Assembly (NCBI RefSeq): GCF_002105555.1 | Contig: NZ_CP020612.1 | Coordinates: 1,170,001-1,234,000, forward strand | DNA from: Paracoccus contaminans | GTDB taxonomy: Bacteria > Pseudomonadota > Alphaproteobacteria > Rhodobacterales > Rhodobacteraceae | Direction: 5' to 3' | Length of the DNA: 64,000 nt | Shown: piece by piece, positions 1 to 64,000 of the stretch | Position numbering within the stretch: the stretch's first letter is position 1 | How the letters are laid out: each line of letters starts with the position of its first letter | The notes under the pieces: model-generated | The model's database searches: none | Seen by the model: the letters and a program-made list of their open reading frames with translations, nothing else | Told to the model about the DNA's origin: nothing | Program-made: the position numbers and the translations under genes

Positions 1-1147
1 CGGTGATATAGCGGTGGCTCAGCGTCGCGGCAGCGACCAGCGCGGCATCGCTGATGCGCACGCCGTGGTGCAGTTCGTATTTCTCCTTGATGCCGCGCAG
101 GATGCTGATCGTGTCCTCGACGGTGGGTTCCTCGACCATCACCGGCTGGAACCGGCGGGCCAGCGCGGCGTCCTTTTCAATATACTTGCGGTATTCGTCC
201 AGCGTGGTCGCGCCGACGCAATGCAGTTCTCCCCGCGCGAGCGCCGGCTTGATGAGGTTCGCGGCGTCCATTGCCCCGTCCGTCTTGCCCGCGCCGACCA
301 GCACATGCAGCTCGTCGATGAACAGGATGATCTCGCCGGCGGCTGCCTCGATCTCCTTGAGGATCGCCTTCAGGCGCTCCTCGAATTCGCCGCGGTATTT
401 GGCGCCGGCGATCAGGGCGCCCATGTCGAGGGCCATCAGCTTCTTGTTGCGCAAGGATTCGGGAACGTCGCCGTTCACGATGCGCAGGGCCAGCCCCTCG
501 GCGATGGCCGTCTTGCCGACGCCGGGTTCCCCGATCAGCACCGGGTTGTTCTTGGTGCGGCGGCTCAGCACCTGCATGGCGCGGCGGATTTCCTCGTCGC
601 GGCCGATGATCGGGTCGATCTTGCCCTGCTCGGCGGCCTCGGTCAGGTCGCGCGCGTATTTCGAGAGCGCCTCAAAGCTGTCCTCGGCGCTGGCCGAATC
701 GGCGGTGCGGCCCTTGCGGATGTCGTTGATCGCGCCGTTGAGCGCCTGCGGCGTGACCTTGCCGGCGTCCAGCGCATCCTTGGCGCGGGTGTTCACCATC
801 GCCAGCGCCATCAGCACCCGTTCAACGGGCACAAAGCTGTCGCCAGCCTTCTGCGCCAGGGTCTGTGCCTCGTCCATCACGCGCACCAGCGCGCTGTCCA
901 CATACACCTGCCCGTCGCCGCCCGACACCTTGGGCAGCCTGGCGACCGCCTCATCCGCCGCGCGCCGCACCGCTGCGGCATCGCCGCCCGATCGGGTGAT
1001 CAGGTTGGCGGCCATCCCTTGATCGTCGTCCATCAGCGCCTTGAGCAGATGCTCGGGCACCACGCGCTGATTGTTTTCGCGGATCGCGATCGTCTGCGCA
1101 GCTTGCAGGAACCCGCGCGAGCGTTCCGTGAACTTTTCCATGTCCAT
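1..1147 (-). CDS. clpB: ClpB disaggregase, N-terminal part (runs off the window)
   Basis: This is the N-terminal 382 residues of the AAA+ chaperone ClpB, which works with DnaK to dissolve protein aggregates in the cytoplasm. The frame opens [13 protein letters not shown], the usual start of alphaproteobacterial ClpB. The paired Clp_N repeats (about residues 1-150) follow, then the first AAA+ module with Walker [10 protein letters not shown] and Walker B ILFIDELH. The reading frame is still open at base 1, so the middle domain and second ATPase lie outside the window. The ATG at 1147 is preceded by AAGGAGA at good spacing. Heat-shock control is expected for the family, but I could not identify an RpoH promoter in the 269-base gap to pyrF. 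Confidence 0.95.
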
Positions 1148-1416
1148 GGGCAATCTCTCCTTTGCAGCCCCCGCCTTGCGCCGCCCTGCTGGCACGGCAC
1201 CGTGCGGGTCTTGGGGTTCAGATGGGGACGGCAAAACGGCGCTTCAACCCGGCGGCGGGCGTGGCGCGGCGGCCCGCCGGGCCCATGGCAGCGCATGGGG
1301 CTTGTCTCGCGCGCCGCCCGCGGCGGGCCGGCCTTCAGGCGAGGCGGTGCCGCCTTGCAAGCCGGACCGGCCATGCCCTAGACCAGCCGCCATATGCCGG
1401 GGCGCAGGAGAATGAC

Positions 1417-2121
1417 ATGGACGACCGCCTGATCGTTGCACTTGACGTCCCGGACGCGCTGTCAGGGCTGGATCTTGCCACCCGCCTGGGCGATGCGGTG
1501 TCGTTCTACAAGATCGGCCTGGGCATGCTGACCGGCGGCGGCCTTGCTCTCGCGCGCGAGCTGAAGGACGAACACGGCAAGCGCATCTTCCTGGACATGA
1601 AGCTGTTCGACATCGGCGCCACGGTCGAGGCGGCGGTGCGCGGGCTGGCGCGGTTCGACATCGACCTGCTGACCGTCCACGGCGATCCCCATGTGGTGCG
1701 CGCTGCACGGCAGGGCGCGGCGGGGTCGGGCACCCGCATCCTGGCCGTCACCATCCTGACATCGCTGGACCGTGCCGACCTCGATGCCGGGTTGATGCGC
1801 GAGGGTGACCTGCACGCCCTGACGGTGGAACGCGCGGCCCGCGCCTTCGAAGCCGGCGCGGACGGGGTCATCTGTTCCCCGCGCGAGGCGGCGGCGATCC
1901 GCGCCCTGCCGGGCGCCGGGCTGATCGTCACCCCCGGCGTGCGGCCCGCCGGCGCCGCCGCAGGCGATCAGAAAAGGATCGAGACGCCCGCCGCCGCCAT
2001 CGGCGCCGGCGCCGATCACATCGTGGTGGGCCGTCCTATCTGGCAATCGCCCGACCCGCGCGCCGCGGCGCAGGCAATCCTTGACGATCTGCCCCCAGCA
2101 GCCCTGCCCGACAAGGCCTGA
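1417..2121 (+). CDS. pyrF: Orotidine 5'-phosphate decarboxylase
   Basis: PyrF makes UMP from OMP, the last step of de novo pyrimidine synthesis. The 234-residue product is full length for the bacterial family. It carries the catalytic D60-M-K62-L-F-D65 cluster, then LTVHG, the TPGVRP phosphate-binding segment, QKR and the closing VVGRPI. The start is the ATG at 1417 (MDDRLIVALDVP), preceded by GCAGGAGA. The same frame is open further upstream to about 1162, but that stretch is low-complexity Ala/Arg-rich sequence and is not part of the protein. The gene reads away from clpB and converges on the NUDIX gene. Confidence 0.95.
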   Translation: MDDRLIVALDVPDALSGLDLATRLGDAVSFYKIGLGMLTGGGLALARELKDEHGKRIFLDMKLFDIGATVEAAVRGLARFDIDLLTVHGDPHVVRAARQGAAGSGTRILAVTILTSLDRADLDAGLMREGDLHALTVERAARAFEAGADGVICSPREAAAIRALPGAGLIVTPGVRPAGAAAGDQKRIETPAAAIGAGADHIVVGRPIWQSPDPRAAAQAILDDLPPAALPDKA

Positions 2122-2132
2122 CGGCTCTGACG

Positions 2133-2150
2133 GGCCGCGCTGTCGCGGCC
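2133..2150. terminator. Possible hairpin between convergent pyrF and NUDIX genes
   Basis: GGCCGCG and CGCGGCC form a 7-bp GC stem around a CTGT loop in the 79-base gap between two convergent genes. No T-tract follows on either strand, so intrinsic termination is only a guess from position. Confidence 0.3.
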
Positions 2151-2200
2151 ATGCCGCGGGACAGGGCCTTGGCTCGTCATCCCATGGCAAAGGCCCATGC

Positions 2201-2659
2201 TCAGGGCCGGGGCTGGTCGAGGCCCAGCATTGCCGCGACAATCGCCCGGAAATGGGGCACCGCCTGGGGATGGGCCACGAACTCGGCCGCCGGCATCAGG
2301 CGCAGTTCCGTTCCCTCGTCGCCCAGCCGGGCGGACGCCGCCTCTGCCGGGGTCAGGACGGCGGTGAAATAGAACCCGTGCCGCCCCGGCCGGTGCGGCA
2401 GCGCACGGGCAAAGCCGCTCAGCCGAGCGGGGTCCAGCCTGAGGCCGGTTTCCTCGAACAGCTCGCGCAGGGCGCAGGCACGCGGGCCCTCGCCCGGCTC
2501 GCGCGCACCGCCGGGCAGATCCCACATGCCGGGCCAGGGAATGCCGGCAATATCATCGCGGCGCAGGACCAGAAGCGAATCGCCGCAGGTCAGCACCAGC
2601 TTGGCCCCGCGCCAGTCCAGCCCCAGATCGTCATCGCAAAGCGCGCTGCCGGGCTTCAT
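2201..2659 (-). CDS. NUDIX hydrolase
   Basis: A 152-residue NUDIX-fold pyrophosphohydrolase. The Nudix box fits GX5EX7REUXEEXGU exactly at residues 51-73 (G51, E57, R65-E66, E69-E70, G72), which supplies the Mg2+-binding glutamates. The substrate cannot be read from the sequence; nucleoside-diphosphate derivatives are the family norm. The ATG overlaps the stop of the upstream N-formylglutamate amidohydrolase (ATGA), so the two are translationally coupled. A housekeeping or salvage role is possible but not shown. Confidence 0.88.
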   Translation of the reverse strand: MKPGSALCDDDLGLDWRGAKLVLTCGDSLLVLRRDDIAGIPWPGMWDLPGGAREPGEGPRACALRELFEETGLRLDPARLSGFARALPHRPGRHGFYFTAVLTPAEAASARLGDEGTELRLMPAAEFVAHPQAVPHFRAIVAAMLGLDQPRP

Positions 2660-3525
2660 TCGGCCGCCAGCTGCGAGGGATCGGCGGCCATCCGGGCCAG
2701 CCTTCGGGCCACGCGGGCCAGCCGCGCCGCAAAGGCATCATAGCCGTGATGAGGACATATCCGCGCCTCGTCCATATAGAGGCTGCGGTCGATTTCGATC
2801 TGGACGACATGGCGGCCGCAGGACGGCCGCCCATGGACCGCGGCGGTATGGGCGCCGGCAAAGGGCGTGTTGCGGCGCACGGCAAAGCCTTCGGCAGCCA
2901 GCGCCTGATGAACCGCGGCCGTGACGCCGGGTGCAGCCGACCGGCCGTTGCGGTCGCCCAGAACGATGTCGGGCGGCGGGCCGGCCACATGGGACAGGGC
3001 GGCATGCGGCATCGAATGGACATCGATGAGGATCGCCTGGCCAAATCGGGTCGCTGCCTCATCCATCAGGATAGACAGCGCAGCATGATAGGGCTGCCAA
3101 TAGGCTTCGATGCGCCGCCGCGCCTCAGGGGCGGTCAGCTTGCCTTGCCGAATCGGACGGCCATGGGCAACGACGCGGGGGATGACGCCCAGGCCCGCCA
3201 TGGCGCGCGGCGCGACACGCGCAGGCGCGATGCCGCTGATCGCTGCCGGGTCCAGTTCGTCCGCACCCCGGTTCAGGTCCACGATGGTGCGCGGCACCCG
3301 CGCCAGCAGGACAGCTGCCCCCGCATCGGCAGCCGGCGCGATCAGGCGGTCCACGAAGGCATCCTCGGACGATCGTAGCGCCAGGGGATCAAGGATGGAT
3401 TCGGCCAGGAACCAGCCCGGATAGTCGCGGCCGGAATGGGGCGACGCCATGATGACACCGCACGCCCAGTCGGGCGGCCGCACCAGATCGAAGGTGCCCT
3501 GTGGAAAATCCGGGCCAGCGGTCAT
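2656..3525 (-). CDS. N-formylglutamate amidohydrolase family protein
   Basis: A 289-residue member of the N-formylglutamate amidohydrolase family, which cleaves N-formylglutamate to formate and glutamate at the end of one histidine-degradation route. Visible hallmarks are ASPHSGRDYP near residue 27, the acidic LRSSEDAFVD segment, VDLNRG and a DVHSMP metal-site motif. I chose the ATG at 3525 (MTAGPDFPQG) because AAGGGGA lies just upstream; an in-frame extension to 3645 is basic and low in complexity. There are no hut genes nearby, so the physiological substrate may differ from the family name. Confidence 0.85.
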   Translation of the reverse strand: MTAGPDFPQGTFDLVRPPDWACGVIMASPHSGRDYPGWFLAESILDPLALRSSEDAFVDRLIAPAADAGAAVLLARVPRTIVDLNRGADELDPAAISGIAPARVAPRAMAGLGVIPRVVAHGRPIRQGKLTAPEARRRIEAYWQPYHAALSILMDEAATRFGQAILIDVHSMPHAALSHVAGPPPDIVLGDRNGRSAAPGVTAAVHQALAAEGFAVRRNTPFAGAHTAAVHGRPSCGRHVVQIEIDRSLYMDEARICPHHGYDAFAARLARVARRLARMAADPSQLAAE

Positions 3526-3681
3526 CGGTCCCCTTGGATCCGGGCGCCTGCCCCGTACGCGCCCATGCCCAGTATAACGCGCCGCACGGGATAGAAAAGG
3601 AGGCTTGCGGCCCTTGGAATCGGCCTGTATAGACACGCGGACCAACGCGATTCAGGGTTTGAGGCCCGGTGTCGCAGGCAA

Positions 3682-3756
3682 GGGCGGTTAGCTCAGCGGT
3701 AGAGCACTACGTTGACATCGTAGTGGCCACTGGTTCGATCCCAGTACCGCCCACCA
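3682..3756 (+). tRNA. tRNA-Val (anticodon GAC)
   Basis: A complete cloverleaf. The acceptor stem GGGCGGT pairs with ACCGCCC, the D arm contains GCTCAGCGGTAGAGC, the anticodon stem CTACG/CGTAG encloses loop TTGACAT (anticodon GAC), and the T arm contains GGTTCGATCCC. The discriminator A and the 3' CCA are encoded. It decodes GUC and GUU valine codons. Confidence 0.97.
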
Positions 3757-3837
3757 TGATTTCGCCGCCCCCGGCCTGTCACCGGGGGCATTCAGTTTTC
3801 CGGGCGCAACTCGCGAGCGCCGAGAGGAGAGAGACCG

Positions 3838-3963
3838 ATGAAGGTTCGCAACTCGCTGCGTTCGCTGAAAGAGCGTCACCGCGACTGTCAGATCGTGCGC
3901 CGCAAGGGCCGCATTTATGTCATCAACAAGACCAACCGCCGGTTCAAGGCGCGGCAGGGCTGA
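3838..3963 (+). CDS. rpmJ: Ribosomal protein bL36, zinc-free (C-minus) type
   Basis: A 41-residue 50S subunit protein, [16 protein letters not shown] at the N-terminus and rich in Arg and Lys. The four-residue zinc ribbon of classical L36 is absent and only one cysteine remains, so this is the zinc-independent form usual in Rhodobacteraceae. The start follows GAGAGGAGAG. It lies 81 bases after tRNA-Val and is followed by a strong hairpin. C-minus L36 is zinc-responsive in some bacteria, but I see no Zur site here. Confidence 0.95.
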
Positions 3964-3988
3964 ACGCCCGCCTCTTGTGCAGATGATA

Positions 3989-4016
3989 AACGCCCGCGGT
4001 TCGCGCCGCGGGCGTT
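3989..4016 (+). terminator. Intrinsic terminator-like hairpin after rpmJ
   Basis: AACGCCCGCGG pairs perfectly over 11 bp with CCGCGGGCGTT around a six-base TTCGCG loop, 25 bases after the rpmJ stop. A weak T-rich tail (TTCTGCTGTGTT) follows. Position and stem strength support a rho-independent terminator for rpmJ. Confidence 0.8.
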
Positions 4017-4567
4017 CTGCTGTGTTCTCCGGTGTTGCGCCCTGTCTTTCGTGAAAGGGCATGGCCTGCTTTTGGAATGATAGAGCCGCCTTGGGACGGC
4101 ATCGCCTGCCCCTGTGACGGCAAGGGCCGCGGCCGCTTGCTTGGCTTCGGCGGCGGGGCTGCTCTGTCTGGCAATGCACGGCATGGTCCCCGCCTGCCTG
4201 CGCAGCGTGCGGCAGAGCTGCACCGGACGGGTCCGGGCCGCATCTGCCCTGGGCCATCCGGCCTGCGCTCCCGTTCCGCAGGATAGGGCGGCGTCTTGCG
4301 TCCGGGCAGCCGATCCCGGCCGCTCACGGTCCGGCAGGACGGGCCTTTGCCTTGCAGCGGCACCGGCCGGGTCCGCAGGGCAAGGAACATCCATGCCCTG
4401 GCCGGATGATCTCTGCGCGGGCTGGCAAGCGGGGCCGGCTCTCTGCCGGCCTGCAAAGAAGCCATGGCGCGGTTGAGGCAGGGGCCTTGGCGGACGGAAA
4501 ACCCGGCCGATGTCCACGCTCTTGCAGCCCCTTTCGCCTTGGCATGCACGGGGCACGCGGCCGGGCT
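4017..4567. other. Gene-free 550-bp GC-rich stretch
   Basis: No protein-like reading frame is visible here on either strand. Open frames exist but have low-complexity Arg/Pro/Ala-rich compositions with no family resemblance. The stretch holds many short GC-rich inverted repeats but no RNA gene, operator or insertion-sequence end that I recognise. It separates the rpmJ terminator from the end of the LysR gene. Confidence 0.5.
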
Positions 4568-5500
4568 TCAGCCGCTGGTCGCTGGGTCCGAACCGGCCTC
4601 GGCCGCCCTGTCGGACAGCCAGTGCAGGAACAGCTCGGCCGATGCCTTGGGCCGGGCCCGATACGGGACCACGACGTGATAGCCGTCGCTGGTCCGTGCG
4701 ACGTGATCGGTCAGCCGCACCAGCCGCCGCTGGGCGATCAGGTCGGGAATGAGCCGTGCCCAGCCCAGCGAAATGCCTTGCCCGGCCAGTGCCGCATAGA
4801 TCGAATCGGTGAACGAGCTGCACACCATCTGCGCACCGCGCCGCGGCATGGCCGCGCCAAAGGCGGACAGCCACGCCTCCCATCCGGTCCAGACGGGATC
4901 GTGGGACTGATGCATGATCAGCGGGTGCCGCACCAGCTGATCCAGCGTGTCGATGGGCCCGTGGGCCTGCAGGTATTCGGCACTGCATATCGGATAGACC
5001 TCGTCGCGAAACAGCAGGATCGAACGGCCATCCGGCCACAGCCCATTGCCGTAACGGATCGTCAGATCGGCATCCCCCCGGCCGAGATCCACCAGCTGAT
5101 CCTGCGCCACGATCCGCAGCTTGAACTGCGGATGTTCCCGGCTGAACCCCGAAATCCGAGGCAGCAGCCAGAAATGCGAAAACCCGACCGAGGCCGAGAT
5201 CACCAGCTCGTCGGGGGCCGAAGCGTCGGTGATCTCGTCGATGGCATCAGCCATCAGCGTCAGGGCAGAACTGGCAGCATTGGCAAGGATGCGGCCGTTC
5301 TCGGTCAGCTCGACGCGCCGGTGCAGACGGCGGAACACGGGAAAGCCCAGGGCGGTTTCAAGCAGATGCACCTGCCGGCTGACGGCCGCCTGCGTTACCC
5401 CCAGCTCGGCCGCAGCGCGGGTGAAGCTGCGCAGCCGCGCGGCCGATTCGAATGTCACCAGCGCGGTCAGCGGCGGCAGCCTGCGGCGCAATCCCGGCAT
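4568..5500 (-). CDS. LysR-family regulator (GcvA-like), divergent from gbcA
   Basis: A 310-residue LysR-type regulator. The N-terminal winged helix-turn-helix is at about residues 5-65 (ALVTFESAARLRSFTRAAAELGVT, split by AVSRQVHLLE), and a periplasmic-binding-like effector domain follows. The spacing and sequence resemble the GcvA subgroup. The ATG at 5500 (MPGLRRRLPP) is preceded by GAGGGGA, whereas the upstream in-frame ATG at 5545 has no ribosome site. Its divergent position 146 bp from the Rieske demethylase suggests that it controls gbcAB, perhaps responding to betaine or a demethylation product. That link is inferred from position only. Confidence 0.88.
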   Translation of the reverse strand: MPGLRRRLPPLTALVTFESAARLRSFTRAAAELGVTQAAVSRQVHLLETALGFPVFRRLHRRVELTENGRILANAASSALTLMADAIDEITDASAPDELVISASVGFSHFWLLPRISGFSREHPQFKLRIVAQDQLVDLGRGDADLTIRYGNGLWPDGRSILLFRDEVYPICSAEYLQAHGPIDTLDQLVRHPLIMHQSHDPVWTGWEAWLSAFGAAMPRRGAQMVCSSFTDSIYAALAGQGISLGWARLIPDLIAQRRLVRLTDHVARTSDGYHVVVPYRARPKASAELFLHWLSDRAAEAGSDPATSG

Positions 5501-5646
5501 CCTGTTCCCCTCGCCTGCCGGCGGGGCGATTCGCCGCCCTGCCATTACATTCAGTCATGCGAGCAGAAACCATTAATGCAGTTGAAGAAAGCCCGTTCCT
5601 GACCGCTAGCTTGGCCCTGCCAACCGTCACGCCCAGAGGTTTTCCG
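5501..5646. promoter_or_regulatory. Divergent LysR / gbcA control region
   Basis: A 146-bp intergenic region with a locally AT-richer centre that includes the 8-bp palindrome CATTAATG at 5571-5578 and a T-N11-A arrangement in ATTACATTCAGTCAT near 5553. LysR proteins commonly bind such sites between divergent genes. No convincing -35/-10 pair was found. Confidence 0.4.
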
Positions 5647-6897
5647 ATGCTCGACCAGTCCCGTTCCGCGATCTCGACCCTGCTGGATGAGCGGCGCGAG
5701 GGCCATTCCCTTCCCGCCGGTCTCTACACGCGCGAGGATGTCTACGAGGCCGATCTGGACGTGTTCTTCCGCAAGCACTGGATCTTCATCGGGCCGGAAT
5801 GCGACGTGCCCGAGCCGGGCGATGCCAGCGTGATCGACGTGGCCGGTTCCAGCCTCATCATGCTGCGCGATGACGACGGCGAGGTGCGGGTGTTCCACAA
5901 TGTCTGCCGCCATCGCGGCGCGCGCATCCTGGACGAGGGCACATCGGTCGTCTCCAAGCTGGTCTGCCCCTATCACCAGTGGACCTACGAACTGACGGGT
6001 GAACTGGCCTATGCCCCCCATATGGGCCGCGACTTCGACAAGACCTGCAACAGCCTCAAGCCGGTGAACTTCCGCAATATCGGCGGGCTGATCCATGTCT
6101 GCCTGTCCGACGACCCGCCCGCCGACATCGACGCGCTGGAGGCGGTGGGCCGCGACCGGCTGCTGCCCTATGACCTCAAGAACACGCGCGTCGCATTCAC
6201 GCAGGACGTGATCGAACACGGCAACTGGAAGCTGACGATCGAGAACAACCGCGAATGTTATCACTGCGCCGCCAATCATCCAGAACTGTGCGTGTCCTAC
6301 ATCGATCTTGACTTCGGGTTCGACCCCGAGAGCCTGTCGCCCGAGGACCGGGAACGGGCGGCCCGCCACGAGGCCCTGTATGCCCGGCAGATCGTCGCCT
6401 GGGAGGCCGAGGGCTATCCCTCGGCCGCCATCGAGCATCTGTCCAAGACCGAATCGAACTTCCGCACCCAGCGGCTGATCATCTCGGGCGCGGGGGAATC
6501 GCAGACGCCCGATGCGCGCGCGGCCGTGGCCAAGCTGACCGGCATCGGCCGCAAGGATCTGGGCGACACGCATCTGTGGGGCCATAACAGCTGGCACCAT
6601 TTCATGGGCGATCACATCATCGTCGCCGCAGTCATCCCGCTGGGGCCGGACAAGACGCTTCTGCGGATGAAATGGCTGGTCAACAAGGATGCGGTCGAGG
6701 GCATGGACTATGACCTGCACAACCTGACCAGCGTCTGGGTCGCCACCAACGAGGAGGACGCGGCGCTGGTCGGCCGGTCCCATGCGGGGGTATCCGATCC
6801 TGCCTATGTGCCGGGGATGTATTCGCCGTTCACCGAAAAGCAGCTGGACTGGTTTGCCGGCTGGTATGTGGACCGGATGCGCGCGCATGGCTACTGA
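5647..6897 (+). CDS. gbcA: Glycine betaine demethylase-type Rieske oxygenase, alpha subunit
   Basis: A 416-residue aromatic-ring-hydroxylating-type Rieske oxygenase that probably removes one methyl of glycine betaine to give dimethylglycine and formaldehyde. The [2Fe-2S] Rieske motif is C87-R-H89 with C107-P-Y-H110. The mononuclear iron site is within ENNRECYHCAANHPEL (H207 and H211). These segments are those of GbcA and the related stachydrine demethylase, and the neighbours (GbcB, ProVWX, DgcA) favour betaine. The start ATG at 5647 follows a weak ribosome site. The matching reductase overlaps its 3' end. The closest alternative substrate is proline betaine. Confidence 0.88.
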   Translation: MLDQSRSAISTLLDERREGHSLPAGLYTREDVYEADLDVFFRKHWIFIGPECDVPEPGDASVIDVAGSSLIMLRDDDGEVRVFHNVCRHRGARILDEGTSVVSKLVCPYHQWTYELTGELAYAPHMGRDFDKTCNSLKPVNFRNIGGLIHVCLSDDPPADIDALEAVGRDRLLPYDLKNTRVAFTQDVIEHGNWKLTIENNRECYHCAANHPELCVSYIDLDFGFDPESLSPEDRERAARHEALYARQIVAWEAEGYPSAAIEHLSKTESNFRTQRLIISGAGESQTPDARAAVAKLTGIGRKDLGDTHLWGHNSWHHFMGDHIIVAAVIPLGPDKTLLRMKWLVNKDAVEGMDYDLHNLTSVWVATNEEDAALVGRSHAGVSDPAYVPGMYSPFTEKQLDWFAGWYVDRMRAHGY

Positions 6898-7951
6898 GCC
6901 GGCAATGTCAGCGCCGGGCTGGTGGGATCCGCTGGCCGACGATCAGCTGCGCTGCATCGCGGTCCACCAGGAAACCCATGATGTCAGCAGCTTTACCTTC
7001 GTCTCGCCCGCGGGAAAGCATTTCCGCTTTGAAGCGGGGCAGTATTTCCTGTTCGATTTTCCCTTGGGCGGGGATGAGGAAAGCCGCTGCTACAGCGTCT
7101 CGTCCCCGCCGACCCGGCCGGGCACCATCACGATCACCGTCAAGCGCGTGCCGGGCGGGCGGGTGTCGAACTGGCTGCACGACAATCTGCGGCCCGGCGC
7201 GCTCGTGCGGGCGCAGGGGCCGCGCGGCAGCTTCGTGCGGCCGGCAACCGGGGCGCCCAGATACCTGTTCCTGTCGGGCGGATCGGGCATCACACCGGTG
7301 ATGTCCATGCTGCGCGAGATCGCCGACCGGGCCGAGCCTGCGGATGTGGTGTTCATGCATGCCGGCCGCAGCCCGCGCGACCTTGTCTTCCGTGACGAGC
7401 TTGCGCTGCTGGCCTCGCGCATGCCCGGCCTGCGGCTGGTCCTGCTGCCCGAAAGCCGGCAGGGCGATCCCGCCTGGCCGGGCCTGACCGGGCGCATCTC
7501 GGCCGAGATGCTGCGGCTGATGGTTCCAGATCTGGCCGAGCGGGCGGTGATGTGCTGCGGCCCTGCGCCCTTCATGGCCGCCGCCCGCACCATCACTGCC
7601 GCCATCGGCGTTCCGGCCGAACGCTATTTCGAGGAAAGCTTCGACGCCGCCGTGCTGGAACCCCCGGTGCATGAACCTCCGGCCGCCTCGGCGTTCAAGG
7701 TGACCTTCGCCAAGCAGAACCGCAGCATCGAGGTCGGCGTGGAACAGACTGTCCTGTCCTGCGCCAAGCGTGAAGGCATCCGCATCCCGTCGTCCTGCGC
7801 GAACGGCATCTGCGGCACCTGCAAATCGAAACTGGTCAGCGGCAGCGTGGACATGAAGCACGAAGGCGGCATCCGCCAGCGCGAGATCGACGCGGGGATG
7901 TTCCTGCCCTGCTGCTCGCGCCCGCTGAGCGATCTGGTGATCGACCGCTAG
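6887..7951 (+). CDS. gbcB: Glycine betaine demethylase reductase subunit
   Basis: A 354-residue ferredoxin reductase of the GbcB type that passes electrons from NAD(P)H to the Rieske oxygenase. The FAD-binding segment RCYSVSSPP lies near residue 66, the nucleotide-binding LSGGSGITPVMSML near 130, and CCGPAPFM near 223. A C-terminal plant-type [2Fe-2S] domain has the CANGICGTC cluster ligands plus a distal cysteine in LPCCSRP. The ATG at 6887 overlaps the gbcA stop by 11 bases; an in-frame ATG at 6905 is an equally possible start. The tight overlap indicates one operon with gbcA. Confidence 0.88.
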   Translation: MATEPAMSAPGWWDPLADDQLRCIAVHQETHDVSSFTFVSPAGKHFRFEAGQYFLFDFPLGGDEESRCYSVSSPPTRPGTITITVKRVPGGRVSNWLHDNLRPGALVRAQGPRGSFVRPATGAPRYLFLSGGSGITPVMSMLREIADRAEPADVVFMHAGRSPRDLVFRDELALLASRMPGLRLVLLPESRQGDPAWPGLTGRISAEMLRLMVPDLAERAVMCCGPAPFMAAARTITAAIGVPAERYFEESFDAAVLEPPVHEPPAASAFKVTFAKQNRSIEVGVEQTVLSCAKREGIRIPSSCANGICGTCKSKLVSGSVDMKHEGGIRQREIDAGMFLPCCSRPLSDLVIDR

Positions 7952-8009
7952 TCTGCCGGCAGGCGCTGCAAACGCCCGCCTCCGGCAGGCGCGGGGGCGG
8001 CCTTGCCGT

Positions 8010-9035
8010 TCAGCTGTCGCCCGCGGCCACGGCGATGGCGCGGGTCATCGGCAGAACGCCGATGGCGCGACCGGCCTCGTCCACCACCGTCACCCGGTCG
8101 ATGCCGCCCGCCGACATGGCGCGGATCGCCTCGCCCAGTCCGCTGCGGGCGGGAATGGTCGGACCGGTCGCCTCGCCCGACAACGGCTGCATGACCGAGG
8201 CCGCCTGCACGACCTTGGCACGGTCCACATGCTGCACGAAGCTGGCCACATAGTCGTCGGCAGGACGCAGGACCATATCCTGCCCGGTGCCTTCCTGGAT
8301 GACCGAGCCGTCGCGCAAGAGCGCGATCCGATCGCCGATCCGCAGCGCCTCGTCAAAGTCATGGGTGATGAAGACGATGGTCTTGCGGATCTCCTTCTGC
8401 AGATCCAGCAGCACTGTCTGCATGTCATAACGGATCAAGGGGTCCAGCGCCGAATAGGCCTCGTCCATCAGCAGGATCGGCGCGTCATTGGTCAGCGCGC
8501 GCGCCAGCCCGACGCGCTGCTGCATCCCCCCGGACAGCTGGCTGGGATAGCGGTTCTCATAGCCGGCAAGGCCCACCCGCTCGATCCAGCGCGACGCCTC
8601 GCGATGGCGCCTGTCCTGCGCGACGCCTTGCACCTCAAGGCCATAGGAGACGTTGTCGATCACCGTCCGGTGCGGCAGCAGGGCGAATTTCTGGAAGACC
8701 ATCGCCGTTTGGTGGCGGCGGAAATCGCGCAGCGCGGCGGGGGCCATCGCCAGCACGTCCTGCCCGCCGATGACGATCTGGCCGGCGGTCGGCTCGATCA
8801 GCCGGTTGATGTGGCGGATCAGCGTGGACTTGCCCGACCCCGACAGACCCATGACCACCTGGATCGAGCCGGGATCGATCGACAGGTTGATATCGCGCAG
8901 GCCCAGGACGTGGCGGTGGCGCTGGTTCAGCTCGGTCTTGGTCATGCCGGCGCGCACGGCCTCGACATGGGCGGCGGGATGGGCGCCGAAGATCTTGTAG
9001 AGATCGCGGATCTCGATGGCGAGCGGCTCAGGCAT
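8010..9035 (-). CDS. proV: Glycine betaine/proline ABC transporter ATP-binding protein
   Basis: A 341-residue ATPase of a betaine-type ABC importer. It has Walker A GLSGSGKST, the LSGGMQQRVGLARA signature, Walker B ILLMDEAYSALDP and the H-loop ITHDFDEAL. A C-terminal extension of about 70 residues resembles one partial CBS motif (GIDRVTVVDEAGRAIGVLP), shorter than the paired CBS of enterobacterial ProV. Two adjacent ATGs lie at 9038 and 9035; GGGGAGG is better spaced for 9035. The gene overlaps the end of proW by 8 bases. It delivers the substrate used by the neighbouring demethylation genes. Confidence 0.9.
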   Translation of the reverse strand: MPEPLAIEIRDLYKIFGAHPAAHVEAVRAGMTKTELNQRHRHVLGLRDINLSIDPGSIQVVMGLSGSGKSTLIRHINRLIEPTAGQIVIGGQDVLAMAPAALRDFRRHQTAMVFQKFALLPHRTVIDNVSYGLEVQGVAQDRRHREASRWIERVGLAGYENRYPSQLSGGMQQRVGLARALTNDAPILLMDEAYSALDPLIRYDMQTVLLDLQKEIRKTIVFITHDFDEALRIGDRIALLRDGSVIQEGTGQDMVLRPADDYVASFVQHVDRAKVVQAASVMQPLSGEATGPTIPARSGLGEAIRAMSAGGIDRVTVVDEAGRAIGVLPMTRAIAVAAGDS

Positions 9036-9918
9036 CATGGCCTCCCCGGTGCTTCTGCAGGCGGCGGCCGAAGGCCTGGCTGATGCGGTCGAAGATGATG
9101 GCGATGCCGACGATGGCAAAGCCGTTGAACAGGCCCAGTGTGAAATACTGGTTGGAAATCGCCTTCAGCACCGGCTGGCCCAAGCCCTGAACCCCGATCA
9201 TCGAGGCGATGACCACCATCGCCAGCGCCATCATGATCGTCTGGTTCACGCCCGCCATGATCGTCGGCAGCGCCAGCGGCAGTTCAACCTTCCACAGCCG
9301 TTGCCAGGCGGACGAGCCGAAGGCGTCGGCGGCCTCGATCACCTCGCGGTCAACCTCGCGCAGGCCCAGATTGGTCAGGCGGATGATCGGCGGCAGGGCA
9401 TAGATCACGACGGCGATCATGCCCGCGACGCGGCCGATCCCCAGCAGCATCACCACCGGAATCAGATAGACAAAGCTGGGCATGGTCTGCATCACGTCCA
9501 GCAGCGGGTTCATGATCCCGCGCATGCGGTCCGACCGCGCCATCAGGATGCCAAGCGGGATGCCGATGGCGATGGCCACCAGGGTGCAGACGAGGATCAT
9601 GGCGATGGTGCGCATCGTGTCCTCCCACATCCCGAAATAGCCCGTCGCGGCCAGCGTCAGGACGCTGGCGATCGTCAGGCGGATGCTGCGGCTGCCCCAC
9701 CAGGCAAGCGCCGCGGCAAGGGCCAGGACCAGCGGCCAGGGCATCCCCAGCATCAGTCTTTCGCCCTGGATCAGCAGGCGGCGCAGGGGATCGAAGACCG
9801 CTTCGATCCCGCTGCCATGGCTGCGCGAGAACTGACGGAATCCCTCGTCGATCACGCGCTTGAGATCGCGCAGCGTTGTCTCATCCATCTGGGGAAAGCG
9901 ATTCAGCCAGTCGGGCAT
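9028..9918 (-). CDS. proW: Glycine betaine/proline ABC transporter permease
   Basis: A 296-residue inner-membrane permease. A cytoplasmic N-terminal segment of about 60 residues is followed by several hydrophobic helices. The binding-protein-dependent transport signature sits near EAADAFGSSAWQRLWKVELP, which contacts ProV. The C-terminal GVNQTIMMALAMVVIASMIG segment is characteristic of ProW/OpuAB permeases. It lies 75 bases after proX and overlaps proV, so the three form one importer operon. Confidence 0.9.
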   Translation of the reverse strand: MPDWLNRFPQMDETTLRDLKRVIDEGFRQFSRSHGSGIEAVFDPLRRLLIQGERLMLGMPWPLVLALAAALAWWGSRSIRLTIASVLTLAATGYFGMWEDTMRTIAMILVCTLVAIAIGIPLGILMARSDRMRGIMNPLLDVMQTMPSFVYLIPVVMLLGIGRVAGMIAVVIYALPPIIRLTNLGLREVDREVIEAADAFGSSAWQRLWKVELPLALPTIMAGVNQTIMMALAMVVIASMIGVQGLGQPVLKAISNQYFTLGLFNGFAIVGIAIIFDRISQAFGRRLQKHRGGHDA

Positions 9919-9993
9919 GCGGAATCCTGACGTGAGGGCGCAAGGGGGGCCGAGGGCGCCGCAGGCCAGGGCGGCCCGCGGCGAAGGGCTGGC

Positions 9994-10995
9994 TTACAGG
10001 GCGGCCTTGATCTTTTCGGCGGCGGCCGGTGTCACCCACTGGGTCCACAGATCGGGCTGGGTGCGCAGGAATTCGCGTGCGCCATCCTCGCCGGTGGACT
10101 GGTTGTCGGACATCCAGGCCATCAGCCTGTTCACCGTCTCGTTCGTCCAGGACCGCTTGTCGAGATAGTCGATCACGTCCTTGGGCGCCCGCTTGGCGAA
10201 GTCGCTGGAAATCAGCGTATAGACAACATCCGCCTTCCAGTCGTTGACCTTGGGATCGGTGCAGTCGGCCTTGGACGTGCAGCGTTCCCATTCCGCATCG
10301 TCCAGCGGCGCCCCATGCTGCAGACGCACCATCGCATATTTGCCCAGCAGCGCCGTCGGTTCCCAGTAGAAGGCCACGATCGGCTGTTTGTTTTCATAAG
10401 CGCGCGCGATGGCGCCATCGAGGCCCGCGGCAGATCCTGTGTCGATCAGGTTCCAGCCCTGCGCCTCGGCGCCGTAAGCCTTGAACATCTGCGTGGTCAC
10501 GATCGTGCCGCCCCATCCCTCGGGACCGTTATAGATGGCGCCCTTGCCCGGCTTTTCGGGATCGGGAAACAGGTCGGGATGCTTGAGCAGTTCCTGGATC
10601 GTGGTGATCTCGGGATGGGCGTCGGCAAAATATTTCGGCACGAACCAGCCCTGCTGGCCGCCGTCCGACAGCGCCTTGGCGCCATAGACGATCCGGCCCT
10701 CGTCCTTGGCCTTGGCGACAAGGTCGGGCAGCAGGTTGATCCAGGCTTCGGGCACGACCTCGGGGCGGCCCTGCTCGATCAGCGAGGTGATCGAGGGCAC
10801 GGTATCGCCGGCGACGATCTCGGCGTTGCAGCCATAGCCCTTGTTCAGGATGAACTGGTCCAGCGCCGCCAGCACCTCGGCGCTCTGCCAGTTCATGTTC
10901 GACAGCGACAGATCGCCGCATGTCTGGTCCTGGGCCAGTGCGGGGGCACCGGCAAGGCCGAACCCCAGCGCGGCGAGGGTCAGGATTGTGCGCAT
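9994..10995 (-). CDS. proX: Glycine betaine-binding periplasmic protein
   Basis: A 333-residue substrate-binding protein of the OpuAC/ProX type. The signal peptide MRTILTLAALGFGLAGAPALA is cleaved before QDQTCGD. The family segments NMNWQSAEVLAALDQFIL, VVPEAWINLL and the tryptophan-bearing WGGTIVTTQMF and FYWEPTALLGKY are visible; aromatic residues of this kind cage the quaternary amine in ProX. The ATG at 10995 follows GGAGGTGG. The gene lies 71 bases after the TetR-type regulator on the same strand and may share its transcript. Confidence 0.9.
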   Translation of the reverse strand: MRTILTLAALGFGLAGAPALAQDQTCGDLSLSNMNWQSAEVLAALDQFILNKGYGCNAEIVAGDTVPSITSLIEQGRPEVVPEAWINLLPDLVAKAKDEGRIVYGAKALSDGGQQGWFVPKYFADAHPEITTIQELLKHPDLFPDPEKPGKGAIYNGPEGWGGTIVTTQMFKAYGAEAQGWNLIDTGSAAGLDGAIARAYENKQPIVAFYWEPTALLGKYAMVRLQHGAPLDDAEWERCTSKADCTDPKVNDWKADVVYTLISSDFAKRAPKDVIDYLDKRSWTNETVNRLMAWMSDNQSTGEDGAREFLRTQPDLWTQWVTPAAAEKIKAAL

Positions 10996-11066
10996 TTCCA
11001 CCTCCGTCAGAGCCTTGTTGGCTGGCTGGCCGGCGGGCTCTGGATCGCCGGCTGGCTGGCGCTGCG

Positions 11067-11744
11067 TCAATCGACGCCGCGTTTGACAGGCACCGGCCGG
11101 CCATCGTCATCCGGCTGATAGCCGAAGGGGGCAAGAAAGCGGCCGATCTCGCTCTGGGTCGGGTCCTTGCCGGTATAGATGCGGACATAGGAAGCGATCC
11201 GCGCCAGCCGCGTTTCCACCGTCTCGTCGGGCTGCATCGAGATATAGCCGATCTGGACCAGATAGATGGTTCGCGCCCGCACGTCGGCATCGACCCCGTC
11301 ATAGCCAAAGCGCCGCAGCATGACGCGCAGCGCCTCCATCCGGGCCTCGTCGGCCAGCCGCACGCGGCGCATGGTATCGCCCGATTGCAGCGCCCAGCTG
11401 CGCACGGCGAATTCGAACCCGGCATCGAACCGATCGCCCCGGATGAACATCGCCATCAGGTTCAGCACCGATTCGGCTGCGGTTTCGGCATAGGCTTCGG
11501 TCGCGGCGAGGAAGGCGCGGGTGTTGGTCTGCTCCCAACGATCCAGAAGCGCCTCCAGCAGTTCCTCGCGGCTGTCGAAGAACCAGTAGAAGCTGGTGCG
11601 CGACAAGCTCAGCCGGTCCGACAGCAACTGGATGCGCAGGCTGTCCACGCCGTTGTCCACCAGCGCCCCCTGCGCGGCATCGAGCCACAAGTCGCGCGAG
11701 CCGCGTTCCTTGGGCCGTTTGAGATGGGGCGAGGGATTGTCCAT
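11067..11744 (-). CDS. TetR-family regulator of the betaine demethylation region
   Basis: A 225-residue TetR-type repressor. The N-terminal helix-turn-helix is at about residues 15-65 (LRIQLLSDRLSLSRTSFYWFF), followed by an alpha-helical ligand domain. The start MDNPSPHLKRPKERG at 11744 was chosen because the frame upstream runs through the promoter region and its palindromes. It sits divergently from the dgcA-like gene and upstream of proXWV, so it probably senses betaine or dimethylglycine and controls both directions. Its own operator candidate lies at 11784-11812. Confidence 0.85.
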   Translation of the reverse strand: MDNPSPHLKRPKERGSRDLWLDAAQGALVDNGVDSLRIQLLSDRLSLSRTSFYWFFDSREELLEALLDRWEQTNTRAFLAATEAYAETAAESVLNLMAMFIRGDRFDAGFEFAVRSWALQSGDTMRRVRLADEARMEALRVMLRRFGYDGVDADVRARTIYLVQIGYISMQPDETVETRLARIASYVRIYTGKDPTQSEIGRFLAPFGYQPDDDGRPVPVKRGVD

Positions 11745-11783
11745 GGGCCGATGATTACCGCGCCGACCCCGCATGGCAACGGA

Positions 11784-11812
11784 AATGTTCAAGGCCGAAC
11801 ATTCAATGTTCG
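11784..11812. promoter_or_regulatory. Operator for the TetR-type regulator: three alternating half-sites
   Basis: AATGTTC (11784-11790), GAACATT (11797-11803) and AATGTTC (11805-11811) alternate in orientation. The right pair makes a perfect 17-bp palindrome, CGAACATT-C-AATGTTCG, at 11796-11812. A -35-like TTGACA follows at 11828-11833, so a bound repressor would sit just upstream of the dgcA promoter and over the regulator's own leader. Confidence 0.7.
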
Positions 11813-11890
11813 CCATGTTCTAATTTCTTGACAGCCCTGAACAGTGGCCGCACGCTGGTGTCAGTCGACCCGTCTTTCCCAGAGCGCGCC

Positions 11891-13927
11891 ATGTCCACCG
11901 ACCCGCTGTTGCAGCCCTTCCAGCTGCGCCACCTGACGCTCAAGAACCGCCTGCTGCTGACCTCGCACGAGCCGGCCTATGGCGAGGACGGGCTGCCCAA
12001 GGATCGCTACCGCGCCTATCACGTCGAACGCGCCAAGGGCGGCGTTGCCCTGACCATGACGGCGGGATCGGCGGTGGTCGGCCCGGACAGCCCGCCCGCC
12101 TTCGGCAACCTGTTGCTTTACAAGGACGAGGTCGTGCCGTGGATGAAGCGGCTGGTGGACGAATGTCACGACCACGGCGCGGCGGTGATGATCCAGGTCA
12201 CCCATATGGGCCGCCGCACCCGCTGGGACCGCGGCGATTGGCTGCCGGTTCTGGGCCCCTCGCATGAACGCGAGGCCGCGCACCGCGCCTTTCCCAAGCG
12301 GATCGAGGACTGGGACATCGCCCGGATCGTGACGCAGTTCGCCGACGCGGCCGAGCGGATGAAGGCCGCCGGCGTCGATGGGATCGAGCTGCAGGCCTAT
12401 GGCCAGTTGCTGGCGCAGTTCTGGACGCCCTCGATCAACGACCTCGGCCCGCCCTATGGCGGCAACCTGGAAAACCGCCTGCGCTTCACCTTCGAGGTGC
12501 TGGACGCCATCCGCGCCCGCGTCGGCCCGGATTTCATCGTCGGCATGCGCGTCGTGCCGGACGAGCAGATGCCCGGCGGCGTGACGCGCGAGGACGGGGC
12601 CGAGATCGCCCGCCTGCTGCGGGGCACCGGCCAGGTCGATTTCCTGAACATCGTCCGCGGCCATATCGACACCGATGCCGGCCTGACCGACCTGATCCCG
12701 ATCCACGGCATGCCGTCTGCGCCGCATCTCGACTTTGCCGGAGAGATCCGCGCCAGCACCCGGATGCCGACCTTCCACGCCGCCCGGATCCAGGACGTGG
12801 CCACCGCCCGCCACGCCGTGGCCAGCGGGCTGCTGGACATGGTGGGCATGACCCGCGCCCATATCGCCGACCCCCATATCGTCCGCAAGATCATGGCCGG
12901 GGCCGAGGACCGCATCCGCCCCTGCGTCGGCGCGAATTACTGCCTCGACCGCATCTATCAGGGCGGCATGGCCCTGTGCATCCACAACGCCGCCTCGGGG
13001 CGGGAGGAGACGCTGCCTCATGCCGCCGCCCCCGCCGCCCGGCCGCGCCGCGTCACCATCGTGGGCGCCGGTCCCGCTGGGCTGGAAGCGGCACGTGTCG
13101 CCGCTGAGCGCGGCCATGCGGTGACGGTGTTCGAGGCCGCGGACCAGCCCGGCGGGCAGGTCCGCCTTGCCGCCCTGCAACCCCGCCGGCGCGAGCTTGG
13201 GCAGATCATCTCGTGGCGGCAGGCGGAATGTGATCGCATGGGCGTCGCCTTCCATTTCAACAGCTATGCCGAAGCAGGCGAGGTGCTGGACACCGATCCG
13301 GAGGTGGTCATCGTCGCTACCGGCGGGCTGCCGCATACCGAGGTGCTGGCGCAGGGCAATGAGCTGGTCGTGTCTGCCTGGGACATCCTGTCGGGCGACA
13401 TGCGCCCCGGCGCGAACGTGCTGGTCTTTGACGACGCGGGGGACCATGCGGCGCTGCAGGCCGCGCAGGCGATTGCCGAAACCGGCGCGGCGGTGGAAAT
13501 CGTCACCCCCGACCGCAGCTTTGCGCCCGAGATCATGGCGATGAACCTCGTGCCCTACATGCGCGCGCTGCAGAAAGGGCAGACGACCTTTACCGTCACC
13601 TGGCGCCTGCGCGCGGTGGTGCGCGAGGGCAACCTGCTGCGCGTCACGCTGGGCAGCGACTATGGCGAGGCGGCGCGCGAGCGGCTGGTCGATCAGGTCG
13701 TCGTCAACCACGGCACAAGGCCGCTGGATGAGCTGTATTTCGACCTGAAACCGCTGTCGTCAAATCTGGGCGAGGTCGATTACGGCGCCATGATCGCCGG
13801 CCACCCCCAGCAGGTCGTCCGCAACCCAGAAGGGCGTTTCCAGCTGTTCCGCATTGGCGACGCCGTTTCCGCCCGCAACACACATGCCGCTGTCCATGAC
13901 GCGCTGCGACTGGTCAAGGATCTCTAA
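11891..13927 (+). CDS. dgcA: DgcA-like FMN/Fe-S oxidoreductase (dimethylglycine catabolism)
   Basis: A 678-residue protein of the old-yellow-enzyme/trimethylamine-dehydrogenase type. The N-terminal FMN TIM barrel (about 1-360) starts PFQLRHLTLKNRLLLTSHEP. An Fe-S segment near 365-390 (RPCVGANYC, then LCIHNAASG) and a C-terminal NAD(P)-type Rossmann module (VTIVGAGPAGLEAARVAAERG) follow. This layout matches DgcA, the dimethylglycine demethylase subunit, and the related N-methylproline demethylases. In the Fe-S segment only three evenly placed cysteines are visible, where trimethylamine dehydrogenase has four. The start ATG at 11891 was preferred over an upstream in-frame ATG at 11828 that would overlap the promoter. 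The next gene begins 3 bases later. Confidence 0.82.
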   Translation: MSTDPLLQPFQLRHLTLKNRLLLTSHEPAYGEDGLPKDRYRAYHVERAKGGVALTMTAGSAVVGPDSPPAFGNLLLYKDEVVPWMKRLVDECHDHGAAVMIQVTHMGRRTRWDRGDWLPVLGPSHEREAAHRAFPKRIEDWDIARIVTQFADAAERMKAAGVDGIELQAYGQLLAQFWTPSINDLGPPYGGNLENRLRFTFEVLDAIRARVGPDFIVGMRVVPDEQMPGGVTREDGAEIARLLRGTGQVDFLNIVRGHIDTDAGLTDLIPIHGMPSAPHLDFAGEIRASTRMPTFHAARIQDVATARHAVASGLLDMVGMTRAHIADPHIVRKIMAGAEDRIRPCVGANYCLDRIYQGGMALCIHNAASGREETLPHAAAPAARPRRVTIVGAGPAGLEAARVAAERGHAVTVFEAADQPGGQVRLAALQPRRRELGQIISWRQAECDRMGVAFHFNSYAEAGEVLDTDPEVVIVATGGLPHTEVLAQGNELVVSAWDILSGDMRPGANVLVFDDAGDHAALQAAQAIAETGAAVEIVTPDRSFAPEIMAMNLVPYMRALQKGQTTFTVTWRLRAVVREGNLLRVTLGSDYGEAARERLVDQVVVNHGTRPLDELYFDLKPLSSNLGEVDYGAMIAGHPQQVVRNPEGRFQLFRIGDAVSARNTHAAVHDALRLVKDL

Positions 13928-13929
13928 TC

Positions 13930-16487
13930 ATGGCGTTTCCCGAACGCGCACGCGTCGTCATCGTCGGCCTGGGGGGGATCGTGGGCGCCTCGGTTGCCCA
14001 TCACCTGATCGAACGGGGCTGGGACGACATCGTGGGTATCGACAAGTCGGGTATCCCCACCGATATCGGCTCGACGGCCCATGCCTCGGATTTCTGCTAT
14101 ACGACCAGCCATGATTTCCTCAGCACCTGGACCACGCTCTATTCCGTCGATTTCTATGACAGGCTGGGCCATTACGCCCGTGTCGGCGGGCTCGAGATCG
14201 CGCGGGCTGGGGATGAGGCGCGGCTGAACGAGCTGAAGCGCAAGGTCGCCTCGGGCAAGGCCTTCGGCACCCGCGCGACGATCATCGCCCCGGCCGAGGT
14301 CAAGCAGCGCTTTCCGTTGATCGAACAGGATCTGGTGGCCGCCGCCCTGTGGGATCCCGATGCCGGGCTGGTCATCCCGCGCTCGCAGACCGTGGCGGGC
14401 AAGCTGGTGGACATGGGCATGGCGGCCGGCAAGCTGGCCGCCTATGCCAATACACCGGCGACCGCGCTGGTGATCGAGAACGGCCATATCCGCGGCGTCG
14501 TCACCCCGCGCGGCACCATCCGGGCCGACCTGGTGATCGTCTGCGCCGGCCTCTGGGGCCGCCAGATCGCCGAGATGGCGGGCGAGGATCTGCCGGTCTT
14601 TCCGGTCGATCACCCGCTGACCTTCTTCGGCCCCTTCAATGAATTCGCCGGCACCGGCAAGGATATCGGCTATCCGCTGCTGCGCGATCAGGGCAACTCG
14701 GCCTATATGCGCGACACCGGCGATCCGACCACGGCCGAGGGCGGGCAGATCGAATGGGGCTATTATTACGAAGCCCAGCCGCGCCTGTGCCACCCGCGCG
14801 ACATCCTGGAAAAGGAACAGGCGCGGCTCTCGCCCTCGCAGCGCGATCTGGACATCGAGGATCTGATGGGCCCGCTGGAACGCGCCATCGAACTGACCCC
14901 GATCCTGGGCGAGCTGGGCTATAACGAAAGCCATTCGTTCAACGGGCTGCTGCAGGCCACGACCGACGCGATGCCCTCGGTCGGGGAAAGCATCAAGGCC
15001 CGCGGGCTGTGGTATGCGGTGGCGATCTGGGTCAAGGACGCGCCCGCTTATGGAAAGCTGGTCGCCGACTGGATCACCGACGGGCGCACCGCCGTCGATC
15101 ACGCCAGCATCGACTATGCCCGCTTTGCCCCGCACCAGCTGAAAGCCGACTATATCGAGGCCCGCTGCACCCAGACCGCGGCGGCGATCTATAACCCCCC
15201 GTCCACCCGCGCGAGCCGTTCGCGGGCGGGCGCAACATCCGCCGCTCGCCCTTCCACGAGCGCGAGGTCGAACTGGGCGGGCATTTCATGGAACTGGGCG
15301 GCTGGGAACGCGCGCATGGCTATGCCTCCAACGATCACCTGCTGGACAAATACGGCGACCGCGTGCCGGTGCGCGCCCATGAATGGGACAACCGGCATTT
15401 CTGGCGGGTGTCGAATGCCGAGCATCTTGAGCTGTCCGAGAATTACGGCATCATCAACCTGTCGCATTTCCACGTCACCGAGCTGTCCGGCCCCGACCAT
15501 GTCGCGCTGCTGGAATGGCTGTGCGCGGCGCGGATCGGCGGCGACGCCAATATCGGCAAGGGCATCTATACCCATTTCCTCGACGACGAGGGCCATGTCC
15601 GCGCCGATTTCACCGTCATCCGGCTGGCCGACCGCTGCCGGCTGGTCAACGGCGCCGATGCCGGGCCGCGCGATCTGGCCTACATGCGCCGGGTGGCCGA
15701 GGATCGGGGGCTGGACGTCACCATCACCGACGTGACCGAACGCTTCGTCACCATTGGGATCTGGGGACCGAACGCCCGAACCAACCTGCAAAAGGTGGTC
15801 GAAGACCCGGCCGCGCTGGAGCCGGGCGCCTTTCCCTTTGCCGCCATTCGCACCATCCGCATCGCGGGGCGCGCGGTCATGGCCTTTCGCATTTCCTATG
15901 TCGGCGAGCAGGGCTGGGAACTGCACATGGCCTATGAGGACGGGCTGGCCGTCTGGGACGCGCTGCGGTCCACCGGCGCGCCGGCGGTCGGGGTGGAAAC
16001 CTACGCCAATTCGCGCCGGTTGGAAAAAAGCCTGCGCCTGCAGAACGCGGACCTGCGGACCGAATACAACCTGTTCGAGGCGGACCTTGCCCGGCCCAAG
16101 GTCAAGGACGCCGATTTCCGCGGCAAGGCCAGGCACCTGGAATACCGCGCGCGCGATCACCAGCCGGCGATGCTGTGCACGCTGGTGATGACCGACAATG
16201 TCGATTCCGCCGGCATTGCCCGCTATCCCGTAGGCATCCTTCCGGTGCTCGACCCCGCGACGGGCGAGACGCTGGTCGATGAGCTGGGCCGCCGGTCCTA
16301 TGTCACCTCGATGGCCTATGGCCCGACCATCGGCAGCAACATCGGGCTGGCCTATCTGCCCTGGCGATATTGCCAGCAGGGCCGCCGGCTGATCGTCGAA
16401 TATATGGGAGAGCAGTTCCCGGTCGAGATCGCGGCGGTCGGGAACAAGGCCCTGTATGATCCGGAAAACCTGCGCCCGCGCAGCTGA
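13930..16487 (+). CDS. Dimethylglycine/sarcosine dehydrogenase-like FAD + GcvT protein (frameshifted as sequenced)
   Basis: An N-terminal FAD-dependent oxidoreductase domain (VVIVGLGGIVGASVAHHL, then GSTAHASDF, whose histidine fits the covalent FAD site of DMGDH/SARDH enzymes) is followed by a C-terminal GcvT-like tetrahydrofolate domain from about residue 500. Such proteins demethylate dimethylglycine or sarcosine and hand the methyl to folate. The first frame drops out at the C6 run 15195-15200; the homologous sequence resumes in another frame as VHPREPFAGGRNIRRSPF and continues to 16487. One extra C restores a single product of about 852 residues, a normal length. It is probably a sequencing or assembly error, though a real pseudogene is possible. 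It directly follows dgcA. Confidence 0.8.
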
Positions 16488-16840
16488 CGCCACGGCTGGC
16501 ATGCGCCATGGGCTGCCATTCATGAAGGCCCGGCCGCAGGGGATCAGGCGGACAGAGCAGGAACCGCCTGATTCTTGCGTCAGGCGGCAGGGGGCAGGAC
16601 GGCTGCGGCAGGGCCGATCCCTGCGGCGTCACATCCGGGCTGGCCCCGCGCCATCGCTGCTGCCCACAGGGCGGCAACGCCGCAGCCTTGGGCGAATACA
16701 GGGTTGCGCCAGGACAGGCCCTTCCAGCTGGCCAAGGGCGCCTGGCTTTCACGCAAAGCCCCCGCCGGACGATGGGTTCGGGGCGGATGACAGTCATCGG
16801 CCCGCTTTGGCGGCAGGCCGCGGGGCTTGGCGGCCATGCG
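16488..16840. other. Gene-free 353-bp stretch with a hairpin
   Basis: No coding frame with recognisable character is present. CCGCCTGA (16564-16571) pairs with TCAGGCGG (16580-16587), an 8-bp stem with an 8-base loop, but no T-run follows. It may end the transcript of the dehydrogenase-like gene. The region separates that gene from the convergent giant glycosyltransferase. Confidence 0.45.
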
Positions 16841-19800
16841 TCACGATCCGCAGGCCAGTTTGCGGGCAAGCAGGGCGCGGATCATGTCGTCAAGCTGGGC
16901 GGCGCGTGCGGGAAAGCCGTGTTCGGCCATGATCCGCCGGGCAAAGGCATCGCGTTCGGCCTGACGGTCGGGGCCTTCCCCCTGCAGTTCGGCGGTCAGG
17001 GCGGCCAGTTCGGCGGGTTCGCGATAGGTGCGGACGAAATCGCCGAACAACTGCTCCATCCCCTCGACGGGATCGCTGATCAGCCGCCCGCCGCAGGCCA
17101 GCACGTCGAACACGCGGTTCGAGATCATGCCGTAACGGCGCATCGTGTCCCAATGATCGTTCAGCACGACCCCCGCGGCGCGGTATTCATGGGCAAGGCG
17201 GGCATTGGGAACGTTCTCGGCGCGCAGATGGCCATCAGGCACCAGGCCGCGCCAGCCATTGCCGTAGATCGCCGGGTTCAGCCCGACGGCCAGCGCATCG
17301 CGGATCACCTGCCGGTATTCCCCGCGCGAATTGCCGACAAAGAGGATGTCTTCGCGGAACACCGGCTCGTCCGCCTGGGGATGAAAGCGGGCAGGATCGG
17401 TGCATTGCAGCAGGACCGAGACATCTTCGCCCAGTTCCGCGCCCAGGTCCCGCGCCAGCGCATGAGAGGCGACGAAGACGTGATCGTAGGATTTCAGCTC
17501 GGCGATGCTGATCTTGTCGGGGTGCGAGATGACCCAGCACAGCGACACCTGATGCGGCAGCGGCGCATAGCCCGACAGCCCGCGCAGGACCAGCACCACA
17601 TCATCCCCGTTCGATTGGGGGTTGGCCCATTCGTCCAGCGTGTCGATGCGCACCCTGTAGCCCAGCGGCTCGAGCGCGTGGCGCAGACTGTCGGCAAAGT
17701 GGTAATCGCCCCATTCGGCGATCACGTCCCGGTTCGGGGCGCCGATCTTGATGGCGATGCGGACGGCCGCGCTGGCGCGGGCAAGGCTGTCCCAGGCCTG
17801 CCGGGCGCGCAGGGCATAGGTATGCTCGGCCTCCACGACCCGTTGCAGGGCCGCCACGGTCCGACGGCGCAGCGGCTCGTCATCCAGAAAGCGGCGCAGC
17901 AGCGCCTCAAGCTCCTGCGGGCTGTCATAGGTGGGCAGCAGGTCGCCGAACAGGGCCTGCGCGCCCTCGCGGCCATTGGTCAGCACCAGGCAGCCCGCGG
18001 CGATCGCATCAAAGACGCGGCTGTTGACCGACTGCATCAGCTTGGTCGCATGGTTGGCATCGTCGATGACGACGCGGGTACTGGCATAAACGTCCGGCAT
18101 CCGCTCATAGGGCAGCGGCCCGCGGGCAAAGGGGGCCATCTGGGGCACCGCCTCCCATCCCGTGCCATAGACGGCAAAGCGATAGGGAAGGGCGGCCGGT
18201 TCAAGGGTCTGCGAAATCTCGCGGTGAACGCCCCAGAAGCTTCCCGTGAAGCAATAGTCCGACTGCAGGGCCGGATCGACGCGCCCCGCGGCGAAGCGGG
18301 CGGGCGCGGTGGCGATGGGCACCAGCTCCACCGGGCGCCGGAGCAGACGGGAAAGCTGGTCGGCGGCATGGCGCGAGGACGCCCACAGCAGGTCGAAATC
18401 GCGCGTCCATGGCCGGGCGGCAAAGCGTTCTGCCCAGTTGCGAACCCAGGCGACCCGCAGCATGGTCGGATCGGATGCGTGCACCCGCCGCGGGTCGAAA
18501 TCGTCGCGCATCGAGATCAGCACGTCGATCCCGCGCAGATCGCGCAGGTCGGGCGACCGATGGGGGATGAAATGGCAGTCAACCGGGAACTGCGCCGACA
18601 GCGCCTCGGCCAGTTCGCGTGCGGTGAAGAAATCGCCCGCCAGCGTCTCGGTATCGTTTTCGGTGACGACAAAGGCGATGCGCAGCCGCCGCCCGGTCCA
18701 GAAGCCGGTCCGGCCAAAGCGGTCGGCCGCCATGATCCGGCGCGCCCATGAGCCGAAGCGTTCGTCGAAGATCCTGCGATTGCGCAGGCGGACGGGGGCA
18801 TAGTCGCCGCTCATGGTGTCGCGGCTGTAGGCGCGCAGGTGCAGCGCCCGCAGCTGGTTCAGCGCAAGGATGCGCTTGCCGGCGCGGCGCAGCCTGAGGC
18901 TGAGGTCGATATCCTCGTGGCCATAGAAATATGCCTCGTCCAGCCCGCCGAGCGACAGGAAATCCGCCCGCCGCATGGCCATGAAGGCGCCCGTCACGGC
19001 CGGAACCTCGATCGCCGCAGCCTCGATCCCGACCCATTCGCGCGAGGGGCGCGTTTCAAAGGGAACCACCCCCGGGGCCTTGCCTGCCCCGATCGACAGA
19101 TGCACGCCCAGATGCTGGATCGGTCCCGGCAGGCCGGCCGATTCAAGCGCGCGATCGGGCACATCGTCCAGCAGGGCAGGCGAAACCGCACCGATATCCT
19201 GATCGTCAAGCGCCGCCACGATCTGCGGCACGATGTCCTGGCACAGCCGCACGTCGTTATTGGCCAGGATCAGGATGTCTCCGGTCGCATGCTGCGCGCC
19301 AAGGTTGTTGGACTGCGAGAACGAGAAGTTGCCGCTGCGCTGGATCAGGCTGACCTTCAGCGGCCCGGCCCAGCGCGCACAGACCGCGGCGCTGTCATCG
19401 GTCGATGCGTGATCGACAACGATGAATTCAAGATCGGCATGGGTGTTATGGCGCTCGAACGATTCGAACAGCCGCGTCAGCAATGCCCCGCCGTTGCGGT
19501 TCAGCACGACGACCGATACCCGTCCCGATCCGCTGCGCGCGGGCATTGGCCGAAGAAACGCGTCCAGCGGCCGCAGCGGGCTGATGGTGGCATTGCGCTT
19601 GGAATCGGGCAGCACCGCAAGGCGGGCCTTGGGTTCCGCCCAGGTGCCTGCCCGCGGCTGCACCGTGATGTCGCCAGGCACCTGCCAGCGCTGCGCCGGC
19701 GACATTTCCACGGCATAGCCATAGGCCCCATGATCGCCAAAGCGGCGGGCCAGATCGCCCCGCGCCCGGTTTGCCGGGATGGTGGCATACCAGGCATTGT

Positions 19801-21319
19801 CCAGAAACACATCGGCATAGCACAGCTCGTCCGGCTCGTCCGGGTTGCGCATCCAGCCGCGCAGAACGTCGCCCTCCAGCCCGTCCACGGCGCCCTGGAT
19901 GCGCGCATCGCGCGTGGCAAAGCACTGGTGATTGCCCGGCACCAAGCGCGCCGCAAGCGCCGCCGCCTCGCGGCTCAGCGGCAGCGATGCCAGCGTCCCG
20001 GCCGGCGAGATGATGGGCAATGTCCGCGGATCCAGCGGCCTGCCCTCTGGCAGGCGCAGGGCCGAAAGGGAAAGATTCACCGAAAAAGCCCCGACCGGCG
20101 CGTTTTCGGCCTGGGTGCGGATACCGGCCGCAAGCGGCGCATCGGCGCTGAACCGCGCGATCAACACCCCGTCATGGCGCCGCGCCACCATCTCGACCGG
20201 CCTTGGCGGCTCGCGCGAATCGACGCACCAGCCGCCAAGGCGCAGATGTTCGCCGACAAGCCGCACATCGGTGATCGCGCCGATCAGCGCATCGGCCGCA
20301 CCCCAGTGCAGCGGAAAGCCGGGCAGCGGGCGGCCATCCGCCGTGACCGCATCCACCGTTCCCGCCAGCCGGCCGGCATCATGGGGCGGCAGCAGCACCC
20401 GATAGCCCAGCGCCCGCCGCTTGCCCGAAGGCTGGTCCTCGGCGCTGCCGATCGTCTCGATCCGGTCGGCCATGCCTTCCCACACGGCCGTCCCGTCCAG
20501 CGAGACGCGCACCGCCAGGGGCTGGCCCGGCGCGGCGCTATCCTCGACCCAGCCGCGGACCATGCGGCGATCAAGAACCGCGCTGCCGCGCAGACCGCCG
20601 AGCGTCGCCGCGGCCCCCGGCCGCGGCCAGGCGGACGAGAAAGCCTGTGTTCTCAGAACCGGACCGACGATCCCGTTCAGGATCGCCCCATCCGGCAGCA
20701 GGACGCTGATATCCTCGACCTTCAGCCCCTCAGGCGCGGGCAGGTCGAAACGGAAGCCGCGGTCCTCCTGGCCCTTGCCCCACAGCGCCGGCAGCGGCTC
20801 GGGCCGGCAGGCGAAATCCCGCAGGTCATCCCCCTCGCAGCCGCGCAGATGCAGGCGGATCTCGGGGCGCATCGAAGGATGGGCCAGGTCGGCAAGCCAG
20901 CCCTCGACCAGCAGGCGGCCATCGGCGATCTCGCTGCGCGTCACCTCGCCCAGCCAGCGCGGCGCGCGGGCAGGCGGCGCCGCAGGGCCGGTCGGGCCGC
21001 GCAGCGGCGTGTTGCCGCCGGTCACGCTCAGCGGCCGGCCCGCCACGCGGCGCGTATCGATGCGCACCACAAAGCCGCACCAGCCATCGCCCTTGCCCGC
21101 CGCCACCAAGTCGTTTCGCTGCTCGCAGGCAAGCGCATGGGCCACGATCTCGTCCCCCGCCCTGACGGTGATCGCCACGGGACGGGACGGCTCGGCCACG
21201 CAATAGGCCCAGCCCCGCAGGATCCGGTTCAGGCCCTCCTCGAAGGAATGTTCCCACCTGCCCTGCACCGCATCGGCAGCCAAAGGGGCGGCAGAACTTA
21301 CCGAAACGTCAACATCCAT
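16841..21319 (-). CDS. Giant multi-domain glycosyltransferase with five N-terminal GW modules
   Basis: A 1492-residue protein. Residues 1-590 hold five modules of about 105-125 residues. Each opens with a Gly-Trp pair (36-37, 140-141, 256-257, 363-364, 488-489) and carries a Gly-aromatic strand about 46-49 residues later. A GT2 domain starts near 600 (VSVVVLNRNGG, VVDHASTDDS, ANNDVRL, YFYGHEDIDLSLRL). Two successive CgeB-like or GT-B-like glycosyltransferase domains occupy about 870-1185 and 1190-1490; both contain an NSRVFD or SNRVFD motif followed by a Gly-rich turn. There is no signal peptide and no clear membrane span, so it is probably a cytoplasmic or peripheral enzyme building a surface glycan. 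The sugar and acceptor are unknown. The start at 21319 has a poor ribosome site, so the N-terminus is uncertain. Confidence 0.85.
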   Translation of the reverse strand: MDVDVSVSSAAPLAADAVQGRWEHSFEEGLNRILRGWAYCVAEPSRPVAITVRAGDEIVAHALACEQRNDLVAAGKGDGWCGFVVRIDTRRVAGRPLSVTGGNTPLRGPTGPAAPPARAPRWLGEVTRSEIADGRLLVEGWLADLAHPSMRPEIRLHLRGCEGDDLRDFACRPEPLPALWGKGQEDRGFRFDLPAPEGLKVEDISVLLPDGAILNGIVGPVLRTQAFSSAWPRPGAAATLGGLRGSAVLDRRMVRGWVEDSAAPGQPLAVRVSLDGTAVWEGMADRIETIGSAEDQPSGKRRALGYRVLLPPHDAGRLAGTVDAVTADGRPLPGFPLHWGAADALIGAITDVRLVGEHLRLGGWCVDSREPPRPVEMVARRHDGVLIARFSADAPLAAGIRTQAENAPVGAFSVNLSLSALRLPEGRPLDPRTLPIISPAGTLASLPLSREAAALAARLVPGNHQCFATRDARIQGAVDGLEGDVLRGWMRNPDEPDELCYADVFLDNAWYATIPANRARGDLARRFGDHGAYGYAVEMSPAQRWQVPGDITVQPRAGTWAEPKARLAVLPDSKRNATISPLRPLDAFLRPMPARSGSGRVSVVVLNRNGGALLTRLFESFERHNTHADLEFIVVDHASTDDSAAVCARWAGPLKVSLIQRSGNFSFSQSNNLGAQHATGDILILANNDVRLCQDIVPQIVAALDDQDIGAVSPALLDDVPDRALESAGLPGPIQHLGVHLSIGAGKAPGVVPFETRPSREWVGIEAAAIEVPAVTGAFMAMRRADFLSLGGLDEAYFYGHEDIDLSLRLRRAGKRILALNQLRALHLRAYSRDTMSGDYAPVRLRNRRIFDERFGSWARRIMAADRFGRTGFWTGRRLRIAFVVTENDTETLAGDFFTARELAEALSAQFPVDCHFIPHRSPDLRDLRGIDVLISMRDDFDPRRVHASDPTMLRVAWVRNWAERFAARPWTRDFDLLWASSRHAADQLSRLLRRPVELVPIATAPARFAAGRVDPALQSDYCFTGSFWGVHREISQTLEPAALPYRFAVYGTGWEAVPQMAPFARGPLPYERMPDVYASTRVVIDDANHATKLMQSVNSRVFDAIAAGCLVLTNGREGAQALFGDLLPTYDSPQELEALLRRFLDDEPLRRRTVAALQRVVEAEHTYALRARQAWDSLARASAAVRIAIKIGAPNRDVIAEWGDYHFADSLRHALEPLGYRVRIDTLDEWANPQSNGDDVVLVLRGLSGYAPLPHQVSLCWVISHPDKISIAELKSYDHVFVASHALARDLGAELGEDVSVLLQCTDPARFHPQADEPVFREDILFVGNSRGEYRQVIRDALAVGLNPAIYGNGWRGLVPDGHLRAENVPNARLAHEYRAAGVVLNDHWDTMRRYGMISNRVFDVLACGGRLISDPVEGMEQLFGDFVRTYREPAELAALTAELQGEGPDRQAERDAFARRIMAEHGFPARAAQLDDMIRALLARKLACGS

Positions 21320-21462
21320 TGATCACATCGTCATGCAGGGCAATGCCATAGGCAACATCTTGCCGGTCTATCCCGCCCGCCTGTTCCCAGCAAGATGGCC
21401 AAGGCCTGTCGCTGGCCGCCCCTTTCCGGTAAGGTCGATCTTCCCGATCGTTCGGAGAGCTC

Positions 21463-22827
21463 ATGAAACTGCCCCCCCTCGGTGTCGCCATGGCGGCCAT
21501 CACCAAGAACGAAGGCCCCTTCATCGCCGAATGGGTCGCCTATCACTATCTGCTGGGGGTCGAGCATTTCTTTATCTACGACAACGGCTCGTCCGACACG
21601 ACCGCTGCCGAGCTGACCCCTTTCGTCAACTGCGGGATCGTCACCCTCATCCACTGGCCGCTGTTTCCCGGCCAGATCGAGGCCTATCAGCATGCGCTGG
21701 CTGTCCTCGGCCCCAATTGCGACTGGATGGGCTTTCTCGACATCGACGAATTCGTCGCCCTGCCGGCCGAGCTGTCCCTGCCCGCCTTCCTTGGCGCCCA
21801 GTCGCCCGACACGGACGAGGTCGTCCTGTTCTGGCGCATGTATGGCCATTCCGGGCACCATGCCCGCCCGGCCGGCCTGACCATCCAGAACTTCACCCGC
21901 TGCGATCCTGCGATCTGGCAGATCAGCAAATGCTTCGTGCGCCCCGATCGCGTGCGGCTGATGCATATCCACCACGCCGAAACCGTCAACCGCACCAGCG
22001 TCGATGAACTCGGCCGGCCTGTGCGTCAGGTCTGGATGCATGAACGCGATGCGCCGACCGCCCAGCGCGTGGCGGTGAACCACTATTTCACGCGATCCTA
22101 CGACGATTACCGCGCCAAGATCGCACGCGGCCAGGCGGACGGGCGCAGCGAGAAAAAGCTCGAACCCTTCGAGAAATGGGATTTCCGGCATGTCGATGAC
22201 CGCATCGTCCGCATGGGCCCGGCGGTGGCGCGGCTGCTGGACATCGTCAGGGATCGCGGCAGGCAACCCATGCGCTATGGCAACCTGACCCGTTTCGGCG
22301 TCACCGGCTCGGACCGCAATTTCGTCGTCGCCAGCCAGAGCGCCGTCAAGGCGCATCTGGGGGCGCTTGAGGCGCTGGGCGTGACGGGGCGGTTGCAGCA
22401 CACCAACCATGGCACCGCCATCACGACCCCGGATGCGCCGGGCGATCCCCTGCCGCTTGAGGCGCTCGACCGGATGTGCCGGGCAGTGCCCTCGGCCGGG
22501 CGGCTGATGCTGCCCGAAAACCCCGCCGCGCCGGCGGCGCTGGATCCATCCGGGCTGGCCATGCCCGAAGATATCGTCGGCACGGTCTGGGCCGCGGCGA
22601 TCATCGACGTTCAGGCCCGCGGCTGGGTCGAGTTTGCGGCAAGCGGCCATCTGCGCGACGGGCGTTCCGTAACGCAGCGCCGCCGCCAGTCGCTGCCCGA
22701 AACGGGCCGGGTTCTGACGCTGATGACGGTTACGGCCGAGCCTTTCATTCCCACGGCATTCACTACCCTGTCCTCGGACCCGTCCGCGGTTCAGGTCAGG
22801 GAATGCCGCGTGTTCGCCGCGCATTGA
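21463..22827 (+). CDS. Glycosyltransferase, GT92/GT2-like
   Basis: A 454-residue protein. The first 250 residues carry the GT92/DUF23-like pattern: ITKNEGPFIAEWVAYHYLLG, then FFIYDNGSSD, then FLDIDEFV whose D93-I-D95 fits the nucleotide-sugar metal site. The C-terminal 200 residues show no family I recognise. There is no signal peptide. The ATG at 21463 follows GGAGAG. It is divergent from the giant glycosyltransferase across 143 bp and lies 20 bases before the sulfotransferase gene, so the two rightward genes probably share a transcript. Donor and acceptor sugars cannot be told. Confidence 0.8.
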   Translation: MKLPPLGVAMAAITKNEGPFIAEWVAYHYLLGVEHFFIYDNGSSDTTAAELTPFVNCGIVTLIHWPLFPGQIEAYQHALAVLGPNCDWMGFLDIDEFVALPAELSLPAFLGAQSPDTDEVVLFWRMYGHSGHHARPAGLTIQNFTRCDPAIWQISKCFVRPDRVRLMHIHHAETVNRTSVDELGRPVRQVWMHERDAPTAQRVAVNHYFTRSYDDYRAKIARGQADGRSEKKLEPFEKWDFRHVDDRIVRMGPAVARLLDIVRDRGRQPMRYGNLTRFGVTGSDRNFVVASQSAVKAHLGALEALGVTGRLQHTNHGTAITTPDAPGDPLPLEALDRMCRAVPSAGRLMLPENPAAPAALDPSGLAMPEDIVGTVWAAAIIDVQARGWVEFAASGHLRDGRSVTQRRRQSLPETGRVLTLMTVTAEPFIPTAFTTLSSDPSAVQVRECRVFAAH

Positions 22828-22847
22828 TCCACTGACCGGCCATCATC

Positions 22848-23708
22848 ATGCTGAACCGCTTTCTTGACCGTCTTCGCCGCCGCCGGGTTCCGGCCCTAGG
22901 CGTGATTTCGTCATCCCCGATCGTCGATCCCGCCCCGGTCCGCGTGCACGAGGCAGGGATCCGGGCGATCTTTCAGAACCGTGTCGCTTGGTCGGGAACC
23001 GCGCCGGTGATCGACCGGCCGGTGCTGGTGCTTGCCTTCACAAACCGATCGGGATCGAACCTGCTGGCCGACTATCTGCGCCAGACCGGGCAGGTCGCGG
23101 GGATCGGCGAATACCTCAACCAGGAAACGGTCGCCCGGCAGGCGGACCGCTATGGCATCGACAGCGTGCCGGCCTATCTGCAGAACCTTGCCGGGCGGCT
23201 TTGTTCGGGGCACCAGCAGTTCGGGGTCAAGGCCTCGGCCGAACAGTTGCAGCTGCTGATCGAGGGCGGGCTGCTGGGCATGTTCCGCTCGGCCAGCATC
23301 GTGCATATCCACCGCGACGACCTGATGGCCCAGGCCGTCTCCCACTGGATCGCCAGGCAGACAGGCCAGTGGACCAGCGATCACGACCGGCAGGGCGAGG
23401 CAGAGGGATATGATGCGGACGCGATGCTGACCATCGCCGCCGATGTCCTCAGGCAGGATGGCTCGATCCGCTGGCAATGCGCGGCGGCCGCGCTGAACTA
23501 TCTGTCGGTCAGCTATGAGGAACTGGTCCACGATCCGGCGGCGACGCTGGCGCGGATCGGGGCGGGCGCAGGGCTGTCGCTTGACGGCTGGACGCCCGCC
23601 GCCCCCCGGATCAGCCGACAGGCGACGGCGCGCAACGATGCCCTGAAACAACGCCTGATCGCCGATGCCCGCGGCCGAAGCCTTGCCCGGCCGTCCGCAG
23701 GGGCGTGA
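22848..23708 (+). CDS. Stf0-type sulfotransferase
   Basis: A 286-residue PAPS-dependent sulfotransferase resembling Stf0, which sulfates trehalose in mycobacteria. The 5'-phosphosulfate loop is TNRSGSNLL at residues 65-73, followed by IGEYLNQETV. The 3'-phosphate-binding region is near IVHIHRDDLMAQAVS, and VSYEELVHDP near the end matches the family. Its position behind a glycosyltransferase suggests that it sulfates the glycan or glycolipid made by this cluster. No PAPS synthesis genes are in the window. Confidence 0.85.
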   Translation: MLNRFLDRLRRRRVPALGVISSSPIVDPAPVRVHEAGIRAIFQNRVAWSGTAPVIDRPVLVLAFTNRSGSNLLADYLRQTGQVAGIGEYLNQETVARQADRYGIDSVPAYLQNLAGRLCSGHQQFGVKASAEQLQLLIEGGLLGMFRSASIVHIHRDDLMAQAVSHWIARQTGQWTSDHDRQGEAEGYDADAMLTIAADVLRQDGSIRWQCAAAALNYLSVSYEELVHDPAATLARIGAGAGLSLDGWTPAAPRISRQATARNDALKQRLIADARGRSLARPSAGA

Positions 23709-23720
23709 CGCGAAACGCCC

Positions 23721-24269
23721 CTATGGCGCCGGCTCGACGGGCGCCAGCGTCCTGCCGCTGGCAGTCCAGCCCTCGACGCCCTGCGGGAACCAGCCCACCC
23801 GCGCATGGCCCCAAGCCAGGGCGCGCTTGGCGGCGTTCCAACCCATCCAGCAATCCGCCTTGCAGAAAAAGACCAGCGCCGCGCCCTTGTCGCCCCCCGT
23901 CAGCCGGTCAAGCGCATCGGCAAAGCGCCGCTCGTCCGCGGGCGAAAGCCGGTCATAGCCCATGCCGGCCAGCCATACCGCGCCGGGCAGGCTTTCATGG
24001 GGCGGCGCGCGCCACAGCGTGCCGGCCGGCAGGCCATCAGGCCGGCTGAGCGCGGGCAGCGCGTCGATCAGAACGGCACCCGCCTGCTGCCAGGCCGCCA
24101 CCCCGGCCGCATCGAGGACCGTCGCACCGGCCAGGCTGTCGGGCACAGGCGCGCGATAGGGCTCGGACCGATAGCCCGCCGGCTCGGGCACCGAAGGGTC
24201 GGCCAGGGCCGTTACCGGCGCAGGGGCCAGCCCGGCAGCCAGCACCGCCAGCGGCCAGGCCATCCTCAT
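23721..24269 (-). CDS. PQQ-associated CXXCW-motif protein, rhodanese-like
   Basis: A 182-residue exported protein (signal peptide about 1-23, ending TALADPSV) of the group annotated as PQQ-dependent catabolism-associated CXXCW motif proteins. The motif region reads FFCKADCWMGWNAAKRA, so the two cysteines are three residues apart and the second is followed by Trp. The fold resembles a rhodanese; the exact role is unknown, perhaps in cytochrome or dehydrogenase maturation. Its ATG overlaps the xoxJ stop (ATGA), placing it last in the xoxF-xoxG-xoxJ operon. It converges on the sulfotransferase gene. Confidence 0.83.
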   Translation of the reverse strand: MRMAWPLAVLAAGLAPAPVTALADPSVPEPAGYRSEPYRAPVPDSLAGATVLDAAGVAAWQQAGAVLIDALPALSRPDGLPAGTLWRAPPHESLPGAVWLAGMGYDRLSPADERRFADALDRLTGGDKGAALVFFCKADCWMGWNAAKRALAWGHARVGWFPQGVEGWTASGRTLAPVEPAP

Positions 24270-25081
24270 GGTTTCAGCGCCTTGCCGTAATCATCGACCA
24301 GCGGCACGCCTGCCTCGCGCAGGATGCGGTCGATCTCGGGCTGGTTACGGCGGATCAGGCTGTTGAGCTGCCGCTTCCAGTCGTCCTCGCCGGGGCGCAC
24401 GCCCATGGTGATGCGATAGAACAGACGGGGCGCGCCCTCTTCCCTCAGCAGCGGGGTGAACCGCAACGCCGGATCGTCCCTGACCAGCGGACCGGCCAGC
24501 GGGCCCCACAGCACGGCGGCATCCAGCATGCCGTCCCGCACGGCGCCCACCATGTCAGCCACGGGATTTTCCGTCCGCCGGTCAACATTCAGCTTTCCCC
24601 CGCGCATGTCGCGGGCCAGCCCTGCCCGCGCCATATGCGTGGCGGGCGGCGTGCCGGCGACCACCCCCAGATTGCGCCCATGCAGCGCAGGATCGGTGAG
24701 GCGGTCCACCGCAGCCAGCGGCCCGTCCCTGCGCGCCACGATGCCATAGACCGAGGTGTAGTAATGGTTGGTGTTCTGCACCAGCTCATCGCCCTGGGCA
24801 TAGCCGATCACGACATCGCACAGCCCGGCCCGCAGCGTGCGGCGGACGAATCCCGGTCCCTGCGGGAACCAGCTGTATTCCAGCGGCAGGCCGAGCCGGT
24901 CCGCGATCAGCCGCGCCAGCTTGTTTTCGAACCCCGACCCGTCCTGCGCCGACATGGGGGCCGCGGCCGGATCGGCGCAGACGCGCAACGCCGTTGTCGA
25001 GCGCAGATCGGCCACCTGCGCCTGCGCCCCCGCCCCGATCAGCAGGGCAAGCGCCAAGCCGGCCGGCAGGGCCGCGCGCAT
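24266..25081 (-). CDS. xoxJ: XoxJ, periplasmic binding-like protein of methanol oxidation
   Basis: A 271-residue protein with a signal peptide (MRAALPAGLALALLIGAGAQAQ) and an SBP_bac_3-like domain: LRVCADPAAAPMSA, then GFENKLARLIADRLG, VIGYAQGDELVQNT and a C-terminal RRNQPEIDRILREAGVPLVD. This matches MxaJ/XoxJ. In other methylotrophs XoxJ is thought to help activate the lanthanide methanol dehydrogenase in the periplasm. Its ATG overlaps the xoxG stop (TGATG) and its stop overlaps the next gene, showing tight coupling. Confidence 0.9.
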   Translation of the reverse strand: MRAALPAGLALALLIGAGAQAQVADLRSTTALRVCADPAAAPMSAQDGSGFENKLARLIADRLGLPLEYSWFPQGPGFVRRTLRAGLCDVVIGYAQGDELVQNTNHYYTSVYGIVARRDGPLAAVDRLTDPALHGRNLGVVAGTPPATHMARAGLARDMRGGKLNVDRRTENPVADMVGAVRDGMLDAAVLWGPLAGPLVRDDPALRFTPLLREEGAPRLFYRITMGVRPGEDDWKRQLNSLIRRNQPEIDRILREAGVPLVDDYGKALKP

Positions 25082-25689
25082 CAGCCCTTCATGCAGGAAT
25101 CTTCCTGCGCAATGAAGGCATCGGATTTGGCGGCCTTGCTGGCGGGCCGTCCACGCGGGATCGCGCCCGTGCCGCGCGCCAGAAGATAGCTGTAGATGTC
25201 ATCGACATAGCACCAGACATTCTTGTTGGTGCCGAAGGCAGGCATGACTTGGTTGGCCTGACCCGTGCCGACATTCTGCTTGCCCGAGGCGACCGTCTGC
25301 TGGAACGCGTAATAGTCGATGGTGTTCACGACCGAGTTCTTGAGCGCGGGGGCATAGGTCGACCCTTCGCCATCCGGCCCATGGCAGACATGGCATTCCG
25401 AATGATAGCGGCGATAGCCCGAGAAACTGGCGAAATCCAGCGCGCCGTTCTCGATCTTGAAGGTCGGGATGTCGTCCTTGTTATACCAGCGCCCGTTTTC
25501 CATGTGGTCGGGCGTGATGTCCATGCCGCTGGGCAGGACGGGGCCGGGAACGACGGGTGCGGCGGTCTGCGCGGGGGCACCCCCGGCGGCGGCGTTGCCG
25601 GGCGCGCTTTGCGCAAGCGCGGGGATGGCCCCCGTCAGCGCGACAAGGCTGCCGATCGCCAATGCGCTGGCAAGGGCTGGAACGGTCAT
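25081..25689 (-). CDS. xoxG: XoxG-type cytochrome c, electron acceptor of XoxF
   Basis: A 202-residue periplasmic monohaem cytochrome c. The signal peptide (about 1-26) is followed by an Ala/Pro-rich linker. The haem site is C99-H-V-C102-H103, and M149 in QVMPAFG is the likely sixth iron ligand. It corresponds to cytochrome c553i (CycB) of Paracoccus and takes electrons from PQQ in XoxF. The ATG at 25689 follows GGGAGAG; an in-frame start 18 bases upstream is less well placed. It lies downstream of xoxF across a 121-base spacer with a strong hairpin. Confidence 0.92.
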   Translation of the reverse strand: MTVPALASALAIGSLVALTGAIPALAQSAPGNAAAGGAPAQTAAPVVPGPVLPSGMDITPDHMENGRWYNKDDIPTFKIENGALDFASFSGYRRYHSECHVCHGPDGEGSTYAPALKNSVVNTIDYYAFQQTVASGKQNVGTGQANQVMPAFGTNKNVWCYVDDIYSYLLARGTGAIPRGRPASKAAKSDAFIAQEDSCMKG

Positions 25690-25744
25690 CGGTAATCTCT
25701 CCCTCAAGGTTGCGGCGGCGGCCCTGGCGACCGGCCGCGAAGCG

Positions 25745-25772
25745 GATGCCCCGAGAATGGCCTCGGGGCATC
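25745..25772 (-). terminator. Stem-loop between xoxF and xoxG
   Basis: GATGCCCCGAG pairs over 11 bp with CTCGGGGCATC around a six-base loop. A second smaller hairpin (CCTGCC/GGCAGG, 25786-25801) lies next to the xoxF stop. No T-run follows, so partial attenuation or mRNA stabilisation is more likely than full termination, as xoxG and xoxJ seem to belong to the same unit. Confidence 0.6.
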
Positions 25773-25810
25773 AGGCCTGCGCAGTCCTGCCCTCCGGCAG
25801 GGTCGGGGCA

Positions 25811-27814
25811 TCAGTTCGACGGCTTGGCCGCGCCCTCGTTGGGCGAAACGGTGCCGACTTCCTTGGCGGTGCCCGCCGCCTCGCCGGGGGCCGGCGCGAC
25901 AGGGTCCGAGGCCGCACCGCCCGCCGCCGGCACGGCGGCAGTGGCCGCGGGCACAGCGGCCGCCGGCGCGGGCGTGGCATCGGTGGCGGTGGTGCCGGCC
26001 TGGGCCGTGCGCTCGCCCGGCAGTTCGAACACTGTCAGCTGTCCGCCCAGGGCGGTATAGTCGGACAGGGCCGCATAGCCGCCCACAGCGCCCAGCCCTT
26101 CGCTCGGATTGGTCAGGCCTGCCGCAAGGCCGATGCCCGCCCAGCCGCCGACCCCGGACAGAACACCGACATACTGCTTGCCGCCATGTTCATAAGTCAT
26201 GACGTTGCCGATGATCCCCGACGGGGTCTTGAAGCGGTAAAGCTCCTTGCCGGTTTCGGCATCGACGGCTTTGAGATACCCTTCGAGCGTGCCGTAGAAC
26301 ACGACATCGCCCGCCGTCGCCAGCGCCCCCGACCAGACCGAGAACTGTTCGGGCAACGACCACCTGATCTCGCCCTTGAGATTGTCCCAGGCGATGAAGT
26401 TGCCCATCCCGCCATGGCTGTTGGGGGCCGGATACATCGACAGCGTCGCGCCCACATAGGGCTGGCCGGCCGTATAGGCGACGCGGAAGGGTTCGTAATC
26501 CATGCAGACATGGTTGGTGGGGACATAGACCAGGTTCGTGCGCGGCGAGAAGGCCGAGGGCTGCTGGTCCTTGGTGCCCAGCGCCGAGGGGCAGACCCCG
26601 GTGGTGTTGGTGTCCTCGCCATTCTGCTGGGTGGAATACTGCGCGACCACCTGCGGGCGGCCATACTGATCCGACGCTGGGTCCATCACGACCTCGGTCG
26701 CCCAGTTGACGGCGGGATCGAATTTCTTGGCCAGCAGCAGCTCGCCCGTCTCGCGGTCCAGCGTATAGCCGAAGCCGTTGCGATCCATATGCGTTAGCAG
26801 CTTGCGCGGCGCCCCGTTGAAATCCTGATCGGTCAGGATCATCTCGTTCACGCCGTCATAATCCCATTCGTCATGCGGGGTCATCTGATAGACCCAGCGT
26901 GCCATGCCGGTATCGGCGTCGCGGGCAAAGATGGTCATCGACCAGCGGTTGTCGCCAGGGCGCTGGGAGGGGTTCCAGGTCGAGGGGTTGCCCGTGCCGT
27001 AATACATCAGGTTCAGCGCCGGATCATAGGCGAACCAGCCCCAGACCGAGCCGCCGCCGATCTTCCACTGATCCCCTTCCCAGGATTTCAGCGAACTGTC
27101 CTTGCCGACCGGCTTGCCCAGCGTGGTCGTCTTTTCCGGGTCCATCAGCATCTCGTCGTCGGGGCCGGTGGAATAGGCCTTCCAGGCGACCGAGCCGTCC
27201 TTGATGTTCAGCGCCGTCATGCGGCCCCGCACGCCGTATTCGCCGCCCGACACGCCGACCATCAGCTTGTCCTTGACCGGCATCGTGGTGGCGGTCAGCG
27301 TCTCGCCGATGGCGGCGTCGCCCACCTTGGTGGACCACTTGACCTCGCCCGTCTTGGCGTCCAGCGCCACGACCGTGGTATCGGCCTGCGACAGAAAGAC
27401 CATGCCGTCGGCATAGGACACGCCGCGGTTCACCGTGTCGCAGCACATCACCGCGATCACGTTCGGATCCTGCTGGGGCTGATAGCGCCACAGGATCTTG
27501 CCGTCGTTGTTCAGGTCAAGCGCGAACAGGTTGTTGGGAAAGGGGGTGTGGACATACATGATGTCCCCGATGACCAGGGGCGATCCCTCATGCCCGCGCA
27601 GCACCCCGGTCGAAAAGGTCCAGGCAACGCGCATGTCGCCCACATTCGAGCGGTTGATCTGGTCCAGCGTCGAATAGCGCGTATTGGCGTAATCGCCGGT
27701 CTGGATCGCCCATTGGGCGGGGTTCTTGATCGCTTCGGTGACGCTGTCATTGGCCATCAGCGCCGAACTGGACACAAGGAGCGCCAGCGCCGCCCCCTTC
27801 AGAACGTGGGTCAT
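25811..27814 (-). CDS. xoxF: Lanthanide-dependent methanol dehydrogenase XoxF
   Basis: A PQQ-dependent periplasmic alcohol dehydrogenase of 667 residues that oxidises methanol to formaldehyde (or formate). It is an eight-bladed propeller with a signal peptide (about 1-21). The adjacent cysteines C124-C125 form the disulfide ring over PQQ. In DEWDYDG the catalytic D318 is followed by D320, the extra aspartate that marks lanthanide (Xox) rather than calcium (MxaF) enzymes. Residues after about 600 form an Ala/Pro-rich tail of some 60-70 residues not found in typical XoxF of about 600. The ATG at 27814 follows GGGAGGAAA. It heads xoxF-xoxG-xoxJ. Confidence 0.95.
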
Positions 27815-28069
27815 CGGTTTCCTCCCATGGGTGCCGGCTGCGCCCTCTTCCCCTTGGCGCAGGGCCTCGAGCCAAGGCTTTGCCCAAGTCGGCCGTCCGT
27901 CAACATTCGCTGGCCGCTTGTCAGCGTAAAGTCTTAGCCCCGGGGGAATGGCCGGAAGGACCGGCCGGAAGGGCCTGCGCCGGCCTTCGCATCGGCGCAT
28001 GGGAAAAGCCGCGCCCCCCAAGGGGAACGCGGCGCGGGGCCAGCCTTGATCCGTGGGTGAAAGCCGCCG

Positions 28070-28903
28070 TCAGGCCAGCCGCTCGGCATGCCACAGGACA
28101 TGGTCGCGCATGAAGCTCTGCACGAACCAGTAGCTGTGGTCATAGCCCGGCTGCATGCGGAACATCCCCGCCTGCCGGCGCGCCACCATGGCATGGGCCA
28201 GCGCTTCGGGCCGCAGCAGGTCGAGGAACTGGTCGCTAGCCCCCTGGTCGATCAGCACCTCGCCGGGATAGCCGCGCATGGCCATCAGCAGCGAGGCATC
28301 ATGGGCCGACCACGCCGCCCGGTCCTCGCCCAGATAGGCCGTGAACTGCTTGCGGCCCCAGTCGGATTCGGTCGGGTTGGCGATGGGCGCAAAGGCGGAA
28401 ACGCTGCGATAGCGATCCGGGTGGGTCATGGCGATGGTCAGCGCGCCGTGCCCGCCCATGGAATGGCCGGTGATCCCCTGCGCCGCGGGGTCGAGCGGAA
28501 AGGCGTCCAGGACGAGGCCGGGCAATTCCTCGACCACATAGTCCCACATCCTGAAATGCGGCGACCATGGGGCCTGCGCGGCATTGACGTAAAAGCCCGC
28601 GCCCTGGCCCAGGTCATAGGCCGCGTCATCGGCGACGCCCTCGCCCCGCGGCGAGGTATCGGGAAAGACCAGCGCAAGCCCCGCCTCGGCCGCCCATTGC
28701 TGGGCGCCGGCCTTGGTCATGGCATTTTCATGCGTGCAAGTCAGGCCCGACAGATACCACAGCAGGGGGACGGGGCCGTCCTCGGCCTGGGGCGGCAGAT
28801 AGACCGCGAAGGTCATATCGGTTCCGGTCGCGGCGCTGCGGTGGCGATAGACGCCCTGCACCCCGCCAAAACTGCGGTTCTCGGATATCGTTTCAAGGCT
28901 CAT
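28070..28903 (-). CDS. fghA: S-formylglutathione hydrolase
   Basis: FghA hydrolyses S-formylglutathione to formate and glutathione, the last step of GSH-dependent formaldehyde oxidation. The 277-residue alpha/beta hydrolase has the nucleophile in GHSMGGHG (near residue 148), the family sequence LSGLTCTHENAMTKAG and a C-terminal PGYDHSYWF with the catalytic histidine. The ATG at 28903 overlaps the end of the GNAT gene. It completes the pathway begun by gfa and flhA upstream on the same strand. Confidence 0.95.
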   Translation of the reverse strand: MSLETISENRSFGGVQGVYRHRSAATGTDMTFAVYLPPQAEDGPVPLLWYLSGLTCTHENAMTKAGAQQWAAEAGLALVFPDTSPRGEGVADDAAYDLGQGAGFYVNAAQAPWSPHFRMWDYVVEELPGLVLDAFPLDPAAQGITGHSMGGHGALTIAMTHPDRYRSVSAFAPIANPTESDWGRKQFTAYLGEDRAAWSAHDASLLMAMRGYPGEVLIDQGASDQFLDLLRPEALAHAMVARRQAGMFRMQPGYDHSYWFVQSFMRDHVLWHAERLA

Positions 28904-29403
28904 GGGGCTGCTCCGGCCAGGTTCTTGAACATCACCAGCGCATCGACATGGCCGAGCCGCGGATGGTCGAACGCGCCCGGCAGGCGGCCCACTACCCTGA
29001 ACCCGGCCTTTTCCCAGCAACGGACGGCGTCGGCGTTGGTCGAGACGACGAAGTTGAACTGCATGGCCCGGAAGCCCCGGCCCCGTGCCCAGTCCTGAGC
29101 GTGCGTGACCATGGCCCGCGCCACGCCGCGCCCCCGCGCCTGCGGGTGGGTAGCAAAGCCGGCATTGGCGACATGCGCACCGCCGCCGCGCCAATTGGGG
29201 CCGACATGGCTGATGCCCAGCACCTGCCCGTCCAGCTCACCGACAAAGGCCGTGAAGGGAGGCGCGAGCCAGTCTGCCAGCGCCTCGTCGCGCCCGATGT
29301 CACGGGGCATGCAGTAGGTTTCCCCGGCGCGATACACCGGACCGAGGATCGTCCAGATGGCGTCGTGATCGCCCGGACCTGCCGGGCGGATCACCACATC
29401 CAT
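28900..29403 (-). CDS. GNAT-family N-acetyltransferase
   Basis: A 167-residue acetyltransferase of the GNAT fold. The acetyl-CoA-binding motif is ATHPQARGRGVARAMV at about residues 84-99, and FVVSTNADAVRCWEKAGF is the usual C-terminal motif. The substrate is unknown. The ATG at 29403 is used here; a GTG at 29409 that overlaps the stop of the ClpP gene is a possible alternative. It sits between a ClpP paralogue and fghA inside the formaldehyde operon, with overlaps on both sides, so it is co-translated with genes it has no known tie to. Confidence 0.85.
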   Translation of the reverse strand: MDVVIRPAGPGDHDAIWTILGPVYRAGETYCMPRDIGRDEALADWLAPPFTAFVGELDGQVLGISHVGPNWRGGGAHVANAGFATHPQARGRGVARAMVTHAQDWARGRGFRAMQFNFVVSTNADAVRCWEKAGFRVVGRLPGAFDHPRLGHVDALVMFKNLAGAAP

Positions 29404-29405
29404 GC

Positions 29406-30062
29406 TCACTTCAATTCATCCGCGCTGTGGATGACGCGGCCCAGCAGGCCGTAATCCAGCGCCTCCTGCGTGTTGAGCCAGAAATCGCGCTGAGTGTCCC
29501 TGGCGATCCGCTCGACCGGCTGGCCAGTGGCATCGGCAAAGATCTGGTTCAGCCGGTCGCGCATCAGGCGCACCTGTTCGGCCTGGATCATCATGTCCGA
29601 CGAGGTGCCCCCGATCCCGCCCGAAGGCTGATGGATCAGAAAGCGCGTATTGGGCAGGCAGAAGCGGTTCTCGCGCGCGGCCCCGACGAAGATCAGCGCC
29701 CCGGCGCTGGCGACCCAGCCCGACCCGATGGTGCGGACGGTCGGCCGGATGAACTTGATCACGTCATGGATCATGTCACCCGATTCGACATGGCCACCGG
29801 GCGAGGAGATCAGCATGTTGATCGGCCGGTCGCTGTCCTCGGCCAGCGCCAGCAGATGCGAGACGGTGCGCTGCGCCAGCTTGTCGTTGATGGTGCCGGC
29901 GACAATCACGGTACGCGACTTGAAATACAGCTTGGCGATCTTGTCCCCGGCGGGCATCCCCAGCTCGCCCCCGCCTTCGTCGTCGTGGCGGCGATCCTCG
30001 CGCGGCTCGTCCTCTTCCTCGTCGTCGTCGTTCAGCAGGTGGGGCGGAAACGGGCGCAGCAT
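29406..30062 (-). CDS. ClpP-like serine protease paralogue with an acidic N-terminus
   Basis: A 218-residue ClpP-family subunit. The serine is in GSGWVASAGAL (S119), the histidine in FLIHQPSGG (H144) and the aspartate in the RDTQRD segment near 190, so the triad looks intact. Residues 11-33 are unusually acidic (NDDDEEEDEPREDRRHDD), unlike housekeeping ClpP. The ATG at 30062 follows AAAGGA; a GTG at 30083 is a less likely start. No Clp ATPase partner is adjacent. It follows flhA on the same strand, so it may be a specialised ClpP expressed with formaldehyde oxidation, which is inference. Confidence 0.85.
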   Translation of the reverse strand: MLRPFPPHLLNDDDEEEDEPREDRRHDDEGGGELGMPAGDKIAKLYFKSRTVIVAGTINDKLAQRTVSHLLALAEDSDRPINMLISSPGGHVESGDMIHDVIKFIRPTVRTIGSGWVASAGALIFVGAARENRFCLPNTRFLIHQPSGGIGGTSSDMMIQAEQVRLMRDRLNQIFADATGQPVERIARDTQRDFWLNTQEALDYGLLGRVIHSADELK

Positions 30063-30129
30063 GGGTCGTCCTTTCAGTGACACGGCGGGGAACCCCCCGC
30101 CGCAACCTTACCTAAGCATCCGTTGGCGA

Positions 30130-31257
<1,128 letters not shown>

Positions 31258-31347
31258 CGTTTTCTCCTTTCGGCGGCCGCTCGGGCCGGATCATGGCAAA
31301 GGGGCCGGCGATGACCGGCCCCGGCTGCGCGCGCCAGGAAGGGCGGC

Positions 31348-31923
31348 TCAGACAGGCAGCGTGCCCAGCTTGCCCGATTTCCTGGCTGCATGGGCGGCGA
31401 TCGCATCCATAAGGGGCGGCGACAACATGTCATAGGGTTCCAGGCCCAGTTCCCTCAGCCGCGCCCGTACATCCCCCATCCGCTGCGGATCAACACCCGA
31501 TTCGATGATCGAGGACACGAAGGCGGCAAATTCCGGCGCGGACCAGCCGTCTTCCTCGGACAGTTCGGTATGGACGAAATCGAGCCCGTAAAACGGGTGG
31601 TCGGTGTTTTCGATCCGGCCATACATGTGTACGCCGCAGCCCGTGCAGGCATGGCGCCGGATCGGCGCGTCGCTGTTCACGATGTCGAGCTTGTCGGCGT
31701 TCTCGACGACCTCGACCGCATCGCGGCCGACCACGGCGATCTGGCTGAAGATCGCGCCCTCGGGCTTCCAGCACCTGGTGCAGCCGCAGACATGGTTATG
31801 CGCGACCTGCGCGCCGATGCGCACCCGGACAGGGTGATCCTTGCACCGGCAGGCCAGCATCCCCCCCGAAAAACCCGGCCTGCCCGTTCTTGCGCCGTCA
31901 TTGACCGCGGGATGGATGTTCAT
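31348..31923 (-). CDS. gfa: Glutathione-dependent formaldehyde-activating enzyme
   Basis: Gfa speeds the condensation of formaldehyde with glutathione to S-hydroxymethylglutathione, the substrate of FlhA. The 191-residue protein shows the zinc cysteines in [22 protein letters not shown] and [12 protein letters not shown], matching the family in order and spacing. The full family length suggests it is functional. It is 90 bases upstream of flhA on the same strand and opens the formaldehyde block. Confidence 0.95.
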
Positions 31924-32088
31924 GGCCGCCCCCCCCTTGCCGCTCTTGTCGCCGCCCTTGTCCCGGCCAGCTTGGCGGCCCCGCAGGCGAGCGGCAAGTC
32001 AGCGGAAGGTTGTATGGCCCCCTTTGCGGGCAGTGGCCTTCGCGCGCGAACCGGGCCATGCTGAACGCCAGCTTGAAGGAGCCTGCCG

Positions 32089-32532
32089 ATGCTGCCATCC
32101 CGCCCGCCGATCCGCCCCGCGCTCTGGTTGATGCTGGGGCTTGCGCTGTCGGGCTGCGGCCTGGCCCGGCGCCAGAGCGAGCAGGACTGCATGATGCGCG
32201 CGATGTATTTCGAATCGAACCGCTCCAGCCGCGAGGGCATGATCGCCGTCGGAAGCGTGGTGATGAACCGCCTTCAGTCGGGAAAATACCCCCGTTCGGT
32301 CTGCGGCGTCGTCGGACAGCCCAGGCAGTTCGCGCCGGGCGTGCTGACGCGGCCGATGAAGGCGCGCGACATGCGCCTGGCGCAAGAGGCCGCGGCAGCG
32401 GTGCTGCGCGGCGAACGCCATCCCCGCATCGGGAATGCCATGTTCTTTCACCAGGCCGGGTTGCGCACGGGCTATGACAACGCGCACTATGTTCTCATTG
32501 CGGGGGGAAATGCTTTTTACGAACGGATCTGA
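32089..32532 (+). CDS. Lipoprotein cell-wall hydrolase (SleB-like)
   Basis: A 147-residue protein with a lipoprotein signal: a hydrophobic stretch followed by lipobox LSGC with C23 as the lipidated residue. The mature part is a Hydrolase_2/SleB-like domain: AMYFESNRSSREGMIAVGSVVMNRL, split here by its catalytic-type glutamate E42, and ending in MFFHQAG and AGGNAFYERI. It probably cleaves peptidoglycan from the periplasmic face. The ATG at 32089 follows GAAGGAG. It stands alone between gfa (divergent) and the glycan operon. Confidence 0.82.
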   Translation: MLPSRPPIRPALWLMLGLALSGCGLARRQSEQDCMMRAMYFESNRSSREGMIAVGSVVMNRLQSGKYPRSVCGVVGQPRQFAPGVLTRPMKARDMRLAQEAAAAVLRGERHPRIGNAMFFHQAGLRTGYDNAHYVLIAGGNAFYERI

Positions 32533-32599
32533 ACGATCGGCCGGGGGGCGCTGTCCCCATGCGAAGGGGATGGCCTGCGAGCCGAGTGCGCAGCATGCA

Positions 32600-32612
32600 A
32601 CATAATTTATGT
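32600..32612. promoter_or_regulatory. AT-rich palindrome upstream of the fusion-protein glycan operon
   Basis: ACATAA-T-TTATGT is a perfect 13-bp palindrome in an otherwise GC-rich 198-bp gap, about 120 bp before the first glycosyltransferase start. It is a candidate operator or promoter element. No matching regulator gene is adjacent. Confidence 0.45.
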
Positions 32613-32730
32613 CGAACGCACCGGGAAACCTTCCCGCCGCCGCGATAAGCACCGCGCCATGACCCTTCTCTCTGGCCCGCTGCGGCGGACCCTGCATACC
32701 CCCGCTGGCCGCCAAGCTTCGCCCCCCCCA

Positions 32731-33891
32731 ATGTCGGGGCGCATCGTGTGCATTTCCGATCATTGCGATACCGTGCCGCCCCATCCGGTGCATGCACCGG
32801 GCGCATCATGGGGCAGCGATGCGCTGGAAGGGCCGGTCCCCCGGGCCGATGTGCGCGTCACCGGCGGGTATCTGGAACGCCTGCCCCTGGCAGCCGTTGC
32901 CGCCGGGCTGACCCCGCGCGCCGAGATCTGGAGCTGGACGGGCACGGACGGGCGGGCGGACAGTGAAACCGGGCGGCCGCAAGGCACCCCGGACCCGGGG
33001 CGCCCCGGCCTGACGCGGCGGCTGTTCCGGGCGGATGGGCATCCCGCGCCCTATGGCTCGGCCGATGCGCTGGCGCATCTGGCGCGGACCGGCGCGCCCG
33101 ACATCCTGTGCGTCTGGGGCATCGGTGTCGATTGCGCGCTGCTGGATGCCTGCGCGGGCTCGGTGCGCATCTATAATTCCATCGACGCCCCGGCGCTGCG
33201 CATCCCCGATGACGAGGCGGCGCGCTTTGACCTGTTCCTGACCGGCGCCGAATGGCAATCGGACGAGATCCGCGCCCGCGTGCCGGGCGCCCGGACGCTG
33301 GTCCTGCCGATCGGGCCGGAATTCGCCTCGGGCGACACGTTCTTTCCCACCGGCCAGCCCAAGGACCGGGACGTGGTCTATGTGGCCTGCACCCAGCCCT
33401 ACAAGCGCCACAAGGTGCTGCTGGATGCGCTGGAACGGCTGCCGGGCACCACGGCGCTGCTGGTGGTCGGCTACGGGCATCTGACGGAAGCCATCCGCGA
33501 GGATGCCGCGCGGCGCGGCCTTGATGTCGAGATCGTCGGCCCGCTCAGCCATGACGAGGTCAATGTCCAGATCAACCGCGCCCGCGTGGGCGTCGTCTGC
33601 GGGCGCGATGACGGCGCGCCGGCGATCCTGACCGAATACATGCTGGCCGGCCTGCCGGTGCTGGCTAATGCCGGGCTGGTCTGCGGACGGCAATACATCA
33701 CGCCCCAGACCGGGCTGGCCGCCGACGAGGGGGAAGGCTTTGCCGCGGCGCTGCGCCAGCTGCTGGACGGGGCCGGGCAGTATGACACCCGCAGGGCCGC
33801 GCTTGATCGCTGGGGCTGGCCTGCCTCCATCGCGCGACTTGGCGCGGAAATCGATGACATCCGCCGCGCGCAGGACGAAAAGGACGCCTGA
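32731..33891 (+). CDS. Glycosyltransferase, GT4-like, first gene of the fusion operon
   Basis: A 386-residue GT-B-type glycosyltransferase. The N-terminal half is poorly conserved. The C-terminal Rossmann half shows VVYVACTQPYKRHKVLLDAL, VEIVGPLSHDEVN and APAILTEYMLAGLPVLAN, the usual donor-site pattern of family 4 enzymes. The start is uncertain: ATG at 32731 (MSGRIVCISDH) begins where a first beta strand is expected, while ATG at 32659 would add 24 low-complexity residues; neither has a good ribosome site. Its stop overlaps the next ATG (TGATG), so it leads a tightly coupled operon. Confidence 0.78.
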   Translation: MSGRIVCISDHCDTVPPHPVHAPGASWGSDALEGPVPRADVRVTGGYLERLPLAAVAAGLTPRAEIWSWTGTDGRADSETGRPQGTPDPGRPGLTRRLFRADGHPAPYGSADALAHLARTGAPDILCVWGIGVDCALLDACAGSVRIYNSIDAPALRIPDDEAARFDLFLTGAEWQSDEIRARVPGARTLVLPIGPEFASGDTFFPTGQPKDRDVVYVACTQPYKRHKVLLDALERLPGTTALLVVGYGHLTEAIREDAARRGLDVEIVGPLSHDEVNVQINRARVGVVCGRDDGAPAILTEYMLAGLPVLANAGLVCGRQYITPQTGLAADEGEGFAAALRQLLDGAGQYDTRRAALDRWGWPASIARLGAEIDDIRRAQDEKDA

Positions 33892-36281
33892 TGAACGACG
33901 CCACCCCACTTGAGGAAACGCCGGCCGTGGACATCGCCTGTCCGGTCCTGGCCGAGGGCCGTGCCGCAACGGCCCCGCTGATCTGCTTTTCACATCTGCG
34001 CTGGGACTTTGTCCTGCAGCGTCCCCAGCACCTGATCGGCCGCTTTGCCGCCCAGGGCCGGCGCGTGCTGTTCTGGGAAGAGGCGATTCCCACCACCCAT
34101 CACCTGCCCTATCTGGAATTCCACGCCTTCGAGGGCACCTCGGTCCAGTCGGTGCGGCCCCGGGTTCCCGATCGCTGGTCGCCCGAGGACCAGGAGCGCG
34201 CGCTGCCGGGGCTGCTGGACCAGATGCTCGGCCTCACGGGGATCGAGCGTCCGGTGCTGTGGTTCTATACCCCGATGATGTGGCCGATCGCGCGGCATGT
34301 TGATGCGGCCGCCGTGGTCTATGACTGTATGGACGAGCTGTCGGCCTTCCGCTTTGCTCCGCCCGACCTTGTCTCGCGCGAGGCGCAGCTGATCGAGGCG
34401 GCCGATGTCGTCTTCACCGGCGGCTGGTCGATCTGGGAGGCCAAGCGCGACCGGCATGACAACATCCATGCCCTTCCGTCCAGCGTCGATGCGCCCCATT
34501 TCGCACAGGCGCGGGGCGGCCTGCCCGAGCCGGCCGATCAGGCCGGGATTGCGCGCCCGCGGCTGGGCTATTACGGCGTCATCGACGAACGGCTGGACCT
34601 GGGCCTGATCCGCGACATGGCCGCGGCGCGGCCCGATTGGCATATCGTCATGGTCGGCCCGGTCGCCAAGCTGTCGCCCGGCGATCTGCCGCAGGCAGCG
34701 AACATCCACTGGCTGGGCCAGAAATCCTATGGCGAACTGCCTGCCTATCTGGCCGGCTGGGATGTCGCCCTGATGCCCTTTGCCATCAACGAGGCGACGC
34801 GCTTCATCAGCCCGACCAAGACACCCGAATACCTGGCCGGGGGGCGGCAGGTGGTGTCCACCCCGGTGCGCGATGTGGTGCGCCATTACGGCGCCACCTC
34901 TGCCGTGCGCATCGCGGGCGATGCCGGGGGGTTCATCGCCGCCTGCGAGGCCGCGCTGGCTGCCAACGGGGCTGATGCGGAATGGCGCGGCGAGGCTGAC
35001 CGGATGCTGGCCACGCAAAGCTGGGACACCACCTTCCACCACATGAGCCGCCTGGTGAACGAGGCGGCCCGCAGCCGGGCCGCCGGCCCCGCGCCCTCGG
35101 ACCGCTTTCCGGCGCCGGGCATCCGCCGGGGCGCGCGCAAATATGACGTGACCGTCTGCGGCGCGGGTTTCGCCGGCGCGGTGCTGGCCGAACGCCTGGC
35201 CGAGGCTTCGGGCAAGCGGGTGCTGGTCGTGGACCGGCGCGATCATGTCGCGGGCAACGCCTATGACCATCTGGACGAGGCGGGCATCCTCGTCCACCGC
35301 TATGGCCCGCACATCTTTCACACCAACAGCGACGAGGTGGTGCGCTATCTGTCCCGCTTCACCGCCTGGCGGCCCTATGAACACCGGGTGCTGGCGCAGG
35401 TGGGGGACCGGCGGGTGCCCATGCCCATCAACCGCACGACGCTGAATGCGCTGTACGGCCTCGACATGTCGACCGATGCGGAAGCGGCGGCGTTCCTGGC
35501 CCGCCTGGCCGAGCCGGTCGCCGAGATCCGAACCGCGCGGGATGTGGTGGTGAATGCGGTCGGAACGCGGCTGTATGAGACGTTCTTCCAGGGCTATACG
35601 CGCAAGCAATGGGGGCTGGACCCCAGCCAGCTGGACAAGTCGGTGACGGCGCGGGTGCCCACCCGCACCTCGGACGACGACCGCTATTTCACCGACAGCT
35701 TCCAGGCGATGCCGCGCGAGGGTTTCACCCGCATGTTCGAGCGGATGCTGGACCATCCGAACATCGATCTGGCGCTGGGTGTGGATTTCCACGAATTGCC
35801 GGCGCAGGATCGCGGCGCGCTGACTGTCTATACCGGCCCGATCGACGCCTATTTCGGCCACCGCTTCGGCCCGCTGCCCTATCGCAGCCTTCAGTTCCGG
35901 CACGAAACCGTGGACAGGCGACGCTTTCAGGAGGTCGCTGTCGTCAACTATCCGGCCGAGGACGTGGCCTGGACGCGGATCACCGAATACAAGCATCTCA
36001 CCGGGCAGGTGCATCCGCGCACGTCGATCACCTATGAAATCCCGTCGGATGAGGGCGAGCCCTACTATCCCATCCCGCGGCCCGAAAACCAGGCGCTGTT
36101 CAAGCGCTATGAGGCGCTGGCCGACGCCGAGCCGGACGTGATCTTCGCCGGCCGGCTGGGCAGCTATCGTTACTACAACATGGACCAGGTGGTCGGTCAG
36201 GCGCTGTCGGTCCACCGCCGGATGGCCGAACGGATGGCGGCCGGCGGGTCCGCAGGAACGATGGCCGCCCAGGATTGCTGA
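33891..36281 (+). CDS. Glycosyltransferase fused to UDP-galactopyranose mutase
   Basis: A 796-residue two-domain protein. Residues 1-400 are a GT-B glycosyltransferase (ICFSHLRWDFVLQRPQHL near 31, YGVIDERLDLGLI, NIHWLGQKSYGELP, PTKTPEYLAGGRQVVSTP). Residues from about 417 on are a full UDP-galactopyranose mutase: FAD site VTVCGAGFAGAVLAERLAE, VVDRRDHVAGNAYD, HRYGPHIFHTNSDEV, the substrate region FFQGYTRKQWG and a C-terminal GRLGSYRYYNMDQV. The mutase makes UDP-galactofuranose; the attached transferase may use it. The domains normally occur as separate proteins. The ATG overlaps the previous stop. Confidence 0.9.
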   Translation: MNDATPLEETPAVDIACPVLAEGRAATAPLICFSHLRWDFVLQRPQHLIGRFAAQGRRVLFWEEAIPTTHHLPYLEFHAFEGTSVQSVRPRVPDRWSPEDQERALPGLLDQMLGLTGIERPVLWFYTPMMWPIARHVDAAAVVYDCMDELSAFRFAPPDLVSREAQLIEAADVVFTGGWSIWEAKRDRHDNIHALPSSVDAPHFAQARGGLPEPADQAGIARPRLGYYGVIDERLDLGLIRDMAAARPDWHIVMVGPVAKLSPGDLPQAANIHWLGQKSYGELPAYLAGWDVALMPFAINEATRFISPTKTPEYLAGGRQVVSTPVRDVVRHYGATSAVRIAGDAGGFIAACEAALAANGADAEWRGEADRMLATQSWDTTFHHMSRLVNEAARSRAAGPAPSDRFPAPGIRRGARKYDVTVCGAGFAGAVLAERLAEASGKRVLVVDRRDHVAGNAYDHLDEAGILVHRYGPHIFHTNSDEVVRYLSRFTAWRPYEHRVLAQVGDRRVPMPINRTTLNALYGLDMSTDAEAAAFLARLAEPVAEIRTARDVVVNAVGTRLYETFFQGYTRKQWGLDPSQLDKSVTARVPTRTSDDDRYFTDSFQAMPREGFTRMFERMLDHPNIDLALGVDFHELPAQDRGALTVYTGPIDAYFGHRFGPLPYRSLQFRHETVDRRRFQEVAVVNYPAEDVAWTRITEYKHLTGQVHPRTSITYEIPSDEGEPYYPIPRPENQALFKRYEALADAEPDVIFAGRLGSYRYYNMDQVVGQALSVHRRMAERMAAGGSAGTMAAQDC

Positions 36282-38368
36282 CCCCTGACGCAAAGGTGGT
36301 TCTGGCCACGGACAGCCCCGACCCCTCCGGGGTCGGCCGGCACATGCTTGCCCTGGCCGCGGCTTTGGCGGCCCTGTATCCGGGCCTGCGCCTGCGGGTG
36401 CTGTTCCCCTGGCACCCCCCCGGCCTGGCGCTGGCGGCCGAGGCGCGGGCGCAGGGGCTGGTCGCCGGGGTCGTCCACGCAGGCAACTGGGAACGCGCCC
36501 TGCGCGGGGCGGCGCTGGTTCACGTCCATGCCGGCATCGGGTGGGAAGGGCACGGGATCGTCCGCGCCGCCCGCCGGGCCGGTGCGGCCGTGGTGCGGAC
36601 CGAACACCTGCCATGGCTGATCACCGACGCGCATCAGCGCGCCGACTATGCCCATATGGTCCAGCAGGTCGATGCCGTGATCGCGGTGGGCCGGGGGGCA
36701 GCGCCCGGCTGGCGGCAGACCCTTGCCGGCATGGCGGGGCCGCGCCTGCCGCTGGCCTGCATTCCGAACGGAATCCCCGATCCGGGCACGCGGCATGACC
36801 CCGCGGGCGGGCAGACGATCCTGTGCGTTGCACGCTTCACGCCGCAGAAGGGGCACCGGACGCTGCTGTCCGCCTTTGCGCGGCTGCGCCGGACCCATCC
36901 GCAGGCGCGGCTGCAGCTTGCCGGCGACGGGCAGCTTGCCCCGCAGCTGAGGGCGCGGGCCGCGCGACTGGGGATCGCCGGCGCCGTCGATTTCCTGGGC
37001 ACGCGCAGCGACGTGCCCGCGCTGATGGCCGCGGCCGACCTGCTGGTGCTGCCTTCGTCCTTCGAGGGGCTGCCGCTGGTCGTGCTTGAGGCGATGGCGG
37101 TGGGCACGCCAGTCGTGGCCACCCGCATCGGCGGCGTGATCGAGGCGCTTGGTCCCGATCACCCATGGCTGGTGCCCCCGGGCGATCCCTCTGCCCTGGC
37201 CGGGGCGCTGGCCAGGGCGCTGGATGACGTGCAGGGCCGCAAGGGGGCTGCAACCGCCGCGCGCGCGCGCTATGAGGCGTTCTACACGGCGACACGCATG
37301 GGCGAAGACACCGCCCGTATCTATGCCGCGGTCATGCGCGGCCAGAAAGGGACTGAACGAATGACAACTCGGCTTGGCTTTATCGGCGCGGGGGGCATCG
37401 CCCACCGGCACTTCGGCGTGCTGGAACAGATGCCCGATGTGCAGATCGTCGCGGTCGCCGACCCCGACGAAGGCCGCGCCCGCGAGGCGGCCGAGCGTTT
37501 CGGCGCGCAGTCCTTTGCCGGCCATGAGGCGATGCTGGAAGCGGTCGAGGTCGATGCCGTCTATATCTGCGTGCCGCCCTTTGCCCATGGCGATGCGGAA
37601 CGGGCCTGCATCGCGCGCGGGCTGCCGTTCTTTGTCGAAAAGCCGCTGTCGCTGGACCTGTCGCTGGCCGAGGAGATCGCGGCCGAGGTGGAACGCGCCG
37701 GGCTGATCACCGCCGTCGGCTATCACTGGCGCTATCTCGACACGGTGGACGAAGCGCGCGCCATCCTGAAGGACAACCCGGCGCAGCTGATGACCGGCTT
37801 CTGGCTGGACCAGACGCCGCCGCCGCAATGGTGGTGGCGCGAGGATGCCTCGGGCGGGCAGGTGGTCGAGCAGGCCACCCACATCATCGACCTGGCGCGG
37901 TTCCTGTCGGGCGACGTGGCCGAGGTGTTCGGCCTGTCCACCCTGCGCGAGCGTCCCGATTTCCAGGGGCTGACGGTGCCCACCGCGACGACGGCCACGC
38001 TGCGCTTTGCCTCGGGGACCATCGCCAACCTGGCGGCGACCTGCCTTCTGCGCTGGAACCACCGGGTCGGCCTGCATGTCTTTGCCGATGCGCTGGCGAT
38101 GGAGATCACCGACCACGACATCATGATCGACGTGGGCCAGGGGCGGCCCGTGCGCCATGCCGAGGGCGATCCCGTCTGGCGCGAGGACCGCGATTTCATC
38201 GACGCCGTGCAGGGCCGCGAAAACCGCATCCGCTGCCCCTATGCCGAGGCGCTGGAAACCCACCGTGTCGCGCTGGCCGTGTCGAAATCGGCCACCTCGG
38301 GCGAACTCGTGAAGATGGAGGTGCTGCGGTTGAACCCGCAGCCCTTTTTTCGCCAAGCCTCTGCGTAA
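36275..38368 (+). CDS. GT4 glycosyltransferase fused to a Gfo/Idh/MocA oxidoreductase
   Basis: One open frame of 697 residues. Residues 1-355 are a GT4 enzyme: DPSGVGRHMLALAAAL, ILCVARFTPQKGHRTLL, VDFLGTRSDVPALM and SSFEGLPLVVLEAMAVGTPV, split by one residue. Residues 363-697 are a Gfo/Idh/MocA NAD(P)-dependent oxidoreductase: RLGFIGAGGIAHRHFG, FFVEKPLSLD with its catalytic-type lysine, and GYHWRYLDTVDEA. The start is weak: TTG at 36275 overlaps the mutase stop, and an in-frame GTG at 36296 is possible. An internal ATG at 37361 with AAAGGGA upstream could allow separate translation of the oxidoreductase. Confidence 0.82.
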   Translation: MLTPDAKVVLATDSPDPSGVGRHMLALAAALAALYPGLRLRVLFPWHPPGLALAAEARAQGLVAGVVHAGNWERALRGAALVHVHAGIGWEGHGIVRAARRAGAAVVRTEHLPWLITDAHQRADYAHMVQQVDAVIAVGRGAAPGWRQTLAGMAGPRLPLACIPNGIPDPGTRHDPAGGQTILCVARFTPQKGHRTLLSAFARLRRTHPQARLQLAGDGQLAPQLRARAARLGIAGAVDFLGTRSDVPALMAAADLLVLPSSFEGLPLVVLEAMAVGTPVVATRIGGVIEALGPDHPWLVPPGDPSALAGALARALDDVQGRKGAATAARARYEAFYTATRMGEDTARIYAAVMRGQKGTERMTTRLGFIGAGGIAHRHFGVLEQMPDVQIVAVADPDEGRAREAAERFGAQSFAGHEAMLEAVEVDAVYICVPPFAHGDAERACIARGLPFFVEKPLSLDLSLAEEIAAEVERAGLITAVGYHWRYLDTVDEARAILKDNPAQLMTGFWLDQTPPPQWWWREDASGGQVVEQATHIIDLARFLSGDVAEVFGLSTLRERPDFQGLTVPTATTATLRFASGTIANLAATCLLRWNHRVGLHVFADALAMEITDHDIMIDVGQGRPVRHAEGDPVWREDRDFIDAVQGRENRIRCPYAEALETHRVALAVSKSATSGELVKMEVLRLNPQPFFRQASA

Positions 38369-38492
38369 GATCCCGACGCTGCCCCATCAGCACCGGCACA
38401 TCCGCAGCCTCGGGATCGAACGCGAGAACGAGCCCTACTTCTTCGGCTATGACGAAGGTCCGGCAGGCGACGGGCAGGTCCGGCTGGACCTG

Positions 38493-39479
38493 ATGTATAC
38501 CGGCCTTTCGGCCGGGACCGAGCTGACCTTCATGAAGGGATCGAACCCCTATCTGCACAGCCGCTGGGACGACTGGCAGGGCGTCTTTGTTCCGGGCGAG
38601 CCGTCGGCGCGCTTTCCGGTCAATTTCCTCGGCTATATGGAAGTCGCCCGCGTCATCGACAGCCGCGCCCGCGGCTTTGCCTATGGCGACATCGTGGCGA
38701 CGACCTTCGGCCACAAGACAGGCCATACCGCGAACCCGGGCCATGACCTGCTGCTGACAATGCCGGCCGGGATCGACCCGATGCTGGGCATCTTCGTCGC
38801 CCAGATGGGTCCGATCGCGGCGAACGGCATCCTGCATGCCGATGCCGAACAGTTCGGCGCCGCCGTGCCCGCCCTGGGCGCGGGGGTCGAAGGCCGGCCC
38901 GTGCTGGTCTGGGGCGGCGGCACCGTCGGGCTGTTCTGCGCGCTGTTCGCGCGCCAGGGCGGCGCGTCCGAGATCGTGGTCGTGGACCCCTCGCCCTGGC
39001 GGCAGGATCTGGCGCGGCGCATGGGTTTCGAGGCGATGGGCGAGGACGAGGCCTGGCGCCATGCGAAAGCCCGCTGGCACCACAAGGCCGGCGGACGCGG
39101 GGCCGAGATCGTGTTCCAGACCCGCGCCCATTCGGGCAGCCTGAACCTGTGCCTGCGGGCGCTGCGCCCGCAGGGGACGGTGATCGACCTGGCCTTCTAT
39201 CAAGGGGGCATGGACGGCCTGCGCCTGGGCGAGGAGTTCCACCACAACGGCCTGTCGATCCGCTGCGCGCAGATCAACCGGATGCCCCGCCCGGTGGCGG
39301 CGGCATGGGACCAGCGCCGGCTGGCGCAGGAAACGCTGCGCCTGCTGGCGGCCGAGGGTGATCTGATCCGCCGCGAGATGATCACCCATGTCGTGCCCTA
39401 TGACGAGGCGCCGGCCTTCCTGCGCCATCTGGTCCGGGACCGGCCCGAATTCCTGCAGGTCGTATTCCAGCATGACTGA
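38493..39479 (+). CDS. Zinc-binding-dehydrogenase-like protein; true N-terminus lies upstream
   Basis: At least 328 residues of a medium-chain (ADH-like) dehydrogenase: TGLSAGTELTFMKGSNPYL, GHKTGHTANPGH, VLVWGGGTVGLFCALFA (nucleotide fold) and GTVIDLAFYQGG. The four-cysteine structural zinc site is missing. Coordinates start at the first conventional ATG, but homologous sequence (HIRSLGIERENEPYFFGYDEG) continues upstream in the same frame to about 38379 without any ATG, GTG or TTG, so the real start is a rare codon such as CTG or the sequence has an error. It overlaps the next ATG (ATGACTGA). Its neighbours suggest redox tailoring of a sugar. Confidence 0.75.
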   Translation: MYTGLSAGTELTFMKGSNPYLHSRWDDWQGVFVPGEPSARFPVNFLGYMEVARVIDSRARGFAYGDIVATTFGHKTGHTANPGHDLLLTMPAGIDPMLGIFVAQMGPIAANGILHADAEQFGAAVPALGAGVEGRPVLVWGGGTVGLFCALFARQGGASEIVVVDPSPWRQDLARRMGFEAMGEDEAWRHAKARWHHKAGGRGAEIVFQTRAHSGSLNLCLRALRPQGTVIDLAFYQGGMDGLRLGEEFHHNGLSIRCAQINRMPRPVAAAWDQRRLAQETLRLLAAEGDLIRREMITHVVPYDEAPAFLRHLVRDRPEFLQVVFQHD

Positions 39480-41837
39480 GCACCAGCACCTGAACGAAGC
39501 CGACGCCGCCGCCGTCACCGCCCCGCCCCAGGGCGGGACAGTGCCGCTGCGCGAGCCGACCGAGCGTGAGCGCGAGGAAATGCGCGCCCTTGCCGCGCTG
39601 CATTCGGGCCGCATCCCCGAGCCGCATCCCGACGCCGGCAAAATCCGCATCCTGTGGGTCTTTGCCTGGCTGGTCGTGGGCGGCGAGGAAACCGAGGTCC
39701 GCCTGCTAGCGCAGAAGCTGGATCGCAGCCGCTATCGCATCGACGTGATTCCCTGTTTCCGCAAGCCCGGAATGCCCGACCAGAGCCACGAACAGCTGCG
39801 CGCGCTGGGAATCCACGTGGACACCACGGCCTATGGGCTGAGCTTCGGGGACACGATCGACTATCTGCGCCGCAAGCTGAACGGCGCGGATATCGTCATT
39901 TCGTCGCAGGACGTGGCGGATATCTATCCGGCGCTCGACCGGCTGGGCGTGCGCCCGCCGCTGATCGAACATGGCGGGCTGGTCCGCGAGGCCCTGTCCG
40001 GTCCCAAGCACCACACTGCGCGCTATGTCGGCGTGTGCGATTCGATCCGCGCGGCCGCGGCCGGACGGATGCCCGACCGGCCGCACCATGCCCTTGAAAT
40101 CCCGTCCATGGTCGATCTGGCCGAGTTCGATCCTGCGGCGCGCGATCGCACGCGCGCGGCGCTGGGAATCGCGCCGGATCAGTGCCTGATCGGCTGGGTC
40201 GGCCGCCTGGACCGCAAGAAGCGGGTCGAGGATTTCATCGCCGCCGCCATGATCGTCGCGGGCGATGATCCGCAGGCGCGGTTCATCGTCGTGGGCGGCC
40301 CCGATGCCTTCATGCCCGAATATGCCGACGAGCTGCGCCATCTGGCCGCCCCGCTGGGCGAACGGATCATCTTTACCGGCGATCGCAAGGACGTGCCCGA
40401 CCTGCTGATGGGGATGGACATGCTGTGCTGGCTGTCGCGCGGCGAGGGAATGCCCCATGTCATCGCGGAAGCAGGCGCGGCAGGGCTGCCGGTGATCGCC
40501 ACGCCCGACAATGGCGCCTGCCAGCAGATCAGGGATGGCGAGACGGGCCTGTTCGTTCCGCACGAGGATCCCCCCGCCGTGGCGGCGGCGATCCGGCGCC
40601 TGCTTGCCGACCAGGGCCAGCGCCAGCGCCTGGGCCGCAGGCTGCGCACCCATGTCGAGGCGAGCTATTCGGCCGAAGCGGTCGTGCCGCAGTGGGAACG
40701 CCTGTTCGCCGAGGTGCTGGCCGAGCGCCGGCCGGCACCGCCACCCTCGACCTTTTCGAGTTTCGTGCTGGGGGGGTGGGAAAGCTCGACCCATCGGCGC
40801 CATGACGGGCGGCGGCTGGACGTGCTGGCGGCGACCGGGCACGACCGCCATGCCGCATCCGATTACCGGCAGCTTCAGCAGCACGGCATCCATGCCTGCC
40901 GCGACGGTATCCGCTGGCACCTGATCGAGCCGTCGCCGGGGCAATATGACTTTTCCAGCCTGACCCCGATGGTCGAGGCGGCCCGTGATACGGGCACGCA
41001 GATCGTGTGGGATCTGCTGCATTATGGCTGGCCGGACGATCTGGACATCTGGTCGCCGGCCTTCGTGAACCGCTTCGCCGCCATGGCCCGCGCCGCCGGC
41101 AACCATATCCGCAACCTCACCGACACGGTGCCGTTCTGGTGCCCTGTGAACGAGATCAGCTTCTTTTCCTGGGCCGGGGGGACGCGCGCTATCTGAACCC
41201 CTTTGCCGCCGGACGCGGCTACGAGCTGAAGGTCCAGCTTGCCCGCGCCTATCTGGCCGCCGCGGCCGAGCTGCGCGCGCTGGATCGCCGGGCACGGTTC
41301 CTGATGGCCGAGCCGCTGATCGCCATTCACCATGTCGGATGGAGCGGCCGGCCCCTGTGGGAGGCGCATGGCTGGCACGACGCCCAGTTCCAGGCCTTCG
41401 ATCTCGTGTCGGGCCGGCTCTGGCCCCAGATCGGGGGGGGCGAGGAATGGCTCGACCTTGTCGGGGTGAACTACTACTTCAACAACCAGTGGATCCATGG
41501 CGGGCAGCCCGTTGACGTGGACGACGTGATCTATCGTCCCTTGTCGGACCTGCTGGTCGAGGTCGCCGCCCGCTATGATCGCCCGCTGATGGTGGCCGAA
41601 ACCGGCACCGAGGGCATCAGGCGCGGGGCGTGGTTCGACTATGTCGCGGCCGAGACAGCGCGGGCGCGCCAGAGGGGCGCCCCTGTAGAGGGGATCTGCC
41701 TTTACCCCATCGCCGAGCATCCAGGCTGGGACGATGACCGGATGTGCCCCAATGGCCTGCTTGGCCCCCATGTCGAACAGGGCGGGCGGTCGGTGGACGA
41801 ATGGCTGGCAAAGGCCATCGCCGGCCGCGTGGGCTGA
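39472..41837 (+). CDS. GT4 glycosyltransferase fused to a GH1-like domain (frameshifted as sequenced)
   Basis: Residues 1-440 are a GT4 enzyme (VFAWLVVGGEETEVRLL, IGWVGRLDRKKRVEDFI, SRGEGMPHVIAEAGAAGLPV). From about 450 to the end lies a family-1-glycosidase-like domain: a PVNEISFFSWAGG acid/base-type segment and a MVAETGTEG nucleophile-type segment. The frame breaks at the G6 run 41176-41181. One extra G would give SWAGG-DARYLNPFAAGRG and an uninterrupted product of about 788 residues. It is probably a homopolymer error. The GH-like domain may act as a transglycosidase or be non-catalytic. Last gene of the operon, converging on nagA. Confidence 0.78.
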
Positions 41838-41841
41838 GCGC

Positions 41842-42942
41842 CTAGGGCAGCACGAAGCCCGTCAGCCTGCCGTCCTGCCACAGCAGCAGGTCGGCAGCCG
41901 GGCTGCTTTCGATGGCGCTGGGGGCGCCCATGACGCGGGCGGGATTGGTGATGGCCAGCCGCAGGGCATCCTCGAAGGCCAGCCCGATCACATGGACAAG
42001 CCGGGCAACGCCTTCGGCCATGGTGGTATGAGCGCCGGCGAGGTTTCCTTCGTCATTGACGAGCCGGCCCCCGGCCAGCCGTACCCATCGCCCGTAAAGC
42101 TGGAAAGCATCCGGCCCGCCAACCGTCGGCATGGCGTCCGAAACGATATGGCTGCGCCCGACCCCATGAACGGCCAGCGCCAGCCGCAGCATCGCATCGC
42201 TGACATGCACGCCGTCGCAGATCATGCCCATGTCCGCGCCCGAGAGGATGGCGCTGCCCACCATGCCCGGCTCTCGGCCGGTCATCTGTGACATGGCATT
42301 GTAAAGATGCGTGAAGTTGCTGGCGCCGGCATCCAGCGCGGCCTGCACCTGATCCGCCGTTGCATCGCTGTGGCCAAGCGACACCGTCACGCCGGCGGCG
42401 GCAAGGCGGGCAATCTGTGCAGGGCGTGCCATTTCGGGCGCAAGGGTCAGCAGAACGGGGATGCCGCGTCCGCACAGGCCTTCGGCCAAGGCGATGGTGC
42501 GCTCATCCAACGGGCGGATGAAGCGGCCGTCATGGGTGCCGCGCCGGGCAGGGCTGATATGCGGCCCTTCGAGATGCAGGCCGAGCAGACCGGGGGTGCC
42601 CCAAGCCGCGATGACCGCCGCTGCCGCTGCCTCGGCCCCCTCGGGCGCATCGGTGATGAGAGTGGGCAGCAGGCGGGTGGTTCCGAAACGCCGATGCGCC
42701 GCGATGATGGCGGCGATGCCTTCGGGCGTCGGCGAGGCGTTCAGCAGCACCCCGCCGCCCCCGTTGACCTGAAGATCGACGAGGCCCGGCGTGACGATCC
42801 CGGCCATGCGCCTGTGGCCCCCGTTTGCCGGAACGATCCGCACCGCGCCGCCGGACAGGTCAAGGGCCAGTCCGGGCCGCAGCCGCTCGCCATCGAAAAC
42901 CGCATCGGGCAGGATGGTTGCGGCTGTGCCCGAGGCCGGCAA
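41842..42942 (-). CDS. nagA: N-acetylglucosamine-6-phosphate deacetylase
   Basis: NagA removes acetate from GlcNAc-6-phosphate in amino-sugar recycling. The 366-residue amidohydrolase shows TPGLVDLQVNGGGG, HLEGPHISP with its metal glutamate, VSLGHSDATADQV, the substrate segment THLYNAMSQM with GREPG, and ICDGVHVSD. The only plausible start is TTG at 42942, two bases after the grpE stop, with a weak ribosome site. No nagB or PTS genes are near, so it probably serves peptidoglycan or chitin-derived sugar recycling. It converges on the fusion operon. Confidence 0.92.
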   Translation of the reverse strand: MPASGTAATILPDAVFDGERLRPGLALDLSGGAVRIVPANGGHRRMAGIVTPGLVDLQVNGGGGVLLNASPTPEGIAAIIAAHRRFGTTRLLPTLITDAPEGAEAAAAAVIAAWGTPGLLGLHLEGPHISPARRGTHDGRFIRPLDERTIALAEGLCGRGIPVLLTLAPEMARPAQIARLAAAGVTVSLGHSDATADQVQAALDAGASNFTHLYNAMSQMTGREPGMVGSAILSGADMGMICDGVHVSDAMLRLALAVHGVGRSHIVSDAMPTVGGPDAFQLYGRWVRLAGGRLVNDEGNLAGAHTTMAEGVARLVHVIGLAFEDALRLAITNPARVMGAPSAIESSPAADLLLWQDGRLTGFVLP

Positions 42943-42944
42943 GT

Positions 42945-43502
42945 TCAGCCCGCGCCGCCCGGCAGCGAGGAAACCCCCACCTGCGCCGCGCGCAACAGCC
43001 GGTCATGCAGCATGAAGCCGTTGGACATGACCTGGATGATGTCGCCCGCCACGGTGTTCGGCACGGGCGCCTCGAACATCGCCTCGTGGCTTTGCGGATC
43101 GAAGCGGTCGCCGACCTGCGGGACGATGACCTTGATCCCATGGCGGGCAAAGACGTTCTGCAATTCGCGCAGCGTCAGCTCCACCCCTTCGATCAGCTGG
43201 GGGGCCGCGGAACGTTCGGCGCCGGCCGCGTCGATGGCCCGGCTGAGCGCGTCATAGACGGGCAGCAGGTCGCGCGCCAGCTTTGAGCCGCCGTAGTTTT
43301 CCGCCTCGCGCCGATCCTTGTCAGCCCGCTTGCGCGCGTTTTCCGCATCGGCCAGCGCCCGCATGAAACGGTCACGATAATCATCCCGTTCGGCCGCCAG
43401 CGCGCTGAGCGCATCGGCATCGGCCTGACCGGGCAGTTCGGCCATCATGTCGTCCTGCACCGGAACATCGGTCAGGTCGGCGGGGTTTGTCGCGTCGTTC
43501 AT
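42945..43502 (-). CDS. grpE: GrpE nucleotide-exchange factor
   Basis: GrpE releases ADP from DnaK in the heat-shock chaperone cycle. The 185-residue protein has an acidic N-terminus, a long coiled-coil helix (ALAAERDDYRDRFMRALADAE at about 33-53, continuing NARKRADKDRREAE) and the C-terminal beta wing ending LLRAAQVGVSS. The signature-like VGDRFDPQSHEAMF is present. It follows hrcA by 4 bases on the same strand, the order usual in Rhodobacteraceae, so the two form a heat-shock operon. Confidence 0.95.
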   Translation of the reverse strand: MNDATNPADLTDVPVQDDMMAELPGQADADALSALAAERDDYRDRFMRALADAENARKRADKDRREAENYGGSKLARDLLPVYDALSRAIDAAGAERSAAPQLIEGVELTLRELQNVFARHGIKVIVPQVGDRFDPQSHEAMFEAPVPNTVAGDIIQVMSNGFMLHDRLLRAAQVGVSSLPGGAG

Positions 43503-43506
43503 CGTC

Positions 43507-44559
43507 TCATCCTTTCCGGTCGGACAGCACCCGACCGACGAGTTGGGCGGTGTAATCCACGATCGGGACGATCCGTCCGTAATTGAGCCGGGTCGGCCCG
43601 ATCACGCCAACAGCGCCCACGATCTTTCGGTCAGCGTTCATATAGGATGAAACGACGAGAGAGGAACCGGAAAGTGAGAAAAGCTCGTTTTCCGATCCGA
43701 TGAAAATCCGTACCCCTTCCGCCTCTTCGGCGAGTTCGAGGAAGCGGGCGATGTCGCGCTTTCGTTCAAGATCGTCAAAGAGGCTGCGCACCCGGTCGAG
43801 ATCGGCTGCCTCGTGATCGAGAAGATTGGCGCGTCCGCGCACGATCAGCCGGGGATCGGATGCCGCATCCTCCCATTGGGCAAGGCCGGCCTGGGCAAGC
43901 TGCGCGGCGAGGCTGTCGAGCTTGCGGCGGTCGGCGGCGATATGGTCGGCCAGATCGCGCCGCAGCTCGGACAGGGTCCGGCCCGCCGCGCGCGCGGACA
44001 GGTAGTTGCCCGCCTCGCGCAGCGAACCGGGTGTCTGTCCGGGCGGGGGAGCGAACAGGCGGTTTTCCACCCGCCCATCGGCCAGAACGAGGATGACCAA
44101 TGCCCGGTCGGGGGCGAGGCTGACAAACTCGATGTGATGAACCGGCGCTTCTTCCTGGCGGGGCATCAGGACGACAGAGGCCCCGCGGGTCAGCATCGAA
44201 AGCGCGGTCGAGACGCGGTCGAGCAATGCCCCCGTATCCCTTGCCGTGTTACCCACGATATCGACGATCATGGCCCTGTCCTCGGGGCCGATCGGGCCGG
44301 CCTCCATCAGCCCGTCCACGAACATGCGCAGGCCCAGCTGGGTGGGAAAGCGGCCCGCGGAGACATGGGGGCTTTCCAGAAGCCCCATCAGTTCAAGATC
44401 CTGCATGACATTGCGGATCGTCGCGGCGGATACGGACATGCCGCGGGTCAGCGTGCGCGAGCCGACCGGCTCGCCGTTTTCCAGATACATTTCAACTACG
44501 CGGCGAAAGATTTCGCGCGAGCGGTCATTCAGATCGGCCAGCAGGTTGGGTCCGGGCAT
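43507..44559 (-). CDS. hrcA: Heat-inducible transcription repressor HrcA
   Basis: HrcA represses groESL-type genes by binding CIRCE elements. The 350-residue protein starts MPGPNLLADLNDRSREIFRR with a winged helix near 20-75 (GEPVGSRTLTRGMSVSAATIRNVMQDLE, split). The central segment SAGRFPTQLGLRMFVD and the C-terminal GVIGPTRLNYGRIVPIVDYTA are diagnostic. The start at 44559 was chosen on homology; its ribosome site is weak. It is divergent from rph across 79 bp. I found no CIRCE inverted repeat in that gap, so autoregulation through CIRCE is not evident. Confidence 0.95.
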   Translation of the reverse strand: MPGPNLLADLNDRSREIFRRVVEMYLENGEPVGSRTLTRGMSVSAATIRNVMQDLELMGLLESPHVSAGRFPTQLGLRMFVDGLMEAGPIGPEDRAMIVDIVGNTARDTGALLDRVSTALSMLTRGASVVLMPRQEEAPVHHIEFVSLAPDRALVILVLADGRVENRLFAPPPGQTPGSLREAGNYLSARAAGRTLSELRRDLADHIAADRRKLDSLAAQLAQAGLAQWEDAASDPRLIVRGRANLLDHEAADLDRVRSLFDDLERKRDIARFLELAEEAEGVRIFIGSENELFSLSGSSLVVSSYMNADRKIVGAVGVIGPTRLNYGRIVPIVDYTAQLVGRVLSDRKG

Positions 44560-44638
44560 TCGGGTTGCGATGTGGGGCACGGGGCCTGTATCTGACGGAT
44601 AGCAAAAAGCCCCTTCGCGGGCCAGAAAGGACCACCTC

Positions 44639-45352
44639 ATGCGACCCTCAGGCCGGAAGTTAAGCGAGTTGCGACCGATTTCAATCGAAACCGGCGTGAT
44701 GAGCCATGCAGAGGGATCGTGCCTGGTCCGCATCGGCGGAACCCATGTGCTGTGTTCGGCATCAGTCGAGGACAAGCCGCCGCCCTTTCTGCGCGGCACC
44801 GGGCAGGGCTGGGTGACGGCGGAATATGGCATGCTGCCGCGGGCGACCCATACCCGCAACCGGCGCGAGGCGGCGTCGGGCAAGCAGTCCGGCCGCACGC
44901 AGGAGATCCAGAGGCTTGTGGGGCGGGCCTTGCGCGCCGGCGTGGATCGCCAGGCGCTGGGAGAGCGGCAGATCGTCATCGACTGCGACGTGATCCAGGC
45001 TGATGGCGGAACCCGCTGTGCGGCCATCACCGGCGGATGGGTGGCGCTGCGCCTGGCCGTCAACCGCCTGCTTGAGGCCCGCCTGTTGACCAGTGATCCC
45101 ATCATCGATCATGTCGCGGCGGTCAGTTGCGGGATCTATGCCGGGCAGCCGGTGCTGGATCTCGATTATGCCGAGGACAGCGCCGCTGGGACGGACGGGA
45201 ATTTTGTCCTGACCGGCGCGGGTCGGCTGGTCGAGATCCAGATGTCGGCCGAGGGGGCAGCCTTCACGAGGACCGAGATGGAGTCGCTGCTGGATCTGGC
45301 CGAGGCGGGCCTTGCCCAGCTGGTGGCCGCGCAGAAGGCGGCCGTCGCATGA
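44639..45352 (+). CDS. rph: Ribonuclease PH
   Basis: RNase PH trims tRNA 3' ends by phosphorolysis. The 237-residue product has [37 protein letters not shown], the [15 protein letters not shown] phosphate-site region, [13 protein letters not shown] and [14 protein letters not shown], all diagnostic. The start follows AAAGGACC. Its stop overlaps the rdgB start (ATGA). It begins the rph-rdgB-hemW operon, divergent from hrcA. Confidence 0.96.
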
Positions 45353-45954
45353 GGCGCCTGAGCGAAGGCAGGCTGCTGGTGGCGACCCACAATGCCGGCA
45401 AGCTGGAGGAGATGCGGGCGCTGCTTGCCCCTGCGGGTGTCGAGGTCATCGGCGCAGCTGAACTGGGCCTGCAAGCGCCCGCCGAAACCGAGGACAGCTT
45501 TGTCGGCAATGCCCGGATCAAGGCGAAGGCTGCGATGGCGGCAACCGGGCTGCCGGTGCTGGCCGATGACAGCGGCATTACCGTTGATGGCCTGGATGGC
45601 GCACCTGGGGTTCATACGGCCGACTGGGCCGAAACGGAACATGGACGCGATTTCATGCAGGCGATGAGCCGGACCTGGGCCGCACTGGAGGCGAAAGCCG
45701 TGCCCGAGCCGCGCAGGGCGCAATTTCGCGCCACGCTGCTGGTCTTGTGGCCGGATGGCGAGGAAGCGGTGTTCGAGGGTGTCGCGCCCGGCCGTCTGGT
45801 CTGGCCGCCGCGCGGCGCACTGGGGCACGGCTATGATCCGATCTTCGTGCCAGACGGGCATGAGCGCACCTATGCCGAAATGAGCGCCGACGAAAAGAAT
45901 GTCATCAGCCATCGTGCGATGGCTGTGCGCTTGCTGCAGGAGGCGCTGACCTGA
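45349..45954 (+). CDS. rdgB: Non-canonical purine NTP pyrophosphatase (RdgB/HAM1)
   Basis: RdgB hydrolyses ITP, dITP and XTP, keeping deaminated purines out of DNA and RNA. The 201-residue protein has the N-terminal [14 protein letters not shown], the metal motif [32 protein letters not shown] split by one residue, and the C-terminal [12 protein letters not shown] and SHRAMA. The ATG overlaps the rph stop, and its own stop overlaps the CTG proposed for hemW. Confidence 0.96.
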
Positions 45955-47147
45955 CCGCCCTGGCCCCGCCAAGCACGCGCCCGGACAGGGCCAGCGTCGA
46001 GGACTGGCAGGCGGGGGGCTTTGCCCTTTACGTGCATTGGCCCTTCTGCACCTCGAAATGCCCCTATTGCGATTTCAACAGCCATGTTGCTGCCGCGATC
46101 GACCAGTCTGCCTGGCTAGCGGCCTTTCGGGGCGAGATCCGGCGGGCAGCCGCGGAAACGCCCGGACGGGTGCTGCGCAGCATCTTTTTTGGCGGGGGAA
46201 CCCCGTCCTTGATGGACCCGGACGTGGTCGCGGGCGTGATCGAGGAAGCCGCCTTGGCATGGCGGTTTGCCAATGACATCGAGATCACGTTGGAGGCCAA
46301 TCCGGGCAGCGTCGAACAGGGCCGCTTTCGGGCCTATGCTGGCGCGGGGGTCAACAGGCTGTCCATGGGGGTGCAGGCGCTGAATGACGAGGACTTGCGC
46401 CGCCTGGGACGGCTGCACAGCGTTGCCGATGCCCAAGCTGCCTTTGACATTGCGCGGGCGCAGTTTAGCCGCGTCAGCTTTGACCTGATCTATGGCCGCC
46501 AGCATCAGAGCCGCGCAGCTTGGCGGCAGGAACTGCGCCAGGCCCTTGGGATGGCGGTGGATCACCTGTCCCTTTACCAGCTGACGATCGAGGATGGGAC
46601 GGCTTTCGGGGCTCGTGCCGCTGCGGGCAAGCTGGCCGGCCTGCCATGCGACGATCTTGCAGCGGACATGTATCTGGACACGCAGGAGATCTGCGCGGCG
46701 GCCGGATTGCCTGCCTATGAAATATCCAACCATGCCGCGCCTGAGGCAGAGTCGCGCCACAACCTTGTCTATTGGCGGCAAGGCGACTGGGTCGGGATCG
46801 GGCCTGGCGCGCATGGCCGGCTTACGCTGCATGGCGGGATGCGCCATGCCACCGAAGCGATCCGTGCCCCATCGGCCTGGCTGGCGGCAGCCCTGCAGGG
46901 GTCGGGAGAAATGCCGCGCCACGCCATCCCCCTGAACGAACAGGCAATAGAATATCTGCTGATGTCGCTTCGCCTGTCCGAGGGCATGGACATGAGCCGC
47001 CACGCCGCCTTGGCCGGAAAGGCGCTGGATCAAGGCGCGCTTGCCGATCTTGCCGGCATGGGGCTGATCGTCGTTGAAGGGGAACGGCTGAGAGTCACGC
47101 CCGCCGGGCGGCCGGTCCTGAACGCGATCCTCAGGGCGCTTGCCTGA
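45951..47147 (+). CDS. hemW: HemW-type radical SAM protein, probable CTG start
   Basis: A 398-residue radical SAM protein of the HemW (oxygen-independent coproporphyrinogen oxidase-like) group, thought to be a haem chaperone. The cluster cysteines are in HWPFCTSKCPYCDF; GGGTPSLMD, LEANPGS, NRLSMGVQALND and SLYQLTIEDGTAF follow. Homology extends upstream of the first conventional codon (GTG 46032) through DWQAGGFALYV. No ATG, GTG or TTG exists in that frame, but CTG at 45951 lies 7 bases after AGGAGG (45938-45943) and overlaps the rdgB stop. I therefore place the start at CTG. Confidence 0.88.
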   Translation: MTALAPPSTRPDRASVEDWQAGGFALYVHWPFCTSKCPYCDFNSHVAAAIDQSAWLAAFRGEIRRAAAETPGRVLRSIFFGGGTPSLMDPDVVAGVIEEAALAWRFANDIEITLEANPGSVEQGRFRAYAGAGVNRLSMGVQALNDEDLRRLGRLHSVADAQAAFDIARAQFSRVSFDLIYGRQHQSRAAWRQELRQALGMAVDHLSLYQLTIEDGTAFGARAAAGKLAGLPCDDLAADMYLDTQEICAAAGLPAYEISNHAAPEAESRHNLVYWRQGDWVGIGPGAHGRLTLHGGMRHATEAIRAPSAWLAAALQGSGEMPRHAIPLNEQAIEYLLMSLRLSEGMDMSRHAALAGKALDQGALADLAGMGLIVVEGERLRVTPAGRPVLNAILRALA

Positions 47148-47153
47148 GGAGGC

Positions 47154-48032
47154 TTAGCTGCCCCCGCTCAGCATCTGGCACAAACGGTCCAGCTGATCGA
47201 GATCGCGGTAGGTGATGGTAAGCCGTCCACCCTCGTTCCCTTGATGATCGATCCTGACGCGCATTCTGAGATGCGCGCTGAGGTCGTTTTCCAATGCGCG
47301 CGTATCGGCATCCTTATCGCTGCGCGCGCGTTGAGCGGATGGTTCGGAAGGCTGTGCGGCCTGACGGGCCAATGCCTCGGTTTCGCGGACGGAAAGGCTG
47401 CGGTCAATGACGCGGCGGGCGAGGGCGACGGGATCAGGGGTCGTGATCAGGGCGCGGGCATGGCCCGCCGTCAGCTTGCCTTCCTGCACGTAAACCTGAA
47501 CCTGATCGGGCAGGGTCAGAAGCCGCAGCAGGTTGGAAATATGGCTGCGGCTTTTATCCAGGGCTTCGGCCAGCTTTTCCTGGGTATGCCCGAAACGGTC
47601 CATCAGCTGGCGGAAAGAGGCCGCTTCCTCGATGGGGTTGAGATTGGCGCGCTGGATGTTTTCGATCAGCGCGACTTCAAGCACCTCGGTATCGTTGAGG
47701 GCACGGATGATGACAGGCAGTTCATGCAGGCGCGCCATCTGCGACGCGCGCCAACGCCTTTCGCCTGCGACGATCTGGTAAAGGCCCGGTTCGGTCGGAT
47801 GCGGGCGGACGATCAGCGGCTGCAGGACACCGCGATTCTTGATCGATGCAGCAAGTTCCGCCAGTGCTTCGGGGTCGAAGGCACGGCGCGGCTGATCAGG
47901 GTTTGGTATGATCTGTTCGACCGGAACCAGCTGAGGCGCGTGGGACAGAGGACCAGGGGCAAGGTCTACTTCAGCCATCAGTGCCGACAGGCCGCGCCCG
48001 AGTCCGGCCTTGCGGGTACGGTTTTCAGCCAT
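47154..48032 (-). CDS. parB: Chromosome-partitioning protein ParB
   Basis: A 292-residue ParB/Spo0J-type CTPase and DNA-binding protein that loads at parS and spreads. It opens with Arg/Lys-rich AENRTRKAGLGRGLSALM. The N-terminal box has VPVEQIIPNPDQPRRAFD, GERRWRASQMA and ENIQRANLNPIEEA; the helix-turn-helix is near KLAEALDKSRSHISNLLRLL. A C-terminal dimerisation segment follows an Ala/Ser/Asp-rich linker. The ATG at 48032 overlaps the parA stop by 8 bases. Two parS-like sites lie 1.3 and 3.2 kb upstream. Confidence 0.96.
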   Translation of the reverse strand: MAENRTRKAGLGRGLSALMAEVDLAPGPLSHAPQLVPVEQIIPNPDQPRRAFDPEALAELAASIKNRGVLQPLIVRPHPTEPGLYQIVAGERRWRASQMARLHELPVIIRALNDTEVLEVALIENIQRANLNPIEEAASFRQLMDRFGHTQEKLAEALDKSRSHISNLLRLLTLPDQVQVYVQEGKLTAGHARALITTPDPVALARRVIDRSLSVRETEALARQAAQPSEPSAQRARSDKDADTRALENDLSAHLRMRVRIDHQGNEGGRLTITYRDLDQLDRLCQMLSGGS

Positions 48033-48810
48033 GCACGAGATCCTTTCTTCGCCGTTCGGCAGACAGGATTTCCTGGGCAAGCGCCCGGTAGGCCGTGCTG
48101 CCCTTCGAGGTCGGATCGTAATGGATGACCGGCATGGCGTGCGAGGGGGATTCGGACACCCGGACATTGCGCGGCACGACCGTCTGGAAGACCAGGGGGC
48201 CAAGGGTTTTGCGGGCATCCGCCTCGACCTGCAAGGACAGGTTGTTGCGGTTGTCGGACATGGTCAGCAGGACCCCTTCGATCCGCAGGCCGGGATTGGC
48301 GCTGGCACGCACCTGCCGAATAGTCAGCATCAGTTGGGACAATCCTTCCAGAGCATAGAACTCTGCCTGAAGGGGAACGATGACACTATCCGACGCAACC
48401 ATGGCATTCAGCGTCAGCAGGCCAAGCGCGGGCGGGCAATCGATGAGCACCGTTCCTGCCGCATCCGCCAAGGCATCCGAGAGAAGCTGGACCCGGCGCG
48501 GGCGCGCGGCAATGTCGATTTCGGCCGAAGCGAGATCGGCCGTTGCCGGAATGACCGAAAGGTTCTGATGGGCCGTCGGCCTTTGCGCCGCACCAAAGGA
48601 CACATCCCCGGTCAGCAGGTCATAGCTGTTCGGGTTGCGGTCGGCCGCATCGACGCCGACCCCGGTCGAAGCATTTCCTTGGGGATCAAGGTCGATGATC
48701 GTCACCGCCTGCCCTTGTTCAGCAAGAGCAGCCCCGAGATTGATGGCCGTCGTTGTCTTGCCGACGCCGCCTTTCTGGTTTGCGATCGCAATGATGTGCC
48801 GGTCAGCCAA
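48025..48810 (-). CDS. parA: Chromosome-partitioning ATPase ParA
   Basis: A 261-residue ParA/Soj ATPase that moves ParB-parS complexes. The deviant Walker A is ANQKGGVGKTTTAINLG near residue 10; VTIIDLDPQGNAS is the A' motif and VLIDCPPALG the Walker B. The start is TTG at 48810, preceded by AGGAAG at good spacing and overlapping the rsmG stop by 8 bases. Gene order rsmG-parA-parB is the standard near-origin arrangement. Confidence 0.96.
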   Translation of the reverse strand: MADRHIIAIANQKGGVGKTTTAINLGAALAEQGQAVTIIDLDPQGNASTGVGVDAADRNPNSYDLLTGDVSFGAAQRPTAHQNLSVIPATADLASAEIDIAARPRRVQLLSDALADAAGTVLIDCPPALGLLTLNAMVASDSVIVPLQAEFYALEGLSQLMLTIRQVRASANPGLRIEGVLLTMSDNRNNLSLQVEADARKTLGPLVFQTVVPRNVRVSESPSHAMPVIHYDPTSKGSTAYRALAQEILSAERRRKDLVHG

Positions 48811-49381
48811 TCGTCTTCCTGTCCAATTGCAATATGGCGGCCTGTGGGTCTGTCCTGCTGGGATGAACAGTCAGCCTGTAGTGATCCAGAGAACCGAGCT
48901 GTTCAAACTCGGCCTGCCAGTTGCGCCCTTTCAGCAGCCAGCCGGTTCCACCCTCTGCCAGATGTCGGTCGAGATATGGCACAAGCCGCGGCAGCGGGGC
49001 AAGGGCGCGGGCGCTGATATGGCGGACAGAGGCAGGCGGCAGTTCCTCGATTCGGGCCTGGAGAGCCGTGCAGTTGGAAAGCCCAAGCGACTGAATGACG
49101 GTTCGCAGGAAAGCGACCTTGCGCCCGTCTGAATCGACAAGCCTTATCGGGCGATCAGGCTGTTCGATAGCGAGGACCAGGCCCGGCAAGCCCCCACCGC
49201 TGCCGATATCAAGCCAAGGCTCATCATCATCCGGGGCAAGCTGGGCCAGTTGAGCACTGTCGGCCAAGTGCCGATCTTCCAGTTGAGCAAGAGAGTTCGG
49301 CGCGACGAGATTGATGGAAGGGTTCCACTTGCGCAACAGCGCAGCATAGGCGGCAAAGCGCGCTTCACGTGAAGCATTCAT
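48803..49381 (-). CDS. rsmG: 16S rRNA m7G527 methyltransferase RsmG
   Basis: RsmG methylates N7 of G527 in 16S rRNA. The 192-residue SAM-dependent enzyme has [11 protein letters not shown], then the SAM-binding [31 protein letters not shown] and [14 protein letters not shown]. The ATG at 49381 overlaps the mnmG stop (ATGA). A parS-like palindrome lies within its codons 3-7. Confidence 0.95.
49362..49375. promoter_or_regulatory. parS: parS-like ParB-binding site 1
   Basis: GCTTCACGTGAAGC is a perfect 14-bp palindrome. It differs from the parS core of TGTTTCACGTGAAACA by one symmetric T-to-C change. It lies inside the start of rsmG, 0.55 kb from the parA start and about 5.1 kb from oriC. Confidence 0.8.
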
Positions 49382-51234
49382 GCAGCAGGCCGATTATTTC
49401 GAACCGTGGCAAGAAGAAGCGTCAGTGCCGCCGGAGTCATGCCCTCGATGGCTGCCGCGGCAGCAATCGTCGTCGGACGACGCTGTTTCAGCTTGGCCCG
49501 CAACTCATGAGAGAGGCCCGGCAATGCACCCAGATCCAAATCGGATGGAATGGCGATGGATTCCTGTCGCTGAAGATCGGCGGCGTCACGCTGCTGGCGT
49601 TCGGTGAACTGTGCGTAGAGCGCGTCGTTCCTTACAAGATCAAGGCTTGGCTGATCGGCCCTTGCTTCGGCAGGAAGCAGGGATTCAACGATATCCTCGG
49701 ACAAACCGCGTTGGCCCAGCAGTTCAAATGCGGTACGGCGCTGGCCATCCTGACGGACACAAAGACCCGCAGCCATCAGTTCGGTAGGGGTGAACTGAGC
49801 CTTTTCGGCCAAGGCTCTGACGGCGCCATAACGCCGCATCTTGTCGGCAAATTTTTCAGCCCGCGGCGGCCTCACCAATCCCAAATCGATTCCCAACCCG
49901 GTAAGCCGCCGATCAGCATTATCGACACGCAAGGACAGGCGGAACTCGGCCCGTGAGGTGAACATGCGATAGGGCTCCGTCACCCCGCGGGTGACAAGAT
50001 CATCGATCATCACACCGATATAGCTGGTGGTCCGGCTGAACTGGACTGGTTCCTTACCCAATACCGAACAGGCAGCAGCCACCCCGGCCACAAGGCCTTG
50101 CGCAGCCGCCTCTTCGTAGCCAGTCGTGCCGTTGATCTGACCAGCCAGGAAAAGACCCGCGACATCGCGGGTTTCCAGCGACCTGGTCAAAGCCCTGGGG
50201 TCGATGTAGTCATATTCTACCGCATAGCCGGGCTGAAGGATTTCCGCTTCTTCCAAGCCGGGGATCGAGCGCACATAGGCAAGCTGCACATCCTCGGGCA
50301 GTGAGGTCGAGATGCCGTTCGGATAAACGACATCGCTGTCGAAGCCTTCGGGTTCGAGGAAGATCTGATGGGATTCCTTTTCCGCAAAACGAACGACCTT
50401 ATCCTCGATCGAAGGGCAGTATCTGGGCCCGACACCATCTATCCGCCCGCCATACATGGCTGACCGGGACAGATTGTCCCGGATGATCTGATGAGTGGCG
50501 GCTGTGGTGTGGGTAATGGCGCAGGTCACCTGTGGCGCGATTGGCGCGTCGCTGAGAAAGGACAGCATGGTCGGCTGGTCATCACCCGCCTGCTGATCCA
50601 GCGCGATCCAGTTGATCGACGACCTGGACAATCGAGGCGGTGTGCCCGTCTTCAGACGGCCCAGCGGCAGGCCTAATGATAGAAGCGAGCGGGCAAGTCC
50701 GCTGGATGATGCGCCGCCCCAGCGGCCTGCCGGGCGCGAAACATCGCCGATATGAATCAGTCCGTTCAGAAAGGTGCCGGCAGTCAGGATGATCCTTTCC
50801 GAAAGCAGGCTTTCACCCGTCGACAGGGTGAGCCCACGGATCCGTCCACCTTCGAGCTCCAGGCTGAAAACCTCGCCTAACACCACGGACAGACCGGGGA
50901 TGCCAGCAAGAGCTTGCCGGGCAGCGGCGCGATAAAGGCGTCGATCAGCCTGCGCCCGCGGACCTTGGACCGCTGGCCCCTTGCGACGGTTCAGCAGGCG
51001 AAACTGAATCCCGGCGGCATCCGCAAGACGTCCCATCAATCCATCCAGCGCGTCGACCTCGCGCACGAGATGGCCCTTGCCCAACCCGCCGATGGCCGGA
51101 TTGCACGACATCGTGCCTGCATCCTCCTGGGTCAATGTGACCAAGGCGACGGACACGCCCATCCGTGCTGCGGCCGCTGCAGCCTCGACGCCTGCATGAC
51201 CAGCGCCAACCACGATCACATCATATTGCTTCAC
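49378..51234 (-). CDS. mnmG: tRNA uridine-5-carboxymethylaminomethyl modification enzyme MnmG
   Basis: MnmG works with MnmE to install cmnm5U at tRNA wobble position 34, using FAD and folate. The 618-residue product starts [18 protein letters not shown] and holds [21 protein letters not shown] (split), the second flavin segment [13 protein letters not shown] and [21 protein letters not shown] chose GTG at 51234, which has GAGG six bases upstream; a GTG at 51246 that overlaps the mnmE stop is also possible. A parS-like site spans the start codon. Confidence 0.95.
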
Positions 51235-51241
51235 GTGAAGC
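51228..51241. promoter_or_regulatory. parS: parS-like ParB-binding site 2
   Basis: A second exact copy of GCTTCACGTGAAGC, 1.87 kb from the first and about 3.3 kb from oriC. It overlaps the proposed mnmG start codon. Two identical palindromes of this class beside parAB are hard to explain by coding need alone. Confidence 0.8.
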
Positions 51242-51242
51242 C

Positions 51243-52495
51243 TCACTTTCCGATGCAGAAAGAGGAAAAGACCTGATCCAGATAATCATCCGGTGCCACA
51301 CGGCCAATCAATTCCGAAAGACGCTGGCTGGCCAGCCTCACCGTCTCGGCCAGCAACTCGGGTTCGGCCGGTCCGCACCAAAGGGCCAATGCCTCGCCAG
51401 CATCCTGCATTGCCTGACAGTGACGCTCACGCGAGAGCAAACCAGCCCCAGCCACCCTAGCCGAAAAATTCGACCGGATCTGATCAAGGAGCGTATCAAT
51501 GCCTGCCCCGGTCAGCGCAGACAGATCACCCATTCCCAGATCAGCCTTGGACCTTACCAAGATGTCGCCGTCCTGCCACAAGGCAACCTGCGCAGATCCA
51601 TCTTCCGACAAATGCACACGCAGATCGGCCTGGTTCGCGCGATCACGTGCTCTCGCAACCCCAAGCTGCTCAACCCTGTCCTGCGCCTCGCGCAGCCCGG
51701 CCGTGTCAAGGAAAGTGACCGCCAGACCTCCAAGATCAGTGCGCAACTCCAGAACGTCACGGGTCGTTCCAGCCTGGTCACTGACCAAAGCCACCTCGCG
51801 GCCGGCAATCCGGTTCAGCAGCGATGATTTGCCCGCATTGGGCGGCCCCACGATGGCAACTTCAAACCCCGCGCGCAGACGCTCGGCCGCAGGGAAAGCG
51901 GCAATTTGCGCCGCGATCTCGTCCCGCACGACCCGAACCAGGTCATAGGCTTCCTGGGGCACCGCATCCGGCACATCCTCATCCGCGAAATCCAGGGATG
52001 CAGCAACCAGCGCCCCGGCCCGCACCAGCTTCTCGCGCAGGTTCAGGCTCCATTGCGACAGATCGCCTGCCACGACCCGCATCGCCTGCTTGCGCTGCCC
52101 TTCGGTTTCCGCAACCAACAGATCGGAAAGAGCCTCGGCCGCGCTCAGGGAAATGGCACCGTTCAGAAACCCGCGGCGCGTGAACTCGCCTGCTTCGGCA
52201 AGACGCGCGCCGCGATCGCGCAGCGCCCGTTCCAGTCGGCGCACGACAACGGGCGCGCCATGCAGGTGATATTCCACGACGTCTTCGCCCGTGAAACTCG
52301 CCCCCGCATCAAACCGCATCACCAAGGCGGTATCGATCAGTTCGCCATCCCGCACAGGCCGTAAATAGGCATGGCGTGCCTGTTCCAGCGGCCCGGCAAG
52401 ATCCTCGCCGATCCGCCGCGCATCCGGCCCGCTCAGGCGGACAATCGAAACCCCGCCCCGGCCGGGGGGGTGGCTTCGGCATAGATCGTATCCAT
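51243..52495 (-). CDS. mnmE: tRNA modification GTPase MnmE (frameshifted near the N-terminus as sequenced)
   Basis: MnmE is the GTPase partner of MnmG. The long open part contains the folate-binding region, the GTPase motifs [23 protein letters not shown] and DTAGLRE, and the C-terminal CIGK with its catalytic-type cysteine. It lacks the usual N-terminus unless joined to the ATG at 52495 ([11 protein letters not shown]). That frame meets the rest only if one base is added to the 7-base run 52464-52470 (C7 on the coding strand), giving [17 protein letters not shown] and a normal 417-residue protein. A homopolymer error is the likely cause, since mnmE is strongly conserved. Its start is 7 bases after the rho stop. 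Confidence 0.88.
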
Positions 52496-52502
52496 GCCAT
52501 CC

Positions 52503-53774
52503 TCAGGCGTTCATGGACTCGAAGAAATCGGCGTTGGTCTTGGTCTGCTTCAGCTTGGAAATCAGGAACTCGATGGCATCCGTCGTTCCCATCGGGTTGA
52601 GAATACGCCGCAGCAGATAGGTCTTCTGCAGATCCTTGGAATCAACCAGCAGCTCCTCCTTGCGGGTGCCGGATTTGAGGATGTCCATGGCCGGAAAGAC
52701 GCGCTTGTCCGCCACCTTGCGGTCCAGCACGATCTCGCTGTTGCCGGTGCCCTTGAACTCTTCAAAGATCACCTCGTCCATGCGGCTTCCCGTGTCGATC
52801 AGCGCAGTCGCGATGATGGTCAGGCTGCCACCTTCCTCGATATTCCGGGCCGCACCAAAGAAGCGCTTCGGCCGTTGCAGGGCGTTCGCATCCACACCCC
52901 CGGTCAACACCTTGCCGGAGGAGGGGACGACCGTGTTGAACGCCCGGCCCAATCGGGTGATCGAATCCAGCAGGATCACCACATCCCGCTTGTGCTCCAC
53001 AAGCCGCTTGGCCTTTTCAATCACCATCTCGCTGACAGCAACATGCCGCGTGGCCGGTTCGTCAAAGGTCGATGAGATCACCTCACCCTTGACGGAACGC
53101 TGCATGTCGGTCACCTCCTCGGGGCGCTCGTCGATCAGCAGCACGATCAGATAGCATTCCGGGTGGTTCTTCTCGATTGAACTGGCAATGTTCTGGAGCA
53201 GAACCGTCTTGCCGGTCCGAGGAGGCGCCACGATCAGGCTGCGCTGGCCCTTGCCGATGGGTGACACCAGGTCGATGATCCGGGCCGAACGGTCCTTGGT
53301 CGTGGGATCATCCAGCTCCAGCCTGAGCCGTTCATTGGGATAAAGCGGCGTCAGGTTGTCAAAGGCAACCTTGTGGCGCGCCTTCTCGGGGCTTTCGAAG
53401 TTGATCTTTTCGACTTTCGTCAGGGCGAAATAGCGTTCATTCTCGCCGGGCGCGCGGATCACACCCTCGACCGTGTCCCCGGTGCGCAGGCTGTGCTGGC
53501 GGATCATGTCGGGGCTGACATAGATATCATCGGGTCCAGGCAGATAATTCGCCTCGGGCGAGCGCAGGAAGCCGAAACCGTCCTGCACGACCTCCAGAAC
53601 CCCGTCTCCGCCGATCTCGAAGCCTTCCTCGGCATGTTCCTTCAGCAGCGAGAACATCATCTCGCCCTTGCGCATGGTCGAGGCATTCTCGATTTCCCAT
53701 TCTTCGGCAATCGCCAGAAGATCGGCAGGGCTCTTGGCCTTGAGGTCGGCCAGGTTGAGACGTTCGTCGCTCAT
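52503..53774 (-). CDS. rho: Transcription termination factor Rho
   Basis: The hexameric RNA helicase that ends transcription at C-rich sites. The 423-residue product starts [20 protein letters not shown]. It shows the RNA-binding cold-shock-like part ([20 protein letters not shown]), Walker [13 protein letters not shown], Walker [16 protein letters not shown] and the secondary-site segment near [15 protein letters not shown]. The ATG at 53774 was chosen on homology; the ribosome site is weak. It is followed by mnmE, mnmG, rsmG and parAB on the same strand. Confidence 0.97.
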
Positions 53775-53898
53775 GATGCTACCATGCGCGGACTGCATCC
53801 TGTCAGGACGGCAGCCGGCGGATTTTCTGATGTGGAAGGTCACGCGCCGGACGGCCCGCGACGGGGCGTATAGGCGGCAACGATCACAGAGTCAAACG

Positions 53899-54348
53899 TC
53901 AGAACTTGACGATCACGGACAGGACGATGACCACCATCAACAAGGTGGGCACTTCGTTCATCATCCTGTAATGCCGCCCGCTCAACCCCTTGCCGCTTGC
54001 AATCCTGCGCCGCTGGATCATCAGCCAGTGATGGAACAGCGTCATCGCGATGACCCCGGCGGCCTTGGTCCATGGCCAGATCATCGACCAGTCGACGATG
54101 CCCGGCGTCATGACAAGGATCAGCCCTGCCACCCAGGTCGCGACGGATGCCGGACCCATGATCAAGTGCAACAGCTTGGCTTCCATCACGGCAAGGCTCT
54201 CGCCCGGCTCGCCCGGTCCCGATCCCCGTTCCGCATGATAGACATATAGCCGCGGCAGATAGAACAACCCCGCCATCCACGACATCACCGCCATGACGTG
54301 AAACGCCTTCATCCACGGATAAAGGGTGCTCAGCAGGTCTGAAATCAT
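53899..54348 (-). CDS. hemJ: Protoporphyrinogen oxidase HemJ
   Basis: HemJ oxidises protoporphyrinogen IX in the inner membrane. The 149-residue protein has about four hydrophobic helices. The haem-ligand histidine H17 is in WMKAFHVMAVMSWMAGLFYLP, here cut at 20 residues as seen, followed by RLYVYHAE. WPWTKAAGVIAMT and RRMNEVPT-like RMMNEVPTLLM agree with the family. ATG at 54348 has GGAG six bases upstream; a GTG at 54363 is an alternative. It borders the proposed origin. Confidence 0.92.
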   Translation of the reverse strand: MISDLLSTLYPWMKAFHVMAVMSWMAGLFYLPRLYVYHAERGSGPGEPGESLAVMEAKLLHLIMGPASVATWVAGLILVMTPGIVDWSMIWPWTKAAGVIAMTLFHHWLMIQRRRIASGKGLSGRHYRMMNEVPTLLMVVIVLSVIVKF

Positions 54349-54459
54349 CTCATGCTCCGTCACAGCCTTCTCTCTAACATGGATAAGAGAGAAAGGGATG
54401 ATGTGGTTGTAGGGGGGTGGAACATGGGAATAACAGCGCCTCGCCAGATTCCATCAACA

Positions 54460-54730
54460 ATCCCAAGCCTGTGGATGAATCTGTGATCATTCTGCGCAGC
54501 ATCCCGGAAAATCATTTTTTTTCATATATTTATTCAAGATCACCGGCTGTGCATGAACAGGCTGTCCCCAGCCTGTGAACGGCTTGTGGAAAATTATGCG
54601 CCTGTGGATCGCCGCCCGGCCAAGCCGGGCCGGACTGGCCGGTTTCCCGCCTTTCCGGTGCCGCCGGCTTGTTTCGGGCTTTTCATGCGTGCCTTGCCCC
54701 GCGCTTGTCCCTTGATCTGTCCACAGTTGC
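54460..54730. other. oriC: Probable chromosomal replication origin (oriC)
   Basis: The 436-bp gene-free gap between hemJ and aroE holds an AT-rich patch at 54508-54540 (runs of T, then TATATTTATT) in GC-rich surroundings. DnaA-box-like 9-mers lie nearby: TGTGGATGA (54470), TGTGCATGA (54548), TGTGGAAAA (54585, which on the other strand fits TTWTNCACA exactly), TGTGGATCG (54603) and CTGTCCACA (54717). Genes on both sides point away from it, parAB and parS are close, and hemJ/rho and aroE/coaE/dnaQ are known origin neighbours in alphaproteobacteria. No protein gene is supported here. Confidence 0.8.
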
Positions 54731-54784
54731 TTTTCTATGCGCGGCAGGGCGGCTAGACAGGAATGACAGGCAACCGAGGACATC

Positions 54785-55669
54785 ATGACCGACGAGCCGC
54801 ATTTCACCGGCATCCCGGCGCAGCCGCCCCTGCCCGCCGGGTCGTCAGCCGTCCCGTTGGCCGGGGTGATCGGCTGGCCGATCGGGCATTCCCGCTCGCC
54901 CCGGCTGCATGGGCACTGGCTGAAGCGATATGGCCTGCGCGGGCATTACGTGCCCTTGGCGGTGGCGCCGGAACATCTGGGGCAGGTGCTGCACAGCCTG
55001 CCGCGGGCAGGTTTTGTCGGGGTCAATGTCACCATCCCGCATAAAGAGGCGGCGCTGGCCCTTGCCGATGTCGTGACCGATCGGGCGGCGCTGATCGGGG
55101 CGGCCAATACGCTGATCTTCCGGCCCGACGGGCGAATTCATGCCGACAATACCGACGGCTACGGCTTCATTGCCAATGTGCAGCAGCATGCCCCCGAATG
55201 GCAGGCCGCCGCAGGACCGGCCGCCGTGATCGGGGCGGGGGGTGCAGCGCGCGCCGTGGTCGCGGCGCTGCTTGAACACGGCGTGCCCGAGTTGCGCATC
55301 GCCAACCGCACGCGCATCCGCGCCGACCAGATCCGGGCCGAGTTCGGCGCCCGCGTCGTCGTCTATGACTGGGCGCAGATCGGCAACATGCTCGAAGGCG
55401 CGGCGACGGTGGTCAATTCCACCTCAATGGGAATGGAGGGCATGCAGCCCCTGCGCATGCCGCTGGACGCGCTGCGCCCCGATGCGCTGGTGACGGATCT
55501 CGTCTATACCCCCCTCGACACCCTGTTCCTTGCCGAGGCGCGCGCTCGCGGCTGCCGGACAGTGGATGGTCTGGGGATGCTGCTTCACCAGGCGGCGCCG
55601 GGATTTGAACGCTGGTTCGGCGTCAAACCCGAGGTTGACGCGGCCTTGCGCATGGCCGTCCTTGAATGA
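54785..55669 (+). CDS. aroE: Shikimate dehydrogenase
   Basis: AroE reduces 3-dehydroshikimate with NADPH in the route to aromatic amino acids. The 294-residue protein has GVIGWPIGHSRSPRLHGHWL (substrate site), GVNVTIPHKEAALA with catalytic lysine, DNTDGYGF with catalytic aspartate, and NADP fold AVIGAGGAARAVVAAL followed by NRTRIRA. The first 25 residues are a Pro/Ala-rich extension. The ATG at 54785 follows GAGGAC. First gene on the right of oriC. Confidence 0.95.
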   Translation: MTDEPHFTGIPAQPPLPAGSSAVPLAGVIGWPIGHSRSPRLHGHWLKRYGLRGHYVPLAVAPEHLGQVLHSLPRAGFVGVNVTIPHKEAALALADVVTDRAALIGAANTLIFRPDGRIHADNTDGYGFIANVQQHAPEWQAAAGPAAVIGAGGAARAVVAALLEHGVPELRIANRTRIRADQIRAEFGARVVVYDWAQIGNMLEGAATVVNSTSMGMEGMQPLRMPLDALRPDALVTDLVYTPLDTLFLAEARARGCRTVDGLGMLLHQAAPGFERWFGVKPEVDAALRMAVLE

Positions 55670-56262
55670 GCTATCTTCTTGGACTGACAGGCGGGATCGG
55701 GATGGGCAAGACGACCACCGCCGCCCTGTTCGCCGCGCGGGGCGTACCGGTCTGGGATGCGGATGCCGCCGTTCACCGGCTTTATGCTCCCGGTGGGGAC
55801 GCGGTCGCGCCGGTCGGCCGGCTTTTCCCGGCGGCGATTGGCACGCAGGGTATCGACCGAGGCATCCTGCGCAGGCTGCTTGCCGACGCCCCTGACCGCC
55901 TTCCCGAGCTTGAGGCGGCCGTCCATCCGCTCGTCGCGGCCGACCGCGCAGCCTTCATCGACGCCCATGCCGATGCGTCCGTGATCCTGCTGGACATCCC
56001 TTTGCTTTTTGAAACAGGCGCGGATCGGCAGATGCACGGCGTTGCGGTCGTATCGGCCCCGGCGGCGGTGCAAAGGGCGCGGGTGCTGTCGCGGCCGGGG
56101 ATGACCGCCGAAACACTGGAGCTGATCCTGGCCCGGCAGATGAGCGATAGCGACAGGCGCGCCCGTGCCGACTGGATCATTCCCACCGAATCGCCGGCCG
56201 AGGCCGAAGCGGCGGTTGACGCCATCCTTCATGATGTCGCACAGGTTGGGCCTGATGCGTGA
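55666..56262 (+). CDS. coaE: Dephospho-CoA kinase
   Basis: CoaE phosphorylates dephospho-CoA to coenzyme A. The 198-residue kinase has P-loop [24 protein letters not shown], and [14 protein letters not shown]. The ATG overlaps the aroE stop (ATGA) and its end overlaps dnaQ by 8 bases, so aroE-coaE-dnaQ are one operon. Confidence 0.95.
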
Positions 56263-56965
56263 AATCGTCCTAGATACTGAAACCACCGGGTTTGATCCCG
56301 AAACCGGCGACCGCCTGGTCGAGATCGGCGCAATCGAGCTGATGAACTATCTGCCCACGGGGCGGCATTTTCACGTCTATATCAACCCCGAACGCGACAT
56401 GCCGGCCGAGGCGCTGGCCGTCCACGGGCTGACCACGGAATTTCTGGCCGACAAGCCGCGCTTTGCCGACATCTGCAACGACTTTACCGCCTTTATCGGC
56501 GATTCCCGGCTCGTGATACACAATGCGGCCTTCGACATGAAGTTCATCAACTGGGAACTTCGCCGGGCCGGCCTTGCCCCGATCCCTATGACGCGGGCGC
56601 TCGACACGGTTGCCATGGCCCGGGAAAAGTTTCCCGGCGCCCCCGTTTCGCTGGACGCGCTGTGCCGGCGCTGGGGCATCGACAACTCGGGCAGGACGCT
56701 GCACGGGGCCCTGCTGGACAGCGAGCTTCTTGCCGAGGTCTATCTGGAACTGATCGGCGGCCGCCAACCCGACCTTGTCCTCGTCAGCACGCCCGCGGCC
56801 GGTCCCAGCGCCGCCCCGGGCCGCGGCATCACCCGCCGCCTTCCCCGGCCCGTCCCGCTGCCCGCCCGGATCACGCCGGCCGAGACGGAGGCCCATGCCG
56901 CCTTTGTGGCGCGGCTGGGGCAGAATGCGGTCTGGTTGCGGTATGGGGATGATGGCGGTTCTTGA
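56255..56965 (+). CDS. dnaQ: DNA polymerase III epsilon subunit (3'-5' exonuclease)
   Basis: The proofreading exonuclease of the replicative polymerase. The 236-residue DEDDh enzyme has ExoI LDTETTGF (D7, E9), Exo[10 protein letters not shown] (D94) and Exo[11 protein letters not shown] (H150, D155). The C-terminal 50 residues are Pro/Arg-rich and would tether it to DnaE. Overlaps coaE upstream and yihY downstream. Confidence 0.95.
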
Positions 56966-57917
56966 ATGGCTGCGCCGCCAGATCGGTGCGGTTGTCAGCT
57001 ATCTGCGGGAATCCTTCAAGTTCATCCTTTCGCTGGCCGAACGGATGGACAAGATCCACATGAGCCTGATCGCCGCCGGCGTGGCCTTTTACGCCATGTT
57101 CGCGGTCTTTCCCGGTCTGGCCGCCCTGATCACGCTCTGGGGGCTGTGGTTCGACCCGGCGATCATCCAGCAATATGACCGCTATGTTGACGATTTTCTT
57201 CCCGAAGGCGCCGCCCAGATCCTGCATTCGCAGATCGATGCGCTGACCGCCGGCGGGCGCACCCAGCTTGGCTGGGCATCGGGGATATCCTTCGTCGTTG
57301 CCACCATCGCCGCGCGAGCGGGCGTCGATGCCCTGGTGCGGGGGCTGAACGCCGCCTATGGGGTGCGCTCGCATTCGACCATCTTTGGCTGGGTTCTGGC
57401 CTATGTGCTGACGCTGGTGATCGTGGGCGTGGTGCTGATGGGGCTGGCCATGATCCTGATCGTGCCGCTCGCCTTCAACTTTCTGGAGGTCGGCCCGCTG
57501 CGCAGCTGGCTGATCGGCGCGATCCCGTGGCTGGCGATGTTCGTCATCGTGATCTTCGGAATCGGCATTCTTTACCGCTATGGTCCCAACGTAAAGACGC
57601 CGCGCACCCCGATCTTCACCTGGGGCGCGTTGTTCGCCGCCATGGCCTGGGGCGCGGCTTCGGTGGGATTTTCGACTTATCTGTCCAGCTTCAACAGCTA
57701 TAACCGGATCTATGGCTCGATCGGGGCGGTGGTCGCGCTGCTGATGTGGTTCTATCTTGCCGGGTTCTCGGTGATGCTGGGCGCGCTCATCAACGTGGAA
57801 CTGGACCGCAATCGCCGCCTTGCCGCCGCCCGAAAGGCGCGCAGCCTTGCCGCCCGAATGGCACGCGAACAGGCGGCCAAGGCCGCCTTGGCCGATACGG
57901 GCAGCCTGGATCAGTGA
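56943..57917 (+). CDS. YihY/RbnA-family inner-membrane protein
   Basis: A 324-residue membrane protein of the YihY (formerly called RNase BN) family, with six predicted hydrophobic helices. Typical segments are [20 protein letters not shown] near residue 40, [16 protein letters not shown], and [20 protein letters not shown]. The function of the family is not settled. The C-terminus is Ala/Arg-rich and cytoplasmic. Three in-frame ATGs (56943, 56949, 56952) lie within the end of dnaQ; none has a clear ribosome site. Confidence 0.85.
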
Positions 57918-59677
57918 CGCGCCCCGGCCCGCGCGGCCGAGGTCAGAACCACGCTGCGCTGGGGTTCTTCATGGGTCCGGTCCGCGCCCTGCGGCATGAA
58001 GCGGACCTCCAGCCGATAGACGCTGTCGGTCGTCTCGACATGCGCCTCGGTATCGAGCTGCATGGCGAAAGCCTCGATCAGCTGGCTGCCAAGGCCGGTC
58101 CCCTCGACATGGGACAGCGGCTGGCCCAGCGAATTCTCGATCGTCAGCACGGCCGCCCCGTCCGGCTCGCGCCGCAGCATGACCTTGACCCAGGCCCGCC
58201 CCCCGTTCGCTGTCCCGGTATATTTCAGCGCGTTGGTGAACGCCTCGGTTGTCAGCAGCGTCAGCGGCACCGCCTGATCCGGCAGGAGGGTCAGCGGTTC
58301 CAGATCGGTGGTCATCTCGACCGACATGTCGTTCAGCAGCGAGGCGGTGGACATCTGCCCGATGATGTCGCGGATCAGCCTGTCCGCCTCGACCGAATCC
58401 AGATGCTCGGCCTGGTAGAGGTTCTTGTAGATCGTGGCCAGCGAGGCGACCCGGTCCTGGACCGACCGCAGCACCCGCTTGGCGTCGGTGTCGTCGATCA
58501 CCCGGCTCTGCATGTTGATGATGGAGGCGATCAGCTGAAGGTTGTTCTTGACCCGGTGGTGAACCTCTTTCAACAACACGGTCTTTTCCGACACCGCCTC
58601 CTCCATCGCGGCTTCCTCGCGGATCAGGATGCGGGCCATGTTGTGGAACGTCTCGCTCACGTCGCGGATCTCGCCGGGCGCCGCGGTCAGCACCGGCGGG
58701 GCCACGCTGCGATCCCCCAGCGCAAAGCGGCGCATCTGGCCGCGCAGTTCGCGCACATGGCGCAGCACCAGCCGATAGACCGCGAAATAGGCAACCGCCA
58801 GCGACACCGCCCACAGCGCCAGTGGAAACAGGATCGCGGCAAAGCGCGATATGCTCAGCCCCACGATGCCCGTGACCTGCGGGCTCCAGCTTCCCAGCGC
58901 GAAGACGAGATTGGGCACCACCGGCACCACCGAGAACACCCGATTCTCGCCCGAGTTCGAACGGCCGCTGAACGAGCTGTTCTCGCGCCCCACCAGCGAG
59001 GCGAGCGTCTGCCCCTCGGGCAGGATCGCCGCGGGATCGTCCTGCGGCCCCAGATCTCCCGAAAGCGCCTGTCCTTGCGCGTTGAACATCAGGATATGGG
59101 CGCTTTTGGCCCAGTAGGTCATGGCGTGGGTGGATCGCAGCAGATCCTGCGACAGCGACAGCGCGACATAGCCCAGAAGCGTGCCGTTCTGATAAAGCGG
59201 CTGCGAGACGATCACCACACGCTCGCCTGTCGCCATGCCGCGTTCGGTCGCGGTGATCAGCGTGCCGGGATCCCGCATGAAGGCCTGGTAATGGGGCGAT
59301 GTCCGCACGTCGATCGCATGGCCGGTCGAGGAACAGACATTCATGCCCTCGACGCTGGTGAAGCCGGCGTAAAGATAGATCGCGCTGCGCTGGACATACT
59401 GGCGCATCGCCTCGGAACACTGGGCCGGATCCTTGATCAGCGTCAGGATCGAGGCGCCAAGCGCATCGGCGGTGCCGATGGCGCTCTGCAGCAATGCCCG
59501 TTCGCCCGCCGCGGCCTCGGCCGTGCGGCCCTGAAGGGCGATCTGGGTCGATCGCTCGGCCTCTCGCGACAGGTGCAGTGTCTGGATGATCGAGATCATC
59601 CCGATCGGCAGGATCGCGATCGACAGCAGCGCCCCCAGGCGGAAACCAAGTCTGCCGGTTATCCCCGATAAGCGCAT
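57911..59677 (-). CDS. Membrane sensor histidine kinase, HisKA_2 type (general stress response)
   Basis: A 588-residue sensor kinase. Helices near residues 13-33 and 285-310 enclose a periplasmic sensing domain of about 250 residues. A HAMP-like linker leads to the dimerisation domain with LLKEVHHRVKNNLQLIASII, where the first of the paired histidines is the likely phosphosite, and a HATPase_c domain (TEAFTNALKYT, GTGLGSQLIEAF). HisKA_2/HWE kinases of this kind phosphorylate PhyR in other alphaproteobacteria. The ATG begins directly after the ecfG stop, so the genes are co-transcribed. The signal sensed is unknown. Confidence 0.9.
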   Translation of the reverse strand: MRLSGITGRLGFRLGALLSIAILPIGMISIIQTLHLSREAERSTQIALQGRTAEAAAGERALLQSAIGTADALGASILTLIKDPAQCSEAMRQYVQRSAIYLYAGFTSVEGMNVCSSTGHAIDVRTSPHYQAFMRDPGTLITATERGMATGERVVIVSQPLYQNGTLLGYVALSLSQDLLRSTHAMTYWAKSAHILMFNAQGQALSGDLGPQDDPAAILPEGQTLASLVGRENSSFSGRSNSGENRVFSVVPVVPNLVFALGSWSPQVTGIVGLSISRFAAILFPLALWAVSLAVAYFAVYRLVLRHVRELRGQMRRFALGDRSVAPPVLTAAPGEIRDVSETFHNMARILIREEAAMEEAVSEKTVLLKEVHHRVKNNLQLIASIINMQSRVIDDTDAKRVLRSVQDRVASLATIYKNLYQAEHLDSVEADRLIRDIIGQMSTASLLNDMSVEMTTDLEPLTLLPDQAVPLTLLTTEAFTNALKYTGTANGGRAWVKVMLRREPDGAAVLTIENSLGQPLSHVEGTGLGSQLIEAFAMQLDTEAHVETTDSVYRLEVRFMPQGADRTHEEPQRSVVLTSAARAGARH

Positions 59678-60262
59678 TTAGCGTGAAACCGGGTGGTTGA
59701 CCCCCATGACCGCCAGGGTCGATGCATCAGTCATGTCGAGTTCCTCGCCCTCGGCCATGTGCATCAGCTCGGCCAGTTTGCGCCGGCCGCGGTTGGCGCG
59801 CGACTTGACGGTGCCGACCGCCACCCCGGTCATCGCGGCGGCTTCCTCATAGGAAAACCCCGACCCGCCCACCAGGATCAGGGCCTCGCGCTGTTCGTCG
59901 GGCAATTGCCGGAAAGCCGCCTTGAAATCGTTCATCGCCAGTCGCCCGTCATGTTCGGGGCGGGTGGCCTGACGCGCGGCATGGATGCCATCGCTGTCGC
60001 TGACTTCGCGCCGGGTCTTGCGGCGCGCGGAATAGAAGGTGTTGCGCAGGATCGTGAACAGCCAGGCGCGAAGATTGGTCCCGGGCTGGAACTTGTCCAT
60101 GTTGGTCCAGGCCTTGACGATCGTGTCCTGCACCAGATCATCCGCAGAGGCGCTGTCGCGGGTCAGCGAGAGGGCAAAGGCCCTGAGAGCGGGAAGATGA
60201 TCGACCAGCTCGTCGCGCGGGTCGGAACCGGACAGGCCTTTGGCGGCAAGGTGAACTGTCAT
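59678..60262 (-). CDS. ecfG: General stress response sigma factor EcfG
   Basis: A 194-residue ECF sigma factor of the EcfG group. Region 2 holds ADDLVQDTIVKAWTNMDKF and LRAWLFTILRNTFYS; region 4 holds LPDEQREALILVGGSGFSYE and TGVAVGTVKSRANRGRRKL. In alphaproteobacteria it is held by NepR and freed when PhyR is phosphorylated. The gene follows nepR by 4 bases and precedes the kinase gene; a promoter of its own class lies upstream of nepR, which implies positive autoregulation. Confidence 0.94.
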   Translation of the reverse strand: MTVHLAAKGLSGSDPRDELVDHLPALRAFALSLTRDSASADDLVQDTIVKAWTNMDKFQPGTNLRAWLFTILRNTFYSARRKTRREVSDSDGIHAARQATRPEHDGRLAMNDFKAAFRQLPDEQREALILVGGSGFSYEEAAAMTGVAVGTVKSRANRGRRKLAELMHMAEGEELDMTDASTLAVMGVNHPVSR

Positions 60263-60266
60263 CCGC

Positions 60267-60413
60267 TCAGTCCTGCTCGCGCAGGCGCTCGAGAAGCGTC
60301 AGGAAACGGTCGGGAACCTGTTCCGAGGTGTCCTGTTCATAGACGCGCCGCAGATTTTCGTCGATCTGCTTTTCAAGGGCGGCGCGCTTTCTGTCTTCCC
60401 GCCTCGTGTTCAT
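60267..60413 (-). CDS. nepR: Anti-sigma factor NepR
   Basis: A 48-residue anti-sigma factor: MNTRREDRKRAALEKQ, then IDENLRRVYEQ and VPDRFLTLLERL, the two helices that grip EcfG or PhyR. An upstream extension of the frame crosses the promoter, so the ATG at 60413 is the start. It lies directly upstream of ecfG in the same operon, and phyR is divergent, the standard partner-switch layout. Confidence 0.93.
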   Translation of the reverse strand: MNTRREDRKRAALEKQIDENLRRVYEQDTSEQVPDRFLTLLERLREQD

Positions 60414-60452
60414 TGATTTGTTTATCCCGGAAATCTTGTGTGCACGTGGCAT

Positions 60453-60477
60453 AACGGCTACAGCACCATAAGGTTCC
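60453..60477 (-). promoter_or_regulatory. EcfG-type promoter of nepR-ecfG
   Basis: On the minus strand GGAAC (60477-60473) and CGTT (60456-60453) are separated by exactly 16 bases, the consensus GGAAC-N16/17-CGTT recognised by EcfG. It lies 40 bases upstream of the nepR ATG. This supports autoactivation of the sigma-factor operon. Confidence 0.85.
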
Positions 60478-60505
60478 CGCACAGGGATGAAGTTGAGGAA
60501 AGCCA

Positions 60506-61309
60506 ATGTCCGCTGCTGATCTTGCCCAATCCATCGGCCGCGAGCTGCCCTATCTGCGCCGTTATGCACGCGCCCTGACCGGCAGCCAGACCGCGGGGGA
60601 CAACTATGCCGCGGCCACGCTCGAGGCGATTCTGAGCGATCGCAGCATGATGAACGGGGATGACACGCGCATCGGCCTGTTCCGCACCTTCCATGCCATC
60701 TGGCAAAGTTCGGGCCAGCCCATCGCCGGCGAGGACCAGAGCTCGCGCGAGGCGGCGGCCCAGTCGCATCTGCGCGGCCTGACGGCCAATTCGCGCGAGG
60801 CGCTGTTGCTGCGCACGATCGAGGAACTGCGCTATGACCAGATCGCCCGCGTCATGCAGGTGGATCAGGACGAGGCCGAGGAACTGGTCCAGATCGCGCT
60901 GAATGAAATGGGCCGGTCGATCCGCGGCCGCGTGATGATCATCGAGGACGAGACGATCATCGCCATGGACCTCAAGGGGATCGTGCAGGCCATGGGCCAT
61001 GAGGTGACGGGCATCGCCCGCACCCACACCGCCGCGATCGAACTGGCCGGCGAGCGCCGTCCTGACCTGATCCTGGCCGATATCCAGCTGGCCGACGGAT
61101 CGTCCGGGATCGACGCCGTGAACGAGCTGCTGGGCAGCATGGGCGATCTGCCGGTGATCTTCATCACCGCCTTCCCCGAACGCCTGCTGACGGGCGACCG
61201 GCCCGAGCCGGCCTTCCTCATCTCCAAGCCCTATTCCGAGGAACAGGTCCGCTCGGCGGTGTCGCAGGCGATGTTCTTTGCCTCGACGGACGGCCTGGGC
61301 GTCGCCTGA
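60506..61309 (+). CDS. phyR: Stress response anti-anti-sigma regulator PhyR
   Basis: A 267-residue response regulator. The N-terminal half is a sigma-factor mimic (LRRYARALTGSQTAGDNYAAA, cut; SREALLLRTIEELRYDQIARV). The C-terminal receiver has EDE at 147-149 and phospho-acceptor D192 in LILADIQLADGSSG, then FITAFPE and the conserved lysine in ISKPY. Phosphorylation exposes the mimic domain, which captures NepR and frees EcfG. It is divergent from nepR. Confidence 0.95.
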   Translation: MSAADLAQSIGRELPYLRRYARALTGSQTAGDNYAAATLEAILSDRSMMNGDDTRIGLFRTFHAIWQSSGQPIAGEDQSSREAAAQSHLRGLTANSREALLLRTIEELRYDQIARVMQVDQDEAEELVQIALNEMGRSIRGRVMIIEDETIIAMDLKGIVQAMGHEVTGIARTHTAAIELAGERRPDLILADIQLADGSSGIDAVNELLGSMGDLPVIFITAFPERLLTGDRPEPAFLISKPYSEEQVRSAVSQAMFFASTDGLGVA

Positions 61310-61347
61310 TCCTGGCGCGCAGGCGCCGGCATCCCGACAGATCAAGC

Positions 61348-61376
61348 ACAGGCACGGGCGCCCCGCCCGTGCCTGT
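61348..61376. terminator. Bidirectional terminator between phyR and carbonic anhydrase
   Basis: ACAGGCACGGGC pairs perfectly over 12 bp with GCCCGTGCCTGT around a five-base loop, followed by TTCGTTC. It sits in the 72-base gap between convergent genes, so it probably ends both transcripts. Confidence 0.8.
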
Positions 61377-61381
61377 TTCGT

Positions 61382-62035
61382 TCAGACGGGGACGAAACGT
61401 CCGCCGTCCAGCATGGTCAGCTGTCCGTCGCCGATGTCGTGCAGCAGCCCGTGCAACGTCAGCGTGCCCGCCTCGACCGCCTCGGCCACGAAGGGAAATC
61501 CCATCAGGTTCTGCAGCGAGATCTGCACCGCCACCCGTTCCAGCGCCGGCACCTGTTCGGATTCGGGCAGATCCTTGATCTGTTCATAGCCGGGGCGCAG
61601 GATGTCCATCCAGCGACCGACGAAGCTGGTCGCTTCCTCCAGCTCGGGCGCGTGCCCCGAACACATGGCATGGCATCCCGCCACGCCGCCGCACTGGCTG
61701 TGCCCCATCACCAGCAGATGGGCCACGCGCAATTCCTTGACGGCGTATTCAACCGCCGCCGAGGTGCCGTGCTGCTGCCCGTCGGGTGCATAGGGCGGCA
61801 CCAGATTGGCGATGTTGCGGTGGATGAAGAACTCTCCGGTGTCGGCGCCGAAGATCGACGACACATGCACCCGCGAATCGCAGCACGAGATCACCATCGC
61901 GCGCGGCCGCTGGCCTTCGTCCGCAAGGCGGCGATACCAGGCGCGGTTTTCGGTAAAGGCGGTTGCGTGCCAGCCGTGATACCGCTGGACCAGATAATGC
62001 GGCAGCGGTCGGACTGCATTGCCAAGGCTTGTCAT
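61382..62035 (-). CDS. Beta-class carbonic anhydrase
   Basis: A 217-residue zinc enzyme that interconverts CO2 and bicarbonate. The zinc and catalytic dyad residues are C51, D53 and R55 in SCCDSRV, with H112 and C115 in GHSQCGG. FFIHRNIANLVPP and GTSAAVEYAVKEL are typical of the class. No signal peptide is seen, so it is cytoplasmic. The start ATG at 62035 is preceded by a GC-rich, weak ribosome site. Confidence 0.93.
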   Translation of the reverse strand: MTSLGNAVRPLPHYLVQRYHGWHATAFTENRAWYRRLADEGQRPRAMVISCCDSRVHVSSIFGADTGEFFIHRNIANLVPPYAPDGQQHGTSAAVEYAVKELRVAHLLVMGHSQCGGVAGCHAMCSGHAPELEEATSFVGRWMDILRPGYEQIKDLPESEQVPALERVAVQISLQNLMGFPFVAEAVEAGTLTLHGLLHDIGDGQLTMLDGGRFVPV

Positions 62036-62181
62036 GGCGGCTCCGTGCGGTTTCCCGCCTTGGGGTTAGCGGGGCAAAGCTTAAAGTTCGAGAGGTTTCT
62101 TCGCTTTGCCTACAAGGATTTCTTAGCGGCTTGCCGCCATGGTGCCCGGACGCGTGGGGACGCGGGTGAAAGGGGTATGAC

Positions 62182-62565
62182 ATGGGAAACCTGACGGTGC
62201 TGGGCGTGCACGAAGCGGTGCGCGTGGATGCGCGGCGGCTTGGCGAGATCGTCGGCGAACTGGGCGAAAGCGCCGCACAGACAATCATCTGCGCGGCATT
62301 GGAACAGCTTGCCGCAGGGCTGGCAGCGGCGCGGCGGGCCGCGCTTGCAGGGGATATGGCGGAACTGTCCGAACAGGCCGAACGGCTGTCGCGCCTTGCC
62401 TGGCAGGTCGGCCTGCCGGCAATGGCGGGGGTCGCGATCGACGTGGTCGCCTGTGCGGAACGCCGCGACAGCATTGCGCTTGCCGCAACGCTGGCGCGGC
62501 TGATGCGGATCGGCAATCGCTCGCTGGCGGAAATCCGGATCGGGGCCGGCCCCTCGTTCAGCTGA
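62182..62565 (+). CDS. Small all-helical protein, function unknown
   Basis: A 127-residue Ala/Leu-rich protein with a good start (AAGGGG before the ATG at 62182). It is predicted to be four or five helices. The length and helical pattern recall histidine phosphotransfer domains, but no HxxKG-type motif is present and the only histidine is H10, so that role is not supported. Its last 8 bases overlap the convergent GT29-like gene. I do not recognise its family with confidence. Confidence 0.65.
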   Translation: MGNLTVLGVHEAVRVDARRLGEIVGELGESAAQTIICAALEQLAAGLAAARRAALAGDMAELSEQAERLSRLAWQVGLPAMAGVAIDVVACAERRDSIALAATLARLMRIGNRSLAEIRIGAGPSFS

Positions 62566-63172
62566 CCGACAGGCGCGGGTCCGTGCTTGCGCGGGCGGCG
62601 ATCCAGGCCGCCTCGGCGGCAAAGTCATGGGGCACCTGCGCGATGCTGCGCGAGCCCGAGAGCGACTGCGAGGCGAAGAAGTCAAAGCCATAGAGCGTCA
62701 GCGCCGCGCAGGGCGCGCGCAGGATCAGCTCTGCCGCCATGATCCCGGTCGAGGGGGGGGCGCCCAGCCGGTCCATCAAGGCGCGATAGCTTTCAAGCGG
62801 GTGCAGATAAAAGCCCGGCGAATGGGCGCTGCGCCAGTCCAGCCGCTTGCGCTTGGGCGACATCCACAGGATGCGTTGCGGGTGCAGCCGCAGCCGGTCG
62901 GCCTCGGGCAGACGCACGGCCAGCGCCAGCCAGTCGGTGCGGGTGCCATGGCTGGCGGCGGCCGGCATCGGGGCACGGTTGATCCGCACCACCAGATCGG
63001 CGCCGTCGATCGCCGTTCCATGGCGCTGACGGGCAAGGGACCGGGCATTTCCGACCAGGGCGACGCGCCTGCCGGCCAGGGCGCTGTCCAGTTCGGCGGC
63101 CGGCACCGAGAGGCTGCGCAGCATCGGTTCGGATCGCAGGGCGCGCGCTGCGTAAAAGCGCAAGTGGGTCAT
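62558..63172 (-). CDS. GT29-like (sialyltransferase-fold) protein
   Basis: A 204-residue protein with the small-bacterial GT29 pattern: RVALVGNARSLARQRHGTAI near residue 35, GADLVVRINRAP near 56, GTRTDWLALA near 76, PSTGIMAAELIL near 140, and TLYGFDFFAS near 160. In animals this fold transfers sialic acid; in bacteria the donor is usually unknown. Its start overlaps the stop of the LpcC-like gene (ATGA), so the two probably modify the same surface molecule, perhaps an LPS core. Confidence 0.75.
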   Translation of the reverse strand: MTHLRFYAARALRSEPMLRSLSVPAAELDSALAGRRVALVGNARSLARQRHGTAIDGADLVVRINRAPMPAAASHGTRTDWLALAVRLPEADRLRLHPQRILWMSPKRKRLDWRSAHSPGFYLHPLESYRALMDRLGAPPSTGIMAAELILRAPCAALTLYGFDFFASQSLSGSRSIAQVPHDFAAEAAWIAARASTDPRLSVS

Positions 63173-64000
63173 GGCTGTCGCCCCAGCAGGCGGCGATAGA
63201 CCGAGACGATCGCCCGCGCCTCGGCCTCGATGGCGTGGTCGGCCTCGACATGGGCGCGCGCGGCGCGGCCTGCGGCGGCGCGGCCCGCCCCATCGGCCAG
63301 CCAGCGATCAAGGGCTCCGGCCAGCGCGCCCGCATCGCCCGGCGGGATCAGCGTCCCCGTCAGCCCGTCCTGGATCAGCATCTCATAGGCGCCCACGCGG
63401 GCCGCGATCACGGGCACCCCGCAGGCCATTGCCTCGAGCGGGGTCAGGCCGAACCCTTCCCACCGGGCAGGGGCGGCGAACAGGTCAAGCGCCTGGTAAT
63501 GGCGAACGACATCCTCCCACGGGATCTCGCCCAGAAAGCGGATCCGGTCGCCCAGGCCAGCGGCGCGCGCGCGCGCGATCAGCGCGTCGGCAAAGGCGCG
63601 GTTGTCGGGGGTGATGCGCCCAGTCAGGATCAGCTGCGCGCGCGGATGACGCGGGAAAACCTGCAACGCCGCCTCGACCAGAAGATCGACGCCCTTCTGC
63701 GCCCGCACTCGGCCGAAGCAGCCGATCAGGATCGCCTCCGGGTCCAGCCCCAGTGCGGACCGCAGGGCCGTGCGGTCGGGCGCGGGGTGGAACACCTGCG
63801 TGTCCACGCCGTGCAGGATCACCGTCGCGGGCCGCTCCAGGTAACCTGCGGCCTGCGGCGATGTGGCTATCACGGCATCCTGGCGCCGGATCAGCCAGCG
63901 GGTCAATCCGGTATGGGCGCGTTGCGCCGCGCTGGTGAACAACAGCCGATAACGCCGCCCCAGCACATGGCGCAGGATCAGGCCCAGCACCATCTCGGTA
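63169..64000 (-). CDS. LpcC-like glycosyltransferase, GT4 (N-terminus beyond the window)
   Basis: At least 276 residues of a GT4 enzyme; the frame is open at base 64000, and about 60-90 N-terminal residues are expected outside. Visible are LLFTSAAQRAHTGLTRWLI, DAVIATSPQAAGYLE, ILHGVDTQVFHPA, IGCFGRVRAQKGVDLL and RWEGFGLTPLEAMACGVPVI, split from ARVGAYEMLIQDG. The pattern matches LpcC, the mannosyltransferase of the rhizobial LPS core. An internal ATG at 63993 is unlikely to be the start because the first fold would be lost. Confidence 0.85.
   Translation of the reverse strand, partial: TEMVLGLILRHVLGRRYRLLFTSAAQRAHTGLTRWLIRRQDAVIATSPQAAGYLERPATVILHGVDTQVFHPAPDRTALRSALGLDPEAILIGCFGRVRAQKGVDLLVEAALQVFPRHPRAQLILTGRITPDNRAFADALIARARAAGLGDRIRFLGEIPWEDVVRHYQALDLFAAPARWEGFGLTPLEAMACGVPVIAARVGAYEMLIQDGLTGTLIPPGDAGALAGALDRWLADGAGRAAAGRAARAHVEADHAIEAEARAIVSVYRRLLGRQP

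Follow-up and report, generated by a model that had tools for sequence, protein, structure and literature searches.

Clusters for capsule, O-antigen or exopolysaccharide typically contain several glycosyltransferases (GTs) and a UDP-galactopyranose mutase (UGM). Polysaccharide clusters also contain proteins that join an ADH-like domain to a Gfo/Idh/MocA oxidoreductase, a type known as the bi-domain oxidoreductase, and SFR2, a GH1-family enzyme, remodels plant galactolipids in the cold. In Sphingomonas melonis Fr1, the genes #3505-3509 and #1750-1751 encode EcfG-dependent glycosyltransferases and glycosidases and are described with Ku and catalase (PMC6599016), and D. radiodurans mutated in a heat-stress small RNA has less of the UGM dr_A0367 (PMC7022480). 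The S. melonis genes resemble the cassette described here by the described kinds of gene only, and the term "galactopyranose" is absent from the main text of that paper; nothing on the cassette genes was found in PMC3188799. The first-pass annotation of the present DNA had called the system undescribed, and a limited search of the open literature likewise found no description of the cassette.

The cassette lies in a window of 64,000 nucleotides, the whole stretch of DNA analyzed. Five plus-strand genes that overlap end to end and carry the domains originally assigned to them were found, with the correction that the fifth is divided between two reading frames; as an observation, the annotation was thus partly confirmed, after corrections. 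Gene 1 (32731-33891) is a glycosyltransferase that matched PF00534 (Glycos_transf_1) at 7.5e-13. Its ORF has a first ATG at 32659, and the start proposed at 32731 agrees with the position where homology to relatives mostly begins (residue 25). Gene 2 (33891-36281) encodes a GT (residues ~1-400) fused to a UGM (~415-796). The UGM part matched PF03275 at 1.6e-76 and, over its full length, TIGR00031 at 375.9 bits, above the curated cut-off of 303.75; the closest solved structure was 3hdq (3.2e-146), which we take to be the Deinococcus radiodurans UGM, dr_A0367. Unlike known UGMs, that of the cassette is fused to a GT and placed within a multienzyme cassette. The best NCBIfam match of the N-terminal GT was TuaH at 80.4 bits, below the cut-off of 550.

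Gene 3 (36275-38368) joins a GT4 domain (~1-352; Pfam, 6.4e-38) to a Gfo/Idh/MocA oxidoreductase (~360-697; GFO_IDH_MocA, 1.3e-25), for which inositol 2-dehydrogenase and levoglucosan dehydrogenase were among the best named models. Gene 4 (38379-39479, the start being placed by comparison with relatives) encodes an ADH-like dehydrogenase with ADH_zinc_N (PF00107, 2.8e-13) as its sole Pfam match and no match to the GroES-like ADH_N domain; its nearest solved relatives were threonine and idonate dehydrogenases. By eye, no zinc-ligand motif was seen in an alignment of 18 family sequences, where a single Cys, at 301, was invariant. By domain content and ligands, gene 4 would therefore not count as a zinc-dependent alcohol dehydrogenase. 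From its opening up to 38493 the frame contains no ATG, GTG or TTG, and a start at 38493 would remove approximately 38 residues common to the relatives. The alignment of 18 sequences and the junctions of 33 loci suggest that gene 4 likely starts at the CTG at 38379; the usual codon there in relatives is ATG, TTG or GTG. Genes 3 and 4 are fused in Rhizobium, and in 29 of the 33 unfused loci their frames are offset by +1, as here. This raised the possibility that a +1 ribosomal frameshift links the two; it was rejected since most of the junctions have ATG, GTG or TTG, and ordinary overlapping starts are simpler.

We compared the cassette with 24 same-genus regions and 80 named loci. Genes 2-5 occurred in order in 24/24 same-genus regions, in agreement with the earlier view of the five genes as one unit, and gene 1 was present in 20 of these regions and in 61 of the 80 named loci. 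The annotation had reasoned that homologues scattered without a common neighborhood would point to a chance assembly; a shared neighborhood was found instead, and the order and content kept in both sets rule that explanation out. GT, GT4, Gfo, ADH and GT4-hydrolase were all kept in 68/80 named loci, and all eight domains in 46/80. The fusions stressed in the annotation are real and vary across the named loci, the domains being variously fused or split. GT and UGM were fused in 24/24 same-genus regions and in 52 of the 59 named loci with both domains; GT4-Gfo was one ORF in 20 of the 24 regions (two ORFs in the other four) and in 60/71 named loci with both. In 39/72 named loci, Gfo and ADH formed one polypeptide, with the same two domains as the bi-domain oxidoreductases, from which the cassette proteins differ in often being fused to GT4 as well and in lying inside a UGM/hydrolase cassette. 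One locus (L118) has a GT1-GT-UGM fusion and another (L151) a Gfo-ADH without GT4, and the hydrolase is fused to a GT in Comamonas and to a GT and a flavoprotein in Pantoea.

Gfo and ADH are absent from L098, L100, L102-L105 and L122, and thus they are not always needed. A smaller core of hydrolase, GT and UGM was found in Azospirillum, Mesorhizobium, Comamonas and Chryseobacterium; its genes are adjacent in Alphaproteobacteria, Betaproteobacteria and Bacteroidota, whereas in Deinococcota they lie apart. UGM fell within the cassette stretch in 61/80 named loci; among the 19 genomes with none in the stretch, all 16 tested encoded one elsewhere, a count that refers to cassette carriers only. The distribution of the cassette is patchy; it is found, among others, in nodule bacteria, Paracoccus and Agrobacterium, with some copies on plasmids.

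Upstream of the cassette in relatives, we found GGAAC-N15-18-GTT, mostly with N17/18, which corresponds to the published EcfG motif (PMC6599016, PMC3892343); Azospirillum brasilense MTCC4039 and Sinorhizobium meliloti M162 are examples of carriers that have it. The scan was anchored on the start of homology and covered 76 of the 80 named loci; L091, L099, L114 and L145 were left out because they have less than 300 bp of upstream sequence. The motif occurred within 320 bp in 26/76 loci (about one-third), representing 24 groups of distinct upstream sequence. The spacer was 17 in 16 loci and 18 in nine, and any other length from 5 to 39 was found in zero to two loci. Among 90 letter orders of the motif (the real one included), the average was 1.8 loci and the next best order reached 10; on the opposite strand of these stretches there were 11 matches. 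With 510 bp of upstream sequence, 33/76 loci had the motif, where 4.0 would be expected from the background of the loci themselves. Grouped by locus number, it was found in 11/30 Rhodobacterales and 15/46 Hyphomicrobiales loci, so that about two-thirds of the loci lack it. An earlier scan anchored on ORF openings (-500 to +400 bp) gave 9/28 loci, with several matches inside the ORF; the signal appeared once the scan was anchored on the homology start in 76 loci. These results suggest that, in relatives, the cassette is often linked to the alphaproteobacterial general stress response, apparently a new link.

In the window copy, the stress link is not visible: the motif was not found within ~430 bp upstream, nor with one mismatch at spacer 17. 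One exact motif lies inside gene 1 (32874); the 64 kb contain five, so that a single match alone proves little. Outside the cassette, the minus strand encodes an EcfG-like ECF sigma factor (59678-60262; Sigma70_r2, Sigma70_r4_2 and PhyR_sigma2), a candidate regulator class, beside the NepR anti-sigma factor (60267-60569, minus strand; PF18557), and an exact GGAAC-N17-GTT stands at 60477-60453 on the same strand as NepR. The stress link in relatives and the frameshift in gene 5, described below, are both absent from the first-pass annotation.

In gene 5, the ATG at 39388 opens the ORF, but the sequence itself makes a start at 39472, overlapping the gene 4 stop, likely. Its first frame (39472-41196, plus strand) contains a GT4 domain (Pfam, 3.1e-30) and the first part of the hydrolase, including the catalytic Asn-Glu, and stops at 41196; the remainder, including the position of the nucleophile Glu, lies in another frame (plus strand, 41184, an approximate start, to a stop at 41837). 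By tblastn, residues 1-143 of a relative's hydrolase matched in one frame and residues 125-357 in the other, the two meeting beside a run of G at ~41177-41182, and a search of the organism's own genome likewise returned the hydrolase as two pieces. The two Glu of the catalytic pair are thus in different frames in the window. GT4-hydrolase is one ORF in 24/24 same-genus regions and in 78/78 named loci with both domains, and therefore the window copy carries either a mutation or a sequencing error. It is possible, if doubtful, that this copy, and this copy alone, is a decaying remnant, as the intact gene 5 of all these relatives, the missing upstream EcfG motif and the unusual gene 4 start codon would suggest; yet the other frames are open with 50-91% identity to same-genus relatives, frameshifts next to a run of G are a frequent kind of sequencing error, and L077, L079 and L080 have CTG at the same position of gene 4, likewise with no ATG nearby.

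The hydrolase had been called GH1-like, and this holds for its fold and catalytic residues and not for membership in the Pfam family. PF00232 (GH1) gave no match in the window (E 0.001) or in the intact relatives L048 and L067 (E 0.01). The first half in the window matched GH42 (PF02449) at 23.9 bits (cut-off 21), over 54 residues only, and this match was absent in L048 and L067 at E 0.01. A sequence search of the PDB gave one match only, which was unrelated. A structure model of a relative's hydrolase (pLDDT 92.5) was led, among the best 50 PDB matches listed, by GH1 β-glucosidases (4bce, E 1.9e-17, TM 0.76), and Asn133-Glu134 and Glu283 were invariant in 40/40 sequences of relatives. The hydrolases of relatives are thus predicted to be retaining glycosidases of clan GH-A, a TIM barrel with two catalytic Glu. 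They share fold and catalytic Glu pair with the GH1 β-glucosidases of that clan and differ from them in size (364 amino acids), in sequence (14-21% identity among the matches listed), in lacking PF00232 and in standing behind a GT4 domain.

Genes for DNA repair and oxidative stress accompany the cassette in some carriers. DUF892 was found within 10 kb of it in 11/42 genomes (0.54 expected), and Ku within 10 kb in five (0.41 expected) and within 35 kb in nine (1.42 expected); the P values of these tests are too small because the families were picked after looking, the loci are related and positions were typed by hand. Both families were chosen after they recurred in the flanks of the same loci and were then searched as families, and the remaining neighbor clusters were named from reading sequences. 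A luciferase-family control was not enriched, with its observed count standing as an "at least" value from approximately 150 of 457 matches listed. In the window's own genome, three DUF892 genes and a single Ku gene all lie more than 680 kb from the cassette.

The cassette could instead be part of a conventional cluster for capsule, O-antigen or exopolysaccharide (Wzx/Wzy or ABC type) that has nothing to do with stress and whose polymerase and export genes are elsewhere in the genome. Its several GTs with a UGM are what such clusters contain, many further genomes from the genus also encode a UGM without these fusions, and the loci without an EcfG motif are in the majority. However, neither a polymerase or flippase, as already claimed in the annotation, nor an initiating transferase was found among the 10 flanking ORFs scanned (part of the ORFs from 25.8 to 46.0 kb of the window), nor was any of these seen by eye in the 30 commonest neighbor clusters of the 80 loci, and on those 10 ORFs the window locus would not class as a Wzx/Wzy polysaccharide cluster. 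The cassette order is moreover stable over two taxonomic orders, and EcfG promoters also speak against this explanation, which we consider unlikely.

We regard it as somewhat probable that the cassette is a conserved glycan-assembly unit, in many Alphaproteobacteria part of the general-stress genes, that makes what is likely a short galactofuranose glycolipid or glycoside; the interpretation given in the annotation is to this extent partly supported, and substrate channeling, an oxidized sugar in the product and a surface location, which it also put forward, would be further possibilities. Also in favor of a glycan-assembly unit is an MsbA-like ABC exporter gene located after the hydrolase in two Azospirillum loci, with matches to MsbA-type models below their cut-offs. 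In such a unit, the UGM would make UDP-galactofuranose and the GT fused to it would transfer galactofuranose, and the GT domains of genes 1, 3 and 5 would add further sugars in the cytoplasm. Gfo and the zinc-less ADH, often one polypeptide, may oxidize and then re-reduce a sugar or cyclitol unit, and the GH1-like retaining hydrolase behind the last GT may trim the product or shift a sugar between acceptors, yielding a short glycolipid or glycoside with galactofuranose under stress. A more specific proposal, to which we give little credence at present, is that the hydrolase/GT/UGM core makes a protective galactofuranose glycolipid under general stress, with the hydrolase acting as a transglycosylase that remodels it by an SFR2-like logic, and that the five-gene form adds an oxidized or epimerized unit through GT4-Gfo-ADH. 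It is very improbable that the unit is catabolic, with hydrolase, Gfo and ADH-like enzymes degrading a glycoside and the GT domains accessory, as the inositol and levoglucosan models for Gfo and the threonine and idonate dehydrogenases near gene 4 might suggest, since the four GT domains and the UGM serve biosynthesis, the hydrolase follows a GT as an internal domain, and among the neighbors of the 80 loci no uptake system stood out as a regular one, a generic ABC ATPase cluster being present in 15 of them, its place varying.

If the glycan-assembly cassette does make a stress-protective glycan, a so far unassigned part of the general stress regulon would acquire a product open to testing, and the cassette's fusions of transferases with sugar-modifying enzymes in changing combinations would offer a model for coupling modification to transfer. 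In hydropathy profiles, one window each in genes 1 (1.72) and 3 (1.62) came near the usual threshold.

The cassette at window 32731 to 41837 comprises five genes on the + strand, each overlapping the next. A domain search assigned gene 1 to a glycosyltransferase (GT), gene 2 to a GT fused to UDP-galactopyranose mutase (UGM), gene 3 to a GT4 domain fused to a Gfo/Idh/MocA oxidoreductase (Gfo), gene 4 to an ADH-like dehydrogenase (ADH), and gene 5 to a GT4 domain fused to a hydrolase domain, which is interrupted here. The UGM of gene 2 scored above its curated cut-off, and its nearest solved structure is 3hdq. Gene 4 matched the nucleotide-binding half of zinc dehydrogenases only, and the zinc-ligand motif was not seen in an alignment of 18 sequences. 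The cassette is real, and the literature searched gave no description of it.

A long GT4-hydrolase match was detected in 32 of 121 Paracoccus genomes, including its own, and 24 regions from the 31 other genomes were read. Genes 2 to 5 were present in the same order in all 24, gene 1 was present in 20, and gene 3 was split into two ORFs in four; three regions first taken as distant matches (L014–L016) contain no cassette. Scanning named genomes gave at least 534 relatives, of which the 80 best-scoring loci, hence the closest ones, were analyzed. Because contig ends truncate some of these loci, all counts among the 80 are lower bounds: the hydrolase was found in 80 loci, the GT4 of gene 5 in 78, the GT of gene 2 in 74, Gfo and ADH in 72 each, the GT4 of gene 3 in 71, and gene 1 and UGM in 61 each. 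GT, GT4, Gfo, ADH, and GT4-hydrolase occurred together in 68 of the 80 loci, and all eight domains in 46. The first-pass annotation had proposed looking for the same five genes elsewhere, fused or split, with conserved co-occurrence supporting one pathway; both samples share the neighborhood, and the cassette is a conserved unit. By their titles, the 80 loci belong to Rhodobacterales and Hyphomicrobiales (Paracoccus, Cereibacter, Rhizobium, Agrobacterium, Sinorhizobium, Aureimonas, and Devosia among the carriers), with one (L099) named just as an alphaproteobacterium. The hydrolase is rare across Alphaproteobacteria (3 of 240 evenly drawn genomes, its own included; E 1e-60), and the cassette is plasmid-borne in R. 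leguminosarum WSM1325 and S. meliloti M162. The cassette is accessory.

The fusions vary, and the component domains stay. GT-UGM is one protein in 52 of 59 named loci, GT4-Gfo in 60 of 71, and Gfo-ADH in 39 of 72; GT1, GT, and UGM form one protein in locus L118, and locus L151 has a Gfo-ADH fusion without GT4. UGM is missing from the stretch in 19 named loci and was found elsewhere in all 16 of these genomes searched, all cassette carriers. Gfo and ADH are missing in L098, L100, L102–L105, and L122, and also in L145, a locus on a 3.2 kb contig. A smaller core of adjacent hydrolase, GT, and UGM was found in Azospirillum brasilense (L158), Mesorhizobium (L159), Chryseobacterium (L072), and Comamonas (L160), where hydrolase and GT are fused. 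A. thermophilum (L073) has UGM and hydrolase, with no GT match, and Deinococcus proteolyticus (L071) has GT and UGM together and the hydrolase elsewhere on the same plasmid. In Pantoea (L074, 8774–12616), hydrolase and GT are fused with an amine-oxidase-like flavoprotein; because the UGM profile does not match this protein, another flavoenzyme may take the place of UGM. D. radiodurans (L157, 8905–11265) joins the hydrolase domain to an acyl-CoA-dehydrogenase-like protein, with a PIG-L deacetylase next to it. Sphingobium (L070, 7556–9949) has a second hydrolase type joined to a sugar-nucleotide enzyme, a GH1-RmlD fusion encoded divergently from a GT-UGM fusion.

Gene 5 had been described as GT4 plus a GH1-like domain; both domains are present, but the hydrolase is split between two frames here, and the frameshift had been missed. 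The GT4 domain and the N-terminal portion of the hydrolase stop at 41196, and the remainder runs in another frame to 41837; when the hydrolase of a relative was aligned to the window in two frames, these met beside a G run at approximately 41177–41182. The own-genome profile search likewise recovered the hydrolase as two pieces, and gene 5 is one open frame in all 24 genus regions and all 78 named loci with both domains. A predicted model of the intact hydrolase domain from P. sanguinis (mean pLDDT 92.5) best matched GH1 β-glucosidases in the PDB (4bce, E 1.9e-17, TM 0.76, 20% identity); the Pfam GH1 model did not match the hydrolase in the window copy or in two intact relatives (L048 and L067). 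All 40 hydrolase sequences compared keep Asn133-Glu134 and Glu283, and by position we take them to be the acid/base and nucleophile residues established for clan GH-A. For gene 4, the expected start position (window 38331–38493) has CTG and no ATG, so that CTG seems to be the start codon. CTG without a nearby ATG also occurs there in L077, L079, and L080; L078 has only a GTG, 27 bases further upstream, the codon is TTG in L076 and L088 and GTG in L093, and most other loci compared have ATG at the same place or nine bases upstream.

A stress link of the cassette is not visible in the window. A general stress locus (57911–60569, − strand), encoding an HWE/HisKA_2 sensor kinase, a sigma factor like EcfG (the general stress sigma factor of Alphaproteobacteria), and NepR, lies 16 to 19 kb downstream, with an exact GGAAC-N17-GTT at 60477–60453 on the same strand. 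No EcfG-type motif was found within about 430 bp upstream of the window cassette, and an exact copy lies inside gene 1 (32874). The near flanks scanned encode a cell wall hydrolase, ADH, an esterase, a PQQ protein, an amidohydrolase, GrpE, and HrcA; the three DUF892 genes and one Ku gene of the genome are all >680 kb from the cassette.

The relatives point to a stress link of the cassette that the first-pass annotation had missed. In 26 of 76 usable loci (24 groups by distinct upstream sequence), the 320 bp preceding the first cassette gene contain GGAAC-N15-18-GTT, with a spacer of 17 in 16 loci and 18 in nine. Across 90 letter orders of the motif, the real one included, the mean was 1.8 loci and the next best order reached 10; on the opposite strand of these upstream stretches, the motif matched 11 times. 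In hand-chosen stretches without a matched control outside the 80 loci, the motif precedes the modules of L158, L073, L159, and L068 (the L068 motif is the same as that of L139); none was seen ahead of the L067, L069, and L160 modules. One study gives the EcfG motif of S. melonis as GGAAC-N17-20-GTT and includes Ku, catalase, and several glycosyltransferase genes in its list of genes that depend on EcfG (PMC6599016); another gives GGAAC-N16-CGTT for R. etli (PMC3892343).

In the flanks of the 80 loci, with families named by eye, recurrent candidates were catalase (10 loci), Ku, DUF892, and HWE kinase (eight each), and LigD and ECF sigma (six each); the commonest neighbor cluster was a generic ABC ATPase (15 loci). 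Cassette surroundings in annotated relatives include Ku, LigD, GroEL, manganese catalase, error-prone polymerase, and ferritin-like genes. Among 42 of 43 genomes picked from the 80 for long contigs, DUF892 lay within 10 kb of the cassette in 11 (0.54 expected) and Ku in five (0.41 expected), or nine within 35 kb (1.42 expected). This enrichment does not count as independent evidence: both families had been selected from these very loci, which are themselves related to one another. A luciferase-family control gave none within 15 kb among the matches listed versus 2.53 expected.

As to how the cassette might work, UGM would supply UDP-galactofuranose for the fused GT, three further GT domains would extend the product, the Gfo/ADH pair would change one unit through oxidation and reduction, and the hydrolase would trim or transfer. 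The scanned surroundings of the window cassette yielded no polymerase or flippase, as had been noted before, and the cassette proteins show no clear membrane span (19-residue hydropathy maximum 1.72 versus 2.86 in an ABC exporter); our best guess is therefore a short glycoside or glycolipid synthesized in the cytoplasm. In two Azospirillum species, an MsbA-like ABC exporter gene, scoring below the cut-offs of MsbA-type models, lies directly 3′ of the hydrolase gene (L158, 10128–11894; L073, 14496–16304), which would fit a lipid-linked or small exported product. Elsewhere in the P. contaminans genome, a distant relative of the gene 2 GT lies within a 1294-aa open frame (L015, 8996–12877; 110 bits to the profile).
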